From Methanoplanus endosymbiosus (GTDB taxonomy: Archaea; Halobacteriota; Methanomicrobia; Methanomicrobiales; Methanomicrobiaceae), in assembly GCF_024662215.1 (NCBI RefSeq), contig NZ_CP096115.1:1178001-1242000 (forward strand): a stretch of DNA of 64,000 nucleotides, written 5' to 3'. The position numbers were made by a program, and so were the translations under genes. This document shows positions 1-64,000 of the stretch, piece by piece (the first letter of the stretch is position 1; the number at the start of each line of letters is the position of its first letter). The notes beneath the pieces are model-generated. The model was not told the origin of the DNA. It did not search any database and saw only the letters and a list, made by a program, of their open reading frames with translations.

Positions 1-1841
1 GTTCCAGTATCAGATTTCACTTTTATCAGGGTACTGCAGATCTGCTGCATGACTGACTGAACCACAGATTCGATATTCTGCCATGCCGGAACATGAACAC
101 CAAGATCCTGATAGTCACTGGTAAACCTGATCTTCTTTTCAATCACCGCAGTTGCTTTTATCATCGGCTCAAGATATTCCCTGACTTTTTCTTCATCAAT
201 CTCACCTTTCAGCAGTTCCTGGTATGCCCTTATGCCGGAGAGCTGGTTGATGATATCGTGCCGTGTGACTGAGGATAGAAGGTTAAGTTTCTTATTCAGT
301 GCCTTCAGTGCCTCTTCTGTCTGTTTCCGGTAGGTGACATCCACATGTGTCCCGACTGCCCTGTGAGGAATTCCCTCGTCATCTACTTCATATGACTTTC
401 CCCTGCCCGATATCCACATCCAGCTTCCGTCCTTTTTCCGGAGACGAAAATCCTCCCGGTATGGCCTTGCTTCCTGTACATAACCATAAATTCTTGGCAC
501 AACCTCCCCACGATCCTCCGGGTGCATCAGATCAACCCATGTTGAGAGCGACATCGGCAATTCTTCCGGTTCATACCCAAGCATTGTATAATAACGCGGG
601 CTGAAGTAAATCTCATCTGTATCAAGGTTCCAGTCCCATAACCCGTGTTCACTGGCATCCACAGCCAGTTCAAAGCGATTACGGATTTTTTGCAGTTCTT
701 CTTCTGCATTCTTTCTGGCAGTAATGTCAACCATAGTTGTAAGAAGGCAGGGGATTTTCCCAAAGATAATGTAATCAACAGAGAAGAAACCATACATAAT
801 TTCGCCATTCTTTTTGCGTACCGGAATTTCGATATCTGTGACCCTGCCCTCCTCTTCAAGTATCTGGAATGCATTCAGCCTGTCCTCAGGATAAACAAAG
901 AGATTCAGATCATTTGCAGTTTTACCCAGAACCTCATTCCGCGGATACCCGATCTTCCGGACGAAGGAATCATTGACATCTATATATCTGCCATCCTCTT
1001 TTGTCGAGACTGCCATAATGGATGCACTTGAATTAAAAACCGCTGAAAATTTATCCTCAGATAATCTGAGCTGTGATATATCCTTACTGATACCAAATAT
1101 TGCAGGTTGCCCATCCCATTCACCCCATGAGACCTTTGTCTCAACCAGGATTTTATGCCCGTTCTTTGTCACAAGCGGAACCTGGTGGGAATCATATTTT
1201 CCGGCCAGTATATCATTCATGATGCAATCTGCTTTGTCTCTCTCTTCTTCCGGATGGAGCATAAGCACACTTTGCCCAAAGATCTCTTCTTTATTGTAGC
1301 CAAGACAATTTATGACCGCATCATTGACATTCAGGATAAAACCACGTTCGTCAAGCACAAATAAGAGAAGATCAATATTATTGAATAATGCCTCAATATT
1401 TTTCCTGGACTCTAATATTTTATTTTTATCCAGATTCTCCTCTGCACGCCTCTTTTCAACTAATTTAATAATATAATTCCGAAGTTCACCAAACCGGACC
1501 TTCGGTACGCCAGATTTTCGGAGATAATAGTCAGCACCGGCATTCAGGGCCTCCATTGCAACTTCTTCACTGCCTTTTCCGGTAAAGATGATAAAAGGAA
1601 TATTGTTTCCACTGCCGCGAATATTTTTCAGGAATTCAATACCATCCATACCGTACAAAAAGTAATCAGAGACAATTATATCATATCTCCGGTTATGAAG
1701 CTTATCAAGCCCCTCTTCCGCAGATGACACAGTATCCACTTTAAAACCTAAGTCAGATTCCGAATATAATTCTGATAATTCAGAAGATGTTTCCTCACCA
1801 TCAACATATAACAGATTAATCTGATTGATATTCTCCTCCAT
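1..1841 (-). CDS. Receiver-PAS-PAS-PAS sensor histidine kinase, truncated by window edge
   Basis: I translated this region by hand because the frame stays open to base 1. About 613 residues are visible. Residues 1-125 form a response-regulator receiver domain with the likely phosphoacceptor D59 in IIVSDY and the conserved T/K region FTGKG. Three PAS-type sensor domains follow at roughly 150-265, 275-385 and 390-510. An H-box-like segment SVTRHDIINQ then places the phosphorylated His near residue 528. The ATPase domain lies beyond the window. No membrane segment is seen, so it probably senses cytoplasmic signals. The ATG at 1841-1839 is the first start in the frame. Methanomicrobiales carry many kinases of this build, and the partner and ligand cannot be inferred. 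Confidence 0.85.
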   Translation of the reverse strand, partial: MEENINQINLLYVDGEETSSELSELYSESDLGFKVDTVSSAEEGLDKLHNRRYDIIVSDYFLYGMDGIEFLKNIRGSGNNIPFIIFTGKGSEEVAMEALNAGADYYLRKSGVPKVRFGELRNYIIKLVEKRRAEENLDKNKILESRKNIEALFNNIDLLLFVLDERGFILNVNDAVINCLGYNKEEIFGQSVLMLHPEEERDKADCIMNDILAGKYDSHQVPLVTKNGHKILVETKVSWGEWDGQPAIFGISKDISQLRLSEDKFSAVFNSSASIMAVSTKEDGRYIDVNDSFVRKIGYPRNEVLGKTANDLNLFVYPEDRLNAFQILEEEGRVTDIEIPVRKKNGEIMYGFFSVDYIIFGKIPCLLTTMVDITARKNAEEELQKIRNRFELAVDASEHGLWDWNLDTDEIYFSPRYYTMLGYEPEELPMSLSTWVDLMHPEDRGEVVPRIYGYVQEARPYREDFRLRKKDGSWMWISGRGKSYEVDDEGIPHRAVGTHVDVTYRKQTEEALKALNKKLNLLSSVTRHDIINQLSGIRAYQELLKGEIDEEKVREYLEPMIKATAVIEKKIRFTSDYQDLGVHVPAWQNIESVVQSVMQQICSTLIKVKSDTG

Positions 1842-1898
1842 TACGAATAAACCCCAACTGTACAGTATAATTAAGACACTATTACAAATAAAATACAA

Positions 1899-1934
1899 TG
1901 GATTATTAGTAAGTTAAATAGTACAATAATCCAT
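1899..1934. repeat. 10-bp perfect inverted repeat between kinase gene and 5S rRNA
   Basis: ATGGATTATT at 1899-1908 is matched by its exact reverse complement at 1925-1934, and a run of A follows. On the minus strand this reads as a T7 tract, then the hairpin, about 130 bases past the 5S gene and about 60 bases before the kinase start. It may be an rRNA-operon terminator or an operator for the kinase gene. The rest of 1842-2063 is AT-rich with no gene. Confidence 0.5.
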
Positions 1935-2063
1935 AAAAAAACATTCTGATGGCTCAAAGTCCAATGTAATTGTTGGATAGTATAATTTAAACAAAATAAC
2001 TATTCAAAACAGCTTACACTGACATAATAACTTTTCAGAAGAGACAATCACTCACATGAGCAA

Positions 2064-2181
2064 TTGCAGCGTTAGGTGGTTCCCAAGAACTCTCGTATCT
2101 TAGTACAGCACCAAACGTGGGCGGGCTTAACTGCCGGGTTCGAGATGAGTCCGGGTGTTTCCCCGCCGCTATGGCCGCAAT
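2064..2181 (-). rRNA. rrf: 5S ribosomal RNA
   Basis: The minus strand carries the archaeal 5S signature, including GATGAGT-like loop sequence, CCCGGCAGTTAAGCCCG and GGGAACCACC. The two ends, TTGCGGC and GCTGCAA, pair as the terminal stem with one G-U pair. The length of about 118 bases fits. It is the last gene of the rRNA operon. Confidence 0.93.
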
Positions 2182-2242
2182 CACAGACCGGACATCAGGT
2201 CACGAACCTGAATTATTGTCTGCAATTATCCGGCATATTGGC

Positions 2243-2279
2243 ATTCACACAACGATTTCGTCTGGATTTTAACGGTTAA
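2243..2279 (-). other. 3' arm of the 23S rRNA processing stem (bulge-helix-bulge)
   Basis: This 37-base arm pairs with 5226-5262 across the whole 23S gene. On the minus-strand transcript the pairing is 17 bp, an AAA bulge, a 4-bp helix (CGTT with GACG), a second AAA bulge on the opposite strand, then 13 bp. This is the canonical substrate of the archaeal tRNA-splicing endonuclease, which excises and circularises pre-23S RNA. Confidence 0.9.
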
Positions 2280-2291
2280 GTAATGTTTCCG

Positions 2292-5213
<2,922 letters not shown>

Positions 5214-5225
5214 CATTTTATCGGT

Positions 5226-5262
5226 TTAACCGTTAAAATCCATTTAACGTCGTTGTGTGAAT
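5226..5262 (-). other. 5' arm of the 23S rRNA processing stem (bulge-helix-bulge)
   Basis: This arm pairs with 2243-2279. Transcribed 5' to 3', it gives 13 paired bases, the 4-base central helix CGTT, the AAA bulge, then 17 paired bases. It lies between the tRNA-Ala and the mature 23S end. Confidence 0.9.
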
Positions 5263-5340
5263 ACCTATACACGGCCTCAAAGAGTCCTTACTGACTCTCA
5301 GCCCTTCCCCGTCGATTCACATCAACGGGTGCATTGAAAA

Positions 5341-5360
5341 GCCGTTTCCGAAAAAACGGC
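5341..5360. other. Spacer hairpin between tRNA-Ala and 23S
   Basis: AGCCGTTT and AAACGGCT form an 8-bp inverted repeat around a six-base loop, directly beside the 3' end of the tRNA. In the transcript it sits just after the tRNA, so it may aid spacer folding or tRNA 3' maturation. That role is inference. Confidence 0.5.
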
Positions 5361-5362
5361 TA

Positions 5363-5435
5363 TGGACCCAGGGGGATTTGAACCCCCGGCCTCGGCGTTG
5401 CAAACGCCGCGCTCTTCCAGCTGAGCTATGAGCCC
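5363..5435 (-). tRNA. tRNA-Ala (anticodon TGC)
   Basis: The minus strand folds into a complete 73-base cloverleaf. The acceptor stem GGGCTCA/TGGGTCC contains the G3-U70 wobble pair that identifies alanine tRNAs. The anticodon stem GGCGT/ACGCC presents TGC, and the T-arm loop is TTCAAAT. The discriminator base is A and CCA is not encoded. It sits in the 16S-23S spacer, as in most euryarchaea, and no intron is present. Confidence 0.97.
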
Positions 5436-5456
5436 TCTGCTTTTTGTTTATGTTAA

Positions 5457-5494
5457 CACTGACAATTTTACAGTTTGTTTAATAACCGCTAATT
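5457..5494 (-). other. 3' arm of the 16S rRNA processing stem (bulge-helix-bulge)
   Basis: This 38-base arm pairs with 7046-7083 across the 16S gene. In the transcript it gives 21 paired bases, the central CTGT pairing with GCGG (two G-U pairs), the AAA bulge, then 10 paired bases. Like the 23S site it is a canonical endonuclease substrate. Confidence 0.9.
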
Positions 5495-5514
5495 ACCCCT
5501 CACGATATTTCGTT

Positions 5515-6983
<1,469 letters not shown>

Positions 6984-7045
6984 TAATTGTTTGAAGTACT
7001 TACACTTCGGCACACTATCGATATTTCACTAGTTTATCTAAAAGG

Positions 7046-7083
7046 AATTAGCGGTTATTAAACAAATTTCCGCATTGTCAGTG
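7046..7083 (-). other. 5' arm of the 16S rRNA processing stem (bulge-helix-bulge)
   Basis: This arm pairs with 5457-5494. It reads 10 paired bases, central GCGG, the AAA bulge, then 21 paired bases. It lies about 60 bases before the mature 16S 5' end. Confidence 0.9.
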
Positions 7084-7091
7084 CCAACGTC

Positions 7092-7126
7092 AGAACCGAC
7101 ACCCCCATCCGGGTGCTTTCGGTTCT
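7092..7126 (-). other. rRNA leader hairpin
   Basis: AGAACCGA and TCGGTTCT are perfect 8-base arms, with an inner CACCC/GGGTG pairing, giving a 13-bp two-part stem. It lies in the leader between the promoters and the processing stem. A second perfect 7-bp hairpin, CCTGTGA/TCACAGG, is at 7244-7263. Both are in the transcribed leader only if the distal promoter is used. Confidence 0.6.
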
Positions 7127-7163
7127 CCATCTAAGAATCGAGGTAACAATGTTAGGTTTATTG

Positions 7164-7172
7164 TTATATAAA
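7164..7172 (-). promoter_or_regulatory. TATA box, proximal rRNA promoter candidate
   Basis: The minus strand reads TTTATATAA, a near-ideal archaeal TATA box. Transcription would start about 25 bases downstream, near 7143, before the leader hairpin and the 16S processing stem. Confidence 0.65.
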
Positions 7173-7340
7173 CACATTGTTTTACGATTTACAAAAAGCA
7201 GAGGAAAGCATATCTCAGCGAATCCATCTTAGCTTACTTCCACCCTGTGAAAAAACTCACAGGACTCCCGAATTAAACGTTACAGCCACCCTGAGGCGTC
7301 TGTTCCCGTAATACTTCGGCCTTACAATGTTGTATGCCGC

Positions 7341-7350
7341 CACATATAAA
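7341..7350 (-). promoter_or_regulatory. TATA box, distal rRNA promoter candidate
   Basis: The minus strand reads TTTATATGTG, about 180 bases upstream of the proximal box. Tandem promoters are common for archaeal rRNA operons. A start near 7320 would place the 7244-7263 hairpin in the leader. Confidence 0.55.
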
Positions 7351-7483
7351 CCCTTGCAGGAAATGAGAGAATTTTCAGGACAAACCCAATCATCCGCAAC
7401 AAAAAAACGGCAGAACGGCGTTTTTCCATGACATTTTGATCACTCGCGCAAACGGACAGGAATACAACACCATTCCCTGCAAT

Positions 7484-7530
7484 AAAAAAACCATAAAATC
7501 AAACAAAAAAAACACAAAATAACAAACATC
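7484..7530 (-). terminator. Poly-T terminator region after scpA
   Basis: The minus strand here carries two long T runs, T7 and T8, separated by T-rich sequence, about 120-160 bases past the scpA stop. Archaeal RNA polymerase terminates at such U-runs without a hairpin, so this probably separates the smc operon from the rRNA promoters. Apart from this, 7357-7649 is A-rich with no gene that I can support. Confidence 0.6.
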
Positions 7531-7649
7531 TCCAAAATATAAAACATGAAGAGCCCCATCCATCAAAACTCCCGGTAATAAGATGAGAAAACTCCCATAC
7601 TCAACCCGGCAATAAGCGCTCCAAAGCAGCCGGAAAAATACCGCAAAAC

Positions 7650-8372
7650 TCAGTTTTCTTCAAACTTATCCGGAGACCACCCGGAAATCTTAATCTCGCC
7701 GAAAAATTCATCCTGAAATATCATCAGCTTTCCTTCAAGCATCAGAAAGAGAAGCGGAAGATATACAGACCTGTGGTCCATTTTAACGTCCTGACATAAC
7801 AGACTGAGAGTAGTCTCTCCGGAAGTACCGCAGATCTTCACAAAAGACGAGTAAACATAATCAGTTTCATCCTTAAAGTCCTCCTCATGAGCAACCGAGA
7901 TGACATCATCCGCCTCAAAAAATACCGGTGATTCGGCCTTCTTCCGCTTCTGCTTACGAATCTGCATCTTTTCTGCGGTCTTTAACTCCTTGATAAGCTC
8001 ATACAGTGTAACCGGTCTTTTTCGGTGACTCTTGCGTTTAATACGCCGCTGAATCTCCTTTTCAAGGCGATCAACAGGCTCTGCAATATCCCCGAATGTA
8101 TAATCATCACCGCCGAACAGGTCATCACCGGAAAAATCATCACATAACTCATCATCCGGAGATTTACCCGACTCCTCAAGGACCTCAGACTTCATCCGGA
8201 GAAGAAGGGAAGCATAAAAGAGAGTCCGGCCTGAAACCCTCAGGTCGAGCTTATGCATCCTGTCAAGCTCATTTAAGAAACGATCAGTAACCTCAACTAT
8301 ATCAATATTCCATGGATCAATCTCGCCGGACTCCGACATCCTGACAAGAATCTCTACCGGTTCCTCATCCAT
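7650..8372 (-). CDS. scpA: Segregation and condensation protein A (kleisin)
   Basis: This 240-residue protein is the kleisin subunit that bridges the heads of SMC to make the chromosome condensin. The N-terminal segment PVEILVRMSESGEIDPWNID is the family signature, and the C-terminal winged-helix region (about 175-235) would bind the SMC head. Residues 75-100 are acidic. Its ATG overlaps the smc stop by 8 bases, so the two are co-translated and stoichiometry is probably coupled. No scpB-like gene is in the window. Length is usual for archaeal ScpA. Confidence 0.93.
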   Translation of the reverse strand: MDEEPVEILVRMSESGEIDPWNIDIVEVTDRFLNELDRMHKLDLRVSGRTLFYASLLLRMKSEVLEESGKSPDDELCDDFSGDDLFGGDDYTFGDIAEPVDRLEKEIQRRIKRKSHRKRPVTLYELIKELKTAEKMQIRKQKRKKAESPVFFEADDVISVAHEEDFKDETDYVYSSFVKICGTSGETTLSLLCQDVKMDHRSVYLPLLFLMLEGKLMIFQDEFFGEIKISGWSPDKFEEN

Positions 8373-11300
8373 TGCTCTTTACACCGGTAACATATGTACT
8401 CTTATCAGGCCTGGCAGTCACACCAATGATCCGGTCAGCCCTCTCAATAGTCGGGCGGCGAAGTGAGACACATATCGTCTGTGCATTGCCGGAGAGTTCA
8501 CTGATCATATTGGAGATCCTCTCAACATTTGAACCGTCAAGCATCATATCCACCTCATCAAGCGCATAGAAAGGCGCAGGCATATACTGCTGAATAGAGA
8601 AGATAAATGCAAGAGTTGTGAGGGATTTCTCACCACCGGACAGTGCGGAGAGGAGATGAACCTTCTTACCCCTCGGCTGAACTGCAAACGTCATACCGCC
8701 GCTGAAGGGATCTTCAGTACTGTCAAGGGAAAGATTTCCGCTGCCCTCAGTGAGGCGTGCAAAAATACTCCTGAAATTTGAGTCAATTGCATTATAAGCC
8801 TCCATAAAAGAGTCATACTTCATCTTCTCATAATGCTCAATTCTCTCAATGATATTGGCCCTCTCCCTTGAGAGAACCTCCTTCTTGCCTGACCTCTCCT
8901 TTATCCGGGTGTCAACACGCCCATACTCCTCAATTGCAAGCATGTTAACCGCACCAATCCTCTTTATCGCCCTCTCAGAACTGTCAATTCCTTTCTCAAT
9001 CTCATCAGGGGACATATCAGTCTCAACTCCGGACGTTTTGGCAGACAACTCCTCAATCTCTGAAAGAAGCGAACCTTCCCTCTCCATAAGAGATGAAACC
9101 TGAAGTTTTATCCTCTCCATCTCAGAATTAATGGCAAAAATCTTCTTCTCCACAGCCAGAACTGAACTGTTGAGCTCATCCCTCAGAGCCTGCAACTTAT
9201 TTAGCTCAACCGAAAAGTTATCCTTCTTTTCCACAAGGGAATTTATTTCTGCCTCAGCTTCCGAAATTCCGGCCTGATTCTTCAGAACATCCTCATCAAT
9301 CCTCTTAAAATCAGAATCAATCCTCTCCCTCTCATTCTGAAATTCTGTAAGGCGGCTCTGGAAATGCTGCCTCTCCCTCTGTGAGTCAGATATATCATCG
9401 TCCTTATTTCTAAGCCTGCGTTCCGAATCGGTGACTTTTCTCCGGAGAAAATCCACTTTCTCAGCAAGTTCCGGAATTCCAGTATCACCAAGCTTCTTCT
9501 TTAAGGATTCAATGCTCCCCTCAACAGAACCAATATCCCAGGATATTCCCTCAAGTACAGATTCAATCTCCTCAAGCCTGACAGCACCAAGAGAGAAATC
9601 ACCAGCCATATCATCCTGTTTTTCCCTGATTCCGGCAATCTCAGCATTGAGGGAGTCATAGAGTTTTTGGAATTCTTCAACCAGCACCCCATACTTTGAG
9701 ATCTGCCCGCCAATTTCAGACCGCCGGCTTCTCCTCTCACCGGCAAGATTCTCATATCTCTCAACAGCAGCCCTGAGATCACCCTCCTCAGCAGCAAGCG
9801 CCGAAATTTTTGCCTTAAGGGCATTTATCCCGTCATCTGCCGCGACACCAAAGCCCTGCATCTTCTTATGAACAGAACCTCCGGTCATAGCACCGGCGAC
9901 CTCAATTAGATCACCGTCAAGAGTTACCATCCTGAAACGGCCCATCATCCTTCTGGCAGTGGCCATATCCTTTACAACAACAGTTCTCCCGAATACATGA
10001 CGGAAGACAGAATCAAAGAGGGGATCATATTCTAAAAGATCTGCCGCATATCCAATCACATCAGGATCAGATATATGGGGCAGATCGGGGGCACGAAGTT
10101 TATTTAACGGCAGAAAAGTCATCCGGCCGAGACGGTTCTCCTTCAGATAGCTTATGCAGGAAGATGCCACAGAATCACTCTCGGAGACAATGCTCCTGAG
10201 TCTGCCCCCTGCCGCAATATTAAGAGCATTCGTATATTCAGGCGGCGCTCTCCCAAGCTGTGCAACAGTTCCGTATATTCCGTCCATGCCGAGGATGTAA
10301 TCCATCGCCCGGCCTCCAGGCCCACCCGATGCCTGCTGCTGAGCCTCAAGCCTCATCAGTTCACGGTCAAGGGATCTTATCTCAGATTTAACCTTCTCAA
10401 GCGCACCTTTATTTTCAAAGAGCCTCCCTTCACTCACCGACAGTTCCCGGTCAATAACAGACTTCTCCGCACCAAGGGATTTTATCAGTTCAGAATACTC
10501 CTCAAGGCTGCCGGCCCTGCCCTTCAGCTCAGATTCCGCCTGAATGAGTCTCTCTGACAGGCGCTCTTTCTCTTCAGTCCGAAAACGGCTCTTCTCAATT
10601 AAGAGATCCTGCTCCTTTAAGAGATCAGATCTCTGTGAACGGAATTTTTCAAGCCTCTCCCGGAGGGAGAATAGTTCATCTTTTGCACCCTCCACAGTCC
10701 GGCTTTCTTTGGAGAGCTGATTCTCCGCATTCTCAAGATCTGCCCTGATGCCGGAGAGCTCCATTGAAAGACCGGAGCGGTCAACAGAGAGATTCCTGAT
10801 CTTATCGGAAATCTCCTTTACTGTTGACTCAGCACGCCGCATATCGGCAAAATTCTTCTGCTGCGCCTCCTTTGACTTCTCCCTCTCAGCATTAAGCTTC
10901 GCGATCGACTGCTCGCAGAATCTCACCTTACCACGTGCATTCTCAATTTCAGAGAGCAGAGCAAGATATTCAGCACCGCTCTTATCATTGATCTCGTCTT
11001 CGATCTCCTTTGCCCTGACTTTTAACTGTTCCAGTTCATCCTGACGGACTGATTTATTCACGGAAAGTTTCTCAGATTCAGCATTCTGATCTTCAGTCAG
11101 AGATCTGACCGCCAGAAGTTCCTTATTTTTCTCAGCAAGTTTTGCAGACGAGAGGCAGTTTTTCAGGTGCTCAAGCTCCTCCTCAAGCGCCCTGTACTTT
11201 AAAGCCTGCTCCTTCTCCTCCTTAAGCTCAATAATCCGGTTCTCAAGCTCGGCAAGAATCAGCTCCTCCCTCTCAATCCTGTCGCGGACGATCTCCAGTT

Positions 11301-11805
11301 CAGAGAGTGCCTGATCCCTTTTCTTGTCAAATTCTGCAACCCCGGCAATCTCATCAATGATCTTCCTGCGCTCGGTATTGCTCATCTCAGTTATGCGTGT
11401 GATATCGCCCTGCATCACCACATTATACCCCTCGGATTTTATACCGTTTCTTGAGAGATATTCAACAATATCACCCACCTTACAGGCGCGATCATTGAGG
11501 TAATTGTAACTGTAATATCCATGAGGAGTTCTCTTAATCTTCCTGCGGATCTTTGTGCCTTCAGAAAAGGTGATTGAGACCTCTGCGGTATTTTTTCCGG
11601 AGTTAAGATTGATAAGGTCAGTCAGTTTCTCAGCGCGAAGACCCCTTGCGCCGGAGAGAGTCAGACAGAAGAGAACAGAATCAATTATATTGCTTTTACC
11701 GGAGCCGTTTGGGCCTGAAATGACAGTGAATCCCTCAAAAAACGGAATTTTGGTTTTTTTGCCAAATGATTTAAAATTGTCAACTTCAAGTTCGGTTATA
11801 TACAA
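8365..11805 (-). CDS. smc: Chromosome segregation ATPase SMC
   Basis: SMC is the ATPase of the condensin complex that organises and segregates the chromosome. The 1,146-residue protein shows the full layout: Walker A GPNGSGKSN near residue 32, a long coiled coil, a hinge at about 500-640, a second coiled coil, the signature LSGGEKSL near 1055 and Walker B FYALDEVD near 1079. The start codon is TTG at 11805, supported by an AAGGAGCT ribosome-binding site about 9 bases upstream. It overlaps scpA by 8 bases and lies 50 bases after the coiled-coil gene upstream, so all three are probably one operon. Confidence 0.97.
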   Translation of the reverse strand: MYITELEVDNFKSFGKKTKIPFFEGFTVISGPNGSGKSNIIDSVLFCLTLSGARGLRAEKLTDLINLNSGKNTAEVSITFSEGTKIRRKIKRTPHGYYSYNYLNDRACKVGDIVEYLSRNGIKSEGYNVVMQGDITRITEMSNTERRKIIDEIAGVAEFDKKRDQALSELEIVRDRIEREELILAELENRIIELKEEKEQALKYRALEEELEHLKNCLSSAKLAEKNKELLAVRSLTEDQNAESEKLSVNKSVRQDELEQLKVRAKEIEDEINDKSGAEYLALLSEIENARGKVRFCEQSIAKLNAEREKSKEAQQKNFADMRRAESTVKEISDKIRNLSVDRSGLSMELSGIRADLENAENQLSKESRTVEGAKDELFSLRERLEKFRSQRSDLLKEQDLLIEKSRFRTEEKERLSERLIQAESELKGRAGSLEEYSELIKSLGAEKSVIDRELSVSEGRLFENKGALEKVKSEIRSLDRELMRLEAQQQASGGPGGRAMDYILGMDGIYGTVAQLGRAPPEYTNALNIAAGGRLRSIVSESDSVASSCISYLKENRLGRMTFLPLNKLRAPDLPHISDPDVIGYAADLLEYDPLFDSVFRHVFGRTVVVKDMATARRMMGRFRMVTLDGDLIEVAGAMTGGSVHKKMQGFGVAADDGINALKAKISALAAEEGDLRAAVERYENLAGERRSRRSEIGGQISKYGVLVEEFQKLYDSLNAEIAGIREKQDDMAGDFSLGAVRLEEIESVLEGISWDIGSVEGSIESLKKKLGDTGIPELAEKVDFLRRKVTDSERRLRNKDDDISDSQRERQHFQSRLTEFQNERERIDSDFKRIDEDVLKNQAGISEAEAEINSLVEKKDNFSVELNKLQALRDELNSSVLAVEKKIFAINSEMERIKLQVSSLMEREGSLLSEIEELSAKTSGVETDMSPDEIEKGIDSSERAIKRIGAVNMLAIEEYGRVDTRIKERSGKKEVLSRERANIIERIEHYEKMKYDSFMEAYNAIDSNFRSIFARLTEGSGNLSLDSTEDPFSGGMTFAVQPRGKKVHLLSALSGGEKSLTTLAFIFSIQQYMPAPFYALDEVDMMLDGSNVERISNMISELSGNAQTICVSLRRPTIERADRIIGVTARPDKSTYVTGVKSNG

Positions 11806-11812
11806 AGACCAG

Positions 11813-11819
11813 TAGCTCC
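11813..11819 (-). promoter_or_regulatory. Ribosome-binding site fixing the TTG start of smc
   Basis: The minus strand reads AAGGAGC just before the TTG at 11805-11803. It matches the CCUCC tail of the 16S RNA in this window and supports the non-ATG start. Confidence 0.6.
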
Positions 11820-11855
11820 TTTGAACGCTGAAAATATTGGATTTGTTATTTTAGA

Positions 11856-12758
11856 TTACTTTCTTTTCTTAGTTATTTCCACTGCATCATCATCATCAGC
11901 ATAAATAAGAGGCTTTCTGTCCCTTGGGTCTCTCTCAGATGCCCTCCTCACAGGAATGTGTCCACCCCTGTTGTCTGCAATGATCATACCGTCACCCTTC
12001 ATCCTTTCAGGCTTCATTGTGCCATCCGGCTGAATGATCAGGACCTCTTCGGATCTCTCCTTCTCTTCCCGTCTGCGCACATCCTCACTCTTCTTAACTG
12101 CAATATCCACAGGCTTCTCCGGAACAGGATAATTCCTGCGCTCTTTTATAGCATCAGCCTCCTTCCTGTTATCAGTAGCCGGTCTTCTGACATCAGTAAC
12201 TGGTCTTCTGTTATCCGCAGCTGTCCTTCTGGCATCAACATTTTTGTTATCAGCACCATTTTCATCCAGAGATCTTGACAGTTTCTGAATCCAGGCTTTG
12301 AGATCAAGCATCTCAGCAGTAAGACCCCTGACCATACCACTCATTTCATTGACCTGTCTTTCAAGAGATTTCACCCTCTCGTCATGTTCAGGACTGGCAT
12401 CTTTTATTTCACTGACCTCTCTTTCAAGAGCTATCACTCTGTCATCATGTTCAGGACTGGCATCTTTCATTTCACTGATCTCTTTTTCAAGAGCCTTCAC
12501 CCTCTCATCATGTTCAGGACTGGCATCTTTCATTTCACTGACCTCTCTTTCAAGAGCCTTCATCCTGTCATCATGTGCAGGACCGGCATCTTTCATTTCA
12601 CTGATCTCTCTTTCAAGAGCCTTCACCCTGTCATCGCTTACAGGATTAGCACTGGTCATTTCCCTGACACTGTCTTTAAGCATCTCTATTTCACGCTCTT
12701 TTTCCCCGACTGTATGTTCGAGGTCTCTTATTCTGGCAGAAGAATCATTAATATCCAT
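11856..12758 (-). CDS. Coiled-coil protein with 21-residue tandem repeats
   Basis: I do not recognise a family. The 300-residue protein is mostly charged. Residues 5-40 look like a heptad coiled coil. Residues about 44-148 are built from five copies of a 21-residue unit of the form R-[VM]-[KI]-A-L-E-[RK]-E-[IV]-S-E-M-K-D-A, then a short linker with P and H. A multiple of seven keeps heptad phase. The C-terminal half (about 170-300) is basic, polar and probably disordered, with repeats of a D-x-R-R-P motif. It lies 50 bases upstream of smc on the same strand, so a role linked to SMC is possible but unproven. Confidence 0.75.
   Translation of the reverse strand: MDINDSSARIRDLEHTVGEKEREIEMLKDSVREMTSANPVSDDRVKALEREISEMKDAGPAHDDRMKALEREVSEMKDASPEHDERVKALEKEISEMKDASPEHDDRVIALEREVSEIKDASPEHDERVKSLERQVNEMSGMVRGLTAEMLDLKAWIQKLSRSLDENGADNKNVDARRTAADNRRPVTDVRRPATDNRKEADAIKERRNYPVPEKPVDIAVKKSEDVRRREEKERSEEVLIIQPDGTMKPERMKGDGMIIADNRGGHIPVRRASERDPRDRKPLIYADDDDAVEITKKRK
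12320..12640 (-). repeat. 63-bp in-frame tandem repeat
   Basis: About five near-identical 63-bp units encode the 21-residue repeats of the coiled-coil gene. The plus strand shows recurring TTCAGGACTGGCATCTTT-type blocks. The high DNA identity between units indicates recent duplication or ongoing homogenisation, so copy number may vary between strains. Confidence 0.85.
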
Positions 12759-12934
12759 CAGGATACTCCGTTATATGAAAGTCATCTCATAGGTTAATTA
12801 ACATTTTGTGTTTTTCCGTCTTATGCGCCATCATCCGGTTTTACTAAATGATAACTGAATAAGTTAAGTTTCAGTATAAACAGAAACATTTCTTCAGAAA
12901 CAATATAATCCTCAGAAAAACAACTCTTTTGAAT

Positions 12935-14206
12935 ATGTCTGATCTGGCAAATTATGATCCGGATATTTACAATTTAATTGAAAAGGAGCGCCTTCGCCAG
13001 GTAAACGGCCTGGAACTCATCGCTTCTGAAAATGTTGTAAGCAAATCAGTCCTTGAGGCTGTAGGTTCAATTCTGACAAACAAATACGCAGAAGGATATC
13101 CCGGAAAGAGATATTACGGCGGATGTGAATTCCACGACCAGATAGAAGATCTCGCAAGAGACCGCCTCTGTAAACTATTCGGTGCTGAACATGCAAATGT
13201 GCAGGCAGTCTCCGGAAGTCAGGCAAATCAGGCAGTATATTTTGCCTTCATGCAGAACGGCGACAAAATGATGAGCCAGGATCTTGCACAGGGCGGCCAC
13301 TTATCACACGGATCTCCTGTAAATATTACAGGAAAATGGTATTCCGTCTCGCATTACGGAGTTGACAAGGAAACCGAAACACTTGATTATGCGCAGATTG
13401 CCGAACAGGCAAGAAAAGAGAAGCCAAAGATGATTGTATGCGGTGCAAGCGCTTACCCGCGTACCATCGACTTTAAGGCATTCAAAGAGATTGCGGATGA
13501 GGTCGGCGCATACTGTATGGCAGATGTGGCGCACATTGCGGGACTCATAGCCGGCGGGCAGCACCCTACATCAGTAGGAGTGACCGACATTACAACCACA
13601 ACCACACATAAGACACTACGCGGACCACGCGGCGGTGCAATCATGTGCGGCGAGGAGAATGCAAAAGCTATAGACAAGTCGGTATTCCCCGGTATGCAGG
13701 GCGGACCACTGATGCATGTCATCGCCGGAAAGGCAGTATGCTTCAGAGAGGCTCTTACACCTGACTTTAAGGAGTACGCAAAGCAGATCGTCAGAAACTC
13801 ACAGGCAATGGCAGAGGTTATGATCAGCGAAGGACTTGACCTTGTCTCCGGAGGAACTGACAACCATCTGATCCTTCTTGACCTGACAAACCTTGCAGCA
13901 AACGGTTCACATCTGACCGGACTGGAAGCAGAAACCTTCCTTGGAGAAGCAGGAATAACAGTCAATAAGAATACCATTCCAAGAGAGAAGCTCAGCCCAT
14001 TCGTCACAAGCGGCCTTAGAATCGGAACACCGGCTGTGACATCAAGGGGAATGAAAGAAGAAGAGATGAAGCAGATCGGACACTGGATTGCAGCTGTACT
14101 TAAGGATGTCTGTAAGGACAAAGACTCAAAGAAGGCAATTACAGAAGTCCGTGCCGAAGTAGAGGCACTTGCTTCAGGATTTACACTCTATCCGGAAGTC
14201 AAATGA
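12935..14206 (+). CDS. glyA: Serine hydroxymethyltransferase
   Basis: This PLP enzyme interconverts serine and glycine with transfer of a one-carbon unit to a pterin carrier. It shows the family N-terminus with LIASENVVS, the [15 protein letters not shown] block, and the PLP lysine in [14 protein letters not shown] near residue 230. In methanogens the carrier may be tetrahydromethanopterin or folate, and the adjoining folD hints at folate. I chose ATG at 12935. An in-frame TTG lies two codons earlier. The stop overlaps the folD start by 4 bases (ATGA). Confidence 0.95.
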
Positions 14207-15039
14207 TATTAAACGGCAGGGAACTATCTGAAAAAATTCAGAATTCTGTAAAGGCTGAGATTGAAAAATCCGGTCTTACCCCATGCCTTGCAACTGTGAT
14301 CGTGGGAGAAGATCCCGCATCGCAGATGTATGTCAGAATGAAACATAAGGCATGTGAAAATGTCGGCATAAAGTCAGCAGGAGTTGAACTTCCGGCAGAG
14401 TCCACCACAGAAGAGATACTTAAAGCAGTATCTGAACTGAATAAAGACCCGTCTGTTCACGGCATTCTCGTACAGCTTCCCCTTCCATCCCACGCAGATA
14501 CAGAAAAAGTGATTGAATCCGTATCCCCTGAAAAGGATGTTGACGGATTTCACCCGTACAACCTCGGCAGGCTCTTTTCAGGAAGGCCTGACTTTGTACC
14601 CTGCACACCGGGCGGAATAATGACAATACTCTCAGAGTACGGCATAAATCCGGAAGGCAAAAGAGCAGTCGTCATAGGAAGATCTGTAGATGTCGGAAGG
14701 CCGATGGCTGCACTTCTGATAAATGCCAACGCAACCGTAACAGTGTGCCATTCAAGAACCAGAAACCTTGAAGATGAGATCAGAAATGCCGACATTGTGG
14801 TCAGCGCAATCGGCAGGGCGAAATTTATCAGAGAGGATATGATTCGTGACGGTGCAGTTGTAATCGATGTCGGCATAAATCAGGATGACAACGGAAAGTT
14901 ATGCGGTGATGTTGACTTTGAAAATGTTGAGAAGAGAACATCAGCAATAACACCAGTCCCCGGCGGAGTCGGGCCGATGACAATCGCAACCCTTATGCAG
15001 AATACACTTAAATCAGCAAAACTGCATGAAGGACTTTAA
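14203..15039 (+). CDS. folD: Methylene-tetrahydrofolate dehydrogenase/cyclohydrolase FolD
   Basis: FolD oxidises 5,10-methylene-tetrahydrofolate to methenyl- and hydrolyses it to 10-formyl-tetrahydrofolate. The 278-residue protein has the catalytic region with [13 protein letters not shown] (Lys near 51), the PLPSH motif, the DVDGFHPYN motif, the cofactor-binding [10 protein letters not shown] and the end motif [11 protein letters not shown]. Length and order are typical. It overlaps glyA by 4 bases and the next gene by 14 bases. FolD is not general in methanogens, which mainly use tetrahydromethanopterin, so this operon suggests a separate folate-linked pool for biosynthesis. Confidence 0.95.
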
Positions 15040-15841
15040 AATAGGCAGTCTCACAATAAAAGAGAACGGGCCTGTAAAACTGATAGGGATTGTCAATTGC
15101 AGCCCCGAATCCTTTTTTTCCGAGTCTTACACCAGATCACAGGATGTCTTCAGCAAAGCCTCAGAGCTGGCAGATATGGGTGCTGATATAATTGACATAG
15201 GTGCAAGAAGCACTGCACTGAATGCAGAACCGATCTCAGTCAGTGAAGAAATATTTCGGGTAAAAACTGCCCTTAAGGACTTTTCCGGAAGCGGGATTCC
15301 GGTCTCACTGGATACCATGCACCCGGAAGTACTCACTGCCGCGCTCAGATATGATATAGACTGTATAAATGACATATCAGGCCTCTGCAACCCGGATTAT
15401 GCAGAGATTGCCGGAGACAGCGGGCTTCCGGCAATACTGATGGCGGCAAAGGAAAAGCCTGGGGACAGTCTGGGAATAAAAGAGACCACAGAATATCTCA
15501 GAATAGTCATGCAGAGAGCAGAAAATTCCGGCATTGAAAATGTCATACTTGATCCCGGAATCGGAAGGTGGACTGATGAAAAAACACCGGAATCTGACTG
15601 GGAAGTATGCAGACAGTTCTCAGATCTGAAGGTTTTCGACAGACCCCTGCTTGCGGCTGTATCAAGAAAATCCTTCATAGGAGATCTGCTTAAAAAGCCG
15701 GCAGAGGAGAGACTCTCCGGCACTCTTGCAGTAACTATGCACCTCTTACATTCAGGTGCAGGCTTTGTGAGGGCACATGACACAGAAGAGACAAGAGATA
15801 TAATAGATGTATATGAAAAATTAAATCTGATCTACAGATGA
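15026..15841 (+). CDS. Dihydropteroate synthase family protein
   Basis: The 271-residue TIM-barrel protein keeps most family blocks: [21 protein letters not shown], the DT of [29 protein letters not shown] and the closing VRAHDTEET. Family members join a pterin diphosphate to an aminobenzoate. In methanogens homologues are thought to act on the ribofuranosyl-aminobenzene intermediate of methanopterin instead of p-aminobenzoate. I cannot tell from sequence which substrate applies. The start overlaps folD by 14 bases and the stop overlaps cofE by 4, which indicates translational coupling. The name folP would be acceptable if it makes folate. Confidence 0.85.
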
Positions 15842-16617
15842 ACTCTTCATATACAGTTTTCGGGATTAAAACCGGAATTATAATTCCGGGTGACAATATC
15901 ACAGACACCATTTTAAACAGCCTGAAATACCCGGATTCCCTGAAAGACGGGGACATAATAGTAATTGCTGAAAGCGCACTCGCATCTTCCGAAGGGTGCA
16001 TCATAGAGCTTTCTGATGTAAACCCGACAGACGAAGCGCTTATACTTAGCAGGAGATATAATACAGATCCAAAACTTACAGAAGTCGTGCTAAGGGAGAG
16101 CGACTCGGTAGTAGGCGGCATACCGGGATTTCTGCTCTGCATGAAAAACGGAACTCTGCTCCCGAATGCCGGTGTTGACGGCTCCAATGCTCCGGATGGC
16201 ACAGTAGTAACACTCCCAAAGAACCCTGACAGAAGTGCTGAGAGAATCCATCATGAGATCTTTGAAAAGACCGGCATCAGAGCAGGTATAATTATTGCGG
16301 ATTCAAGGACACATGCCATGCGCCTCGGATGTTCAGGTGTTGCAATAGGATGCTACGGCATAACCGCAGTATCGGATGAAAAAGGAAGAGAAGATCTCTT
16401 CGGCAGGGCGCTTGAGGTGACTGAGCTTGCCATTGCCGACAATATAGCATCTGCCGCCGAACTTGTGATGGGAGAAGCAGATGAGAGCACCCCTGTAGCC
16501 ATCATACGGGGACTTGGACTTGAGATCAACAATGACATTGGGGTGCAGTCAATTGAGCCTTCAGGATGCCTCTTTATGGGTGTGGCGATGAACTCCAACC
16601 CTTCCCTTTTCAACTGA
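15838..16617 (+). CDS. cofE: Coenzyme F420-0:L-glutamate ligase
   Basis: CofE adds glutamates to F420-0 with GTP to form the tail of coenzyme F420, the deazaflavin hydride carrier of methanogenesis. The 259-residue protein matches the archaeal family: GIKTGIIIPGD at the N-terminus, GDIIVIAESALAS, the metal-binding IIADSRTHAMRLGCSG region and PVAIIRGLG near the C-terminus. It starts inside the end of the preceding gene (ATGA overlap). Its last 57 bases overlap the convergent cofC. Confidence 0.94.
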   Translation: MNSSYTVFGIKTGIIIPGDNITDTILNSLKYPDSLKDGDIIVIAESALASSEGCIIELSDVNPTDEALILSRRYNTDPKLTEVVLRESDSVVGGIPGFLLCMKNGTLLPNAGVDGSNAPDGTVVTLPKNPDRSAERIHHEIFEKTGIRAGIIIADSRTHAMRLGCSGVAIGCYGITAVSDEKGREDLFGRALEVTELAIADNIASAAELVMGEADESTPVAIIRGLGLEINNDIGVQSIEPSGCLFMGVAMNSNPSLFN

Positions 16618-17199
16618 CATTTTTACCCCAAGATTCTCAAGAAAGCCCCGGCTTTCACCTTCAGAGTGAAGGAAGATCTCAACGAGATCCTCTTTCTCAT
16701 CAATATCGGTTGATAACCGGAAGGAGTCTATAACCTCAACCGTAAGTCCTTCATCACGGCATATATTCAGATGGTCAGAAAAGCTTGCGCCGTAGAAATC
16801 AACATGAAATTTATCAGGATTTTTCACAAATATTGCATTGGTCCCGCCGCCCCTTCCGGGAACGACTGCAATGTCAGAACCGGTCTTTACCATACCAATA
16901 ACAGACTCTGCGGTTGCAAGAGGAAGATCTGACATTATGATAAAAACAGAGTCATCAGTCTCAGAGAGATATTCATTCAGCGCCTCATTTAAGCCAAGAG
17001 GTTTTACCACTGTTTCAGCGCCCTCAACTGATATATCCTCTGTGCAGAGAAGAACCGTCCGGCAGCATGCAGAATTGGTTGTACATATAACATCGGAGAG
17101 CATTGCCAGGGCAAATTTCTCCCTCTCCTCCTGACTTAGAATGCAGGACAGTCTGGTCTTCGGGTTCGTTGGCCTGAAGGGAATGACAGCATGAACCAT
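16561..17199 (-). CDS. cofC: 2-phospho-L-lactate guanylyltransferase
   Basis: CofC activates 2-phospholactate (or a related C3 acid) with GTP, the step before CofD transfers it to the deazaflavin Fo. The 212-residue nucleotidyltransferase has the N-terminal IPFRPTNPKTRLS, the phosphate-handling SDLPLA and the VPGRGGGTNAIF motif. It is transcribed towards cofE and overlaps it by 57 bases. The last residues are basic and His-rich, probably set by the overlap. The upstream 17200-17458 is non-coding and AT-rich. Confidence 0.94.
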   Translation of the reverse strand: MVHAVIPFRPTNPKTRLSCILSQEEREKFALAMLSDVICTTNSACCRTVLLCTEDISVEGAETVVKPLGLNEALNEYLSETDDSVFIIMSDLPLATAESVIGMVKTGSDIAVVPGRGGGTNAIFVKNPDKFHVDFYGASFSDHLNICRDEGLTVEVIDSFRLSTDIDEKEDLVEIFLHSEGESRGFLENLGVKMSVEKGRVGVHRHTHKEAS

Positions 17200-17458
17200 T
17201 TAAATATTGTTACCCGGTATTTCTTTAAAAGGCATCGGATTGAACAGTAAAAAAATAGAGCAGGATTACCGGTTCAGAAAGAGACATTGCCAGATCTGAC
17301 ATACTCCCGGTACTGAAGAGTGGGCATTCTGCCAGTATTTAACATAAAAAAGCTAATGTGTATAACTTTACAGGCTTTCCGGCTGTATCAGATCCTTTCC
17401 AAAAAATCCGGCTCAAAAAAATAAAGGCAGAGAGATCTGCCTGAAAAGATGAGAATTA

Positions 17459-17755
17459 CTATTCCTTTTTCTTAAATAACATGCAGTGGCAGTATCCGTC
17501 CTTTGCAATCTCATCCCTGTGGAATTTGCATGGGCAGATAATATCACGGTCAGCTTTGGGGTCTCCGGATCTGATTCGGCAGGGACAGTACCTTGCGCCA
17601 TACATAACCCTGTTCTTTGCAAGGCCTCTGGCCACGACAGATGCCTGATCGTCTTTTCTGTTCAGCTCCCAGCCGTTCTTCTCTGCATATCTCTCAGCCC
17701 ATCCAAGAATCTTCTCTTCAAGCTCTTCAAATGTCTTCTTTTCATCTTCAGTCAA
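17459..17755 (-). CDS. Ferredoxin-thioredoxin reductase catalytic subunit homologue
   Basis: The 98-residue protein has the three Cys pairs that build the [4Fe-4S] cluster and redox disulfide of the FTR catalytic chain: CPC, CPC and CHC. The spacing here is 14 and 12 residues, while the plant enzyme has 16 and 8. It would reduce thioredoxin-type disulfides with electrons from ferredoxin. No variable subunit gene is seen, which is usual in methanogens. It lies 27 bases after purQ on the same strand and probably shares its transcript. Confidence 0.88.
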   Translation of the reverse strand: MTEDEKKTFEELEEKILGWAERYAEKNGWELNRKDDQASVVARGLAKNRVMYGARYCPCRIRSGDPKADRDIICPCKFHRDEIAKDGYCHCMLFKKKE

Positions 17756-17782
17756 ATTACCAGCCCCGCCAGTTCAGATTAT

Positions 17783-18478
17783 TTACAGTGACTCAATATA
17801 TGAGATCATAGAGTCAAAGATTTTTTTGCCGTCTGATGAGCCAAGCACATCTTCTGATGCCCTCTCAGGATGAGGCATCATGGCAAGCACATTCCCACCT
17901 TTGCCAAGTATTCCGGTGATATTATCTGTGGTGCCGTTTGGGTTGGATTCAGGTGTTACTTCACCATCCTCATCACAGAAACAGAAAGCAACCCTCTTCT
18001 CCGCCTTCAGGGCAGCAATATCATCAGGTGAAGCGACATAACGCCCCTCCTTGTGGGCGATCGGGAGTCTGATGACCTCACCTTCCGAATAAGCGGATGT
18101 GAAAGGTGAATCAGCATTCTCAACCCTCAGAAAAACTTCCCTGCATATGAATTTAGGGTATTCATTGATGGTAAAAACACCAGGAACGAGACTGCTTTCA
18201 GCCGAGATCTGCGCACCATTGCATATCCCAAGCACAAGACCGCCCTTATCAGCATGTCTCACTACATCTGCCATAACAGGCGTTCTTGTAGCTATTGCAC
18301 CTGCACGAAGATAATCACCATAGCTGAAACCTCCGGGAATTACAATACCGTCATAATCCCTTTTAAGCCCGTCCCTGTACCAGATAAGATCAGTATCAAC
18401 ACCGCATACATCCCTCAGCACATGAAGAGCATCCTTATCGCAGTTGCTCCCTCCAAACTGAAGAACGGCAAATCTCAT
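17783..18478 (-). CDS. purQ: Phosphoribosylformylglycinamidine synthase, glutaminase subunit
   Basis: PurQ releases ammonia from glutamine for the FGAR amidotransferase step of purine synthesis. The 231-residue class-I glutaminase has the nucleophile Cys in LGICNGAQ, the GGFSYGDYLRAGA motif and the catalytic His/Glu in MMPHPERA. It overlaps purS by 4 bases. PurL is not in the window. Gene order cofG-purC-purS-purQ-ftrB is all minus strand with gaps of 27 bases or less. Confidence 0.96.
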   Translation of the reverse strand: MRFAVLQFGGSNCDKDALHVLRDVCGVDTDLIWYRDGLKRDYDGIVIPGGFSYGDYLRAGAIATRTPVMADVVRHADKGGLVLGICNGAQISAESSLVPGVFTINEYPKFICREVFLRVENADSPFTSAYSEGEVIRLPIAHKEGRYVASPDDIAALKAEKRVAFCFCDEDGEVTPESNPNGTTDNITGILGKGGNVLAMMPHPERASEDVLGSSDGKKIFDSMISYIESL

Positions 18479-18720
18479 TCTGTTACCTCAACAGAATAAC
18501 TTTGAATTACCGGGTTTGCCAGAAGCCTGCCGCACATCTCCTCTGCCCTGGCTTTTGCAGATTCAGCATCCTCTGCCTTAATTCCAACATTGTAAAGCTT
18601 TGAATTGGTCAGATATTCTGTTTCAAACCCAAGGTTTGATAGTGCGTGCTGAATTGCACAGGCTTCCGGGTCAAGCATGCCTGATTTAAGTGAGATTATA
18701 ATTTTTACGTCAAATATCAT
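18475..18720 (-). CDS. purS: Phosphoribosylformylglycinamidine synthase, PurS subunit
   Basis: PurS is the small bridging subunit between PurL and PurQ. The 81-residue protein has the family start FDVKIIISLKSGMLDPEA and the ending with VIQSYSVEV. Length is normal. It starts 4 bases after purC and overlaps purQ. Confidence 0.95.
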   Translation of the reverse strand: MIFDVKIIISLKSGMLDPEACAIQHALSNLGFETEYLTNSKLYNVGIKAEDAESAKARAEEMCGRLLANPVIQSYSVEVTE

Positions 18721-18724
18721 TTAA

Positions 18725-19459
18725 TCACTCCATATGAGAGTCTTTCCACTGATTTATCTTTTCTACAACACGGGCGTATGCAGACATCAGATCTCCTTTA
18801 TCAAATCTGTACACGTCCTTGTCAAATGATTCCATAGTACTCATGTCCCACAGTCTCATTGAATCCATACTGATCTCATCACCAAGGAGAATCATACCGT
18901 CCTTCCTTCCGAATTCGATCTTAAAATCAACAAGAATCAGGCCAAGTCCCTCAAAGAAATCAGAGAGAAGTCTGTTAATTGTAAGGGTTTTTTCACGGAC
19001 ATCCGCCAGTTCTTCAGGTGTTAAAAGACCAAGAGCCACAATGAGATCATCATTTATTGACGGATCTCCTCTCTCATCATCCTTGTAATCCGTAACAACA
19101 ACCGGGGGGTCAAGAATCTGCCCTTCCTCAAAAGGAAACATCTTCACAACAGATCCCGCAGCGCGGTTTCTTGCAATAACCTCAAGAGGAATCATATTGA
19201 GTTTTGATACAATCATTGACCGTTCATCAACTGCTCTTAAATAGTGGGTCTTCACCCCGTTTTTCTCAAGAAAATCAAAGAAGAATGCTGACGCTGCGAA
19301 GTTGTACTCCCCTTTGCCTGCAAATTCATCCTTTTTTTCTCCGTTAAACGCTGTAATATCATCCCTGAAGACAGCAAGGAGTTCATCATCCTTATCTGTT
19401 CTGTAGATGGATTTCGCTTTTCCTTTATAGAGAAGTTCTCCGGTTTGCATTTTCATCAT
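18725..19459 (-). CDS. purC: SAICAR synthetase
   Basis: PurC joins CAIR and aspartate with ATP in the purine pathway. The 244-residue protein has the ATP-binding KGKAKSIY near the start, the RDDITAFNGEKKDE block, EVIARNRAAGS and the DFKIEFG and LGDEISMDSMRLWD motifs. Several Met codons are possible for the start: 19459, 19456 or 19450. The gap to the upstream cofG is only 4 bases. Confidence 0.96.
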   Translation of the reverse strand: MMKMQTGELLYKGKAKSIYRTDKDDELLAVFRDDITAFNGEKKDEFAGKGEYNFAASAFFFDFLEKNGVKTHYLRAVDERSMIVSKLNMIPLEVIARNRAAGSVVKMFPFEEGQILDPPVVVTDYKDDERGDPSINDDLIVALGLLTPEELADVREKTLTINRLLSDFFEGLGLILVDFKIEFGRKDGMILLGDEISMDSMRLWDMSTMESFDKDVYRFDKGDLMSAYARVVEKINQWKDSHME

Positions 19460-19463
19460 CTGC

Positions 19464-20471
19464 TTACTGGCTATTATTCAGACTATTAATTTCGTTTCTC
19501 TGCTGAATATCTTTACCCAGTTTATCTATGAGATCACTGAGTGCTGAAGGGTACCATCCTTTACGGATATACTTCTGATAGATGCACAGTCTCTCCTGAA
19601 TCCCCCTGTCTCCGGCAATAACTTTCAGTTCATCAATTGCCGGCCAGGGATGTTCAGGGTTGACATAATCTATCGTTACAGGCGATACGCCGCCAAGGTC
19701 ATCAACGCCACAGCCAATCAGGCGGGAGGCATCAGCAAGGTTTGGCGGGATCTGAACTGCGATGTCGCGGGGCAGGATCTCCTTTGCAGTCTTAATTGTC
19801 TCACAGATCTCACTGCTGCCAATAACGGGCCACCTCTCCATTGCAGTACCCTCTTTCGGGCAGAAATTCTGAATGATCACTTCCTGGATATGCCCGTATC
19901 TCTTATGAATACCGGCGATAACCTCAAAGGATTCCTCCCTGTCGCTTTCAGTCTCACCAATGCCAAGCAGAAGTCCGGTTGTGAACGGGATGCGGAGTTT
20001 ACCGGCGTTTTCAATACACTCGATACGGACTTCCGGCCTCTTTCCGGGGCAGTTTTTGTGCGCCGGAATTTCGGCTGTTGTCTCAAGCATAAGGCCCATG
20101 CTCGCATTGACTTCAGACAACCATTCAAGGTCGTCATATTCAAGCACCCCGGCATTTGTATGCGGCAGCATGCCATATTCAATTGCCCTTTCCGAGAGAT
20201 GGTAACAGTATTCAAGCACAGTTGAAAAACCCTGCTTCTCAATATTGTCAATAAATCCTGCCTCCTGTTCAGGCATCTCTCCGAATGTGAACAACGCCTC
20301 AGTGCAGCCCGCAGAGGCGCTCATTTCAAGGACCCTTTCGGCTTCCTCCCGTGCCATAACACAACCGTCGCCGACAGGCCTCCGGAATGTGCAGTAGCCA
20401 CACCTGTTCCTGCATACAGATGTAAGCGGAAGGAATGCATTTCTTGAGTAGGTGATCACCCTTTGTTGCAT
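19464..20471 (-). CDS. cofG: FO synthase subunit 1 (7,8-didemethyl-8-hydroxy-5-deazariboflavin synthase)
   Basis: CofG is the radical-SAM half of FO synthase, which makes the F420 chromophore with CofH. The 335-residue protein has the radical-SAM cluster motif CRNRCGYC near residue 17, then the FTFGEMPE and NQNF-like NFCPKEGTAM blocks of the family. CofH is not in the window. It heads the purine operon, although no metabolic reason beyond purine (GTP-derived) supply is evident. Confidence 0.94.
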   Translation of the reverse strand: MQQRVITYSRNAFLPLTSVCRNRCGYCTFRRPVGDGCVMAREEAERVLEMSASAGCTEALFTFGEMPEQEAGFIDNIEKQGFSTVLEYCYHLSERAIEYGMLPHTNAGVLEYDDLEWLSEVNASMGLMLETTAEIPAHKNCPGKRPEVRIECIENAGKLRIPFTTGLLLGIGETESDREESFEVIAGIHKRYGHIQEVIIQNFCPKEGTAMERWPVIGSSEICETIKTAKEILPRDIAVQIPPNLADASRLIGCGVDDLGGVSPVTIDYVNPEHPWPAIDELKVIAGDRGIQERLCIYQKYIRKGWYPSALSDLIDKLGKDIQQRNEINSLNNSQ

Positions 20472-20629
20472 TGAAGAAATATTTGAATTATTAGTACATC
20501 AACCAATCGGATGAACAGTATTTTAAGATAACACAGAGCGGCAACTGATACAAATCAGATAACCGGGAATTAAAGAAGTTTAAATTCCCAAAATATTTTT
20601 TTAAATTAAGATATTGGGCATAATTCCGG

Positions 20630-21631
20630 TCAGAACCACTGGTCAAGCGTCTTCTGACCTGCACCGGCATTTATCTTTTCAAGGACTGAATTTATTCTCT
20701 CCTCTGAAAATCCATGCTCTGCGCAGAGAAATTCTGTAACGCCTGCGCCGTCAACTGCCCCGTAATCAGGAATAATATTCTCAGTTACCGGCGGATTTAA
20801 GAAAAAGTCCTTCACCGGGAGATAGTCAAAATCAGGCACGCTCTCAGATAATATCTTCTCAAATGCGTTATCCCTGACAATCTTTAAAGCTTTCTTCGGC
20901 CCGATTCCACGTATCCCACTGTTAAAATCGGTGCCGATAAGAATTCCAATCTCAATAAGCTGCTCCCTTGTAATATCAAGCCCTGAAAGCACCTCATCAA
21001 GAGTAATAATCTCAGGGTTTACAGTTATTGTCCTGCTCCTGATCTTTCTCTTTCTGCTGACTGTTAAATTTCGGGCAAGTTTTTCCGCTCCGAAGAGAAG
21101 TGAGTCATAATCCTGTGATACGGAATAATCCACAATTCCTTCTGAGACCATAAATGCCGCCTGCGCTTCACCTTCTGAGGGCGCGTCAAGATATGGAATA
21201 CCCATCAGGGAGAGAAGCCTTTTGGAACTGTCAATGATCTCCTTATCAACTCTCGTTGAAGATCTGGCATGGCGAAAAGCTGCCTGAATATCACCAACTT
21301 TTAAAGCCTCAACTCTTTGAATCTCCGCCTTCTCTTTAACAGCCCGCCGCTCTGAAATAGTCTTACTCTTAAATTCAGGGGGTTTGCCGTCAAAGATGAA
21401 TACCGGAGATATACCCTTTTCGATAAAGTTTGTCAGCCGGAAAAACAGCCCGGAGAGGTGCGAGGTTACCCGCCCCTCATTATCCATCAGAGGGGTGCCG
21501 TCAGCCTGTCTTATTGTGGTCAGAAACTGATAGAGGGCATTATTGCCGTCAAATGCCGCCCGCCCTCTCAGACGATCCCATTCGGCAGGTCTTTTGTATT
21601 CTGTAAGAATATCACGTATTGCAACACCCAT
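20630..21631 (-). CDS. fen: Flap endonuclease 1
   Basis: FEN1 removes 5' flaps in Okazaki fragment maturation and repair. The 333-residue protein begins MGVAIRDI, has the metal-binding acidic residues in [21 protein letters not shown] and EGEAQAAF, and the helix-hairpin-helix [12 protein letters not shown]. The C-terminus QKTLDQWF is a PCNA-interacting PIP box. A small membrane protein gene lies 39 bases upstream on the same strand. Confidence 0.96.
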
Positions 21632-21670
21632 GAATAAATCCCGGAGTTTTGGGTCTGAAAATAAAAGATA

Positions 21671-21985
21671 TTATCTGTATATTCTCCTTGCAATAGATGA
21701 TACAACTTCATTTACCTCAGCCGACATATCATCACACTTCTCGTTTATCTCAGCTGAGAGCTGTTCAAGGTTCTGTCTCATATTCCGGTCCCTTTCATTT
21801 ACGGAATTCTCAAGATTTTCAAATTTCCTGCAAAGGGATAATATCAGACCTGCAAGTGAGATCATCATTACTCCGGTTGCGAGGGCAACAATCCAGTCCT
21901 GCCATAACCTGACAACCATCACAAGAGTCGAGATGACAAGAATAACCGCGAGCAATATATCCCTTGTACTGTTACGCTCATCCAT
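21671..21985 (-). CDS. Small two-helix membrane protein with coiled-coil tail
   Basis: No family is recognised. The 104-residue protein has two predicted membrane helices (about 9-26 and 32-52) joined by a short loop with W28 and W31, followed by a charged tail (53-100) with heptad character, probably a cytoplasmic coiled coil. It sits 39 bases upstream of fen on the same strand and may be co-transcribed, but no functional link is evident. Confidence 0.6.
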   Translation of the reverse strand: MDERNSTRDILLAVILVISTLVMVVRLWQDWIVALATGVMMISLAGLILSLCRKFENLENSVNERDRNMRQNLEQLSAEINEKCDDMSAEVNEVVSSIARRIYR

Positions 21986-22385
21986 GTTGATAGATATTTA
22001 CAGACCATTAATTAATCTAACTATCTTATTGTATCAGGGATTTATTATTCGGAGATCTGCCGGACTTGTAACAGATCAGTGTGTGCAGTAATGAGATAAT
22101 CAGTATCTCAGAGATCCGGATTTAAGGAATTAATCCGGGATAAAGAATTAATACCGGAATTCAGGTGAAAATCCGGCATAAAATCCAGAATAAAGAATTA
22201 AAACCGGAATATATCCAAAAATCCCGGATACAAAAAAATACCACTGAGATCACCACAGCCCCGGCAGCAATATCACCGGACAGATCATCCTGTAGAGATT
22301 CACCCGGCAGGGCTGTTTAACCGGCAAAATTCCGGGCAGGACAACACTAAAATAAACATCTAAAGATAAATAAAGGACAAATAAT
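21986..22385. other. Intergenic region with hairpin and degenerate repeats
   Basis: This 400-base gap between divergent genes has no gene that I can support. TGAGATA/TATCTCA at 22092-22110 is a perfect 7-bp hairpin. From about 22130 to 22215 a degenerate unit resembling AAAGAATTAATACCGGAAT recurs about three times. The TATA-like AAAGATAAATAAAGG just before 22386 may serve the protease gene. Confidence 0.5.
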
Positions 22386-23306
22386 ATGGTTTCAGAAAAA
22401 ACAGCAGAATATCTGCCATATGCGGCAATGTTTATAATGCTCCTTTTAGTGCAGGCAGGAGCGCTTCTTCTCACCCCTGCTATGAATGATGCAGGATATA
22501 CTGCATTTGATGACCCTTCAGCAATTGAAAATATTGCCTTCTTCTTTGCAATACTCATAGGATTTACAGCTGTAATGCTCGTATTAATCAGATACGGTGG
22601 AAAAAAAGTTCTTTCAGCAATAATTGCCTTTTCGGTCTTTCTGATCTTTGTATATATCTTTGCCGCAGTGTCAGGGGCAGTATTTCATAATGATACAGTA
22701 ACACTGCTGCTGACTGCCATACTCTCCATTGCAGCAACAGCCCTTCTGTATAAATATCCGGAATGGTACGTGATAGACATACTTGGTATTCTTATCTGCG
22801 CAGGTGCTGCGTCAATATTCGGCATATCACTGGAGATTTTTCCGGTAGTACTTCTCTTAATCATACTTGCACTCTACGATGCGATCTCTGTCTATAAGAC
22901 AAAACATATGATAGCACTTGCAGAGGGTGTTATAAACTCAAAAGCACCAATTCTTGTTGTAATCCCGAAAAGCCGGGACTATTCATATATAAAACAGGGA
23001 GTTAACCTTGAGAAGGATAAAAAAGAGAGAGGGGCATTCCTGATGGGAATGGGGGATCTCATCATGCCCACGATTCTCGTGGTCTCATCCTCTGTATATC
23101 TGAGCGCCGGAAATATATTTTTCGGGGTCTCACTGCCGACACTCGGCGCGGCGGCAGGAACATTTGCCGGACTTGCAGTGCTCCTCTGGTTTGTTGCAAA
23201 GGGCAATCCGCAGGCCGGACTTCCGACTCTAAACGGCGGAGCTATTCTTGGATTTCTTCTGGGGTGTGCGGCTTCCGCCACGTGGTGCTGGATTCCCGTT
23301 CTCTGA
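22386..23306 (+). CDS. Presenilin-type intramembrane aspartyl protease (A22 family)
   Basis: The 306-residue protein has about nine hydrophobic segments and the two catalytic motifs of presenilin and signal-peptide-peptidase homologues: YD at about residue 162 and GMGD near 220. A C-terminal GLP near 278 corresponds to the PAL substrate-recognition motif. It would cleave peptides within the membrane, for example remnant signal peptides. Its last 65 bases overlap the convergent GTPase gene. Archaeal homologues are of this length. Confidence 0.88.
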   Translation: MVSEKTAEYLPYAAMFIMLLLVQAGALLLTPAMNDAGYTAFDDPSAIENIAFFFAILIGFTAVMLVLIRYGGKKVLSAIIAFSVFLIFVYIFAAVSGAVFHNDTVTLLLTAILSIAATALLYKYPEWYVIDILGILICAGAASIFGISLEIFPVVLLLIILALYDAISVYKTKHMIALAEGVINSKAPILVVIPKSRDYSYIKQGVNLEKDKKERGAFLMGMGDLIMPTILVVSSSVYLSAGNIFFGVSLPTLGAAAGTFAGLAVLLWFVAKGNPQAGLPTLNGGAILGFLLGCAASATWCWIPVL

Positions 23307-24219
23307 GAATGAGATCAACAATTTCCCTGACCCCCGCCCTCGTCTGTGTGGACATATTCATGTAGCCCGGAAGTTCATTTAAATCGGCCTTGTTTATCAC
23401 TATCTGCATAGGAACATCGCCAACCAAATCTTTCAGGTTTTCATACAGACCAAACTGATCCTCAATAGAATAACCGCAGGACTCACTTGAATCAACCATG
23501 AAAAGGATCATATCGGCTACATTTGAAATTGCACAGAGCGCCTGATTCTCGATCTCATTTCTCATCTCATACGGTCTGTCAAGTATTCCGGGAGTATCAA
23601 CGATCTGTATCCTCTCGCGCCCTACTTCACGGTGACCGACAATGATGCACTTGGTCGTAAAAGCATAGCCTGCAATCTCAGGCAGCGCAGATGAAACCAG
23701 TTTTATGAAAGACGATTTTCCGACATTGGGATAACCTGCAACAACGACAGTAAACTCTTCTTCTCTGATTTCAGGGAGTTTACGCAGGACATTCCTCACT
23801 TCATTAAGGTACAGCAGATCTTTTTCAACCTGATGCACAATGGAGGAGATTCTTGCCGTTGCCTGCTTACGTAAGCCTTTTGTATCCTCAGACTGCCTCA
23901 TCTGACGTGCATATGTTCCGCCGGTCTTTCTTGCCTGACCTGCGGCCCACTGTACAGCACCGAGTGATTTCTTAATCCGGTCAACATCAAAGAGAATATT
24001 TGAGATATCAAGGTAAAATTTCGGCAGATTATCAAAACTCGGAAATTTCTTTACAGTGTCATCAAGCTTGTCATATATTGAACTGTAAATTGATCGTACA
24101 AATTCCTCATTTGCCCTATCCTTATTCTTTTTCAGCCTTTGCGCCGCAGCAGCGCGGTGAAGTGCCCGATCCATAACCTCATCGGCGGTCGGAACAGTAG
24201 GTATTTTTTCGAATTCCAC
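23242..24219 (-). CDS. NOG1-family GTPase
   Basis: The 325-residue protein has the N-terminal helical NOG1 domain (FEKIPTVPTADEVMDRAL) and an Obg-type GTPase with G1 GYPNVGKSS near 168, G3 DTPGILD and G4 NKADLN. NOG1 proteins act in large ribosomal subunit assembly. The end overlaps the convergent protease gene by 65 bases. The ATG at 24219 gives the usual N-terminus. Confidence 0.93.
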   Translation of the reverse strand: MEFEKIPTVPTADEVMDRALHRAAAAQRLKKNKDRANEEFVRSIYSSIYDKLDDTVKKFPSFDNLPKFYLDISNILFDVDRIKKSLGAVQWAAGQARKTGGTYARQMRQSEDTKGLRKQATARISSIVHQVEKDLLYLNEVRNVLRKLPEIREEEFTVVVAGYPNVGKSSFIKLVSSALPEIAGYAFTTKCIIVGHREVGRERIQIVDTPGILDRPYEMRNEIENQALCAISNVADMILFMVDSSESCGYSIEDQFGLYENLKDLVGDVPMQIVINKADLNELPGYMNMSTQTRAGVREIVDLILRERESSTTWRKPHTPEEIQE

Positions 24220-24267
24220 AGATAATAACCCGAATCTATATATGTTTACTTACATGATTAATCTATT

Positions 24268-25146
24268 ATGGAGTTATCCCTAATCCAGAAGGATATTTTA
24301 ATCACACTCATCACACTTTACCACCAGAAATCATCTGCAATTAAAGGGGAAGAGATTGCAGACATATTAAAAAGAAACCCAGGAACAGTGAGAAACCAGA
24401 TGCAGGCGTTAAAGGCGCTTGCCCTTGTGGAAGGCGTACCCGGACCAAAAGGTGGGTACACACCATCTTCGGCGGCATACAGTGAGCTGAACCTGAATGA
24501 TTATGAGAATGAGATTGAAGTTCCGATACAGAAGAATAATGAGGAAATACCCGGAGTCAATGTAGCTGAGATCCATTTTACGACACTCTGCAACCCGGAT
24601 CTCTGCCGGGCAATGATAAAACTCATCGGAAGCGTAAAATCCTTCAAGATGGGCGATATGATCTCAATCGGGCCGACACCTGTGAACAAACTCCTCTTAA
24701 AAGGTGAAGTCTATGGCAAGGATGAGGTCAGCCAGTCCCTCCTGATTACAATATCAGAGATGATCTCCCTTCCTAAGAAACACATTGAGGCATATATGAG
24801 CACACCGGTATTTACACTGAATAATGACTCCACATTTACTGATGCAATAAAACTCTTCAGTGAAAAGCGGATTCATGGTGCGCCGGTCATATGTGACGGC
24901 AATCTGGCAGGGATTGTGACATTAAGCGACATTGCACACGGCATTCATGAGGATATGCCATTAAGCACCAGAATTGAGAAGATTATGACAGCAAAGGTTG
25001 TGACCACTTCTCCGGATGAGAACCTCTTCCAGATTATCGGTAAGTTCAAAAAGGAAAATATTGGCAGGATAATAGTAATAAAAGATGATAAACCGGTTGG
25101 TATTCTCACCCAGTCAGATATAATAAAGGTCTTCCCTGCCCTGTGA
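24268..25146 (+). CDS. Winged-helix transcription regulator with paired CBS domains
   Basis: Residues 1-75 form a winged helix-turn-helix with GEEIADILKRNPGTVRNQMQ as the recognition region. A middle segment (about 80-165) is of unknown fold. Residues about 168-292 hold two CBS domains, with the characteristic PVFTLNNDSTFTDAI, GAPVI, GIVTLSDI and the repeat GRIIVI, GILTQSDI. CBS pairs bind adenine nucleotides or SAM, so it may read energy state. It is divergent from the GTPase gene by 48 bases. Target genes are unknown. Confidence 0.87.
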   Translation: MELSLIQKDILITLITLYHQKSSAIKGEEIADILKRNPGTVRNQMQALKALALVEGVPGPKGGYTPSSAAYSELNLNDYENEIEVPIQKNNEEIPGVNVAEIHFTTLCNPDLCRAMIKLIGSVKSFKMGDMISIGPTPVNKLLLKGEVYGKDEVSQSLLITISEMISLPKKHIEAYMSTPVFTLNNDSTFTDAIKLFSEKRIHGAPVICDGNLAGIVTLSDIAHGIHEDMPLSTRIEKIMTAKVVTTSPDENLFQIIGKFKKENIGRIIVIKDDKPVGILTQSDIIKVFPAL

Positions 25147-25278
25147 ATATGCCTGATCACCCAAAATTCCGGCAGATACCACCAGATCATATATTTTTCC
25201 GGAATTTCAGAGATATATTCCGGAATTCAAGCATAATTCAGGAGATAAATTATCATTCTGCGGGCTATTTTACAATCA

Positions 25279-25287
25279 TTTAAATAC
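25279..25287 (+). promoter_or_regulatory. TATA box for the PRC-barrel gene
   Basis: TTTAAATAC lies 24 bases before the ATG at 25311. Transcription would start at or just before the ATG, so the mRNA is probably leaderless. Confidence 0.55.
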
Positions 25288-25310
25288 TATCATGTCCACT
25301 CTTTTTTAAT

Positions 25311-25562
25311 ATGAAGACGGCATTCTCCCGGAGTCTGTCAAAAAAGCAGGTAATGAGTACAGACGGGATAATCATAGGAACTATCCGTAATATAATGGTC
25401 GATCTTGATTCTGGAGAGGTCATAAATCTCGTTGTAAAACCTGAACCTAATTTTGACACAAGCGGATACACAATAGACGGGGACCGGCTCTTTGTGCCTT
25501 TTGAGGCAGTAAGGGACATCAGAGACTACATCGTTGTTGACAGATATCTCTCAAAACAATGA
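25311..25562 (+). CDS. PRC-barrel domain protein
   Basis: The 83-residue protein is a single PRC-barrel, a small beta fold first seen in photosynthetic reaction centre H subunits and in RimM. It shows the family pattern GIIIGTIRNIMVDLDSGEV, then VPFEAVRDIRDYIVVD. Archaea often carry several; links to RNA metabolism or cell division have been suggested. Its stop region overlaps the convergent phosphatase gene by 12 bases. Confidence 0.85.
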   Translation: MKTAFSRSLSKKQVMSTDGIIIGTIRNIMVDLDSGEVINLVVKPEPNFDTSGYTIDGDRLFVPFEAVRDIRDYIVVDRYLSKQ

Positions 25563-26264
25563 TGGAAAATATTTTTTAACACCTTCAACAAAACCATCCC
25601 CGTATTTTCTGCTGCTGATCCAGTCTGCAGCTTCTCCGGCATTGCTGTCGCCCCCGGCAACTGCAACACCTATGCCGGCTTTTTTAAGCATATCAACATC
25701 ATTGTGGGAATCCCCGAACGCCACAAAATCAGAGACCTTAAGGCCCATCTCATCTGCAACATAAGAAAACGCATTGCCCTTTCCCGAATTAGCAGACTGA
25801 ATATGAACTGCAAAACCTGAATCAAGAATAACTACAGGCATATCAGATACAATCTCACGGACTTCATCAGGACTGACATTTCTGGCAAAGGCAACATCTG
25901 CAAACCGGTATTCCGGGCTGTACAGATTAAGCTCAATTCCCTTATCAGCATAATAACTCTCAACGCGGCGAAATGCCTCATTGCAGATCTTTTTGTCGCC
26001 CGGAATTTTAATCTCACCGTCATATTTCATCCTGTAAACACCACCGTTTTCACAGATTACTGTGCCGTCAGTGCCAAGCATCTTACATAGAAATGTCAGT
26101 GAGCAGAGAGTGTTCCCGCTGGCTATCACCACCGGAATATTATTGTCAAAAAGAGTTCTTATTGCTGATACGGCAGCAAGATTTATCCTCCTGCTTTTAT
26201 CAGTGATTGTGCCGTCAACATCAGTAATAATTGCTTTAGGAAAAAAATTGGAATTATTCTGCAT
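25551..26264 (-). CDS. Phosphoglycolate phosphatase, archaeal type (HAD superfamily)
   Basis: The 237-residue HAD protein has the nucleophile motif DVDGTITD, the second motif VVIASGNT, and the acidic FGDSHNDVDML near 185. The Cof/SPP-type cap matches archaeal phosphoglycolate phosphatase. It would remove 2-phosphoglycolate, for example from DNA repair. The gene lies 18 bases after radA on the same strand, which fits a repair-linked operon. Confidence 0.87.
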   Translation of the reverse strand: MQNNSNFFPKAIITDVDGTITDKSRRINLAAVSAIRTLFDNNIPVVIASGNTLCSLTFLCKMLGTDGTVICENGGVYRMKYDGEIKIPGDKKICNEAFRRVESYYADKGIELNLYSPEYRFADVAFARNVSPDEVREIVSDMPVVILDSGFAVHIQSANSGKGNAFSYVADEMGLKVSDFVAFGDSHNDVDMLKKAGIGVAVAGGDSNAGEAADWISSRKYGDGFVEGVKKYFPSLF

Positions 26265-26282
26265 CTGTTATTAGGTTAACAC

Positions 26283-27257
26283 TCATGCAGATTTAAGGCC
26301 TGTCATCTCCACAGAGAATGCAGCCTCGCCGTCCGGAAGATCAGGACTGTCCACAAGTTTTGCAACCCTCTTGCCACCCTTGCTCTTTCTTAAGTATAAT
26401 CTGTATTTGGAGGCATGACCTACAATATTACCGCCTGTCGGCTTTGTAGGGTCACCAAAGAATACTGCCGGATTTGACTGCACCTGATTGGTTACAAGCA
26501 CAACAGCATTGAACTCCTTTGCAAGTTTTGCAAGGTCATACATATGCTTGTTCAGTTTCTGCTGCCTGACAGAGAGAGTGCCCCTTCCGGCATACTCTGC
26601 ACGGAAATGTGCCATCAGGGAATCAACCACAATCAGCCTGACTGGTTTGTCCGTATCCTTCAGTTCATTTCCAAGCTCCCTTACACTCTCAGTGAGGAGC
26701 ATCTGATGATCTGATGTAAATGCCTCTGCTACGTGGATATGTTCAAGGAAATCCTCTACAGGAGGAACTTCAACATCCAGCTCAAGACCTTCCACCATCT
26801 GCCTTATTCTCTCAGGTCTGAATGTATTTTCAGTGTCAATGTAGATGACTGAACCGTCAAGCCCTCCGGCCTCCAGAGGAAGCTGGGCATTTACCGCAAG
26901 CTGATGTGAGATCTGACTCTTACCTGAACCAAATTCACCATAGCATTCACTGATAGACATCGTCTCAAACCCGCCTGCTAAAAGGTCATCAAATTCAGGC
27001 ACAAGAGTTGAAAGTTTTCTGACCTTCTTTCTCTCCTCAAGAACAATAGTTCCGGTCTTAAAGCCCCCAATATCAGCCATCTTTCTGGCTTCCTTGATGA
27101 GCTTCTTTGCAGTTGACTCACCAATCTCTGCCGCCTCTGCAAGGTCGGCATATGATGCAGTTGCAATTCCCTCTATTGTGCTGTACCCCGATTCCCTTAA
27201 TTTATCTGCTGTTGTCGGGCCGACACCAGGCAGATCCTCAATATCCAGTTCTGACAT
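26283..27257 (-). CDS. radA: DNA repair and recombination protein RadA
   Basis: RadA is the archaeal RecA/Rad51 recombinase. The 324-residue protein has the N-terminal helix-hairpin-helix domain ([18 protein letters not shown]), the polymerisation region around residue 85, Walker A GEFGSGKS near 106 and Walker [13 protein letters not shown]. The loop-2 area [19 protein letters not shown] is intact. There is no intein. It is preceded by the RPA-like gene (gap 86 bases) and followed by the phosphatase. Confidence 0.97.
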
Positions 27258-27343
27258 CTAAATTACCTCGGATGATTCTATACAAAATAATATGATCAGG
27301 ATCTATTTAGAAGGGATACCGCGCAGGGTGAAAGTAAAACAAA

Positions 27344-29185
27344 TCAACCATTGACGTTCCTTTGTGATTCAGAGAGCAGATTCACAATATCACTACAAAT
27401 ATTATTCTTAGATAATGCATTTATTCTGAAATTATCAACATCAATTCTCATACCATACAGGCTGCCCGAAACTTCTGCAGGCATGCCATTGCACAGCCCA
27501 TCAGTCCTGCCGGACAATACATAGCAGAGAGACCCGTTCTCAATTATAAGCCCGGATGCTGTTTCAATAACCACACCATAAAATGAGATTTTTTCCCTGC
27601 CTGTGCAATAGCGGGATGTGACCACCCGCAGAAGAGAGTTCACGCCCGCATGTATCTCACACCCGCCGCAGGAATTATACATGGAATTGTTATTATCCGG
27701 AATTTTGGCAAAACCATTTACTATCTCAATAATCTCCCCTTCTGACACCGGAATTTCTGCATTATCACCCCATAAGACAACATTCCGGCAGACGGGTTCA
27801 CCAGACGCAGCAGAGATGAGATCAGGCACAGATGATACAGACGGCAGACCAGGCCCGCAGGACGAACATTCAGTGCAGTCACCCTGAGAGTCAGAAACAG
27901 AGCAGTGGGTAGAGTCAGCACTATCAGACTCATAATCGGCCACAACAAGATTTCTTACGCAGGAGACACTTCCATTCACAGAATAAAACTGATGCACCCT
28001 TCCCACAGAGAGAAGACGGCAGATAAAAGATGCAGAATGACCCGGTTTAGCCTGAGAAGGTGAGGAATAAGTGAAATCAGCAGGATTGTAAGCCGGAATA
28101 AGAGTGCTCTTCCTTCCGGCTGAAAATCTGAGATCGCCACTGGCAGACGGGATGCGGATTAAATATTCTGCCTTTGCAGAGGTCCCCTCAGAGATATCTT
28201 CCGGAAGAGAAAAGTCCCTGAAGGTTATGGTGAAGGTATCAGTTCCTCTGCCGCAGAAGAGTCTGAAGTATAAGGGGTTGTCTCCCTCACCGGAGATGTT
28301 ACAGCCGGAATATTCACCGGTTATGCTGCCGCATTTCGTACTGTTCCGTTCTCCCCTGTGAAACTGGGAACTCCCGCCCCCTTTATGACGGTAATCTCTG
28401 TCAGATCCTTTATCTCCATAATGCCCGAATTTAATCCCAAGAATGACAAAATCAACGGAACTGCAAAGGATCTTCTTCTGCCCGTCCTCCCTGGGCGAAA
28501 TATAAGCATCAGAGAGCCGGAGATCAACAGCATAGACCTCTCCGGATGACTTATACCTGCCGGCAACCTCAAGCACACTTCCGGCAGGGACTTCCATAAC
28601 GGCAGATGCCATCTCATCCCTGAAATGTACGATAACCTCGCCTGTTTCATCACCACAAAGAAGCATGAGCCTTATATTAGGAAATTCCGGAGAAAACCGG
28701 GGATTAGGTTTCAAACCGGATTCAGAAAAACTCTTCCCGGCACGTCCGGAGAGATTCTGACGGAGACGGGATTTCTGCGCCTGTCTGTTTGAGTGATAAC
28801 TCTCCGAGGAAGTATTAACATAACGCCCGCCACCGTCAGAATAGTTGAAACTCTGAGAATAACTGCTGAAGAGATGAGACTCTTCATCCTGACCGGAACT
28901 GCCAGGATATTCTGAACCGGAATTTAACTCATCCGGGAAATTAACAGAGGCTTCGCTCTCAGGAGGCAGATAACGGTCAATAATCCGGCAGTAAAAAGAT
29001 GTAAGGGTTGGCCCTTTTTTGATGTCCGCAATCTTTGTATGCAGGCGGCCCAGTTTCCCGGCTGCGGCCGCTGCTGCAGAATGGGAGTCATGATCCGGCG
29101 TTAAGCCACCGGAGGAAGAGAGAAGAAGTTCTTCAAACTCCTCCTCAGAAACCAGATCATCAACGAGTGCGTAATATGCCCTCAC
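27344..29185 (-). CDS. Divergent RPA-like OB-fold protein with long Ser/Gly-rich linkers
   Basis: The 613-residue protein starts with a segment like that of archaeal replication protein A: LVDDLVSEEEFEELL, then GKLGRLHTKIADIK leading into an OB-like strand. OB-type segments can be seen at about 170-245 and 520-600. They are joined by long low-complexity linkers (80-165 and 245-300) rich in Ser, Gly, Tyr and Asp. A Cys-rich stretch lies near 430-450. It starts with GTG, lies 22 bases after lysA and 86 bases before radA. A role in single-stranded DNA binding with RadA is likely but inferred. Confidence 0.65.
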   Translation of the reverse strand: MRAYYALVDDLVSEEEFEELLLSSSGGLTPDHDSHSAAAAAAGKLGRLHTKIADIKKGPTLTSFYCRIIDRYLPPESEASVNFPDELNSGSEYPGSSGQDEESHLFSSYSQSFNYSDGGGRYVNTSSESYHSNRQAQKSRLRQNLSGRAGKSFSESGLKPNPRFSPEFPNIRLMLLCGDETGEVIVHFRDEMASAVMEVPAGSVLEVAGRYKSSGEVYAVDLRLSDAYISPREDGQKKILCSSVDFVILGIKFGHYGDKGSDRDYRHKGGGSSQFHRGERNSTKCGSITGEYSGCNISGEGDNPLYFRLFCGRGTDTFTITFRDFSLPEDISEGTSAKAEYLIRIPSASGDLRFSAGRKSTLIPAYNPADFTYSSPSQAKPGHSASFICRLLSVGRVHQFYSVNGSVSCVRNLVVADYESDSADSTHCSVSDSQGDCTECSSCGPGLPSVSSVPDLISAASGEPVCRNVVLWGDNAEIPVSEGEIIEIVNGFAKIPDNNNSMYNSCGGCEIHAGVNSLLRVVTSRYCTGREKISFYGVVIETASGLIIENGSLCYVLSGRTDGLCNGMPAEVSGSLYGMRIDVDNFRINALSKNNICSDIVNLLSESQRNVNG

Positions 29186-29207
29186 AGACCCGAATTACCC
29201 CTCTGTA

Positions 29208-30503
29208 TCACTTCTCAACCCATGGAAGGTCAACCATGGTATTCAGTATATCGATGACAGTCTCACCACGTCTCATATAGGCCGAACGGTCACTACTGAC
29301 CATAATCTCCGGGCATCTGGGGCGGCAGTTGTACTGGGATGCCATTGAATAGCCATACGCACCGCAGTCAAGTACGGCAATCAGGTCACCCCTGTCAACA
29401 TGCGGCAGCGGTCTGTCAGCCGCAATAATGTCTCCGGACTCACAGATAGGCCCTGTGACTGTATATTCAAGCTCAGGCTCCTGATCTGCCTTATTTGCAA
29501 CAACAACCTCATGATATGAGTCATACATTGCAGGGCGCAGGAGAAGATTGAATCCGGCATCGACATTTACAAATTTTTTATGCGCTGTCTTTACAGAATT
29601 GACACCTGTCAGCAGTATTGTGGTATCACCCATCAGGTTTCTGCCCGGCTCAACCCATAATTCCGGTTTGATACCAATTTTAGCAATACCTTCCAGGAAT
29701 ACCGGCATAACAGCATCTGCATACTCCTCAGGAGTAGGCGCGTTGTCTGTGTCATGGCGGTAAGGAATTCCAAGCCCGCCGCCTATATCAATGAACTTCA
29801 GTTTAACACCGATATCGGTGAGCTGACCGGCAATCTTCACCATGATCTCAGCCGCTTTGGCAAACGGAATAACATCGAGAATCTGTGATCCGATATGGCA
29901 GTGCATGCCAACCGGAGTTACATTCTCTGCATCAAGGGCTGAGCGGTAAGCGTCAAGGATCTGCTCCGCCGGTATCCCGAACTTGCTTGTCGCAAGTCCG
30001 GTTGCAATTTTAGGATGAGTGGGAACATCAATTGCAGGGTTTATCCTGAATGACACCTCAACCTCCTTTCCCTTCGCCTTTGCAACCTCTGAGAGCTGAT
30101 CAAGTTCATCAAAGGAGTCGATTGAGACCTTAACGCCCTTTTCAACCGCAAGTTCGAGATCTTCCTTTGTCTTTGAACTGCCATTGAAGAGAAGCTTTTC
30201 AGGGTCCATTCCGGCAAGAAGGGCAAGATGAAGTTCTCCGGAAGAGAAGACATCAGCACCTGCGCCCATATCAGCAAAGGTCTTAAGAACGGCCATATTT
30301 CCGTTTGCCTTTGCAGCGTAGAGCATTTGTACATTATTATAATGTTTCTTTAACGCGCTGTTATACCGGGTGAAATTATCCCTTATTCTCTGCTCGTCAG
30401 TTACGTACAGCGGAGTCCCGTAACTCTCTGCAAGGGCATTGCAGTCATGGCTGCCGATCATAAGATGACCGTCCTTTATTGTCAGGTGTTTTGGAAGTTT
30501 CAG
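29208..30503 (-). CDS. lysA: Diaminopimelate decarboxylase
   Basis: LysA makes lysine from meso-diaminopimelate using PLP. It shows the PLP lysine in YAAKANGN, the [10 protein letters not shown] motif, [15 protein letters not shown] and the EPGRNL and CGAYGYSM blocks. The first ATG is at 30461, but the family N-terminus (IKDGHL before IG-x-HD) continues upstream in frame. The only codon before an in-frame stop that could start it is CTG at 30503, which overlaps the dapL TGA as CTGA. I therefore extend the gene to 30503 (431 residues). The conservative start is 30461 (417 residues). Confidence 0.93.
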
Positions 30504-31648
30504 AAGTCAACACTCCTCATCCTTTCAATTGCCTCTCTTATTCTTTCAATGTTTCTGGTGATCGCAAATCTGACATATCCGTCACCATTGCTGCCAAAAC
30601 CAACTCCCGGAGTCACAACAATACCGGCATCATCAAGCATCTTCTTTGCAAATCCCATTGAATCACTGACCTTTAACCAGACATAGAAGGTTGCCTCTGG
30701 TGATGTCACTTCAAAACCGAGATCTCTCAAACCGTTTACCAGGACATCACGCCTCTCCTGGTACACATCACAGGCATCTGCAACGCACTGCTGCGTGGAG
30801 GTAAGAGCTGTTATTCCGGCACGCTGTATGGCATCAAATGCACCAGAGTCAACATTTGTCTTAACACGGCCAAGTCCGGAGATGAACTCCTCCCCTCCGC
30901 ATGCCATACCAAGCCGCCATCCGGTCATATTATAAGTCTTTGAGAGGGAGTGCATCTCCATTCCAACCTCTTTTGCACCGTCTGCCTCAAGGAATGATGG
31001 TGCTTTATAGCCGTCAAAGGTTATCTCAGAGTAGGCATTGTCATGAACGGCAACGATATCATTCTCCTTTGCAAATTCAACAACCTCCTCAAAGAATGAG
31101 AGAGGGGCAACTGCGGCAGTCGGATTGTTCGGATAGCCAAAAAACATTAGTTTAGCTTTCTTTACAACATCCTTTGGTATATCCTCAAATACCGGAAGGA
31201 ATTCATTCTCCTCCTTAAGTGGCATCTCCCAGAGTTTTCCTTCTGAAAAGAGGGTTGAGGTCTTATATACCGGATATCCGGGATCTGTTGCAAGGACATA
31301 ATCTCCCGGATTTACAAAAGCCTCCGGTACGTGGGCAATGCCCTCCTTAGAACCTATAAGTGCCAGAACTTCAGTTTTAGGATTTAAAGTGACACCAAAT
31401 CGTGTACTGTACCACTCAGCAACAGCCTCACGGTATTCAATCATACCGGTGTAATCAGGATAATGATGGGTTGAAGGGTCCCTTGCTGCCTCACATAGTG
31501 AATCAACGATATGATCAGGTGTTGGAAGATCAGGATCTCCTACGCCGAGATCAATCACATCAACTCCCTGCGCACGTTTTTCTGCCTTTAACGCATCTAT
31601 CTGAGCAAAAAGATATGGGGGAAGATTATCAAGTCGGTTTGCATACAT
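30500..31648 (-). CDS. dapL: LL-diaminopimelate aminotransferase
   Basis: DapL converts tetrahydrodipicolinate directly to LL-diaminopimelate, a short lysine route used by methanogens. The protein, 382 residues from my start, has the PLP lysine in [14 protein letters not shown] and the [10 protein letters not shown] motif. A longer frame opens at 31783, but the extra 45 residues are hydrophobic and unlike the family. ATG at 31648 gives [14 protein letters not shown], and a TATA box ends about 28 bases before it. It is first in an operon with lysA, the RPA-like gene, radA and the phosphatase. Confidence 0.94.
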
Positions 31649-31675
31649 GTGTCTTAAATGTAGTAATTGATCTTT

Positions 31676-31686
31676 AAAAATATAAG
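31676..31686 (-). promoter_or_regulatory. TATA box for the dapL-lysA operon
   Basis: The minus strand reads CTTATATTTTT, placing transcription start near 31655. The leader would be under 10 bases, which supports the 31648 start for dapL. Confidence 0.6.
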
Positions 31687-31786
31687 CCTTCAGAGCAGCA
31701 ATATAAATTATATATTCTGCCCACAAATCCTGATTTAAAGTAATAATATTAAAAATTTTCAAGAACAGTCCAAAAATGACCATAGA

Positions 31787-32011
31787 TAAAAAGCCGGATT
31801 TTTAAAAGGTGAAATGGCATTTAGTAAAAAGGATATATTCACTGTTTATCACCGGACAAAATTATATTCCGATTAAAGAAAACAATATATATATCAGAAA
31901 ATAATAGTGCATAAAAGAAACTACCCACCACGGGGTAACCGGAAAGAAAAATAAATATCCGGCGTAGAAAATTGTCAAAAAATAAATAAAAATAAAAAAA
32001 TAGGTGATGAG
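31787..32011 (+). other. Intergenic region with promoter and leader hairpin
   Basis: This AT-rich stretch has no gene. ACAATATATATATCAG at about 31882-31897 contains a strong TATA-like box for the plus strand, with a start expected near 31915-31920. TACCC/GGGTA at 31922-31937 forms a 5-bp hairpin at the head of the leader. GGTGATG at 32003-32009, right before the ATG at 32012, is a plausible ribosome-binding site, although very close to the start. Confidence 0.5.
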
Positions 32012-32308
32012 ATGAACAGGTGCGCCAATAAACTCAGCCCTGAAATTATTGAAGATGAGATCAGTCCCGATGATGCAGTTGAATATATCAACAGGAGAGC
32101 ATCAGAAGTGTATGAAATGCCTGAAGGATTCACAATAAAGGGCATTACAATACTTGGAGAACCACCCCTGTATGTAGGACTGAAACTAAAGAAAAAGGAA
32201 ATTCTCTTCTATTTTAAGAAACCCTGTTTTGGTACACAGTTGATGAAAATCAAAGCCACAGAAGATGAATTTGACAAAATAAGGGCAGAAGGGAAGAGAA
32301 CAAAGTAA
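32012..32308 (+). CDS. Small protein of unknown function upstream of fdhD
   Basis: I do not recognise this 98-residue protein. It is soluble and basic, with no membrane segment. The order of predicted elements is a helix (SPDDAVEYINRRASEVY), then beta strands with GITILGEPPLYVGLKLKKKE and EILFYFKKPCFG. Two Cys residues are present (C4 and about C73). It lies 21 bases before fdhD on the same strand, which suggests a role near formate dehydrogenase maturation, but this is only by context. Confidence 0.7.
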   Translation: MNRCANKLSPEIIEDEISPDDAVEYINRRASEVYEMPEGFTIKGITILGEPPLYVGLKLKKKEILFYFKKPCFGTQLMKIKATEDEFDKIRAEGKRTK

Positions 32309-32329
32309 TATTTCATCATATAAGATATT

Positions 32330-33061
32330 ATGACAGTAAAAATTATACAGGGAATTCTTGTAAATAATAATTCCGTAAAAGAAGTTGATGATCTGATAGT
32401 TACAGAGGAGAGAGTGAATATCTACCTCAACAATGAACTTCTTTCAACACAGGTTGCATCACCGGAAAATCTTGAAGAGCTCGGTGCAGGATTTGTAATA
32501 AGTGAAGGAATTTCTGAACATATAGAGTCAGTTAAAACCAGCGGTAATGAAATTTACGTGGAAGCTGAACTTAAAAGAAAGTTAAACCCGATAACATGCT
32601 CTTCCGGGGGCACCTGCTCAGATACGCCCTTCAGAGATGTCAAATCAGAACTCAGAATTAAAAAATCGGACATTCCAAAGGTGACAGATGAGATCGTCTC
32701 AGATCTCTGGAGACAGACAGGCGGAGTACATTACTCAGTTCTGTTTTCAGAAGGCAAAAAGATCACCGGATTTTCAGATATCGGCCGGCACAACACCATT
32801 GACAAGGTAATAGGTTACACCGTACTAAACAGAATAGATGCAGGCAGATGCTACATCGGCAGTACAGGCAGGCAGCCATCAGGAATGGTCTCAAAACTGG
32901 CAAATGCCGGAATTCCGGTTGTGATTACAAAAGCAGCAACAACAACAGACGGAATAAGGGTTGCATCTGACAACGGGATAACACTCATCTGCTTTGCAAG
33001 GGGTGACAGATTTACAGTCTATTCCCACCCGGAAAGAATAGAAGACCTAATCATCCCATAA
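32330..33061 (+). CDS. fdhD: Formate dehydrogenase accessory sulfurtransferase FdhD
   Basis: FdhD transfers sulfur to the molybdenum or tungsten cofactor of formate dehydrogenase. The 243-residue protein has the family motifs SEGIS, FSDIGRHNTIDKVIG, GIPVVITKAA and ITLICFARGDRF. The reactive Cys region reads CSSGGTC (C90 and C96), that is C-x5-C, while the Escherichia coli protein has C-x2-C. Formate dehydrogenase genes are not in the window. Formate use is common in Methanomicrobiales. Confidence 0.92.
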   Translation: MTVKIIQGILVNNNSVKEVDDLIVTEERVNIYLNNELLSTQVASPENLEELGAGFVISEGISEHIESVKTSGNEIYVEAELKRKLNPITCSSGGTCSDTPFRDVKSELRIKKSDIPKVTDEIVSDLWRQTGGVHYSVLFSEGKKITGFSDIGRHNTIDKVIGYTVLNRIDAGRCYIGSTGRQPSGMVSKLANAGIPVVITKAATTTDGIRVASDNGITLICFARGDRFTVYSHPERIEDLIIP

Positions 33062-33078
33062 TATATTCCGGGTTATAC

Positions 33079-33133
33079 AAGAAAAATCCAAGAAAAATCC
33101 AAGAAAAATCCAAGAAAAATCCAAGAAAAATCC
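33079..33133. repeat. Five perfect 11-bp tandem repeats
   Basis: AAGAAAAATCC is repeated five times without a mismatch, right after fdhD, and runs into an A tract. It lies in the 180-base gap before the convergent U32 gene. On the minus strand it is T-rich, so it may act in termination of the U32 transcript. A length-variable microsatellite is the simplest reading. Confidence 0.9.
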
Positions 33134-33241
33134 AAAAAAAACCGATCCAAAATATCAGAACACCGTAAAATCAGGTACAGTCAGATCTTACAGAGATCAC
33201 CCAAATATCCGGCAATAAAAATTGAAAATATAATCTCCCCG

Positions 33242-35959
33242 TCATTCACACCCTTTTGTGTAATGTCCGGATGTTATCCCGGCAGGAGACATCTTTTTTA
33301 TTCTGGATTTCAGGGACGGAAGAGATTCAGAATGGCGAACCCTGTGCGTTTCTCCCGATGAAATATCATCCGGTTCTGACTGTGAAGTACCTCTGCTCCT
33401 GTTAAGATATGCTTTATAAATCTCACAGATCTTCCCGCAGTAATCAGCAGGTCTGTATCTGGAGTCAACAACTATGAAATCAATTCCTGAGCCTAAGATC
33501 TCAGGCAGATAATCTATCAGGCATGTATCAAATGAGTTGTAGATATGCGTCTTCTTCTCACCGTCAATACTGACAGGGAATTTATGACCCTTCATATCCT
33601 TTAAGAAATACCTGCCCCCGCACACAGATTCTTCCTCCTGAACTGAGGAGAGAATATTAATCCCTGAAACTGAAATTTCAGCCGCACCATGCACAATAAT
33701 TCCGGATGCCGGCCTCTTATCCATCCGGTGAAGATTCTTCTCCATCAGAGCTATCTCATCCCCTGCAAGCTCGGATGAAACTATGACAGAGTTAAAGTAC
33801 CTGCCAAGACTGAGTGCAGAAAAACTGTTGAAGACATTGAGTCCCGGCCCTCCGCAGATCTGAATATCAGGATATACCTCCCGTATGGCAAATGCGTCCC
33901 CGGCATTCTCGGCCATTATGCCGGAAAATCCCTCAACAGAAAGTTCTTTTATCAGCGGAACTGCAAAGTCAAGGAATTTCTTACCGGTAATTTTCGGCCA
34001 TTTCCAGATCAACCTGCATTCTTCAGGCTTTTTGCCGGCAACCGAATTAAATAAGCCCAAAATCTCCTGCACTGTATTCTTCTTACCGGGAACTATAAAC
34101 GGTTCGATACATACAGTATCCGCACCACCCGAAAATGCCGCCATAGCACCCCAGTAATCGCTTACTATGCAGAAGAGAGATCTCTTATCCATAAAATCAT
34201 CTGCCGGCGAAAGTACTCCGCCATCAAAAGTATTCATAAGAGATAAATTATCAGGCTTAAGACCGCCGGATGAAGAACCGGCAGGCAGAGCAGTAAGCCC
34301 GTCAGACCCTGTAAATCTCAAAAATTCCTCTATATTTTTCCGGACCGAATTGATCTCATCTTCAGATGGCCTGAAATAATTATAAATTTTATCGTCCAGT
34401 GAAGAGAAAAGCTTTCTTCTCAGCTCATTTAACAGCCCTGCCGGCGCAAAAAGCCTGCCCGGATAATCTATAATAAATTCATCAGCAATAAACTGAGTTC
34501 CGCCCGTCTTGGAGAATATTTTCTTTAGTTCTTTGGAGGTGAGAGGCCGGCCCCTTGCCATCTCCATCTCAAACCAGCCCTCAATTTCAGAGAAGAATTC
34601 ACGCCCGGAAATTATAGCCGACACTGAGCATACAGGAATTTTTCCTTTAAATCTGAGAGTGATAGTGCAGGGTATCTTCTCCGGAATACTGCCGTCACGG
34701 GCAATTATACCCTCAGCATCCTTCTCAAGCGCATCCCTCCTTGTAATAAATACACGGCTTCCGGTTTCCGGAACAAAGGGTGTCCTCACTTTCAGGGAAT
34801 TTCCTGTCAGGGTAAAAGGCGCTCTCATAAGAAATCCTTCCTCTTCCGTTCCCGATTTGGCCATCATCCCATCATTTGCCTGCGGAATTAATGTACCATA
34901 GAGCTTTATGTCGGCAGTTTTGTTCTTCCGGCTATAACCCTGGACAGTCCCTACCTCAACACCGGCATTGCCGGATTTTTTATAGGAGATCATATCACCG
35001 GAGTTGCCTCCGGACAAAAATCCGGGTGTGAACCCCCTGTTAAATGCAAACATAAGATCCTCAGCCGCGGATTTGTGATCAATTACGGATGCAGAGCTGC
35101 CTTTGGTATTTTTCCGGGAAGAGTCATCAATGGCTTTCCTGTACCTGTCTGTTACAATGGCAACATATGAAGGATCTTTCATGCGCCCTTCTATTTTAAG
35201 GGATTTAACTCCGGATCTTACAATATCCGGGATATTCTCATATAAACAGAGATCTTTTGGAGAGAGGAGATAGTCACCCCTGGTCATAAGGGGCCTGCAT
35301 TTCTGCATATCTGAATTATCGTCCTCCCCACAGCAGAGGAGTGAAAACTGCCTGCGGCATGGCTGGGAACAGATACCCCGGTTGCCGCTTCGCCCACCCG
35401 TAAGTGAAGAGATGAGACACTGACCGGAATAGCAGTAGCATAACGCCCCGTGTACAAATATCTCAATTCCGGGATGTATATCACCTGAAGCGGAGATGGC
35501 AGAGACCTCATCAATTGAAGTCTCCCTTGCCATAACGACCCTCTCAACTCCGTTCTCCTCCGCCCATTTAACACCCTCCTTTGTATGTACTGACATCTGT
35601 GTAGAGGCATGAACAGTAAGACCCGGAATCAGAGCCTTTACAAGCTTCAAAATACCGACATCCTGAATTAAAACAGCATCTACACCAATACTAGACAGGA
35701 AGAGAAGTTCAGAGAGCGACTCTCCGAGTTCACTCTCCTTCACAAGAATATTGTGAGTAACATATACCTTTACACCACGGGCATGGCAGAATCTTACAGC
35801 GCTGACAAGTTCATCTTCTGTGAAATTTGAGGCATAGCGCCTTGCACCAAATTTAACGCCGCCAAGATAGACAGCGTCCGCACCGGCAGAAACTGCTGCT
35901 GTGAGGCATTCAGCAGAGCCGGCAGGAGATAATAGTTCTGGGATAGAGGATTGCTTCAT
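33242..35959 (-). CDS. U32 family protein with DUF3656-type C-terminal region
   Basis: The N-terminal 330 residues match the U32 family: IPELLSPAGSAECLTAAV, GADAVYLGGVKFGARRYASNF, the QDVG motif, HASTQMS and the Cys cluster CYCYSGQCLIS with GNRGICSQPCR. The family includes TrhP and RlhA, which hydroxylate tRNA or 23S rRNA in bacteria. The rest (about 330-905) fits the long DUF3656-type variant. A frame opens at 36052, but ATG at 35959 gives the conserved start. Calling it a peptidase is traditional; an RNA-hydroxylation role is the more likely one. Confidence 0.85.
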   Translation of the reverse strand: MKQSSIPELLSPAGSAECLTAAVSAGADAVYLGGVKFGARRYASNFTEDELVSAVRFCHARGVKVYVTHNILVKESELGESLSELLFLSSIGVDAVLIQDVGILKLVKALIPGLTVHASTQMSVHTKEGVKWAEENGVERVVMARETSIDEVSAISASGDIHPGIEIFVHGALCYCYSGQCLISSLTGGRSGNRGICSQPCRRQFSLLCCGEDDNSDMQKCRPLMTRGDYLLSPKDLCLYENIPDIVRSGVKSLKIEGRMKDPSYVAIVTDRYRKAIDDSSRKNTKGSSASVIDHKSAAEDLMFAFNRGFTPGFLSGGNSGDMISYKKSGNAGVEVGTVQGYSRKNKTADIKLYGTLIPQANDGMMAKSGTEEEGFLMRAPFTLTGNSLKVRTPFVPETGSRVFITRRDALEKDAEGIIARDGSIPEKIPCTITLRFKGKIPVCSVSAIISGREFFSEIEGWFEMEMARGRPLTSKELKKIFSKTGGTQFIADEFIIDYPGRLFAPAGLLNELRRKLFSSLDDKIYNYFRPSEDEINSVRKNIEEFLRFTGSDGLTALPAGSSSGGLKPDNLSLMNTFDGGVLSPADDFMDKRSLFCIVSDYWGAMAAFSGGADTVCIEPFIVPGKKNTVQEILGLFNSVAGKKPEECRLIWKWPKITGKKFLDFAVPLIKELSVEGFSGIMAENAGDAFAIREVYPDIQICGGPGLNVFNSFSALSLGRYFNSVIVSSELAGDEIALMEKNLHRMDKRPASGIIVHGAAEISVSGINILSSVQEEESVCGGRYFLKDMKGHKFPVSIDGEKKTHIYNSFDTCLIDYLPEILGSGIDFIVVDSRYRPADYCGKICEIYKAYLNRSRGTSQSEPDDISSGETHRVRHSESLPSLKSRIKKMSPAGITSGHYTKGCE

Positions 35960-36277
35960 ATAGTGATATAATATATTGCTCTGCCCGTATATCCGGTTAT
36001 TTGTCACTGCATAGATCAAACAGTTGAGAAAGTCAGCTACCCTGCCCGGCATTCACAGCACAAATCTGATCATTTCTTCCGGCAGACACTCAGAAATTAA
36101 AATAATCTGCCAGTAAAGGACAACAGACCAAAAATCAAATATTATTTCCATATGCCCACACAATCTGAAAAAAATTCATCTGTAAAATCAGGTAAATAAC
36201 AAAACAATTTAGCTTAAAAAATCAAAAATTTACTCTGGAATCATAAAAGGCAGTTTTGACAATATGGGAGAACAACA

Positions 36278-39200
36278 ATGGCCATAATAAACAATAAAAA
36301 AGCAGACAATAACTCCCAAAAAATAGAAAATCTCGTTGAAGCTCTCGGCTCAAAAGACTGGAAAGAGAGAGAGGATGCCGCAATTGAGCTTACCACCCTG
36401 GGTCGTCCGGCAATAATAGGCCTTCTTAAAGCCCTCAATTCAGACAATACCATGCTCAGGAGTGGAGCGGCTGAGGTCCTTGGCACATATGGTGAGGCAG
36501 CACTCCCGACCCTGCTCAAACTGGTGGCAGCAGGGAAGGAAAATACAAGAGACGGCGCAGCCAGAGCCATAGCGCAGAGTGGTGAAACCGCATTAAATGA
36601 GCTGAAGAAAGCAGCAAAGGACAAAGACTACAGAAGAAGAAGGGGTGCAGCACTCACACTTGCATATCTTGGATACCTTGGTGATCCCACAAAAAATGTT
36701 CTGCTTGCACTCCTGAGGGACAGTAATGAAAAGGTCAGTTTTGAAGCGGCAAAATCCCTTAAAAGCATAAACTGGGAGCCGGAAAACAAATTACAGTCAG
36801 CAGTATTTTATTACTCCCTTGCCGATCCGGTAAACTCTGCAAAATACCCAAAAGAAATTATAACCCTTGCAATGCGGGATCTTAACAATCCGGATGACAA
36901 CAGGCGTAAAAAAGCAATAGATCTCCTTGCAAAACTGAAATCAGAATCTGTAAAAGAGGCAATGCTGAAATACCTTGATGACAGCTGCGGAGAAGTCAGA
37001 TTTACAGCGATAAAAACACTGTCAGGGATTTATGACAGAGAAATGATCCCGTGTTTCGTAACAGGCCTTAAAGATACACATTCCGGAGTGCGCCTTGAAT
37101 CTGCATGGGCACTCGACAAATACGGCTGGAATCCTGTAAATCCCGAAGAAAAGGCAGAATATTACTTCATAAAAGAGAAATGGATTGACCTTCTTCAGAT
37201 GAAGGATGCCGCAGTTCCTGTACTTATAAAAAATCTCTGTGATGAAAATCCTGTCATCAGACTGAGAGCAACCGAGGTCTTAAGAGCCATGGGCAAACCC
37301 GGTTACCTTGCAATAAAAAATGCACTTAAATCAGACGATGAAAATATCAGAAAACGGGCCGCAGAAGCAGTTGCAATAATAAACAAAAAGGATTCAGCAT
37401 CAAATTCCGGAAAAGAAGAACCTATTCCGGAATTTTTTGGAAAATACAGCATTGAAGAAGAAATTAAAAAGCATAAGAGCCAGATTAAAGCAAGCGGAAT
37501 TAAGAGCAGAGATTCATGGCTGAAGATTCTGTTAAACAGTGAAATTGAACATTCAAAGGCGGAAAAGATCTCAGGTGCACTTAGCAATGAGAATGATATG
37601 GTAAGGGCAGCCGCAATTGAAAACCTCAGACAGAGCGGCATTTCGGCCATAGAACCCCTGTTATACCTGTTAATTGATAAAAAGGACAATGTCAAAATTG
37701 CCGCAATTGAATCCCTTGGAGATCTTAAAGCAAGAAGGGCCACGCCATATCTGATAAAACTCTGTGGAAATGAGAACAGATTTGTCCGGATGGCATGCGC
37801 CGAATCACTTGGAAAAATCAGGGAGATAAAATCAATAGATGCACTGACAAATCTTTTTTCAGACCCTGACGAAAGCGTCAGAAAAGCTGCATCAGCAGCA
37901 GTTTCATCTATTGGACCGGATGCACTGCCAAAACTTAAAAGTATACTGGATGACTCAGATATGACTGTCCGGACGACAGCTATCAGAACAATCTCCGGAA
38001 TTAATGACCCAATTGCAATATCCTATACCGTACGAATGCTCAATGACTATGAATTTGATGTCCGGGAATGTGCGTCAAAGGCAATAAAGAAGATGAGCAA
38101 TAGTATGTTCAATCCGTTAATGGATGAATGCAGACGTATAATTGTGCAGGGAAATGAACTTGAAAAACTTGGAATTCTCTTTGCACTTGCAGATGTTGAC
38201 GATTTAAGGGCAAAAGAGATCATAACGGTCTTTGCAGATGACAGAAATCCAAAAATCAGCCAGCGTGCAGCAGACCTGATAACAAAAACAGGAAAACGCC
38301 CGGAGATAAAGACAGAGATAATTCCGGAGCTGAAATACGGATCTGAGATTGATGAGATTATCAGCGGACTGAGAAGCACTGATACAGGAGTTCAGGTCAG
38401 CGCATCTGAAAAAGTCTTTTCAATGGGTGATGAGATAATAGAACCGCTCATTGAGTCTATGGAGAAGAGCAATCCGGAAGTTCAGAATCTTACAGCCGAA
38501 ATTCTGATAGGTCTTGGAGATCCTGCAATTGACGGACTTGTAAAACATCTCAGCTCCGGAAGTTTATCTACAAAAATGATCTGTGCACAGAGCCTTGGAA
38601 AGATTCAGAATGAGAAGGCATATGCAGCATTATCCGGCGCAATGTACAATGAGAGAGATCCCGTAGTCAGAACGGCCGCCGCAGAATCACTTGGATTTGC
38701 TGGAGACGATATGGCATTTGATGCCCTGATTTTTGCAATAAAAGACGAGGATTCAAGAGTAAGGATAGCTGCCATAAGATCACTTGGTTATCTGAATAGT
38801 AAAAAAGCAATAAAGCCACTGATAAGTGCACTCAAAGAAGAAGACTTAAACATTATAAATCAGATCACAGACTCATTAAAAAGCCTGGGAGAAGATGCAG
38901 TCCGGGAACTTTCAGAGTCGCTTCACTCATGCAAAAACAGCACAATACGGTATAATATCGCAGAAGCCCTCGACAGCCTCTCCTGGGTTCCTGAAACAGA
39001 GAGAGACATCATCTATTATCTGATAGCAAAGGATAACTGGGAAGAGGTAAGAAAAACCGGAGAGGTTGCAGTCGGGCCACTTGAAGAGATACTCTCTGAT
39101 GACAACTATGAGGTAAGACTTGCCGCCCTGGAGACAATAATAGCTATTGGTGGAAAAAAAACAATTATGCCGATGATTAAAGCTCTTATGGACCCCAATT

Positions 39201-39343
39201 CAATAGTCAGAAAAAAATCAGAGGCAGGGCTTGTAAAAGCAGGCGAAAGTGCACTGCCTTATCTTGAAAAGACGGTTGCAGAATCAGACAATCCAAACCT
39301 GAAGACATTTGCAATGAAAGCCATAGTAAAAATTACATCCTGA
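36278..39343 (+). CDS. Giant HEAT-repeat protein, 1,021 residues
   Basis: Nearly the whole protein is HEAT/PBS-lyase-type helical repeats of about 30 residues, marked by recurring DxxxxVRxxAAxALG patterns. Three W-x-P repeats are distinctive: INWEP near residue 165, YGWNP near 282 and LSWVP near 902, the latter two followed by a [YF]xIxxxW segment. Such repeats act as protein scaffolds. No catalytic domain, signal peptide or membrane helix is visible. The gene is followed by its paralogue, and residues 1-695 align end to end with it. Its specific partner is unknown. Confidence 0.85.
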   Translation: MAIINNKKADNNSQKIENLVEALGSKDWKEREDAAIELTTLGRPAIIGLLKALNSDNTMLRSGAAEVLGTYGEAALPTLLKLVAAGKENTRDGAARAIAQSGETALNELKKAAKDKDYRRRRGAALTLAYLGYLGDPTKNVLLALLRDSNEKVSFEAAKSLKSINWEPENKLQSAVFYYSLADPVNSAKYPKEIITLAMRDLNNPDDNRRKKAIDLLAKLKSESVKEAMLKYLDDSCGEVRFTAIKTLSGIYDREMIPCFVTGLKDTHSGVRLESAWALDKYGWNPVNPEEKAEYYFIKEKWIDLLQMKDAAVPVLIKNLCDENPVIRLRATEVLRAMGKPGYLAIKNALKSDDENIRKRAAEAVAIINKKDSASNSGKEEPIPEFFGKYSIEEEIKKHKSQIKASGIKSRDSWLKILLNSEIEHSKAEKISGALSNENDMVRAAAIENLRQSGISAIEPLLYLLIDKKDNVKIAAIESLGDLKARRATPYLIKLCGNENRFVRMACAESLGKIREIKSIDALTNLFSDPDESVRKAASAAVSSIGPDALPKLKSILDDSDMTVRTTAIRTISGINDPIAISYTVRMLNDYEFDVRECASKAIKKMSNSMFNPLMDECRRIIVQGNELEKLGILFALADVDDLRAKEIITVFADDRNPKISQRAADLITKTGKRPEIKTEIIPELKYGSEIDEIISGLRSTDTGVQVSASEKVFSMGDEIIEPLIESMEKSNPEVQNLTAEILIGLGDPAIDGLVKHLSSGSLSTKMICAQSLGKIQNEKAYAALSGAMYNERDPVVRTAAAESLGFAGDDMAFDALIFAIKDEDSRVRIAAIRSLGYLNSKKAIKPLISALKEEDLNIINQITDSLKSLGEDAVRELSESLHSCKNSTIRYNIAEALDSLSWVPETERDIIYYLIAKDNWEEVRKTGEVAVGPLEEILSDDNYEVRLAALETIIAIGGKKTIMPMIKALMDPNSIVRKKSEAGLVKAGESALPYLEKTVAESDNPNLKTFAMKAIVKITS

Positions 39344-39391
39344 AAAGTAATTTATGATCTGCTGTATTTCCTGTGAAATTTTCAGTTATAC

Positions 39392-39432
39392 GCCCACGAT
39401 TAAAGTCGTGGGCTTACGGTCTGTTTTTTTTT
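39392..39432 (+). terminator. Palindrome plus T-tract after the first HEAT gene
   Basis: GCCCACGA and TCGTGGGC are perfect arms around TTAAAG, followed ten bases later by a run of nine T. It can act as a terminator for the HEAT gene. The same palindrome core occurs at 56729-56748 and is like the ends of IS200/IS605 elements, so this may be a transposon scar put to use. The remainder of 39344-39679 is AT-rich and shows no gene. Confidence 0.6.
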
Positions 39433-39679
39433 AATCAGGCAACTTTCCGGGAAAGATTTATCCGGATTCATTGTATTATACAAGCATTAAAAGACTTAAA
39501 GCGGATATACAATTAACAGCAATCCGGCCCCATCAAAATAATAAAATATGATTTAACAGAACCCCGGCAAAATATTTGCAGATGACGGAAGAAACAGATA
39601 GATGTTTCAGAGGAATTATACCGGTAATTTCCGGCATTAACAGATAGTATAAACCGAAAACCAGGATACCTTCAGTGAT

Positions 39680-41710
39680 ATGACTTCAGAGGATAAGCGG
39701 GAAACCCCCATCGGCAATGACATTAACTCCGTTAAAACTGAAAGGCTTATAGCAGCCTTAGGTTCTGATGATCATGACACCAGAAGACGGACGATAGCCG
39801 AACTGCAATCATCGGATAAGTCAGCAGTTGCCCCGATGTTGAGAGCACTGAATTCAGAAAATCCGGATATAAGAAGTGGATCAGCTGAAGTGCTCTCCGG
39901 ATATGGCGAAGCTCTTATGCCGACATTTATCAGAATCCTGACTACAGGAAAAGAGAATGCAAGGGACGGAGCGGCAAGAGCTATAGGCAGATGCGGAAAA
40001 AGTTCACTCAGATATATTGAAGAGATAATCAATGATAATGACTACAGAAAGAGAAGGGGGGCAGTGCAGGCACTGGGCTATCTCGGTGAAAAAGACCCCA
40101 GCGTAACCGAAATTCTTACTGCTTTTCTTTACGACAAAAATGAGAAAGTCAGTCTTCAGTCAGCAAAATCCCTGAAATATCTGAAATGGAAACCTCAGAA
40201 CAAAATGGAGGCTGCTGCATATTTTTATGCCTCCGGAGAAGTAAAAAAAGGTGCCCGTTACCCTGTAGAGACTGTATCCGTTGCAGTACGGGATTTTAAA
40301 AACCCGGATGTACAGAGACGGAAAAAGGCAGCAAAGCACCTCTCAGAGATAAATTCAGAAATTGTTATTCAGCCTCTTGCCGCACTTCTTCAGGACAATT
40401 CGGATGAGGTCAGATATACTGCAATTAAAGCAATAAGCAATATCAACGAGAGAAGATTTGTCCCGTATCTTGTAAAGGCAATGGAGGACAAGAACTCAAA
40501 TATCCGCAATGAAGCTGCATGGGGACTTGACAGATATGGCTGGAAACCGCGTACATACTGGGAGAAGACAAGATACCTGATAATTAAGGAAAAATGGATC
40601 GAAATTATCCAGCTTAAGGATTATGCAATCCCTGTACTAATTGAATATCTCTGCGATGAAAACCCTGCTGTCAGGCTTAAGGTGACTGAAGTCTTAAAGG
40701 CAATGGGCAAACCGGGATATTCTGCAATAAATGAAGCCCTGAAATCAGAGAACCCTCTGTTAAGAAAGAGAGCAGCGGAGGCAGCGGCAATAATAAAAAA
40801 TAAAATATCAGGGCAGAAATCAGGTGGAAATGCAAATATCAAAAATATTCCCGGCCAGGAAAATATTGAGGAGGAGATGCTGAGAAGAAGAGAGGACTTA
40901 AAAGATAAGGGCCTTAAATCCAGTGATGCCTGGAATCTGATACTGACAAAAAGCGGCATCCGGCCATTTGCCGCCGAAAGATTATCAAAGGCATTAAGCA
41001 GTGAGAATGAGATGGTCAGATCTTCCGCAGCGGAGAAGCTTGCAGGTATGGATTCAGTCTCTGAAGAGCCACTCCTTCACCTCTTAAAGGACAGGAAAAA
41101 CAGTGTAAAGATAGCAGCAATTGAATCACTGGGAGAGCTTAAATCAAAAAAATCAGTGCCACACCTTGTAAATCTTCTCAGATATGAGAACAGATCTACG
41201 TGTATAACTGTCATTGAAGCACTTGGCAAAATAAAAGATCCGGAATCAGTAATACCGATGCTTAAAATATCGGCCGAAGGAGACAGTGAACTTAAAAATA
41301 CAGTTTCTGCCGCAGTCTCCGGCATGGAAACAGCTGCACTGCCAACCTTAAAAGATGCCCTTGAAGGGAATAACAGTGGGATCAGAGTTGCAGCTATTGA
41401 GGCACTGGCAGGGATAAAACATACTATTTCAATCAGATATGCGGTCCGGATGCTCAATGACTCAGATTCACAGGTGAGGGAATCTGCTGTAAACGCATTA
41501 AAAGATATGAGTGATTTTATGTTCAATAATATCATGGATGAATCAGGGCGGCTGGCAACACAGGGAACAGCTCCGGAAAAAACAGGAATAATTGAAGCTC
41601 TCTCACGGATAAATGATTTAAGGGCAAAACAGGCAATACTGCCCTTTACAAAAGACAAAAATGAGACTGTCAGAAAAAAAGCCTGTGCCCGCATGGAACA
41701 GTCACCATAA
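39680..41710 (+). CDS. HEAT-repeat protein, paralogue of the upstream gene, 676 residues
   Basis: This protein is colinear with the first 695 residues of the upstream HEAT protein and shares long blocks, such as GKENARDGAARAIG, NEKVSLQSAKSLK, DENPAVRLKVTEVLKAMGKP and the end region with MFNNIMDES. It lacks the C-terminal 330 residues. The W-x-P repeats LKWKP and YGWKP are kept. The pair is a tandem duplication followed by divergence or truncation. No enzymatic domain is present. A shared promoter is unlikely because 336 bases separate the genes. Confidence 0.85.
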   Translation: MTSEDKRETPIGNDINSVKTERLIAALGSDDHDTRRRTIAELQSSDKSAVAPMLRALNSENPDIRSGSAEVLSGYGEALMPTFIRILTTGKENARDGAARAIGRCGKSSLRYIEEIINDNDYRKRRGAVQALGYLGEKDPSVTEILTAFLYDKNEKVSLQSAKSLKYLKWKPQNKMEAAAYFYASGEVKKGARYPVETVSVAVRDFKNPDVQRRKKAAKHLSEINSEIVIQPLAALLQDNSDEVRYTAIKAISNINERRFVPYLVKAMEDKNSNIRNEAAWGLDRYGWKPRTYWEKTRYLIIKEKWIEIIQLKDYAIPVLIEYLCDENPAVRLKVTEVLKAMGKPGYSAINEALKSENPLLRKRAAEAAAIIKNKISGQKSGGNANIKNIPGQENIEEEMLRRREDLKDKGLKSSDAWNLILTKSGIRPFAAERLSKALSSENEMVRSSAAEKLAGMDSVSEEPLLHLLKDRKNSVKIAAIESLGELKSKKSVPHLVNLLRYENRSTCITVIEALGKIKDPESVIPMLKISAEGDSELKNTVSAAVSGMETAALPTLKDALEGNNSGIRVAAIEALAGIKHTISIRYAVRMLNDSDSQVRESAVNALKDMSDFMFNNIMDESGRLATQGTAPEKTGIIEALSRINDLRAKQAILPFTKDKNETVRKKACARMEQSP

Positions 41711-41720
41711 AAGTCATTCA

Positions 41721-41764
41721 TGAACCCGCGGGTTCACAGATGGCAGATGAAACAAATGTTTCAT
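41721..41764. repeat. Two palindromes between convergent genes
   Basis: TGAACCCGCGGGTTCA at 41721-41736 is a perfect 16-base palindrome. ATGAAACAAATGTTTCAT at 41747-41764 is a hairpin with 7-bp arms. They sit back to back in the gap between the second HEAT gene and the convergent methyltransferase-like gene. They may be termination structures or protein-binding sites. Confidence 0.7.
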
Positions 41765-41884
41765 AGGAGAGAGGTGATGAAGATAAAATCACTATTTAAT
41801 AACATTCACCACTGTTCCTGAATGATCATTCCACAAAACACAGATAAAAAAACCGGAAATTATCTGCTCTTACCTGCCGGATAT

Positions 41885-42712
41885 TCAGCAGAGACAGACC
41901 CACCGGTCATATATCGGATCATTCTCATTCTCAAATATCTCCGGAGTCCTTCCGGCATTCTCGCACCATTTCCTGATAAGCAGTGACTCCTTCTCGGTTG
42001 CAACTGTAATTAGAGTTTTTCCGGTCAGCATTAACATCTGTGCAACAATTCCCTGCCACAGATCTGAATTAAAACCGGATATATCACCGAGCATAAGGCC
42101 AGTGCCAAGATCAGATTTCGGGCAGAAATATGAGGAGAAAGAGGCATCAATGCAAAGAGTCCTCTTAGGGTCCAGCCTGCCCTTATGAAGGCCGACAGAT
42201 ATGAGATATGGATCATTATCCATTGAGAGAGGCAGATATCCGGCGGAGAACAATGCTTTGGATGCCACCCCTGAACCGCAGCAGAAATCTATTGCAGACT
42301 TACCATCTGAAACTCCCACAGTATCCTTAAAGAGATCAAGGATCATCTCATGCCTGCCCTCCCTGTTGTCCTCACCCACTTCAGGATACTCGTCCGTAAT
42401 TTTCCCGCAGTAGTATTCTCTTAAGGCAGATTCATAATCATCCCTCTTCTCCTGAAAGATCTCCCCTGTGCACCCTTCAAATTTTCCGATAATATCATAT
42501 GTGATATTTCTGTAAAGGTACGAAGAAATACTCCAGTTGCCATCAGAGTTCCAGGCAACTGCAAGCGGCATCTCATTCTCATCCACAAGAAGACGCGCTT
42601 CTCCGGCATTGACTGCAAGAACCAAAGTATTGTAATATTCATCAATATGATCAAATACTGAAGGTTCAATGCACTCTGCATCACCAATTTCAAAAAAATC
42701 CTTTAACTTCAT
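41885..42712 (-). CDS. SAM-dependent methyltransferase-like protein
   Basis: The 275-residue protein has a motif I for SAM binding, AIDFCCGSGVASKALF at residues 140-155, followed by SMDNDPY as the acidic motif II. The N-terminal 120 residues are a separate domain I do not recognise. The downstream catalytic motif is not clear, so the substrate is unknown. The unusual Cys pair in the glycine loop (FCCGSG) is noted. It overlaps the bactofilin-like gene by 4 bases, which indicates coupling. Confidence 0.72.
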   Translation of the reverse strand: MKLKDFFEIGDAECIEPSVFDHIDEYYNTLVLAVNAGEARLLVDENEMPLAVAWNSDGNWSISSYLYRNITYDIIGKFEGCTGEIFQEKRDDYESALREYYCGKITDEYPEVGEDNREGRHEMILDLFKDTVGVSDGKSAIDFCCGSGVASKALFSAGYLPLSMDNDPYLISVGLHKGRLDPKRTLCIDASFSSYFCPKSDLGTGLMLGDISGFNSDLWQGIVAQMLMLTGKTLITVATEKESLLIRKWCENAGRTPEIFENENDPIYDRWVCLC

Positions 42713-43557
42713 CTCTCTCTCACTATCTTTACCCCTTCCGGAGCTTTAATTGTCCCGTCAAGTCTGGCATTCTCATCAAGTATTACAGAAGTGCATCTCA
42801 CATTGCCAAGAACGTGCACACCCGGCATGACTGTAACCGCCCCTGAAGAACTTGTAACTGCACCATGTATTACAGAATTTCTTTCGACAACAATATCAGA
42901 ATCAGCAGTTAAACTACCAAATACTGTATTATTCTCATGGATATGCACAGAAGATGCCCTTATATTGCCATGCATCCGGCAGCCCTTCCCAATTGTAAGA
43001 CTCTTTGGAACAGAGAATAACTCCATATTTAAGACTGAATTCGGAGGTATTACAAGAGGAGTTATTTTCTCATCAGTCTCATCGTCACTGAAGAGTTTCC
43101 GGAAAAAGTCAGAGATATCTTCCTCCTTCTCAAGACCAAGCACTGCCACAAGATAAAGAAGAAGGTATGTAATAACAGGCATTGGGTTTCTTATGGAGAT
43201 CCATCCCTTTGCCTCAAATCCTTCAGAGATAGAGACATTATCACCAAGATCAAGATCACCCTCAACCATAAGGCGACCCTTAATCTTCACACCTTCGCCG
43301 ACATATGCATTTGCGCCGCAGTGAATATCCCCGTTTATCTCAGCCCACTTGTCAAGCCTCAGGTCATTCTCCGAATTAATATTGCCTTTTATTGATGTAA
43401 ATTCACCGATGATTATCTCATCACCGGAAAGACCATAATCTATCTTACAGCGATCTCCGATTATCAGGATCCTTTCTGTCTTTAAAAAATGTTCCTGCAG
43501 CTCAGTGCCTTCAGGAATTGTACACTGCCAGAACCACTCAACTCTGTTATCATCCAT
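42709..43557 (-). CDS. Bactofilin-like polymer-forming protein with a central hydrophobic segment
   Basis: The 282-residue protein is built of short beta-helix turns with repeated G-x-[IV]-x and N-x-x-G-[DN]-[IV] patterns. Bactofilin-type proteins polymerise into filaments at the membrane. Here two beta-helix halves (about 30-120 and 180-282) are separated by a hydrophobic segment, PVITYLLLYLVAVLGL near 125-140, which may insert in the membrane. It is co-translated with the methyltransferase-like gene, a pairing I cannot explain from known pathways. Confidence 0.75.
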   Translation of the reverse strand: MDDNRVEWFWQCTIPEGTELQEHFLKTERILIIGDRCKIDYGLSGDEIIIGEFTSIKGNINSENDLRLDKWAEINGDIHCGANAYVGEGVKIKGRLMVEGDLDLGDNVSISEGFEAKGWISIRNPMPVITYLLLYLVAVLGLEKEEDISDFFRKLFSDDETDEKITPLVIPPNSVLNMELFSVPKSLTIGKGCRMHGNIRASSVHIHENNTVFGSLTADSDIVVERNSVIHGAVTSSSGAVTVMPGVHVLGNVRCTSVILDENARLDGTIKAPEGVKIVRER

Positions 43558-43809
43558 CGGAAAGTACGCCTCTTTGCATAGAATAAATTAAATTTAAAAT
43601 GCCATCATAGTTTTTGATCACAATTCAATGTCAATGAAAACACAGATTACAGATTCAGTATGACATTTCAGAATTTATAGTACAGCTTTTAAACTATTGC
43701 TCACATAAACAGGTAAATTCTCTCCTGAAAAGTTATATTTTAGATCTATCCGGCATAAAAGATCTGATTTAAATTCAGAGCAAAAATTCAGAAAATAAAA
43801 ATGTTCTGT

Positions 43810-43829
43810 GCCGGAACTGAAATTCCGGC
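43810..43829 (-). terminator. Hairpin terminator after the Agl23-type gene
   Basis: GCCGGAA and TTCCGGC form a perfect 7-bp stem with a six-base loop, ten bases past the stop. On the minus strand it is followed by a T-rich run. The rest of 43558-43838 is AT-rich with no gene. Confidence 0.6.
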
Positions 43830-43838
43830 AGATCCATA

Positions 43839-45530
43839 TCATACTGCCGGAATGTTTTTCCGGTAAACATCCATATTCAGGCTGCCGACCTTTGCATCCC
43901 TCGTACAGTAATATAATCCAATATTATCCAGGTCATTGCCAACAGCCCCGAAATATCCGGCATCTCCGGGATTAAGGCCGGACCATGGAGTCTTTACAAG
44001 ATCATACACACTGAACCAGTAGTGCTTCTTATATGTGCTCTTATCATAACCGGAGATACCCGCGGGCGATTCGGCATCATGCAGAATTATCAGGTCAAAG
44101 TTATTATTCAGCACATAATCACTGTGATCCTGATAGCCGTTGAAATAAGAGATCTTATCCGGCCAGTCATTCCGGTAATACCAGACAAAAGGCCAGCGGA
44201 CATCATTGGATATAGCTACATTATCTGAGGCATCCACCATTGCAAATACCTCCCTTAAATCCTCTGAATTCTGAACCTGAACGATAGGTTCGGCAATATC
44301 TGCCGGAGTGAATACCACATGAAAAGTCATCACAATCAGAAAGAGAGCAGCAACTGCCGGAACATATCTCTTATAATCCCCAATACAATAGACTGCCACA
44401 AATATCATCGGCAGGAGCTGATGAAGCAGAAGCCACGGCACTTTCTCTCCGATATATCCATAGAGAACAACTGAAAATACCATCCAGAATATACAGAATC
44501 CAGTAAATTCCGCATTTTTAAGTGATCCGGGCAGGTCTTTGATGAGTTTGGGGACAGCCGGAGGCAGAACAGCCCCGGAGTTAGTGCCGGAGAGATGATC
44601 AGTATCCGGAAGCATTCCTGAATCAGAAATTCCTTCAACGGTATTTGTATTCTTCCGGCGGAGAACAAACCTGTAAATCCCGATTGCTGCAAGAATCAGC
44701 ACCGGAAGTTCGTATAGTATAAAGAGCAGGATATATGTATAAAATGGCCCGCCAAGCCTCTCCTCACCATGCACAGATGTCCAGTGCTCAATTGCATTCA
44801 TCCATCCACTCATCAGCACTTCCGGATGGCTGCCCATTGACGAGTAAAAGAGAGCCATAATTCCGGTAGCAAGAATAATTCCGGCTGCCAGATCCCGCCA
44901 CCAGAATTTAGGAAGCTGAATTTTGCCTCTGTAGATAAGATACAGGAGATACAGACCGAAAATACCTATTACAATGGGCATATTCTCCTTGGAAGACATT
45001 CCAAGTCCTGCCGCCGCACCCGCAAGAAGTGCATACCTCAGCTCATATTTCTCAAAATAACAGAGCAGGGCAACCAGAAGGAGCATTGTAAAGAACAGTA
45101 TGAAGATATCATTTCTCAGGAAGCGTGAGAAGTATATCATATCAGGAGATAGCGCAATAAAAAGTGCTGCGACTATCGTCTGTTTTTTATCGAGATATCC
45201 AAGCCTGTGAATTACATATACAAGCGGGATTATTAATGCACCCAAAAGTGCGGGAATAAACCTTGCGACGAAATCCGACTCACCAAAGAGCGAGAATATT
45301 CCGGCAGTAATATAGTATAAAAACGGCCCGTGATATACAGGATCATAAACATACTCACCTGTTGTCAGGAGAGTCCATGAAAACCAGGCATGTATTGCCT
45401 CATCATGGTGAAACAACTTCAGATCCAGGAACGCAAACCTGAACACCAAAGAGAATAGAAATATTATTATAAAAACCCTCTCAAAAGTAAGGCTTTCCTT
45501 AAATTGAGAGGAAATATCCGCGGCTCTCAT
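43839..45530 (-). CDS. Agl23-type membrane glycosyltransferase-related protein
   Basis: The 563-residue protein has about 11 membrane helices and a GT-C-like N-terminus with an acidic motif in the first outside loop, HHDEAIHAW, then YHGPFLYY and a later SRFLRNDIF. This matches the archaeal TIGR03663/Agl23 family, linked to dolichol-phosphate sugar flipping or surface glycosylation. A soluble region with Pro/Gly-rich sequence lies near 300-335. The last 120 residues are predicted to lie outside. The gene ends the local run of minus-strand genes with rpsJ 18 bases upstream. Confidence 0.82.
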   Translation of the reverse strand: MRAADISSQFKESLTFERVFIIIFLFSLVFRFAFLDLKLFHHDEAIHAWFSWTLLTTGEYVYDPVYHGPFLYYITAGIFSLFGESDFVARFIPALLGALIIPLVYVIHRLGYLDKKQTIVAALFIALSPDMIYFSRFLRNDIFILFFTMLLLVALLCYFEKYELRYALLAGAAAGLGMSSKENMPIVIGIFGLYLLYLIYRGKIQLPKFWWRDLAAGIILATGIMALFYSSMGSHPEVLMSGWMNAIEHWTSVHGEERLGGPFYTYILLFILYELPVLILAAIGIYRFVLRRKNTNTVEGISDSGMLPDTDHLSGTNSGAVLPPAVPKLIKDLPGSLKNAEFTGFCIFWMVFSVVLYGYIGEKVPWLLLHQLLPMIFVAVYCIGDYKRYVPAVAALFLIVMTFHVVFTPADIAEPIVQVQNSEDLREVFAMVDASDNVAISNDVRWPFVWYYRNDWPDKISYFNGYQDHSDYVLNNNFDLIILHDAESPAGISGYDKSTYKKHYWFSVYDLVKTPWSGLNPGDAGYFGAVGNDLDNIGLYYCTRDAKVGSLNMDVYRKNIPAV

Positions 45531-45548
45531 TGCCGCCTCCTATCCATA

Positions 45549-45857
45549 TTAATTCTCAAGCACAATCTCAATGCCAATGTCTTTTGGCACCTGAATGCGC
45601 ATAAGCTGCCTTAATGCACGCTCATCTGCATCGAGATCGATAAGTCTTTTGTGTACTCTCATCTGCCAGCGATCCCATGTGGCAGTTCCTTCTCCGTCAG
45701 GACTTTTGCGGATAGGTACAATCATCTTCTTTGTAGGAAGTGGTACCGGGCCTGCAAAGTTTACACCTGTACGTTCAGCTATTTCCCTGATGCGGTCACA
45801 GACATGCTCTACTTTCTCAAAATCTGTTCCCGTAAGACGGATTCTTGCTTTTTGCAT
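45549..45857 (-). CDS. rpsJ: 30S ribosomal protein S10
   Basis: The 102-residue protein has the archaeal S10 features: [18 protein letters not shown], the GPVPLPTKK loop and [18 protein letters not shown]. It sits 32 bases after the EF-1alpha gene, the usual archaeal pairing. Confidence 0.97.
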
Positions 45858-45889
45858 AATTGATTCACCAAAAAATATTGAGATTTAAA

Positions 45890-47167
45890 TTATCTCATCT
45901 GCTTGGCATCTACAGCTATGCACATTCCTGCTGCGACTGTTGATCCCATATCACGGATTGCGAAACGTCCGAGCTGTGGAATATCCTTGAAGTTCTCAAT
46001 GACCATCGGCTGAACCGGGCGGAACTTAACGATTGCGGCATCTCCTGCCTTGAGGAATGTTGGGTTCTCTTCCTTGACCTGTCCTGTGCGTGGGTCAAGT
46101 TTCTTTAAGAGTTCAACAAAGGTGCATGCAACCTGTGCTGTGTGGCAGTGGAATACAGGTGTGTATCCGACTGTGATTGCACTTGGGTGCTGGAGAACAA
46201 CGACCTGTGCAGTGAATTCCTCTGCAACGGTTGGTGGCTGCTCTTCAGGACCGCATACGTCACCACGGCGGATATCGTTCTTTCCGATACCACGGACGTT
46301 GAATCCTACGTTGTCACCAGGCTGAGCCTGAGGAACTTCCTCATGGTGCATCTCAATGGACTTGATCTCTCCTGACTTGTTTGCAGGCATGAATGAAACT
46401 TTCATTCCCTTCTTCATGATACCTGTCTCAACACGTCCGACCGGAACTGTACCAATACCGGAGATTGAGTAAACATCCTGGATTGGAAGGCGGAACGGAA
46501 GACCTGTTGGGAGTTCAGGCTGTACAAGGTCATCAAGTGACTCAAGAAGTGTAACACCCTTATACCATGGTGTGTTCTCAGAGTGTGTTGCAATGTTGTC
46601 GCCAACAAATGATGACATCGGGATGAATGGAATGTTTGCAGGGTTGAATCCGACCATCTTAACGAGATCGGAGATCTGTGCCTTGACTTCTTCATAGCGC
46701 TTCTCATCGTACTTGGAAGCGTCCATCTTGTTGATACCAACAATAAGCTGGTTGATACCAAGTGTCTTTGAAAGGAAGACGTGCTCTTTTGTCTGCTCCA
46801 TTGCGCCATCAGGTGCTGCAACAACAAGAAGTGCTGCATCTGCCTGTGAAGCGCCTGTGATCATGTTTTTAACAAAGTCACGGTGTCCTGGGCAGTCTAC
46901 AATTGTAAAGTAGAACTTGTCAGTGTCAAACCTCTTGTGTGCAATATCGATTGTGATACCGCGCTCACGCTCTTCCTTGAGGTTATCCATAACCCATGCA
47001 AATTCGAAGGAACCCTTTCCTTTTGATTCAGCTTCCTTACGGTAGTTCTCGATGATGTGTGCCGGCACAGCACCGGTCTCGAACAGAAGACGTCCAACTG
47101 TTGTGGACTTTCCGTGGTCGATGTGCCCAACCACGGCCAGATTCATGTGTGGCTTGTCAGATGCCAT
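45890..47167 (-). CDS. tuf: Translation elongation factor EF-1alpha
   Basis: The GTPase brings aminoacyl-tRNA to the ribosome. The 425-residue protein has G1 GHIDHGKST, the effector region with [12 protein letters not shown]3 [11 protein letters not shown] and G4 NKMD, then the two beta-barrel domains. ATG at 47167 follows a GAGGT ribosome-binding site. TATA-like TTTTATAC at 47249-47256 gives a start near 47225 and a leader of about 58 bases. It is co-transcribed with rpsJ. Confidence 0.97.
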
Positions 47168-47174
47168 AATCCTA

Positions 47175-47179
47175 ACCTC
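47175..47179 (-). promoter_or_regulatory. Ribosome-binding site of the EF-1alpha gene
   Basis: The minus strand reads GAGGT about 8 bases before the ATG at 47167, complementary to the 16S tail. Confidence 0.6.
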
Positions 47180-47248
47180 ATATATTAAATTCGACGGGAA
47201 CCCGTCCTATCGCATTGAAACGAGTATCTTATATATGGAAATCAGTAG

Positions 47249-47256
47249 TATAAAAG
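47249..47256 (-). promoter_or_regulatory. TATA box of the EF-1alpha gene
   Basis: The minus strand reads TTTTATAC, preceded by a CGAAATC stretch that could act as BRE. A second AT-rich box, CATATATAAG, lies near 47228-47237. Confidence 0.5.
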
Positions 47257-47349
47257 ATTTCGTTGCATGACTGAAATGATGCTCACAGGGTCTTTTCCCT
47301 GATATCACGCAGATAGGTATTTTACCCAAAAAAAACCTAAATTTCTTCC

Positions 47350-47652
47350 ATGAAGACACTCCCAATGAAGCGTGATCAGAGCGGACAGAAAGTGACAGTC
47401 GCATGCGCAGACAAAGAAGTTTCAGTTTACAGCCACTGCGCATACTGTAAACACTGTGAGGGCGTTCAGATCAGAAAAAGAGTTATTCCCACGCCGCAGA
47501 AGGAAAAAATAAACGGACTGGCAAAGGGAACTTCAGAAGATGATGACCTCCTCAACTCACAGATGATGTTTAACACTCTTATCCGGGACGGAGATGCCAT
47601 TGTATGCAGCGATGATGAAAATAAGGGCTATACTTCAATGTACAGTTATTAA
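47350..47652 (+). CDS. Small Cys-containing protein of unknown function
   Basis: I do not recognise the family. The 100-residue protein is soluble, with a compact HCAYCKHCEG motif near residue 29-38 and another Cys near 19 and 86, so a zinc or iron-sulfur site is possible. The C-terminal third is acidic and ends in a Tyr-rich tail. The gene is divergent from the EF-1alpha gene with a 182-base shared promoter region. It has no clear partner. Confidence 0.65.
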   Translation: MKTLPMKRDQSGQKVTVACADKEVSVYSHCAYCKHCEGVQIRKRVIPTPQKEKINGLAKGTSEDDDLLNSQMMFNTLIRDGDAIVCSDDENKGYTSMYSY

Positions 47653-47884
47653 TGAAAAATACGGAATAAAAATTCCGGTACGGAAAAACTCATTTTCCTT
47701 TCTGCGACCATAAGTAAAAGAGATTTACAGAGGGAAAAAAACCCGGCGCAAAGCCGGATCTGAAGCACAGAAGCGGATCAAACCCTCATAAATATCCTGA
47801 TTTAAAAAAATTACAGATTGGGGATATAGATCCTTAACCTGAAAAAAACCGATTAACTGAGACTTAAATCTACATTAACGCAGT

Positions 47885-48742
47885 TTAAACCCCGGAGAGG
47901 ATCTCCTGTTTAAATTCGTCAAACTGAATATCATCAAGCTGATCGCATAAGAGCCTTCCTGACCAGGCGCGCCTGTAAACGTAGTACACCAGGCGGTCAA
48001 CAATATCGACCACTTCATCTTCAGTATTGACCTCTACAAGTTCCCGCCCGATTTTTGGATGCCTTCCGCGCTTACCGCCGACTGTAATCAGATACCCGCG
48101 CTCACTTGCACTGATCAGATCAAACGGGCATGATTCAATGCAGACACCACAGCGGATGCATACATCATGATCAACTTCCGCAATTCCCTGTCTTACCTTA
48201 ATCGCCTCCTCCTTACAGTATTCAGTACAGCTCCCGCAGCCAGTACAGAGACCGGGAGTCCTTAACGGAGTTACAACACCCGTAATACCCACTTCGTTCA
48301 ATACAGGGCTTGTACAGGCATATGGACATGCAGAGACAGAAATTCTCATCTTTACAGGCATTGATTTGCCAAATAACTTGTGATCAAGCTTTTTTGCAAG
48401 ACTAATTGAGTCAATATTGGCAAACTTGCACCTGTCAGTGCCCGGACAGGCTACAATATTTACAACCTCATCCCTTTCAGAACCTATCGGTGCGTTAATT
48501 AAGGCAAGATCCTTCTCAATCTCCTCCAGCATTGAGTTATGAATATGAGAGATCTCAAGGGCCTGCCGGGTTGTAAGATGAACATTCTCCTGACCATATT
48601 TCTCAGCAACATCAGCCAGTCCCCTCATCTTCTCAACCGAAAGAACGCCTGCAGGGACCCTTATTCTTAAAGTACAGTGCTTACCATCCTTTTCTGTAAT
48701 TACACCCCCGGAGGTGTGAATTCCCTGACAAAATTCATTCAT
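47885..48742 (-). CDS. Small sulfite/nitrite reductase-like protein with ferredoxin domain
   Basis: The 285-residue protein has the siroheme-[4Fe-4S] Cys pattern C99-x5-C105 and C139-x3-C143, with TTRQALEI as the substrate-side motif. A two-cluster ferredoxin insert follows (C166, C169, C172, C176 and C195, C198, C201, C205). Such stand-alone small Dsr-like proteins are typical of methanogens, where the physiological substrate is unsettled. It is cytoplasmic. No electron-donor gene adjoins it, and 47653-47884 and 48743-48866 show no gene. Confidence 0.87.
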   Translation of the reverse strand: MNEFCQGIHTSGGVITEKDGKHCTLRIRVPAGVLSVEKMRGLADVAEKYGQENVHLTTRQALEISHIHNSMLEEIEKDLALINAPIGSERDEVVNIVACPGTDRCKFANIDSISLAKKLDHKLFGKSMPVKMRISVSACPYACTSPVLNEVGITGVVTPLRTPGLCTGCGSCTEYCKEEAIKVRQGIAEVDHDVCIRCGVCIESCPFDLISASERGYLITVGGKRGRHPKIGRELVEVNTEDEVVDIVDRLVYYVYRRAWSGRLLCDQLDDIQFDEFKQEILSGV

Positions 48743-48866
48743 GATATAAACTAAAGTGCCATTTACAGGTATATATACTGATTCAACCCTGCAAAGATAA
48801 ATTCATCAAACAGCGCAATCTGTCAGACGGAGATATGCACTGAAAAAAGAAATGAAGATGATAATA

Positions 48867-49592
48867 TCAGAGAACCAGCGCAAGGCAGGCAATGACTGCC
48901 ATCCTTGAAATTTCAACCGATGCACCATCCATATCTCCGTTTACTCCGCCAAATATTCTGTTAAATATACTCAGCAGTATAAGCGGAACAGCTATTGATG
49001 CAATGCCTGCGGCCATAAAACCAGCCACACCGGGCGCAAGAAAGAGAGCCGGAACACAGAGAGCAAACGCTGCATACGGAAACCATCTCTTCCTGAATTC
49101 ATGAGTATATGAGTGCATGCCTTCCTTTATCGGCTCTCCAAAGGTCAGCAGAAATACCGGGCTGAAACGTGAGAGAACCTCTGCAATAAGTATGACGTAC
49201 GGAACCATTGCAATAGATGTAAGTCCGGAATACGCAAGCAGGATTACAAGCATACCAGAAGCTATGCCCCCCGCACCGACATTCTGATCAGAGAGTGCCT
49301 TTAACCTCTTCTCACGGCTGCCATGCGCCATCATTCCGTCTCCGAGATCCAGCAGTCCGTCAAAGTGATGAAAGCCGTTTAGGATCATCACAGCTGCAAG
49401 GGCAATCGCCGCAGAGAGCGCAGGATCAGATACAAGCATGGTAAGGAGCGCCGCAATGCCACCGGTGATATAACCGACCAGAGGGAAGAGGTAAAACCGC
49501 CGTGCATATGAATCATAATCAGAACTATCCCCAAGCGGAAGAATAGTGCAGAACTGAAGAGTTGATCTTACAGATTTGAGATACCCCGGCAT
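48867..49592 (-). CDS. cobS: Adenosylcobinamide-GDP ribazoletransferase
   Basis: CobS makes adenosylcobalamin (or its phosphate) by joining adenosylcobinamide-GDP to the lower-ligand ribazole. The 241-residue membrane protein has about six hydrophobic segments and the motif NGFHHFDGLLDLGDGMMAHG, with two acidic residues at the active site. Length is normal for archaea. cobT lies about 1.2 kb away on the other strand, which gives two consecutive steps of lower-ligand assembly in the window. Confidence 0.9.
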   Translation of the reverse strand: MPGYLKSVRSTLQFCTILPLGDSSDYDSYARRFYLFPLVGYITGGIAALLTMLVSDPALSAAIALAAVMILNGFHHFDGLLDLGDGMMAHGSREKRLKALSDQNVGAGGIASGMLVILLAYSGLTSIAMVPYVILIAEVLSRFSPVFLLTFGEPIKEGMHSYTHEFRKRWFPYAAFALCVPALFLAPGVAGFMAAGIASIAVPLILLSIFNRIFGGVNGDMDGASVEISRMAVIACLALVL

Positions 49593-49786
49593 ATAATCAA
49601 CATATTTTAATCATCAGGAATGTTTATTTTTTCGCATCCGGACAGAAAGACATTCAGAAAATTCTGCATTAAAATTACCCTGACCCCGAAATACAGAAAT
49701 TAAAACATCCTGACAGATCATATGGTAGGGATACGAAGAAAACGATTTAAACTCACAAAATAATTCACATCCAGTGCGGGTGGATA

Positions 49787-50479
49787 ATGAAGAGAGGAAC
49801 ACAGATAATCATAATAGCAGCTGTCATGATCACAGCAGTCATTTATGCTGTAGATCTCGCCGCGAACACAGGAATTAACCTATCAGGCGATCTTTCGGCG
49901 GACACAGACTACACAGAAATTAGAGAGTATGAAGGGGAAAAACTCTCATCAGTAAATGACTTTCGGGAAAATTCAATCAAAGGTCCGGTTTATCCGGATA
50001 TGGACAAATACCAGCTTAAAATATCAGGTCTTGTAAAAAATCCCCTCTCATACACCTATAATGAAGCAATATCCGGATTCAGAAATCATTCAAAGGTTAC
50101 AACACTGTACTGCGTTGAAGGGTGGGAAGCAACGATCTTCTGGGAAGGAATATCCGTCTCAGAACTTATCGGAAGTTCTGAACCGGAAGAAGCAGCAGAC
50201 ACCGTAATTTTTCATGCATATGATGGATACACCACATCATTCCCGCTTGAATATATAACCGGCAATGAAATCATACTTGCATATTCAATGAATGGGATAA
50301 TACTCCCACCGCAGCGTGGATATCCCTTTCAGCTTGTTGCAGAGGACAAATGGGGATATAAATGGATAAAGTGGGTGACAGAGATCGAACTGTCAGATGA
50401 GAGAAACTACAGAGGTTACTGGGAGAGCCGCGGATATTCTAACTCCGCAGACCTTAATGAAGGTTTTTTTGGGAATTAA
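49787..50479 (+). CDS. Sulfite oxidase-family molybdopterin oxidoreductase, membrane-anchored
   Basis: The 230-residue protein carries a YedY/MsrP-like molybdopterin domain at about 60-225. C109 in TTLYCVEGWEA is the expected Mo ligand. Residues 7-23 form one hydrophobic segment, so it is probably anchored with the domain outside. The N-terminus has no twin-arginine motif, although such enzymes are usually exported folded by Tat. It is followed after 33 bases by a small two-helix protein with three His, a possible electron donor. Substrate unknown; protein methionine sulfoxide is one candidate. Confidence 0.82.
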   Translation: MKRGTQIIIIAAVMITAVIYAVDLAANTGINLSGDLSADTDYTEIREYEGEKLSSVNDFRENSIKGPVYPDMDKYQLKISGLVKNPLSYTYNEAISGFRNHSKVTTLYCVEGWEATIFWEGISVSELIGSSEPEEAADTVIFHAYDGYTTSFPLEYITGNEIILAYSMNGIILPPQRGYPFQLVAEDKWGYKWIKWVTEIELSDERNYRGYWESRGYSNSADLNEGFFGN

Positions 50480-50512
50480 GGGATGAGCCACATTAGATGC
50501 AGATAACCGGGG

Positions 50513-50743
50513 ATGTCAATGAAAATATACAGGGTTAAAAAAATAATTGCTACCATGCTGCTGATAATGACAGTAGTTTTGCTCATAAGCGGCTTTGGAA
50601 TCACACACTACAACATTATAGAATCCCTTACATTTGGAATTCTGGACAAACCCCTTTCATACAGAATTCACACTATGACATGGGGAATTTTTCTGATACT
50701 CTTTATTCTGCACGTTTACTTCCCTTTTATGAAGAAAAAATGA
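50513..50743 (+). CDS. Two-helix membrane protein, possible mini cytochrome b
   Basis: The 76-residue protein has two membrane helices (about 11-30 and 54-71). His residues at H32, H53 and H67 lie at or near the helices, in a pattern like DUF4405 and cytochrome-b-type heme ligands. It is 33 bases after the Mo-enzyme gene, so it may donate electrons to it like MsrQ does to MsrP, although MsrQ is larger. Heme binding is inferred from His positions only. An alternative start two codons on is possible. Confidence 0.6.
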   Translation: MSMKIYRVKKIIATMLLIMTVVLLISGFGITHYNIIESLTFGILDKPLSYRIHTMTWGIFLILFILHVYFPFMKKK

Positions 50744-50835
50744 TTCCCGGTATTTTAAACATGGCCTGTAAACAAGCACACATGATTTAAATCCAAATCA
50801 CATTCATTATTAAAAATGACTGAAAAAATATTACA

Positions 50836-51846
50836 ATGAATTTTCTCTCAGAAAAACCCGACATTGAATTCAAAAAACCAATAATCGGGATGGTAATCGG
50901 CAATTCAGTCCTGTCAACAATTCCGGGCCTTTCTGCTGCCGGTGCAACGCCTGAGTCAACACTTATGACACCTGCACTGGATGCCTTTCTGATACAAAAC
51001 GGCCCTCTGCCCGGAATGGAGATACCCTTAAGCCCCCTAGGCTGTGCAACACCGGCAACTGTCACAAGAGCCATGCTTGAACTCTGCGCCCTTAATCCCA
51101 TCATTATAAATGCGGGACTGGCACAGAACCCCATTACCCCCTGCTATGATGTGTACGGAGCACCGGGACAGGACCCAAGAGTGGAGGATGCCATAAAAGA
51201 TCCTGAAAGGCTCTACGAATTCGGGCGCAGAATCGGGAGACAGCTCTCAGAGGCAGGAGACCTGCTGGTACTCGGAGAAAGTGTTCCCGGAGGAACCACA
51301 ACTGCCCTCTGTGTGTTAAGGGGACTTGGGTACAATGTCGGAGTATCAAGCAGTTACAGTGAAAACCCACATTCACTGAAGAATGAGATCTGTGAGGCGG
51401 CCCTCAATAAAATAAACAGCCTTGAGAATAAAACCGCAATGGAGATCATCAGGATTGCAGGCGATCCCATGATGCCGGTTGTAGCCGGAATTTCAAAGGG
51501 ATATACCGGAACACTTGTTCTTTCGGGTGGAACACAGATGCTTGCCGTTGCTGCGCTGATAAAGCATCTCGGCAACGATGTCCCGCCGATTGTCACAACC
51601 GAGTATGTGCGTGCGGACACATCAGCAGAGATCGAAAAAGCAGCTGAAGAGATTGGAATAAAAGCCTGGTTTGTCGATCCTGACTTTGGCAATATCGGAG
51701 ACGGGAGCCTTGCACGGTACTGCGGCGGCGAGGTAAAGGAGGGCGCACTTCTTGCCGGATCTCTGTGGCTTGCTTATATGACAGGTCACTCCAAAGAAGA
51801 TATTTGGGGCGCAATTAAGACATTTCTCGAAAATTTCGGGAAATAA
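50836..51846 (+). CDS. cobT: Nicotinate-nucleotide-dimethylbenzimidazole phosphoribosyltransferase-like CobT, archaeal
   Basis: CobT forms the alpha-ribotide of the lower ligand of the cobamide. The 336-residue protein fits the archaeal CobT/UPF0284 form: IGNSVLSTIPGLSAAGATP, ITPCYDVYGAPGQDPR, LGESVPGGTTTALCVL and SGGTQMLAVAALI. Archaeal members are distinct in sequence from bacterial CobT. It is on the opposite strand to cobS and faces away from it. Confidence 0.87.
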   Translation: MNFLSEKPDIEFKKPIIGMVIGNSVLSTIPGLSAAGATPESTLMTPALDAFLIQNGPLPGMEIPLSPLGCATPATVTRAMLELCALNPIIINAGLAQNPITPCYDVYGAPGQDPRVEDAIKDPERLYEFGRRIGRQLSEAGDLLVLGESVPGGTTTALCVLRGLGYNVGVSSSYSENPHSLKNEICEAALNKINSLENKTAMEIIRIAGDPMMPVVAGISKGYTGTLVLSGGTQMLAVAALIKHLGNDVPPIVTTEYVRADTSAEIEKAAEEIGIKAWFVDPDFGNIGDGSLARYCGGEVKEGALLAGSLWLAYMTGHSKEDIWGAIKTFLENFGK

Positions 51847-51933
51847 AACCATAGATCAGCAATCACTTTTTTCCCGGTTATTATCAGTCACCTATGAAAA
51901 ATCTATAGCCTTCACAGAATAAACAAGTATTAA

Positions 51934-52494
51934 ATGCAGCCGATATATCTGGTTAACAATTTCGGACAGTCCAACCACCTCATCAAGAGGATATTAAGAG
52001 ATCTTGAAATTGATGCAGTAATGATAAAGAACGACACACCTGCAAAAGAGGTTGAAGACAACTGCCGCGGTATCATTCTCAGCGGCGGTCCGTCACTTGA
52101 GAGAGCAGGTTTTGGACCGGAGTATGTGGATCTCGGCCTGCCTGTTCTTGGCATATGCCTCGGCCTTCACATCATAGCCACAAGGCGCGGAGGAAGTGTG
52201 CAGCCCGGAAAGATGGGCGGTTTTGGCGGAGTAGAAGTTAAAATTCTTGAAGACAACCCGCTCTTTGAAGGATATCCGGATACGATCAGTGTCTGGGCTT
52301 CCCATGCAGATGAAGTAAATAAAATTCCGGAAGGATTTACCCTCTCCGCAGTATCAGACATATGCCCTGCTGAAGCCATATCAAAAGTTGATGAAAATAT
52401 ATATGGCATACAGTGGCATCCGGAAGTGAGCCACACATTTGAAGGACAGAGAATATTTGAAAACTTTGACAGAATTACAAGGGAAAATATCTGA
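51934..52494 (+). CDS. guaAA: GMP synthase, glutaminase subunit A
   Basis: This subunit releases ammonia from glutamine for GMP synthesis, while archaea carry the synthetase (GuaAB) as a separate gene. The 186-residue class-I glutaminase has the Cys nucleophile in LGICLGLH and the GGPSLERAG motif, with the catalytic His and Glu in QWHPEVSHT near the end. The partner subunit is not in the window. It is 12 bases before the next gene. Confidence 0.93.
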   Translation: MQPIYLVNNFGQSNHLIKRILRDLEIDAVMIKNDTPAKEVEDNCRGIILSGGPSLERAGFGPEYVDLGLPVLGICLGLHIIATRRGGSVQPGKMGGFGGVEVKILEDNPLFEGYPDTISVWASHADEVNKIPEGFTLSAVSDICPAEAISKVDENIYGIQWHPEVSHTFEGQRIFENFDRITRENI

Positions 52495-52506
52495 TAACCA
52501 ACATTT

Positions 52507-53070
52507 ATGACCTATTTTTCAGAAGAATCAGAAGAGATCACTTCAAAAATATTAAAGACAGGATTTAAATGTACACTCTGTGGGGACTGCTGCCGCAGGG
52601 TATCCGAAGATTCAAATCTTGTACTGGTAAGTGCACCTGAGATAAGGAAAATCATGAAGGAAACCGGACTTTTATGGGATGAAATTGCAGAACCATACCC
52701 GGATTTTTTAAAAAATGCTGACGGAACTGAATATACATTCAACTGGGCACTGAGAAGAGAGGGCAGCTCATGTATATTTCTGAATGACTCAGGAAGATGC
52801 AGAATATATGACATCAGGCCCGACATCTGCCGGACGTACCCTTTCATGATTCAGGATGATGAGCTTTTGGCCTTTGAATGCCCCGGCATAGGAGAGAAGG
52901 GAGATAAAGAAGATACCCGGATACTGGCAGAGGACCTGATCAACCGAAAAGAGAATGAAAATGAGGATTTCAGGAAGATAAAGGAGAATTATCTGCTGTT
53001 TAACGGGGACTGCCATAAAAAAAATAAGAGATATGTCATAGACAGTGAAGGGGCAAAAATAATTGAGTGA
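52507..53070 (+). CDS. YkgJ-family cysteine-cluster protein
   Basis: The 187-residue protein has the family Cys pattern FKCTLCGDCCRR, then SSCIFLNDSGRCRIYDIRPDICRTYPF. The Cys are believed to hold a zinc or iron-sulfur centre; the function is not established. Another Cys occurs in FECPG near residue 122. The last codons overlap the start of the TraB-type gene by 8 bases, so co-translation is likely. ATG at 52507 is 12 bases after the guaAA stop. Confidence 0.85.
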   Translation: MTYFSEESEEITSKILKTGFKCTLCGDCCRRVSEDSNLVLVSAPEIRKIMKETGLLWDEIAEPYPDFLKNADGTEYTFNWALRREGSSCIFLNDSGRCRIYDIRPDICRTYPFMIQDDELLAFECPGIGEKGDKEDTRILAEDLINRKENENEDFRKIKENYLLFNGDCHKKNKRYVIDSEGAKIIE

Positions 53071-54274
53071 AATTAAACTTGTTGGGACAGCGCATGTATC
53101 CCAGAGAAGTATAGATGAAGTAAAGGCAGCAATAGAAGAGTTTGAACCGGATGTTATTGCAGTCGAACTGGACAGACCAAGGTTTGAGGCAATAAAGAAC
53201 AAGGACACCAGAGCACCCAATGTAAGTGAGATTTTATCCGGCGGAAACTTCTCAGAACTTCTTGTCCAGTGGCTTTTGGCATATGTCCAGAAGAAGATAG
53301 GCATGGATGTCGGTGTTGAACCCGGTGCAGAGATGCTTGCCGCAATCAATGAAGCTGAGGAGAGAGGCATACCTATTGCGCTTGCTGACCGGGACATCAG
53401 GATAACACTCTCAAGGTTTGTAAACGGAATGACGCTCTTTGAGAAGCTGAAACTTATGGTTGCACTTGCGGGCGCTGTTACAGGCAGAGGAGAGGGTGAG
53501 GAGATTGACATTGACGAACTCTCGCAGAACAAGGATCTGATAGAGGCTGCCATTGAGGAGTTTGGGCGGTTCTCACCAGGAGGTGCGAAGGCACTGATAG
53601 CAGAGAGGGATGCCTACCTTACACATTCACTCCTAAACCTATCAAGGAGCAATGAGAAAGTCCTTGGTGTTGTCGGGGCAGGGCATGTAAAGGGAATTAA
53701 AAAATATATGGAGAATCCCTCTTCCCTGCCGGAGATGGCATCGCTTATCCAGAAGCCAAAACCCTTTCCGTGGGCAAAGGTTCTGGGTGTGGGATTTGTT
53801 GCACTCTTTGCCTTCCTGATAACCCTGATAGCTTTTTCAGGTGTCGGATGGGGAGTACTCCTTGAGGCAGTTATCTACTGGGTAATAATAAACGGAGTGC
53901 TTGCCGCAGGATTTACCCTTGCAGCCGGAGGCCATCCGCTCTCAGCACTCACTGCCTTTGGTGTATCGTGGATGACTTCGTTAAATCCAATGCTTGCAGC
54001 CGGATGGTTTGCCGCTATTACGGAAGCAAAGGTCAGAAAGCCCGGAGCGATGGATTTCAGAAAAATTATGGATGCCGAGAACTTCACGGAGATGAGAAAA
54101 GTTCCTCTCTTCAGAGTTGTACTTGTCGCCGCAATGGCAAATGTCGGCAGCACAATCGGAACGTTTGCATACTTCATATTCATCTTCCCGATTCTTGGAA
54201 TTGACCCAAAAGTTGTTCTGCTTGACGGACTTTCAAACTTCTCGGCATTTATCGGATCACTTCTACCCTTTTAA
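53063..54274 (+). CDS. TraB/PrgY-family membrane protein
   Basis: The 403-residue protein has the TraB domain (about 1-220) with the start KLVGTAHVSQRSIDEV, the EPDVIAVELDRPRFEA motif and VVGAGHVKGI, and the C-terminal part (about 230-403) holds four or five membrane helices. PrgY/TraB homologues are linked to pheromone shutdown in bacteria and to mitochondrial roles in eukaryotes; the archaeal function is unknown. The start is TTG at 53063, overlapping the stop of the preceding gene. Confidence 0.87.
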   Translation: MSEIKLVGTAHVSQRSIDEVKAAIEEFEPDVIAVELDRPRFEAIKNKDTRAPNVSEILSGGNFSELLVQWLLAYVQKKIGMDVGVEPGAEMLAAINEAEERGIPIALADRDIRITLSRFVNGMTLFEKLKLMVALAGAVTGRGEGEEIDIDELSQNKDLIEAAIEEFGRFSPGGAKALIAERDAYLTHSLLNLSRSNEKVLGVVGAGHVKGIKKYMENPSSLPEMASLIQKPKPFPWAKVLGVGFVALFAFLITLIAFSGVGWGVLLEAVIYWVIINGVLAAGFTLAAGGHPLSALTAFGVSWMTSLNPMLAAGWFAAITEAKVRKPGAMDFRKIMDAENFTEMRKVPLFRVVLVAAMANVGSTIGTFAYFIFIFPILGIDPKVVLLDGLSNFSAFIGSLLPF

Positions 54275-54476
54275 GGGAGAAATCCCGGTTTCTGCCACAA
54301 CCATTTTCTCACAGCATTTTGCCGGATTGCCTGAATCAGCCGGGGAAATAGAGACGGAGATGAACTGTTATGGCAATACGGCAGAACTTAAAATAGCAGA
54401 TCATCCGGCAGACATCTGCCAGATTTCCGGACTATCATACCAAGGGTTTTTTTCTTAAAAATACTATATAGGTAGC

Positions 54477-54983
54477 ATGAATCTTGGAATGACTATCCTT
54501 AAGGGAAGAAGGAGCATCAGGAAATATAAAGACGAAGAGATTTCTGAGGAGATAATCAGCGCTGCCATTGAAGCTGCCAAATTTTCACCGACTGCAAGAA
54601 ACGCCCAGCCCTGGATTATTGGTGTTGTTAAAGAGAAGGAGACTATCAATAAGCTTTCAGAACTTGCAACCCACGGGAAATTCATAAAGGATGCAAAACT
54701 CTGCTTTGCTGTATTTACCGAGAAAGAGCATAAATTCTTCTTAGAGGATGGTTGTGCGGCAACTATGCAGATTATTCTTGGATTATGGTCATATGGCGTT
54801 GGTTCATGCTGGATTGCCGGAGACAAGATGGAATATGCAGATGATGTAAGAGCACTCCTGAACGTCCCTGAAAAATACACACTCGTATCACTCATACCCG
54901 CAGGCTATCCTGCTGACATCACAATACCCTCCAAAAAGAGTGCCGAAGAGATCTATTTCTCTGAAAAGTACAGCGAAGAGTAA
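54477..54983 (+). CDS. Nitroreductase-family FMN oxidoreductase
   Basis: The 168-residue protein has the N-terminal FMN-binding RRSIRKYKDE and FSPTARNAQPW, and the DGCAATMQIILGLWSYGVGSCW block. It would reduce a nitro- or quinone-type compound with FMN; the physiological substrate is unknown. Its length is at the short end of the family. Nothing else sits in 54275-54476 apart from AT-rich sequence. Confidence 0.88.
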   Translation: MNLGMTILKGRRSIRKYKDEEISEEIISAAIEAAKFSPTARNAQPWIIGVVKEKETINKLSELATHGKFIKDAKLCFAVFTEKEHKFFLEDGCAATMQIILGLWSYGVGSCWIAGDKMEYADDVRALLNVPEKYTLVSLIPAGYPADITIPSKKSAEEIYFSEKYSEE

Positions 54984-55161
54984 CTGAAATGGATTTTACA
55001 AGGAAAAAATAATCCTTTCTTTTGAAGAAATCCTACATTTATCCAACATTAATTAATAATTACTGACAAAACCAGTTAACTGTCATACGGGAGTTTAAGC
55101 GCTTAAAATTCCGGCAATTAAAAAACCCGCCTGACTTTGAAGAAATCAGGGTGAATAAAAT

Positions 55162-56448
55162 ATGTCCGGACCATTGCTTCAGGTTGCACTTGACCTGACA
55201 GAATTAAAAAGAGCGGTAGAGATTGGAAGAGAAGCCGTTGCAGGAGGGGCTGACTGGATAGAGGCAGGAACTCCCCTTATCAAAAGTGAAGGAATGAAAG
55301 CAGTCAGAAGGCTGAAAGCAGAATTTCCGGGAAATGAGATCATTGCTGATATGAAGGTCGCCGACACCGGAGGCATTGAAGTCGGGATGGCGGCAAAAGC
55401 CGGAGCAACGATTGTCTGTGTCCTTGCAGAAGCAGACGACTCTGTCATTGAGGAATCTGTCCGTGCTGCACGCCTGTACGGCATCAGGATAATGGCTGAC
55501 CTCATCAATACTAAAGATCCGGTTAAGAGAGCAAAAGAGCTTGAAATACTCGGTGTGGACATAATAAATGCCCACGTGGGAATTGATCAGCAGATGACAG
55601 GAAAAAGTCCTGTTGATCTCATAAGAGAGATTGCCGGTGAGGTCTCCCTGCCTATAGGCGCAGCAGGAGGTTTAAATGCAGAGAGTGCGGCAGAAGCAGT
55701 AATAGCAGGCGCAGACATTCTCCTTGTCGGAAGCAGCATTACAAAATCCGCTGATGTCAGAAAGGCAACTAAAGAGGTAAGAAAGGCAATTGATGACCCC
55801 AAAGTTCCGGATAAGAAAACAAAGAGCCGTGATGATGAGATAAGGGAGATTCTAATGCAGGTCTCTGCACCCAATGTAACGGATGCGATGTTTCGGAAAG
55901 GTGCAATGTCAGGCCTCTTCTCACTCTGCGGCGATGTCAGAATGGCCGGAAAGGCAGTTACAGTTGAGACAGTGGCAGGTGACTGGGCAAAGCCTGTTGA
56001 GGCAATTGATGTTGCAGGAGAAGGAGATGTCATCGTCATTAACAACGGAAGGGCCACTCATGTCGCACCCTGGGGTGAGCTTGCCACGCATTCTGCAAAA
56101 AACAAGGGCATTGCCGGCATTGTCATTGACGGCGCAGTCAGGGATGTTGATGATATAAAAAAGATCGGAATTCCGGTTTATTCAACCGCAACAGCACCCA
56201 ATGCAGGTGAGCCAAAGGGATTTGGTGAGATCGGGGCAGAGATCATCTGCTGCGGGCAGAGTGTGAGAAACGGTGACTGGCTTATAGGAGATGAGTCCGG
56301 CGTTGTTGTGATACCAAAGGAGAGGGCATATGAGATTGCAAGGCGTGCCCTTGAGGTGAAAAAGCATGAGATACGGATTCGTGAAGAGATTAAGCAGGGA
56401 AAGACCCTCTCAATTGTTATGGAGCTTAAGCGCTGGGAGAAGAGATGA
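55162..56448 (+). CDS. 3-hexulose-6-phosphate synthase/RraA-like fusion
   Basis: The N-terminal 1-210 is a hexulose-phosphate synthase of the orotidine decarboxylase fold, with QVALDLTELKRAVEIG, the ADMKVADTGG motif and GAAGGLNAESAAEA. The C-terminal 225-428 is RraA-like, with GDVRMAGKAVT, GRATHVAPWGELATHSAKN and GIVIDGAVRDV. In methanogens the first domain probably runs in reverse and supplies ribulose 5-phosphate. The RraA-like half may be an aldolase-type lyase; its role in the fusion is unclear. Such fusions occur in other methanogens. ATG at 55162 gives a normal start. Confidence 0.9.
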   Translation: MSGPLLQVALDLTELKRAVEIGREAVAGGADWIEAGTPLIKSEGMKAVRRLKAEFPGNEIIADMKVADTGGIEVGMAAKAGATIVCVLAEADDSVIEESVRAARLYGIRIMADLINTKDPVKRAKELEILGVDIINAHVGIDQQMTGKSPVDLIREIAGEVSLPIGAAGGLNAESAAEAVIAGADILLVGSSITKSADVRKATKEVRKAIDDPKVPDKKTKSRDDEIREILMQVSAPNVTDAMFRKGAMSGLFSLCGDVRMAGKAVTVETVAGDWAKPVEAIDVAGEGDVIVINNGRATHVAPWGELATHSAKNKGIAGIVIDGAVRDVDDIKKIGIPVYSTATAPNAGEPKGFGEIGAEIICCGQSVRNGDWLIGDESGVVVIPKERAYEIARRALEVKKHEIRIREEIKQGKTLSIVMELKRWEKR

Positions 56449-56470
56449 ATATTTCCGGACATACCATAAG

Positions 56471-56550
56471 AATCTGTAAATATCCGGAAATGTCTGTAAA
56501 TATCCACAAAAATGTACAAATATCTGCATATTCCCGTAAATATCTGTAAA
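56471..56550. repeat. Four 20-bp degenerate tandem repeats
   Basis: A core of GTAAATATC (or ACAAATATC) recurs at 56476, 56496, 56516 and 56536, exactly 20 bases apart. The rest of each unit is diverged. It begins 22 bases after the HPS-RraA stop. It could bind a protein on one face of the helix at every second turn or be an old microsatellite. Confidence 0.75.
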
Positions 56551-56639
56551 AACAGCATAAATCCAGAGATCTCTGAATAAACTCCGGAATTCTGTCACAA
56601 CAGCAAAAAGATAAGTTCTAAATTATCTGAAATATCAAT

Positions 56640-56770
56640 ACTACTGGTGTTATTCACAATAAATGCGAATAGCGCTCCATGGGGAAGGCGGCCCCTTACA
56701 CACCAATGGCTGCCTTTCTCGTCAACTACCCACGACTGAAGTCGTGGGCCTGCCCTTCCGTTTCCCTTCT
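56640..56770 (+). mobile_element. Probable remnant end of an IS200/IS605-type element
   Basis: CCCACGAC, TGAA and GTCGTGGG at 56729-56748 form a perfect palindromic hairpin preceded by CAACTA, like the right end of IS200/IS605 elements. The 80 bases before it are GC-rich compared with the intergenic surroundings and contain GGCGGCCCCTTACACACC and AATGGCTGCC, which resemble the RNA-coding end of TnpB elements. No tnpA or tnpB gene is present. The rest of 56551-56939 shows no gene. Confidence 0.45.
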
Positions 56771-56939
56771 AATTGATTAGAAGAGCGGAGTGAAAATTCT
56801 GATCGTTAAAGATTAGAGGGACTCTTTTAAGCAGAGATTACAGGTTATAACAGCTCTTTTAAACAGACATTACAGCTATAATGCACAATTCAGGCATATT
56901 TCATAAGATATTACAGGCTTCAGAACCAATAATCCTGAA

Positions 56940-57368
56940 ATGATAATATCCAGTGATGAGATAATTGAAAGAGTAAATTCCGGAAATCTGACACTCGAAC
57001 CGTACTCTGAAGGTTCACAGCAGCCTGCCTCCTATGACCTCAGGGCAGGGGAGGACTATATCCTTAAAAAAGGTGAATGCACCCTCGTCCATTCCATGGA
57101 AAAGGTCGGACTTCCGGCTGATCTCGCTGCAACCCTGATGTGCCGGTCATCATTCGGAAGAAGGGGAGTTCTTATAGGCGGAGGATATGTTGATCCCGGA
57201 TTCCGTGGCAATCTCACACTCTGCCTTGTAAATATGGGGCCGGATGATGTGCCACTTACAACAGGTGAGAGATGCGTCCAGATTATAATGCACGAAGTCA
57301 GAGACGGAAAAGTCCTTTATGACGGACGATATCAGGACAGTGAAGGTTCTGTAGAAGCCAGAAATTAA
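56940..57368 (+). CDS. dUTPase/dCTP-deaminase-family protein
   Basis: The 142-residue trimeric-type protein has QPASYDLRAGEDY, the nucleotide-binding MCRSSFGRRGV and GGYVDPGFRGNLTL. D85 is kept in the dUTPase position. The glutamate that dCTP deaminase uses for catalysis is replaced by C95. I therefore lean to a dUTP pyrophosphatase rather than a deaminase. It is short for a Dcd, which is usually over 170 residues. ATG at 56940 is the first in the frame. It is likely to keep uracil out of DNA. Confidence 0.75.
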   Translation: MIISSDEIIERVNSGNLTLEPYSEGSQQPASYDLRAGEDYILKKGECTLVHSMEKVGLPADLAATLMCRSSFGRRGVLIGGGYVDPGFRGNLTLCLVNMGPDDVPLTTGERCVQIIMHEVRDGKVLYDGRYQDSEGSVEARN

Positions 57369-57439
57369 AGTAAAACCAAAATTACAACAGCAGATAATTT
57401 GAGATAAGTTATCCGGATGCAGATATGCAGACCGGAAAT

Positions 57440-58597
57440 TTACTTCTTCTGCCCCGGCATGCAGAGGAAATAATCCGCATAATATTCTGTAACCTTAGCC
57501 CCAAGTGAAGGTGAGAGATCCTCAAGCCAGATATAAAATCCGGTCATCTGCGGAGTTCTCTTGCTCTCAACCTTCAGCTCCCCGGACTTCTTCCTGACAA
57601 CTTTCAGGTACTCATTCTTCTTCTTTGACCGAAGGTAGATAACCGGTTCATAATCAGGGATATCAACAGCAAGGACAACCTTTGAAAAGTCCCTTACCAC
57701 CATACCATAATCATATACCTGCCCCTTCATCGAAAAGGTACGATCCCTCATAAGCGCCCTTATGCCTGAAGGATACAGTGCACCAAGAATTACCTTCTTT
57801 GATACCGGAGGAATCTCATCCCTCTTCATAATCTCAGACATCGGCTTTTCAGCCATCATAAGGCCAACCAGGCGGTCCCTCTTCTGGTCATGAAGTTTCT
57901 TGTAATCAAAGGGCCTTTTCACCGGAATTTTCGCAAGATCAAGCGCCTTGGGATGACTGATCGGTTTTCTTGGCACACCCCTGATGGAAGCAGGCTTAAT
58001 CTGTGTCTTAATATCCTCAACAGGCAGGGTGATAATCAGTGCGCTCTCAGTCTCGCGGACAAGCCGCCTCATAATAGAAGAACGTGAAATATCAACAGAT
58101 GAGAAGAGGATAAAAGGCACTATAACCTGCCCGTACAGATAACCAAGAAGTGCCTTTTTGTACTTTACCTCCTCCTCCATATCCTTAAGATCAGAAGCTG
58201 AAGTGACAATCTCAGCAAAGCAAACCCTGTCCTGATCATCAATGAGCATTATATCAAATTCAGCGATATCCTGACCATTGCCTCTGACATTGATATCCCC
58301 CCTGTTGGAATAATAAAGGCCATTCTGACCCATCACAACATTTTCCGGAGGGAAAGGGGCATCAGCACCCTTTTTAATCACATATTTTATAGAATCAGTC
58401 TTTCTGGAGATGTCAAGAACCATCTCATATATCAGGGATTCATACCATCTCCCCTCAGCCGCCCGCATCTGTGAGAGGTCCTTTGAGAAAAGCTGACCCT
58501 TCTCAATCTTCTTGAGGTGCCTTATTGAGCTTCTCGCAACCGACTTCTCCGGTTTGGCTTTCGGAAAATTTGCCCTGAGCCAGTATATTGTATCCAT
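57440..58597 (-). CDS. Protein of unknown function, possible PD-(D/E)xK-type fold
   Basis: I do not recognise a named family. The 385-residue protein is soluble. Its first half has acidic residues that could form a restriction-endonuclease-like site: E48/E53 in RAAEGRWYESL, D115 in AEFDIMLID, E129 in CFAEIVTSAS and Lys near 145-148. The expected ExK is E-I-V here, so a migrated Lys or loss of activity is possible. The second half is basic and may bind nucleic acid. It lies 87 bases upstream of the trmG10 stop, on the same strand. Confidence 0.7.
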   Translation of the reverse strand: MDTIYWLRANFPKAKPEKSVARSSIRHLKKIEKGQLFSKDLSQMRAAEGRWYESLIYEMVLDISRKTDSIKYVIKKGADAPFPPENVVMGQNGLYYSNRGDINVRGNGQDIAEFDIMLIDDQDRVCFAEIVTSASDLKDMEEEVKYKKALLGYLYGQVIVPFILFSSVDISRSSIMRRLVRETESALIITLPVEDIKTQIKPASIRGVPRKPISHPKALDLAKIPVKRPFDYKKLHDQKRDRLVGLMMAEKPMSEIMKRDEIPPVSKKVILGALYPSGIRALMRDRTFSMKGQVYDYGMVVRDFSKVVLAVDIPDYEPVIYLRSKKKNEYLKVVRKKSGELKVESKRTPQMTGFYIWLEDLSPSLGAKVTEYYADYFLCMPGQKK

Positions 58598-58684
58598 TAA
58601 ATCTTCAAACCTAAAAATTTTAATATGATATTAGTATTAGAGATATGTATTATCTTATAATAAAAAGACCATTTATCCGGAATT

Positions 58685-59638
58685 TTATTCAAGAACCATA
58701 ACCCTTCTTGTCAGACTCTTATGAACCCTCTGTTCAAAAAAGTCCTTCACTGTGAAATACTTCTCTGCCACATTCCTCACATCATTATGTGTGACAACAA
58801 CAGCGCGCCTCTTCGGTTTAAGTATCCTTCTGATCTCTGATAGTGAACTATCATATAATTTATCAAGTGACCCGCCCATTATGCAGACCGACTGCCCATA
58901 CGGCAGATCGGTTGCCACAGCATCAAAGGTTTCATCGCCAAAGGGCATTGATGACGCATTGGTCCTGAAAAGTTCCGCTGTGGGCAGATTCTGACGGCAG
59001 CCTTCAAGCATAAGAGGATCCATATCGCCGCCAAATATCCGGCATCCCAAAAGATCTGCCTCAAGCATTATCCCGCCTGTGCCGCAGAATGGATCATAGA
59101 AATAATCAGAAGGCATTGCAAGGGAGAGATTAACCATTGTCCGTGCAAAGAGCGGCATCATGACTCCGGGATGAAAGAACGGCCTTCTCATAGGATTTCT
59201 GCATGAAAAACCACCCCTGTCAATCCTGCATATAACCTTCCCGAAGAAACAGCGCTCACCTGAAAAAAGAGCACGATATTCATACTCAGGGTTATTCAGG
59301 GAAACAGACCCGCCTATCTTAGAACCGATTATCTTCTCAAGGGTCAGCTGTGACTCCTTAACGGAAGTGCCGGTGACCTTCTTTACCCGGCCTGCAAATG
59401 TCCCATCAGCCGACAGAGATAGTGAATTCAGCAGGTTCTCAAAAGATGTGGCATCAGCATGGCATTCACCAAGGTATTCCATCACATTATGGCTCATTGC
59501 AAGACGGCCGGCATCAGCAGGATTAACACACTCTGCAACCGCCACCTGCACCTCACGGTCAGTTATACTGCCCACGGATTCAATCTCAGCAAAGGGTATC
59601 TCCGGGTGTTCACCGGAAAGTTCAAAGATCAGACGCAT
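58685..59638 (-). CDS. trmG10: tRNA (guanine-10-N2) dimethyltransferase
   Basis: The 317-residue protein has a divergent N-terminal THUMP-type domain (1-155) and a Rossmann methyltransferase domain with FYDPFCGTGGIMLEA and the catalytic ATDLPYGQS. It methylates N2 of G10 in tRNAs, in line with archaeal TrmG10/Trm11. ATG at 59638 is in a normal position. The gap 59639-59809 has no gene. Confidence 0.88.
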   Translation of the reverse strand: MRLIFELSGEHPEIPFAEIESVGSITDREVQVAVAECVNPADAGRLAMSHNVMEYLGECHADATSFENLLNSLSLSADGTFAGRVKKVTGTSVKESQLTLEKIIGSKIGGSVSLNNPEYEYRALFSGERCFFGKVICRIDRGGFSCRNPMRRPFFHPGVMMPLFARTMVNLSLAMPSDYFYDPFCGTGGIMLEADLLGCRIFGGDMDPLMLEGCRQNLPTAELFRTNASSMPFGDETFDAVATDLPYGQSVCIMGGSLDKLYDSSLSEIRRILKPKRRAVVVTHNDVRNVAEKYFTVKDFFEQRVHKSLTRRVMVLE

Positions 59639-59809
59639 ATTTCTTCCGGAATATTTGTAAAGACAAGGGATTAACAGTTGGCATTAATGCCGGAAGGAAA
59701 CTTCCGTGCCAAAGGCCGGCACCTGATAAAAAAAACATATTATTGGGGTTAAGATAGATATAAGCGGGGATCCCGGAGATTCCAGGATTATTTTAAGGTA
59801 TTGCCGGAC

Positions 59810-60949
59810 TTATTTCATTGAATCCTTGACTTTACCCACCACATCAGAGAAGAAGCCATGTTTCTTTCCTTTTTTATTGCTTTCAATCTCAACGATGCGG
59901 CTGTAAAGCTCCCTCTCCTCTTCAGTAATATGCTTCGGGATGACAATTTTGATCCTGACAAGCAGGTCTCCCGGCCTTCCGCGTCTTCTGACACCCTCTC
60001 CGGGTATCTTAAGCGCAATTCCGTGCTGCACACCTGCCGGAATCTTAAGCTCAACATCACGATCATCTATCGTCTTTATATCAACCTTAGATCCTACTGC
60101 GGCACGTGCAGCAGAGATCTCAACTGAAGTCTCAAGGTTATCACCGATTCTTCTGAAATTGTTATCCGGAAGAACCTCAACCTCAATGAAGAGATCACCA
60201 TTGGGCGCACCGGGATCTCCGGCCTCGCCATACCCGTCCATGCGCAGGCGCATACCGCTCTCGACACCGGCAGGGATATTTACAGTAATTGTACGTTTTA
60301 CCCTTGTATGTCCCGACCCATTGCAGGACTTGCAGACCTCTTCCGGAATTTTGCCGCGTCCGCTGCACATCGAACAGGTGACCATGGATACGAAGTTGCC
60401 AAACGGGGTCCTGTTTTCACGTTTCTCCTGCCCATTTCCGCCACAGCGTGGACAGACCCTTGTTTTTTTGGTCTTACTCCCCGTACCGTCACATTCCTGA
60501 CATGGTTCGGTATGCATGACATCGGCATCCCTTGATGATCCAAGCACAGCATCCCTCAGAGAGATCTGTACCCTCATCAGGAGATCAGCGCCGGGCTGAG
60601 GGCCTCTTGGCCCGCGCCTTGGGCCGCCGCCGAAGAAGGCATCAAATATATCTCCAAAGCCACCGAAATCGGCTGTAAAACCCCCGCCTCCAAATCCTCC
60701 ACCTGAATACTGCCCCTTTGAGGCACTTGTAAAGGTGTCATGACCCATATGGTCGTACTGGGCCCTCTTCTGGGAATCGGAGAGAACGCTGTAGGCCTCA
60801 TTTATCTCCTTAAATTTATCCTCAGCGCCCTCATCCTTACAGACATCCGGGTGGTACTTCTTTGTCAGGGTGCGGTAGGCTTTCTTAATCTCCTGTTCAG
60901 TCGCATTCTTCGGGATGTTTAAGACATCATAATAATTATTCGCACCCAT
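59810..60949 (-). CDS. dnaJ: Chaperone DnaJ
   Basis: DnaJ delivers substrates to DnaK and stimulates its ATPase. The 379-residue protein has the J domain with HPD near 32-34, a Gly-rich region, four CxxCxGxG zinc repeats (CQECDGTG, CPRCGGNG, CSMCSGRG, CKSCNGSG) and the C-terminal substrate domains. It is 23 bases downstream of dnaK. Confidence 0.97.
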   Translation of the reverse strand: MGANNYYDVLNIPKNATEQEIKKAYRTLTKKYHPDVCKDEGAEDKFKEINEAYSVLSDSQKRAQYDHMGHDTFTSASKGQYSGGGFGGGGFTADFGGFGDIFDAFFGGGPRRGPRGPQPGADLLMRVQISLRDAVLGSSRDADVMHTEPCQECDGTGSKTKKTRVCPRCGGNGQEKRENRTPFGNFVSMVTCSMCSGRGKIPEEVCKSCNGSGHTRVKRTITVNIPAGVESGMRLRMDGYGEAGDPGAPNGDLFIEVEVLPDNNFRRIGDNLETSVEISAARAAVGSKVDIKTIDDRDVELKIPAGVQHGIALKIPGEGVRRRGRPGDLLVRIKIVIPKHITEEERELYSRIVEIESNKKGKKHGFFSDVVGKVKDSMK

Positions 60950-60972
60950 GATTCATACCGTCCATTAAAGAA

Positions 60973-62832
60973 TTATTCCTTCTTCTCTGAATCATTCTTT
61001 ACTTCATAATCGGCATCAAAGACAGTGTCATCCTCAGCCTGTGCACCGGAAGTTCCTTCTCCTTCCTGGCCTTTTGCTGCTTCTGCTTCGGCTGCTGCCT
61101 TCTGGTAAAGCTTTGTTGATGCTGCAAAAACAGCTTCTGTGAGTTCCTCGGTGTCCTTCTTGATTGCCTCGACATCATCCTCTTCAATGCTCTTCTTCAG
61201 CTTTTCAACAGATGTCTCAATCTTACCTTTATCCTCGGCATCAAGTTTATCCTCACTCTCCTTTAAGAGTTTTTCAGCGGCAAATACACCATTGTCAGCT
61301 GCATTGCGGACTTCTATCTCTTCACGCTTCTTCTTGTCATCTTCCTCAAAGTCCTTTGCCTTTTTGACCATCTCATCAATCTCATCATCGGTAAGCTTTT
61401 TGTCGCCGGAGATTGTTATAGCCTGACTGTTGCCTGTGCCTAAGTCCTTTGCAGAGACATTGATAATGCCGTTTGCATCAATATCAAAAGTAACCTCAAT
61501 CTGAGGGATACCGCGTGGTGCAGGAGGAATTCCTGTAAGCTGGAACTTTCCGAGTGTGAAGTTGTCTGCCGCAAGGGCACGCTCACCCTGCACAACATGA
61601 ATTTCCACACTTGTCTGGTTATCAGCTGCGGTTGTGAAGATCTGACTCTTCTTTGTCGGAATTGTGGTGTTTCTCTCAATGAGCTTTGTTGCAATGCCGC
61701 CCATCGTTTCAATGGAAAGTGTGAGCGGAGTTACATCGAGAAGAACAATATCCTTTGCTTCTCCTGTAAGCACACCAGCCTGAATGGATGCACCGACTGC
61801 GACACATTCGTCAGGGTTAATACCCTTATCCGGGTCTTTTCCAAGAAGGCTCTTTATTCTCTCCTGAACAAGCGGTACACGGGTTGAACCTCCGACAAGG
61901 AGAACATGGTCGATATCAGCAGCAGTAAGCCCTGCATCTTTAAGCGCCTGCTTAACCGGCCCGATTGTCCGGTCAACAAGATCACCAACAAGCTGTTCAA
62001 ACTTTGAACGGGTCAGATCCATATCGAGGAATTTCGGGCCTGAAGCATCGGTGGTGATATATGGCAGGTTTATGTTTGTCTTGGGTGTTGAGGAGAGTTC
62101 CTTCTTTGCATTCTCTGCTGCGTCACGGATACGCTGCATTGCCATCTTGTCTTTGGTAAGGTCAATGCCCTCCTTCTTCTTAAACTCCCCGACAACATAC
62201 TCAACGACCCTCTCATCAAGGTCATCTCCGCCAAGGTGGTTGTCCCCTGCGGTTGACTGAACTTCAAAGACACCGTCTCCGAGAGTCAGAATTGAGACAT
62301 CAAATGTACCGCCACCAAGATCATATACAAGAATTGTAGCATCATGCTCTTTATCAATACCATAGGCAAGTGCACTGGCTGTAGGCTCATTTATGATACG
62401 GAGAACTTCAAGACCGGCAATCCTGCCTGCATCCTTTGTTGCATTCCTCTGTGCATCGTTGAAGTATGCCGGAACTGTAATCACAGCTTTTTTGATCTCC
62501 TCACCAAGATATGCCTCGGCATCCACCTTCAGCTTCTGAAGAATCATTGCAGAGATCTCCTGCGGTGTGAATGCCTTATCGTCAATTTTAACCTTCCTGT
62601 CAGTGCCCATATCACGCTTGATTGAGCTGATGGTCTTGTCAGAGTTTGTAACAGCCTGACGCTTTGCAAGACTTCCGACAAGTCTCTCTCCGTCTTTTGA
62701 GAATGCAACAACTGATGGTGTTGTCCTTGTACCTTCTGTATTTGCGATAACAACCGGTTTTCCACCCTCCATGACTGCCATGCAGGAGTTGGTTGTTCCG
62801 AGATCAATACCTATTACTTTATTTGAAACCAT
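60973..62832 (-). CDS. dnaK: Chaperone DnaK (Hsp70)
   Basis: The 619-residue Hsp70 has [18 protein letters not shown] at the N-terminus, the ATPase motifs [13 protein letters not shown] and [11 protein letters not shown], and a substrate domain ending in an acidic tail. It is close to bacterial DnaK, as expected since archaea acquired the DnaK-DnaJ-GrpE set from bacteria. It lies in the order grpE-dnaK-dnaJ, with 5 bases to grpE. Confidence 0.97.
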
Positions 62833-62837
62833 GATTT

Positions 62838-63437
62838 TTATTCCTCCTTACCTTTTGATACGGCAACTTTTGCGCACCGGATTACTTTATCATCCATGCA
62901 GTAGCCGCAGACAATTTCATCAATAATTATACCTTCTTCACTATCCGATGGCACATAGGCGATCGCCTCATGCTTATTCGGATCAAATTGTTTATCCACA
63001 GACTCCATGGGTGTTATAGAGTGGGACTTCAGGACTTTTTCAAGAATTTTCTGGATCTGTTCAAGGCCTTCCCTTAATCTGCTGTCATCGTCTGACTTTA
63101 AGGCGCGGTCAATGTTATCTGAGACTTCAAGGATCTCAATGGAAAAACTCTCAACTGCACGCTTTGAACGGTCAGAAATCTCCTTTAAACTTCTCTTTCT
63201 GTAGTTTTCAAAATCTGCTGCAAGTCTGAGATATTTACCCTTTAACTCCGCGTTCTCTGCAATAAGTCTTTCCTCAGCAGAGATCTCCTTACATTCATCC
63301 GTACCAGCAGAAGTGCCACTGCCATCTTCCGGGGGATTATCTCCCGGAATTTCAGGCCCGCTGCCCGGCCCAGTATCCGGATTATCCCGGACATTTTCCT
63401 CAGAAATTTTTTCTTCTGAATTATCCTTATTCATCAT
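62838..63437 (-). CDS. grpE: Nucleotide exchange factor GrpE
   Basis: GrpE releases ADP from DnaK. The 199-residue protein has an acidic Pro/Gly-rich N-terminus, the long dimer helix (about 60-110, with [10 protein letters not shown]), and the C-terminal beta domain with [15 protein letters not shown] and the closing GKEE. The first two codons are both Met, so the start may be 63434. It leads the chaperone operon. Confidence 0.95.
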
Positions 63438-63603
63438 CCATCCTCCAAAGAGTCCTGATTATACTCGTAATACCATAATAGATGGATTGTAGTTCTATAT
63501 AAATGTTTTCCAAGTGCCGCAAGCAGTTCTATAAATAGTTTTAGATCAGGCAAAATCAGCAAAAACAATTATAATTATTTATTTCCGGAAAAATGTAAAT
63601 GGA

Positions 63604-64000
63604 TTATCTGGTTTTTATCCCCATATCACGCACTAACTCTTTCATCCTGGGCGCAGGCTCTTTCCACCTCCAGAGTCCAAAGCGCACATATCCGGGATCA
63701 AGCTTATTCTTCTTCGCCCATTTTAAGAGATAGTCCTCCCAGGTCTTATACAGATCAGGAAGAATACCACGTGTCCTTCCGGCCTCACTCTCAAGCATTG
63801 CAGGGCACATCCGGCACACCACTCTCCCACAGCCTATATCATAGAGGGGATTTAACGGAAGTTCACGCCACCAGATGTACAGGAATACCTCCAGAGCACG
63901 CCAGTTCCTTATCGGAGAAAGCCTGACCTTAATGGAGTCATCTCCCAGAATACCGATGCCAAACCGTCGTCCAGTCCGGACAATGACAGAACCAGGTGTG
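63604..64000 (-). CDS. PAPS-reductase-family protein, C-terminal part, truncated by window edge
   Basis: I extended the frame upstream by hand to the window edge. The visible 131 residues include KVRLSPIRNWRALEVFLYIW and ELPLNPLYDIGCGRVVCRMC, the C-terminal hallmarks of the phosphoadenosine-phosphosulfate reductase family in methanogens. CGRVVCRMCPAM suggests an iron-sulfur site. The rest of the protein and its start lie beyond 64000. Such archaeal members are often fused to other domains, which cannot be seen here. Confidence 0.85.
   Translation of the reverse strand, partial: TPGSVIVRTGRRFGIGILGDDSIKVRLSPIRNWRALEVFLYIWWRELPLNPLYDIGCGRVVCRMCPAMLESEAGRTRGILPDLYKTWEDYLLKWAKKNKLDPGYVRFGLWRWKEPAPRMKELVRDMGIKTR

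Follow-up and report, generated by a model that had tools for sequence, protein, structure and literature searches.

The question raised by this locus, which lies in a window of 64,000 nucleotides from a Methanoplanus genome of 3,163,021 bases (G000), is at which codon the translation of lysA begins. The product of lysA is the last enzyme of lysine synthesis, and its frame extends in the window sequence from stop to stop over positions 30506-29208 on the minus strand. When the frame was read codon by codon, no ATG, GTG or TTG was found between the upstream in-frame stop (TGA at 30509-30507, minus strand) and the ATG at 30461, the opening codons being CTT CTG AAA CTT CCA AAA CAC CTG ACA ATA AAG GAC GGT CAT CTT ATG ATC. 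The CTG at 30503-30501 forms the tetramer CTGA with the dapL stop codon TGA at 30502-30500, and the two genes overlap by 4 nt (a -4 junction). Both points had been made in the first-pass annotation, and its coordinates proved right on re-reading of the frame. Its description of this CTG as the only suitable codon stands insofar as no other codon matches the start column of the relatives, but the frame holds further non-standard codons ahead of the ATG at 30461, namely a second CTG (30485-30483) and an ATA (30479-30477).

The product predicted from the CTG matched the equivalog profile TIGR01048 with 495.1 bits (cutoff 297.9) over residues 9-422, and in a profile search the dapL frame matched TIGR03540 with 628.9 bits (cutoff 593.25), the match beginning at residue 47 of the open reading frame. 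The features discussed here are listed in Table 1. Between lysA and radA, a 613-aa protein is encoded at window positions 27344-29185 (minus strand); it shares 63% identity with its counterpart in the sister species, is fast evolving for its surroundings, and gave no Pfam or NCBIfam match in the profile search.

Table 1. Features of the dapL-lysA region (window positions) and of three further genes (positions in G000:C1, with L-numbered positions in brackets)
Feature	Position	Strand	Remarks
CTG, putative lysA start codon	30501..30503	-	ATG/GTG/TTG at this column in relatives; CTG in G001 as well
dapL stop codon TGA	30500..30502	-	overlaps CTG as CTGA; 433 open codons upstream in dapL frame
lysA (diaminopimelate decarboxylase)	29208..30503	-	431 aa from CTG; TIGR01048; AF2 pLDDT 92.5
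14 codons 5' of first ATG, conserved (M)+13 residues	30462..30503	-	conservation; model strands 7-10 and 13-16
First in-frame ATG, probable internal Met 15	30459..30461	-	Tyr or other residues at aligned place in relatives
GAGGAG, Shine-Dalgarno-like, inside dapL	30513..30518	-	9 nt before CTG; predicted duplex -6.1 kcal/mol
dapL (LL-diaminopimelate aminotransferase)	30500..31648	-	TIGR03540; putative start at MYANRL
ribL-type cytidylyltransferase	G000:C1:1353199-1353636 (L131:11199-11636)	-	first canonical codon is frame codon 60
DUF7287 gene	G000:C1:1323226-1324302 (L130:1226-2302)	-	CTG one base after upstream stop in both species
PIN-like gene after aIF2-gamma	G000:C1:1731939-1732367 (L248:9939-10367)	-	ATA in ATAA in both Methanoplanus

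The lysA start column in relatives

Of 100 relatives, 99 contain a lysA-like sequence, and 80 further loci were taken from named genomes. At the column of the CTG, the relatives within Methanomicrobiales have ATG, GTG or TTG, a few of them one or two codons further upstream, and the conserved N-terminus, including the motif MKLPxHL, reaches in these relatives right to this column, which argues against a chance placement of the CTG. Among the 72 distinct lysA junctions counted in Methanomicrobiales, the -4 overlap NTGA was present in 51 (GTGA 23, ATGA 21, TTGA 5, and CTGA 2), and nearly all the remaining junctions have ATG at -1, 0, +1 or +2. This comparison of the junction had been proposed in the first-pass annotation, and its outcome, a start column of ATG, GTG or TTG mostly in an NTGA overlap, supports the CTG start.

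Within these 72 junctions, CTGA was found only in G000 and in its sister species Methanoplanus limicola (G001; 3,200,946 bases), the sole congener in the set, and the two form one clade in the LysA tree with a support of 100/100. The genomes G003 (probably Methanolacinia), G009 and G015 carry CTTTTGAAG or CTTTTGAGA at the junction, where Methanoplanus carries CTTCTGAAA. The T/C difference at this place leaves Phe as the last residue of DapL (codon TTT or TTC), the pair of last dapL codon and lysA start being TTT/TTG in Methanolacinia and TTC/CTG in Methanoplanus. Since Phe (TTY) is the last residue of DapL, TTG and CTG are the sole start codons that leave DapL unchanged.

The residues upstream of the ATG at 30461 are conserved at the levels of both sequence and structure. 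Of the 15 codons at 30506-30462, 12 are identical between G000 and G001, two differ synonymously, and one is replaced. An AlphaFold model of the CTG product, built with 42 sequences, gave a pLDDT of 92.5 and placed strands at residues 7-10 and 13-16 in a confident beta-hairpin (block pLDDT 91 and 98). Alignment with the LysA structures in PDB entries 2p3e and 1twi begins at frame residues 6 and 9, and the N-terminal strand region is likewise present in these structures. The claim of a conserved LysA N-terminus ahead of the first ATG was thus borne out by the relatives, the PDB matches and the model; an absence of homology in this region had been named as evidence against the CTG, and the alignment shows homology there, leaving the CTG reading unrefuted.

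Probable initiation at CTG and the alternatives

Taken together, these comparisons point to CTG 30503 as very probably the initiation codon of lysA. Three more putative non-canonical starts at gene junctions of G000, described below, add to the case. The full reading, to which we assign a probability of about 0.88, is that lysA is translated from this CTG, read as Met, into a 431-aa enzyme, likely by reinitiation after dapL, and that the codon arose by silent drift at the overlap. Both the use of the CTG in the cell and the direction of the codon change are here deduced from sequence comparison.

The alternative that lysA is translated from the ATG at 30461 into a 417-aa enzyme, the upstream codons being a conserved relic, is very unlikely. 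This ATG is of the preferred codon type, is the choice of gene callers limited to ATG, GTG and TTG, and is shortly preceded by the Shine-Dalgarno-like AGGACGG, for which the predicted duplex of -5.7 kcal/mol is close to the value for the CTG site. The 3' end of 16S rRNA reads AUCACCUCCU; ATCACCTCCT. The duplex predicted for GAGGAG before the CTG ranks at the best quarter of the values for first ATGs and is not exceptional. As the two energies (-6.1 and -5.7 kcal/mol) do not separate the sites, the choice between them rests on conservation, and the upstream codons are conserved in both species with the few changes described above. Most of the relatives have no Met at the place of ATG 30461 and start 14 codons earlier; the residue there is mostly Tyr, which identifies the ATG as an internal Met codon (residue 15 of the CTG product). 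In the structural model, a start at this ATG would delete the first strand and cut the second, breaking the hairpin. Even less probable is a start at one of the other in-frame non-standard codons, the second CTG or the ATA. Both are present in the lysA frame, and ATA starts are suggested elsewhere in G000, but these two codons sit within the conserved N-terminus, where no relative was seen to start, and neither overlaps the dapL stop.

It is highly improbable that the sole form of LysA is a DapL-LysA fusion produced by a -1 frameshift ahead of the dapL stop. The lysA frame is indeed shifted by -1 from that of dapL and stays open over the junction, but a slippery heptamer is absent, and sliding from TTC to CTT breaks the pairing, while the relatives show complete stops and separate starts at -4, -1, 0, +1 and +2, some of them in frame, where a shift would be useless. 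A sequencing error that masks a TTG or GTG would need a single base, CTG and TTG being one base apart, yet the same CTG occurs in the separate genome G001 at 92% amino-acid identity, and an error shared by two independent genomes has hardly any probability. As for initiation at the CTG itself, gene finders usually disallow this codon, so the annotated LysA N-terminus is probably wrong, and an enzyme gene of the whole genus would begin at a codon outside the standard set.

Initiation at the CTG would proceed as follows. The initiator tRNA would read CTG 30503 as Met, giving the 431-aa LysA. On terminating dapL translation at the overlapping TGA, ribosomes would already be positioned beside the CTG, with the Shine-Dalgarno-like AGGAG in the end of dapL, and would most likely restart there. 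Such reinitiation would lower the demand on the start codon, and the overlap would permit a weak one; the CTG itself may be the result of silent drift in the overlapping codon, base 1 of the start codon being base 3 of the last codon of dapL. Termination-reinitiation is plausible for dapL-lysA in view of the 4-nt overlap kept across the order, the AGGAG inside dapL, and a real dapL gene upstream, and reinitiation at the CTG after dapL termination is judged likely from this arrangement.

Initiation of plasmid RepA at CUG is the case behind the listing of CTG in genetic code table 11. As proposed for lysA, the rare CUG start of RepA is believed to require that a reading frame ahead of it be translated, but the RepA gene serves plasmid replication in bacteria and has a leader peptide, whereas lysA is a housekeeping gene of an archaeon and follows a gene of full length.

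Termination-reinitiation has been measured for overlapping gene pairs in Haloferax and Escherichia coli (PMC6728339, PMC10666635), and in PMC6728339 one close Sulfolobus gene pair is cited as not coupled. The pairs described in archaea and bacteria (PMC6728339, PMC10666635, PMC12548453) share with dapL-lysA the -4 overlap, the Shine-Dalgarno motif inside their upstream gene has a candidate counterpart in the GAGGAG of dapL, and dapL and lysA, as in such pairs, encode two enzymes of one pathway. The published overlaps carry ATG or NTG starts, while at dapL-lysA N is C and related junctions have ATA and GTA; the coupling proposed here is deduced from anatomy. By Ribo-seq of Methanosarcina mazei, CTG was called at 5% of new small open reading frames (PMC11456600), likewise indicating CTG for initiation in a methanogenic archaeon, but these frames are unannotated and short, whereas lysA encodes a conserved enzyme and its CTG is backed by comparison with relatives. 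The case for CTG initiation is weakened by the great rarity of CTG starts in comparative data: the counts available from PMC5622118 for triples of close species give switches to CUG at 1 of 2,468 UUG starts and 2 of 61,358 AUG starts. Those switches and that of lysA are alike in leading from AUG, GUG or UUG to CUG between close relatives, but the counts taken from that source are near zero and carry no tie to overlaps, whereas the lysA switch is fixed in the genus, lies at an overlap, and is silent for the upstream gene. The reinitiation at non-canonical codons described in PMC4648390 is eukaryotic and serves as an analogy only.

The window also contains, at 5515-6983 (minus strand), one of the five 16S rRNA gene copies of G000, together with tRNA-Ala(tgc) at 5363-5435. 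The tRNA scan of the compared G000 stretches gave nothing unusual.

Other candidate start codons at stop/start overlaps

Non-canonical starts were searched for in a two-species scan of 864 kb of G000 against the collinear part of G001, covering 452 conserved genes. Conservation in G001 alone gave many false extensions, as non-coding DNA is also closely alike between the two, and each candidate was checked by synonymous changes or by more relatives. Besides lysA, two clear cases were obtained by this unbiased scan, a ribL-type gene and a DUF7287 gene; a third case, a PIN-like gene, came from deliberate inspection of all -4 places.

For the ribL-type gene (protein KKVVATGTFDILHPGHL), most relatives have ATG, GTG or TTG at the start column. 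The codon at this column overlaps the upstream stop as ATA in G000 (ATAA), CTG in G001 (CTGA) and ATA in G020 (ATAG); the start is probably CTG in G014 and possibly ACG in G013. The DUF7287 gene follows an upstream frame of 216 codons, and its first canonical codon, a GTG, is located 25 codons in, inside a hydrophobic stretch; CTG is probably the start in G002 and G015 as well. For the PIN-like gene (protein KVIFDANALMIPGQF), which was named, like aIF2-gamma, from our own reading of the sequence, the NCBIfam search being without a match, most relatives have GTG (GTGA), and GTA (GTAA) is found in G002 and in G041, a member of another family. These start changes look as if a switch of the upstream stop from TGA to TAA had produced them. 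The PIN-like case is weaker, because an in-frame GTG lies 11 codons upstream. The putative lysA, ribL-type and DUF7287 starts are all located at -4 or +1 from the upstream stop, a placement shared by about 59 of the 452 genes (one-sided Fisher test, p = 0.002, the numbers being small, with three cases from the unbiased scan).

It is therefore proposed, tentatively, that overlap starts of Methanomicrobiales can drift freely to CTG, ATA or GTA, the place being marked by the terminating ribosome, and that at least four Methanoplanus genes including lysA are of this kind. Two routes can be envisaged. Wobble of the last sense codon of the upstream gene would convert TTG to CTG silently for that gene, and replacement of a TGA stop by TAA or TAG would convert NTGA to NTAA or NTAG, and hence ATG to ATA and GTG to GTA. 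If this is true, operon overlaps of archaea relax the choice of start codon, and NTAA, NTAG and CTGA junctions at places where relatives have NTGA would provide a simple comparative test of reinitiation. This possible wider pattern is more interesting than the CTG of lysA itself.

A number of candidates were rejected. The glyA gene (window 12863-14204) starts at ATG; the overlaps at 14116 and 14981, together with antisense frames, were discarded after inspection, and most of the CTG, ATA and GTA codons at -4 places were set aside with an ATG near by. Two other genes have N-termini too variable for a decision. A recQ-like helicase gene (G000:C1:1511662-1513857, minus strand) has no canonical start before codon 38, and a short upstream frame ends in a TAA that overlaps ATA in both species. 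A gene for a PH/Yip1-like membrane protein (G000:C1:1635591-1637027, plus strand) has a conserved N-terminus without a canonical start, and is overlapped in another phase by a short conserved frame (ATG ATA ATT ...).
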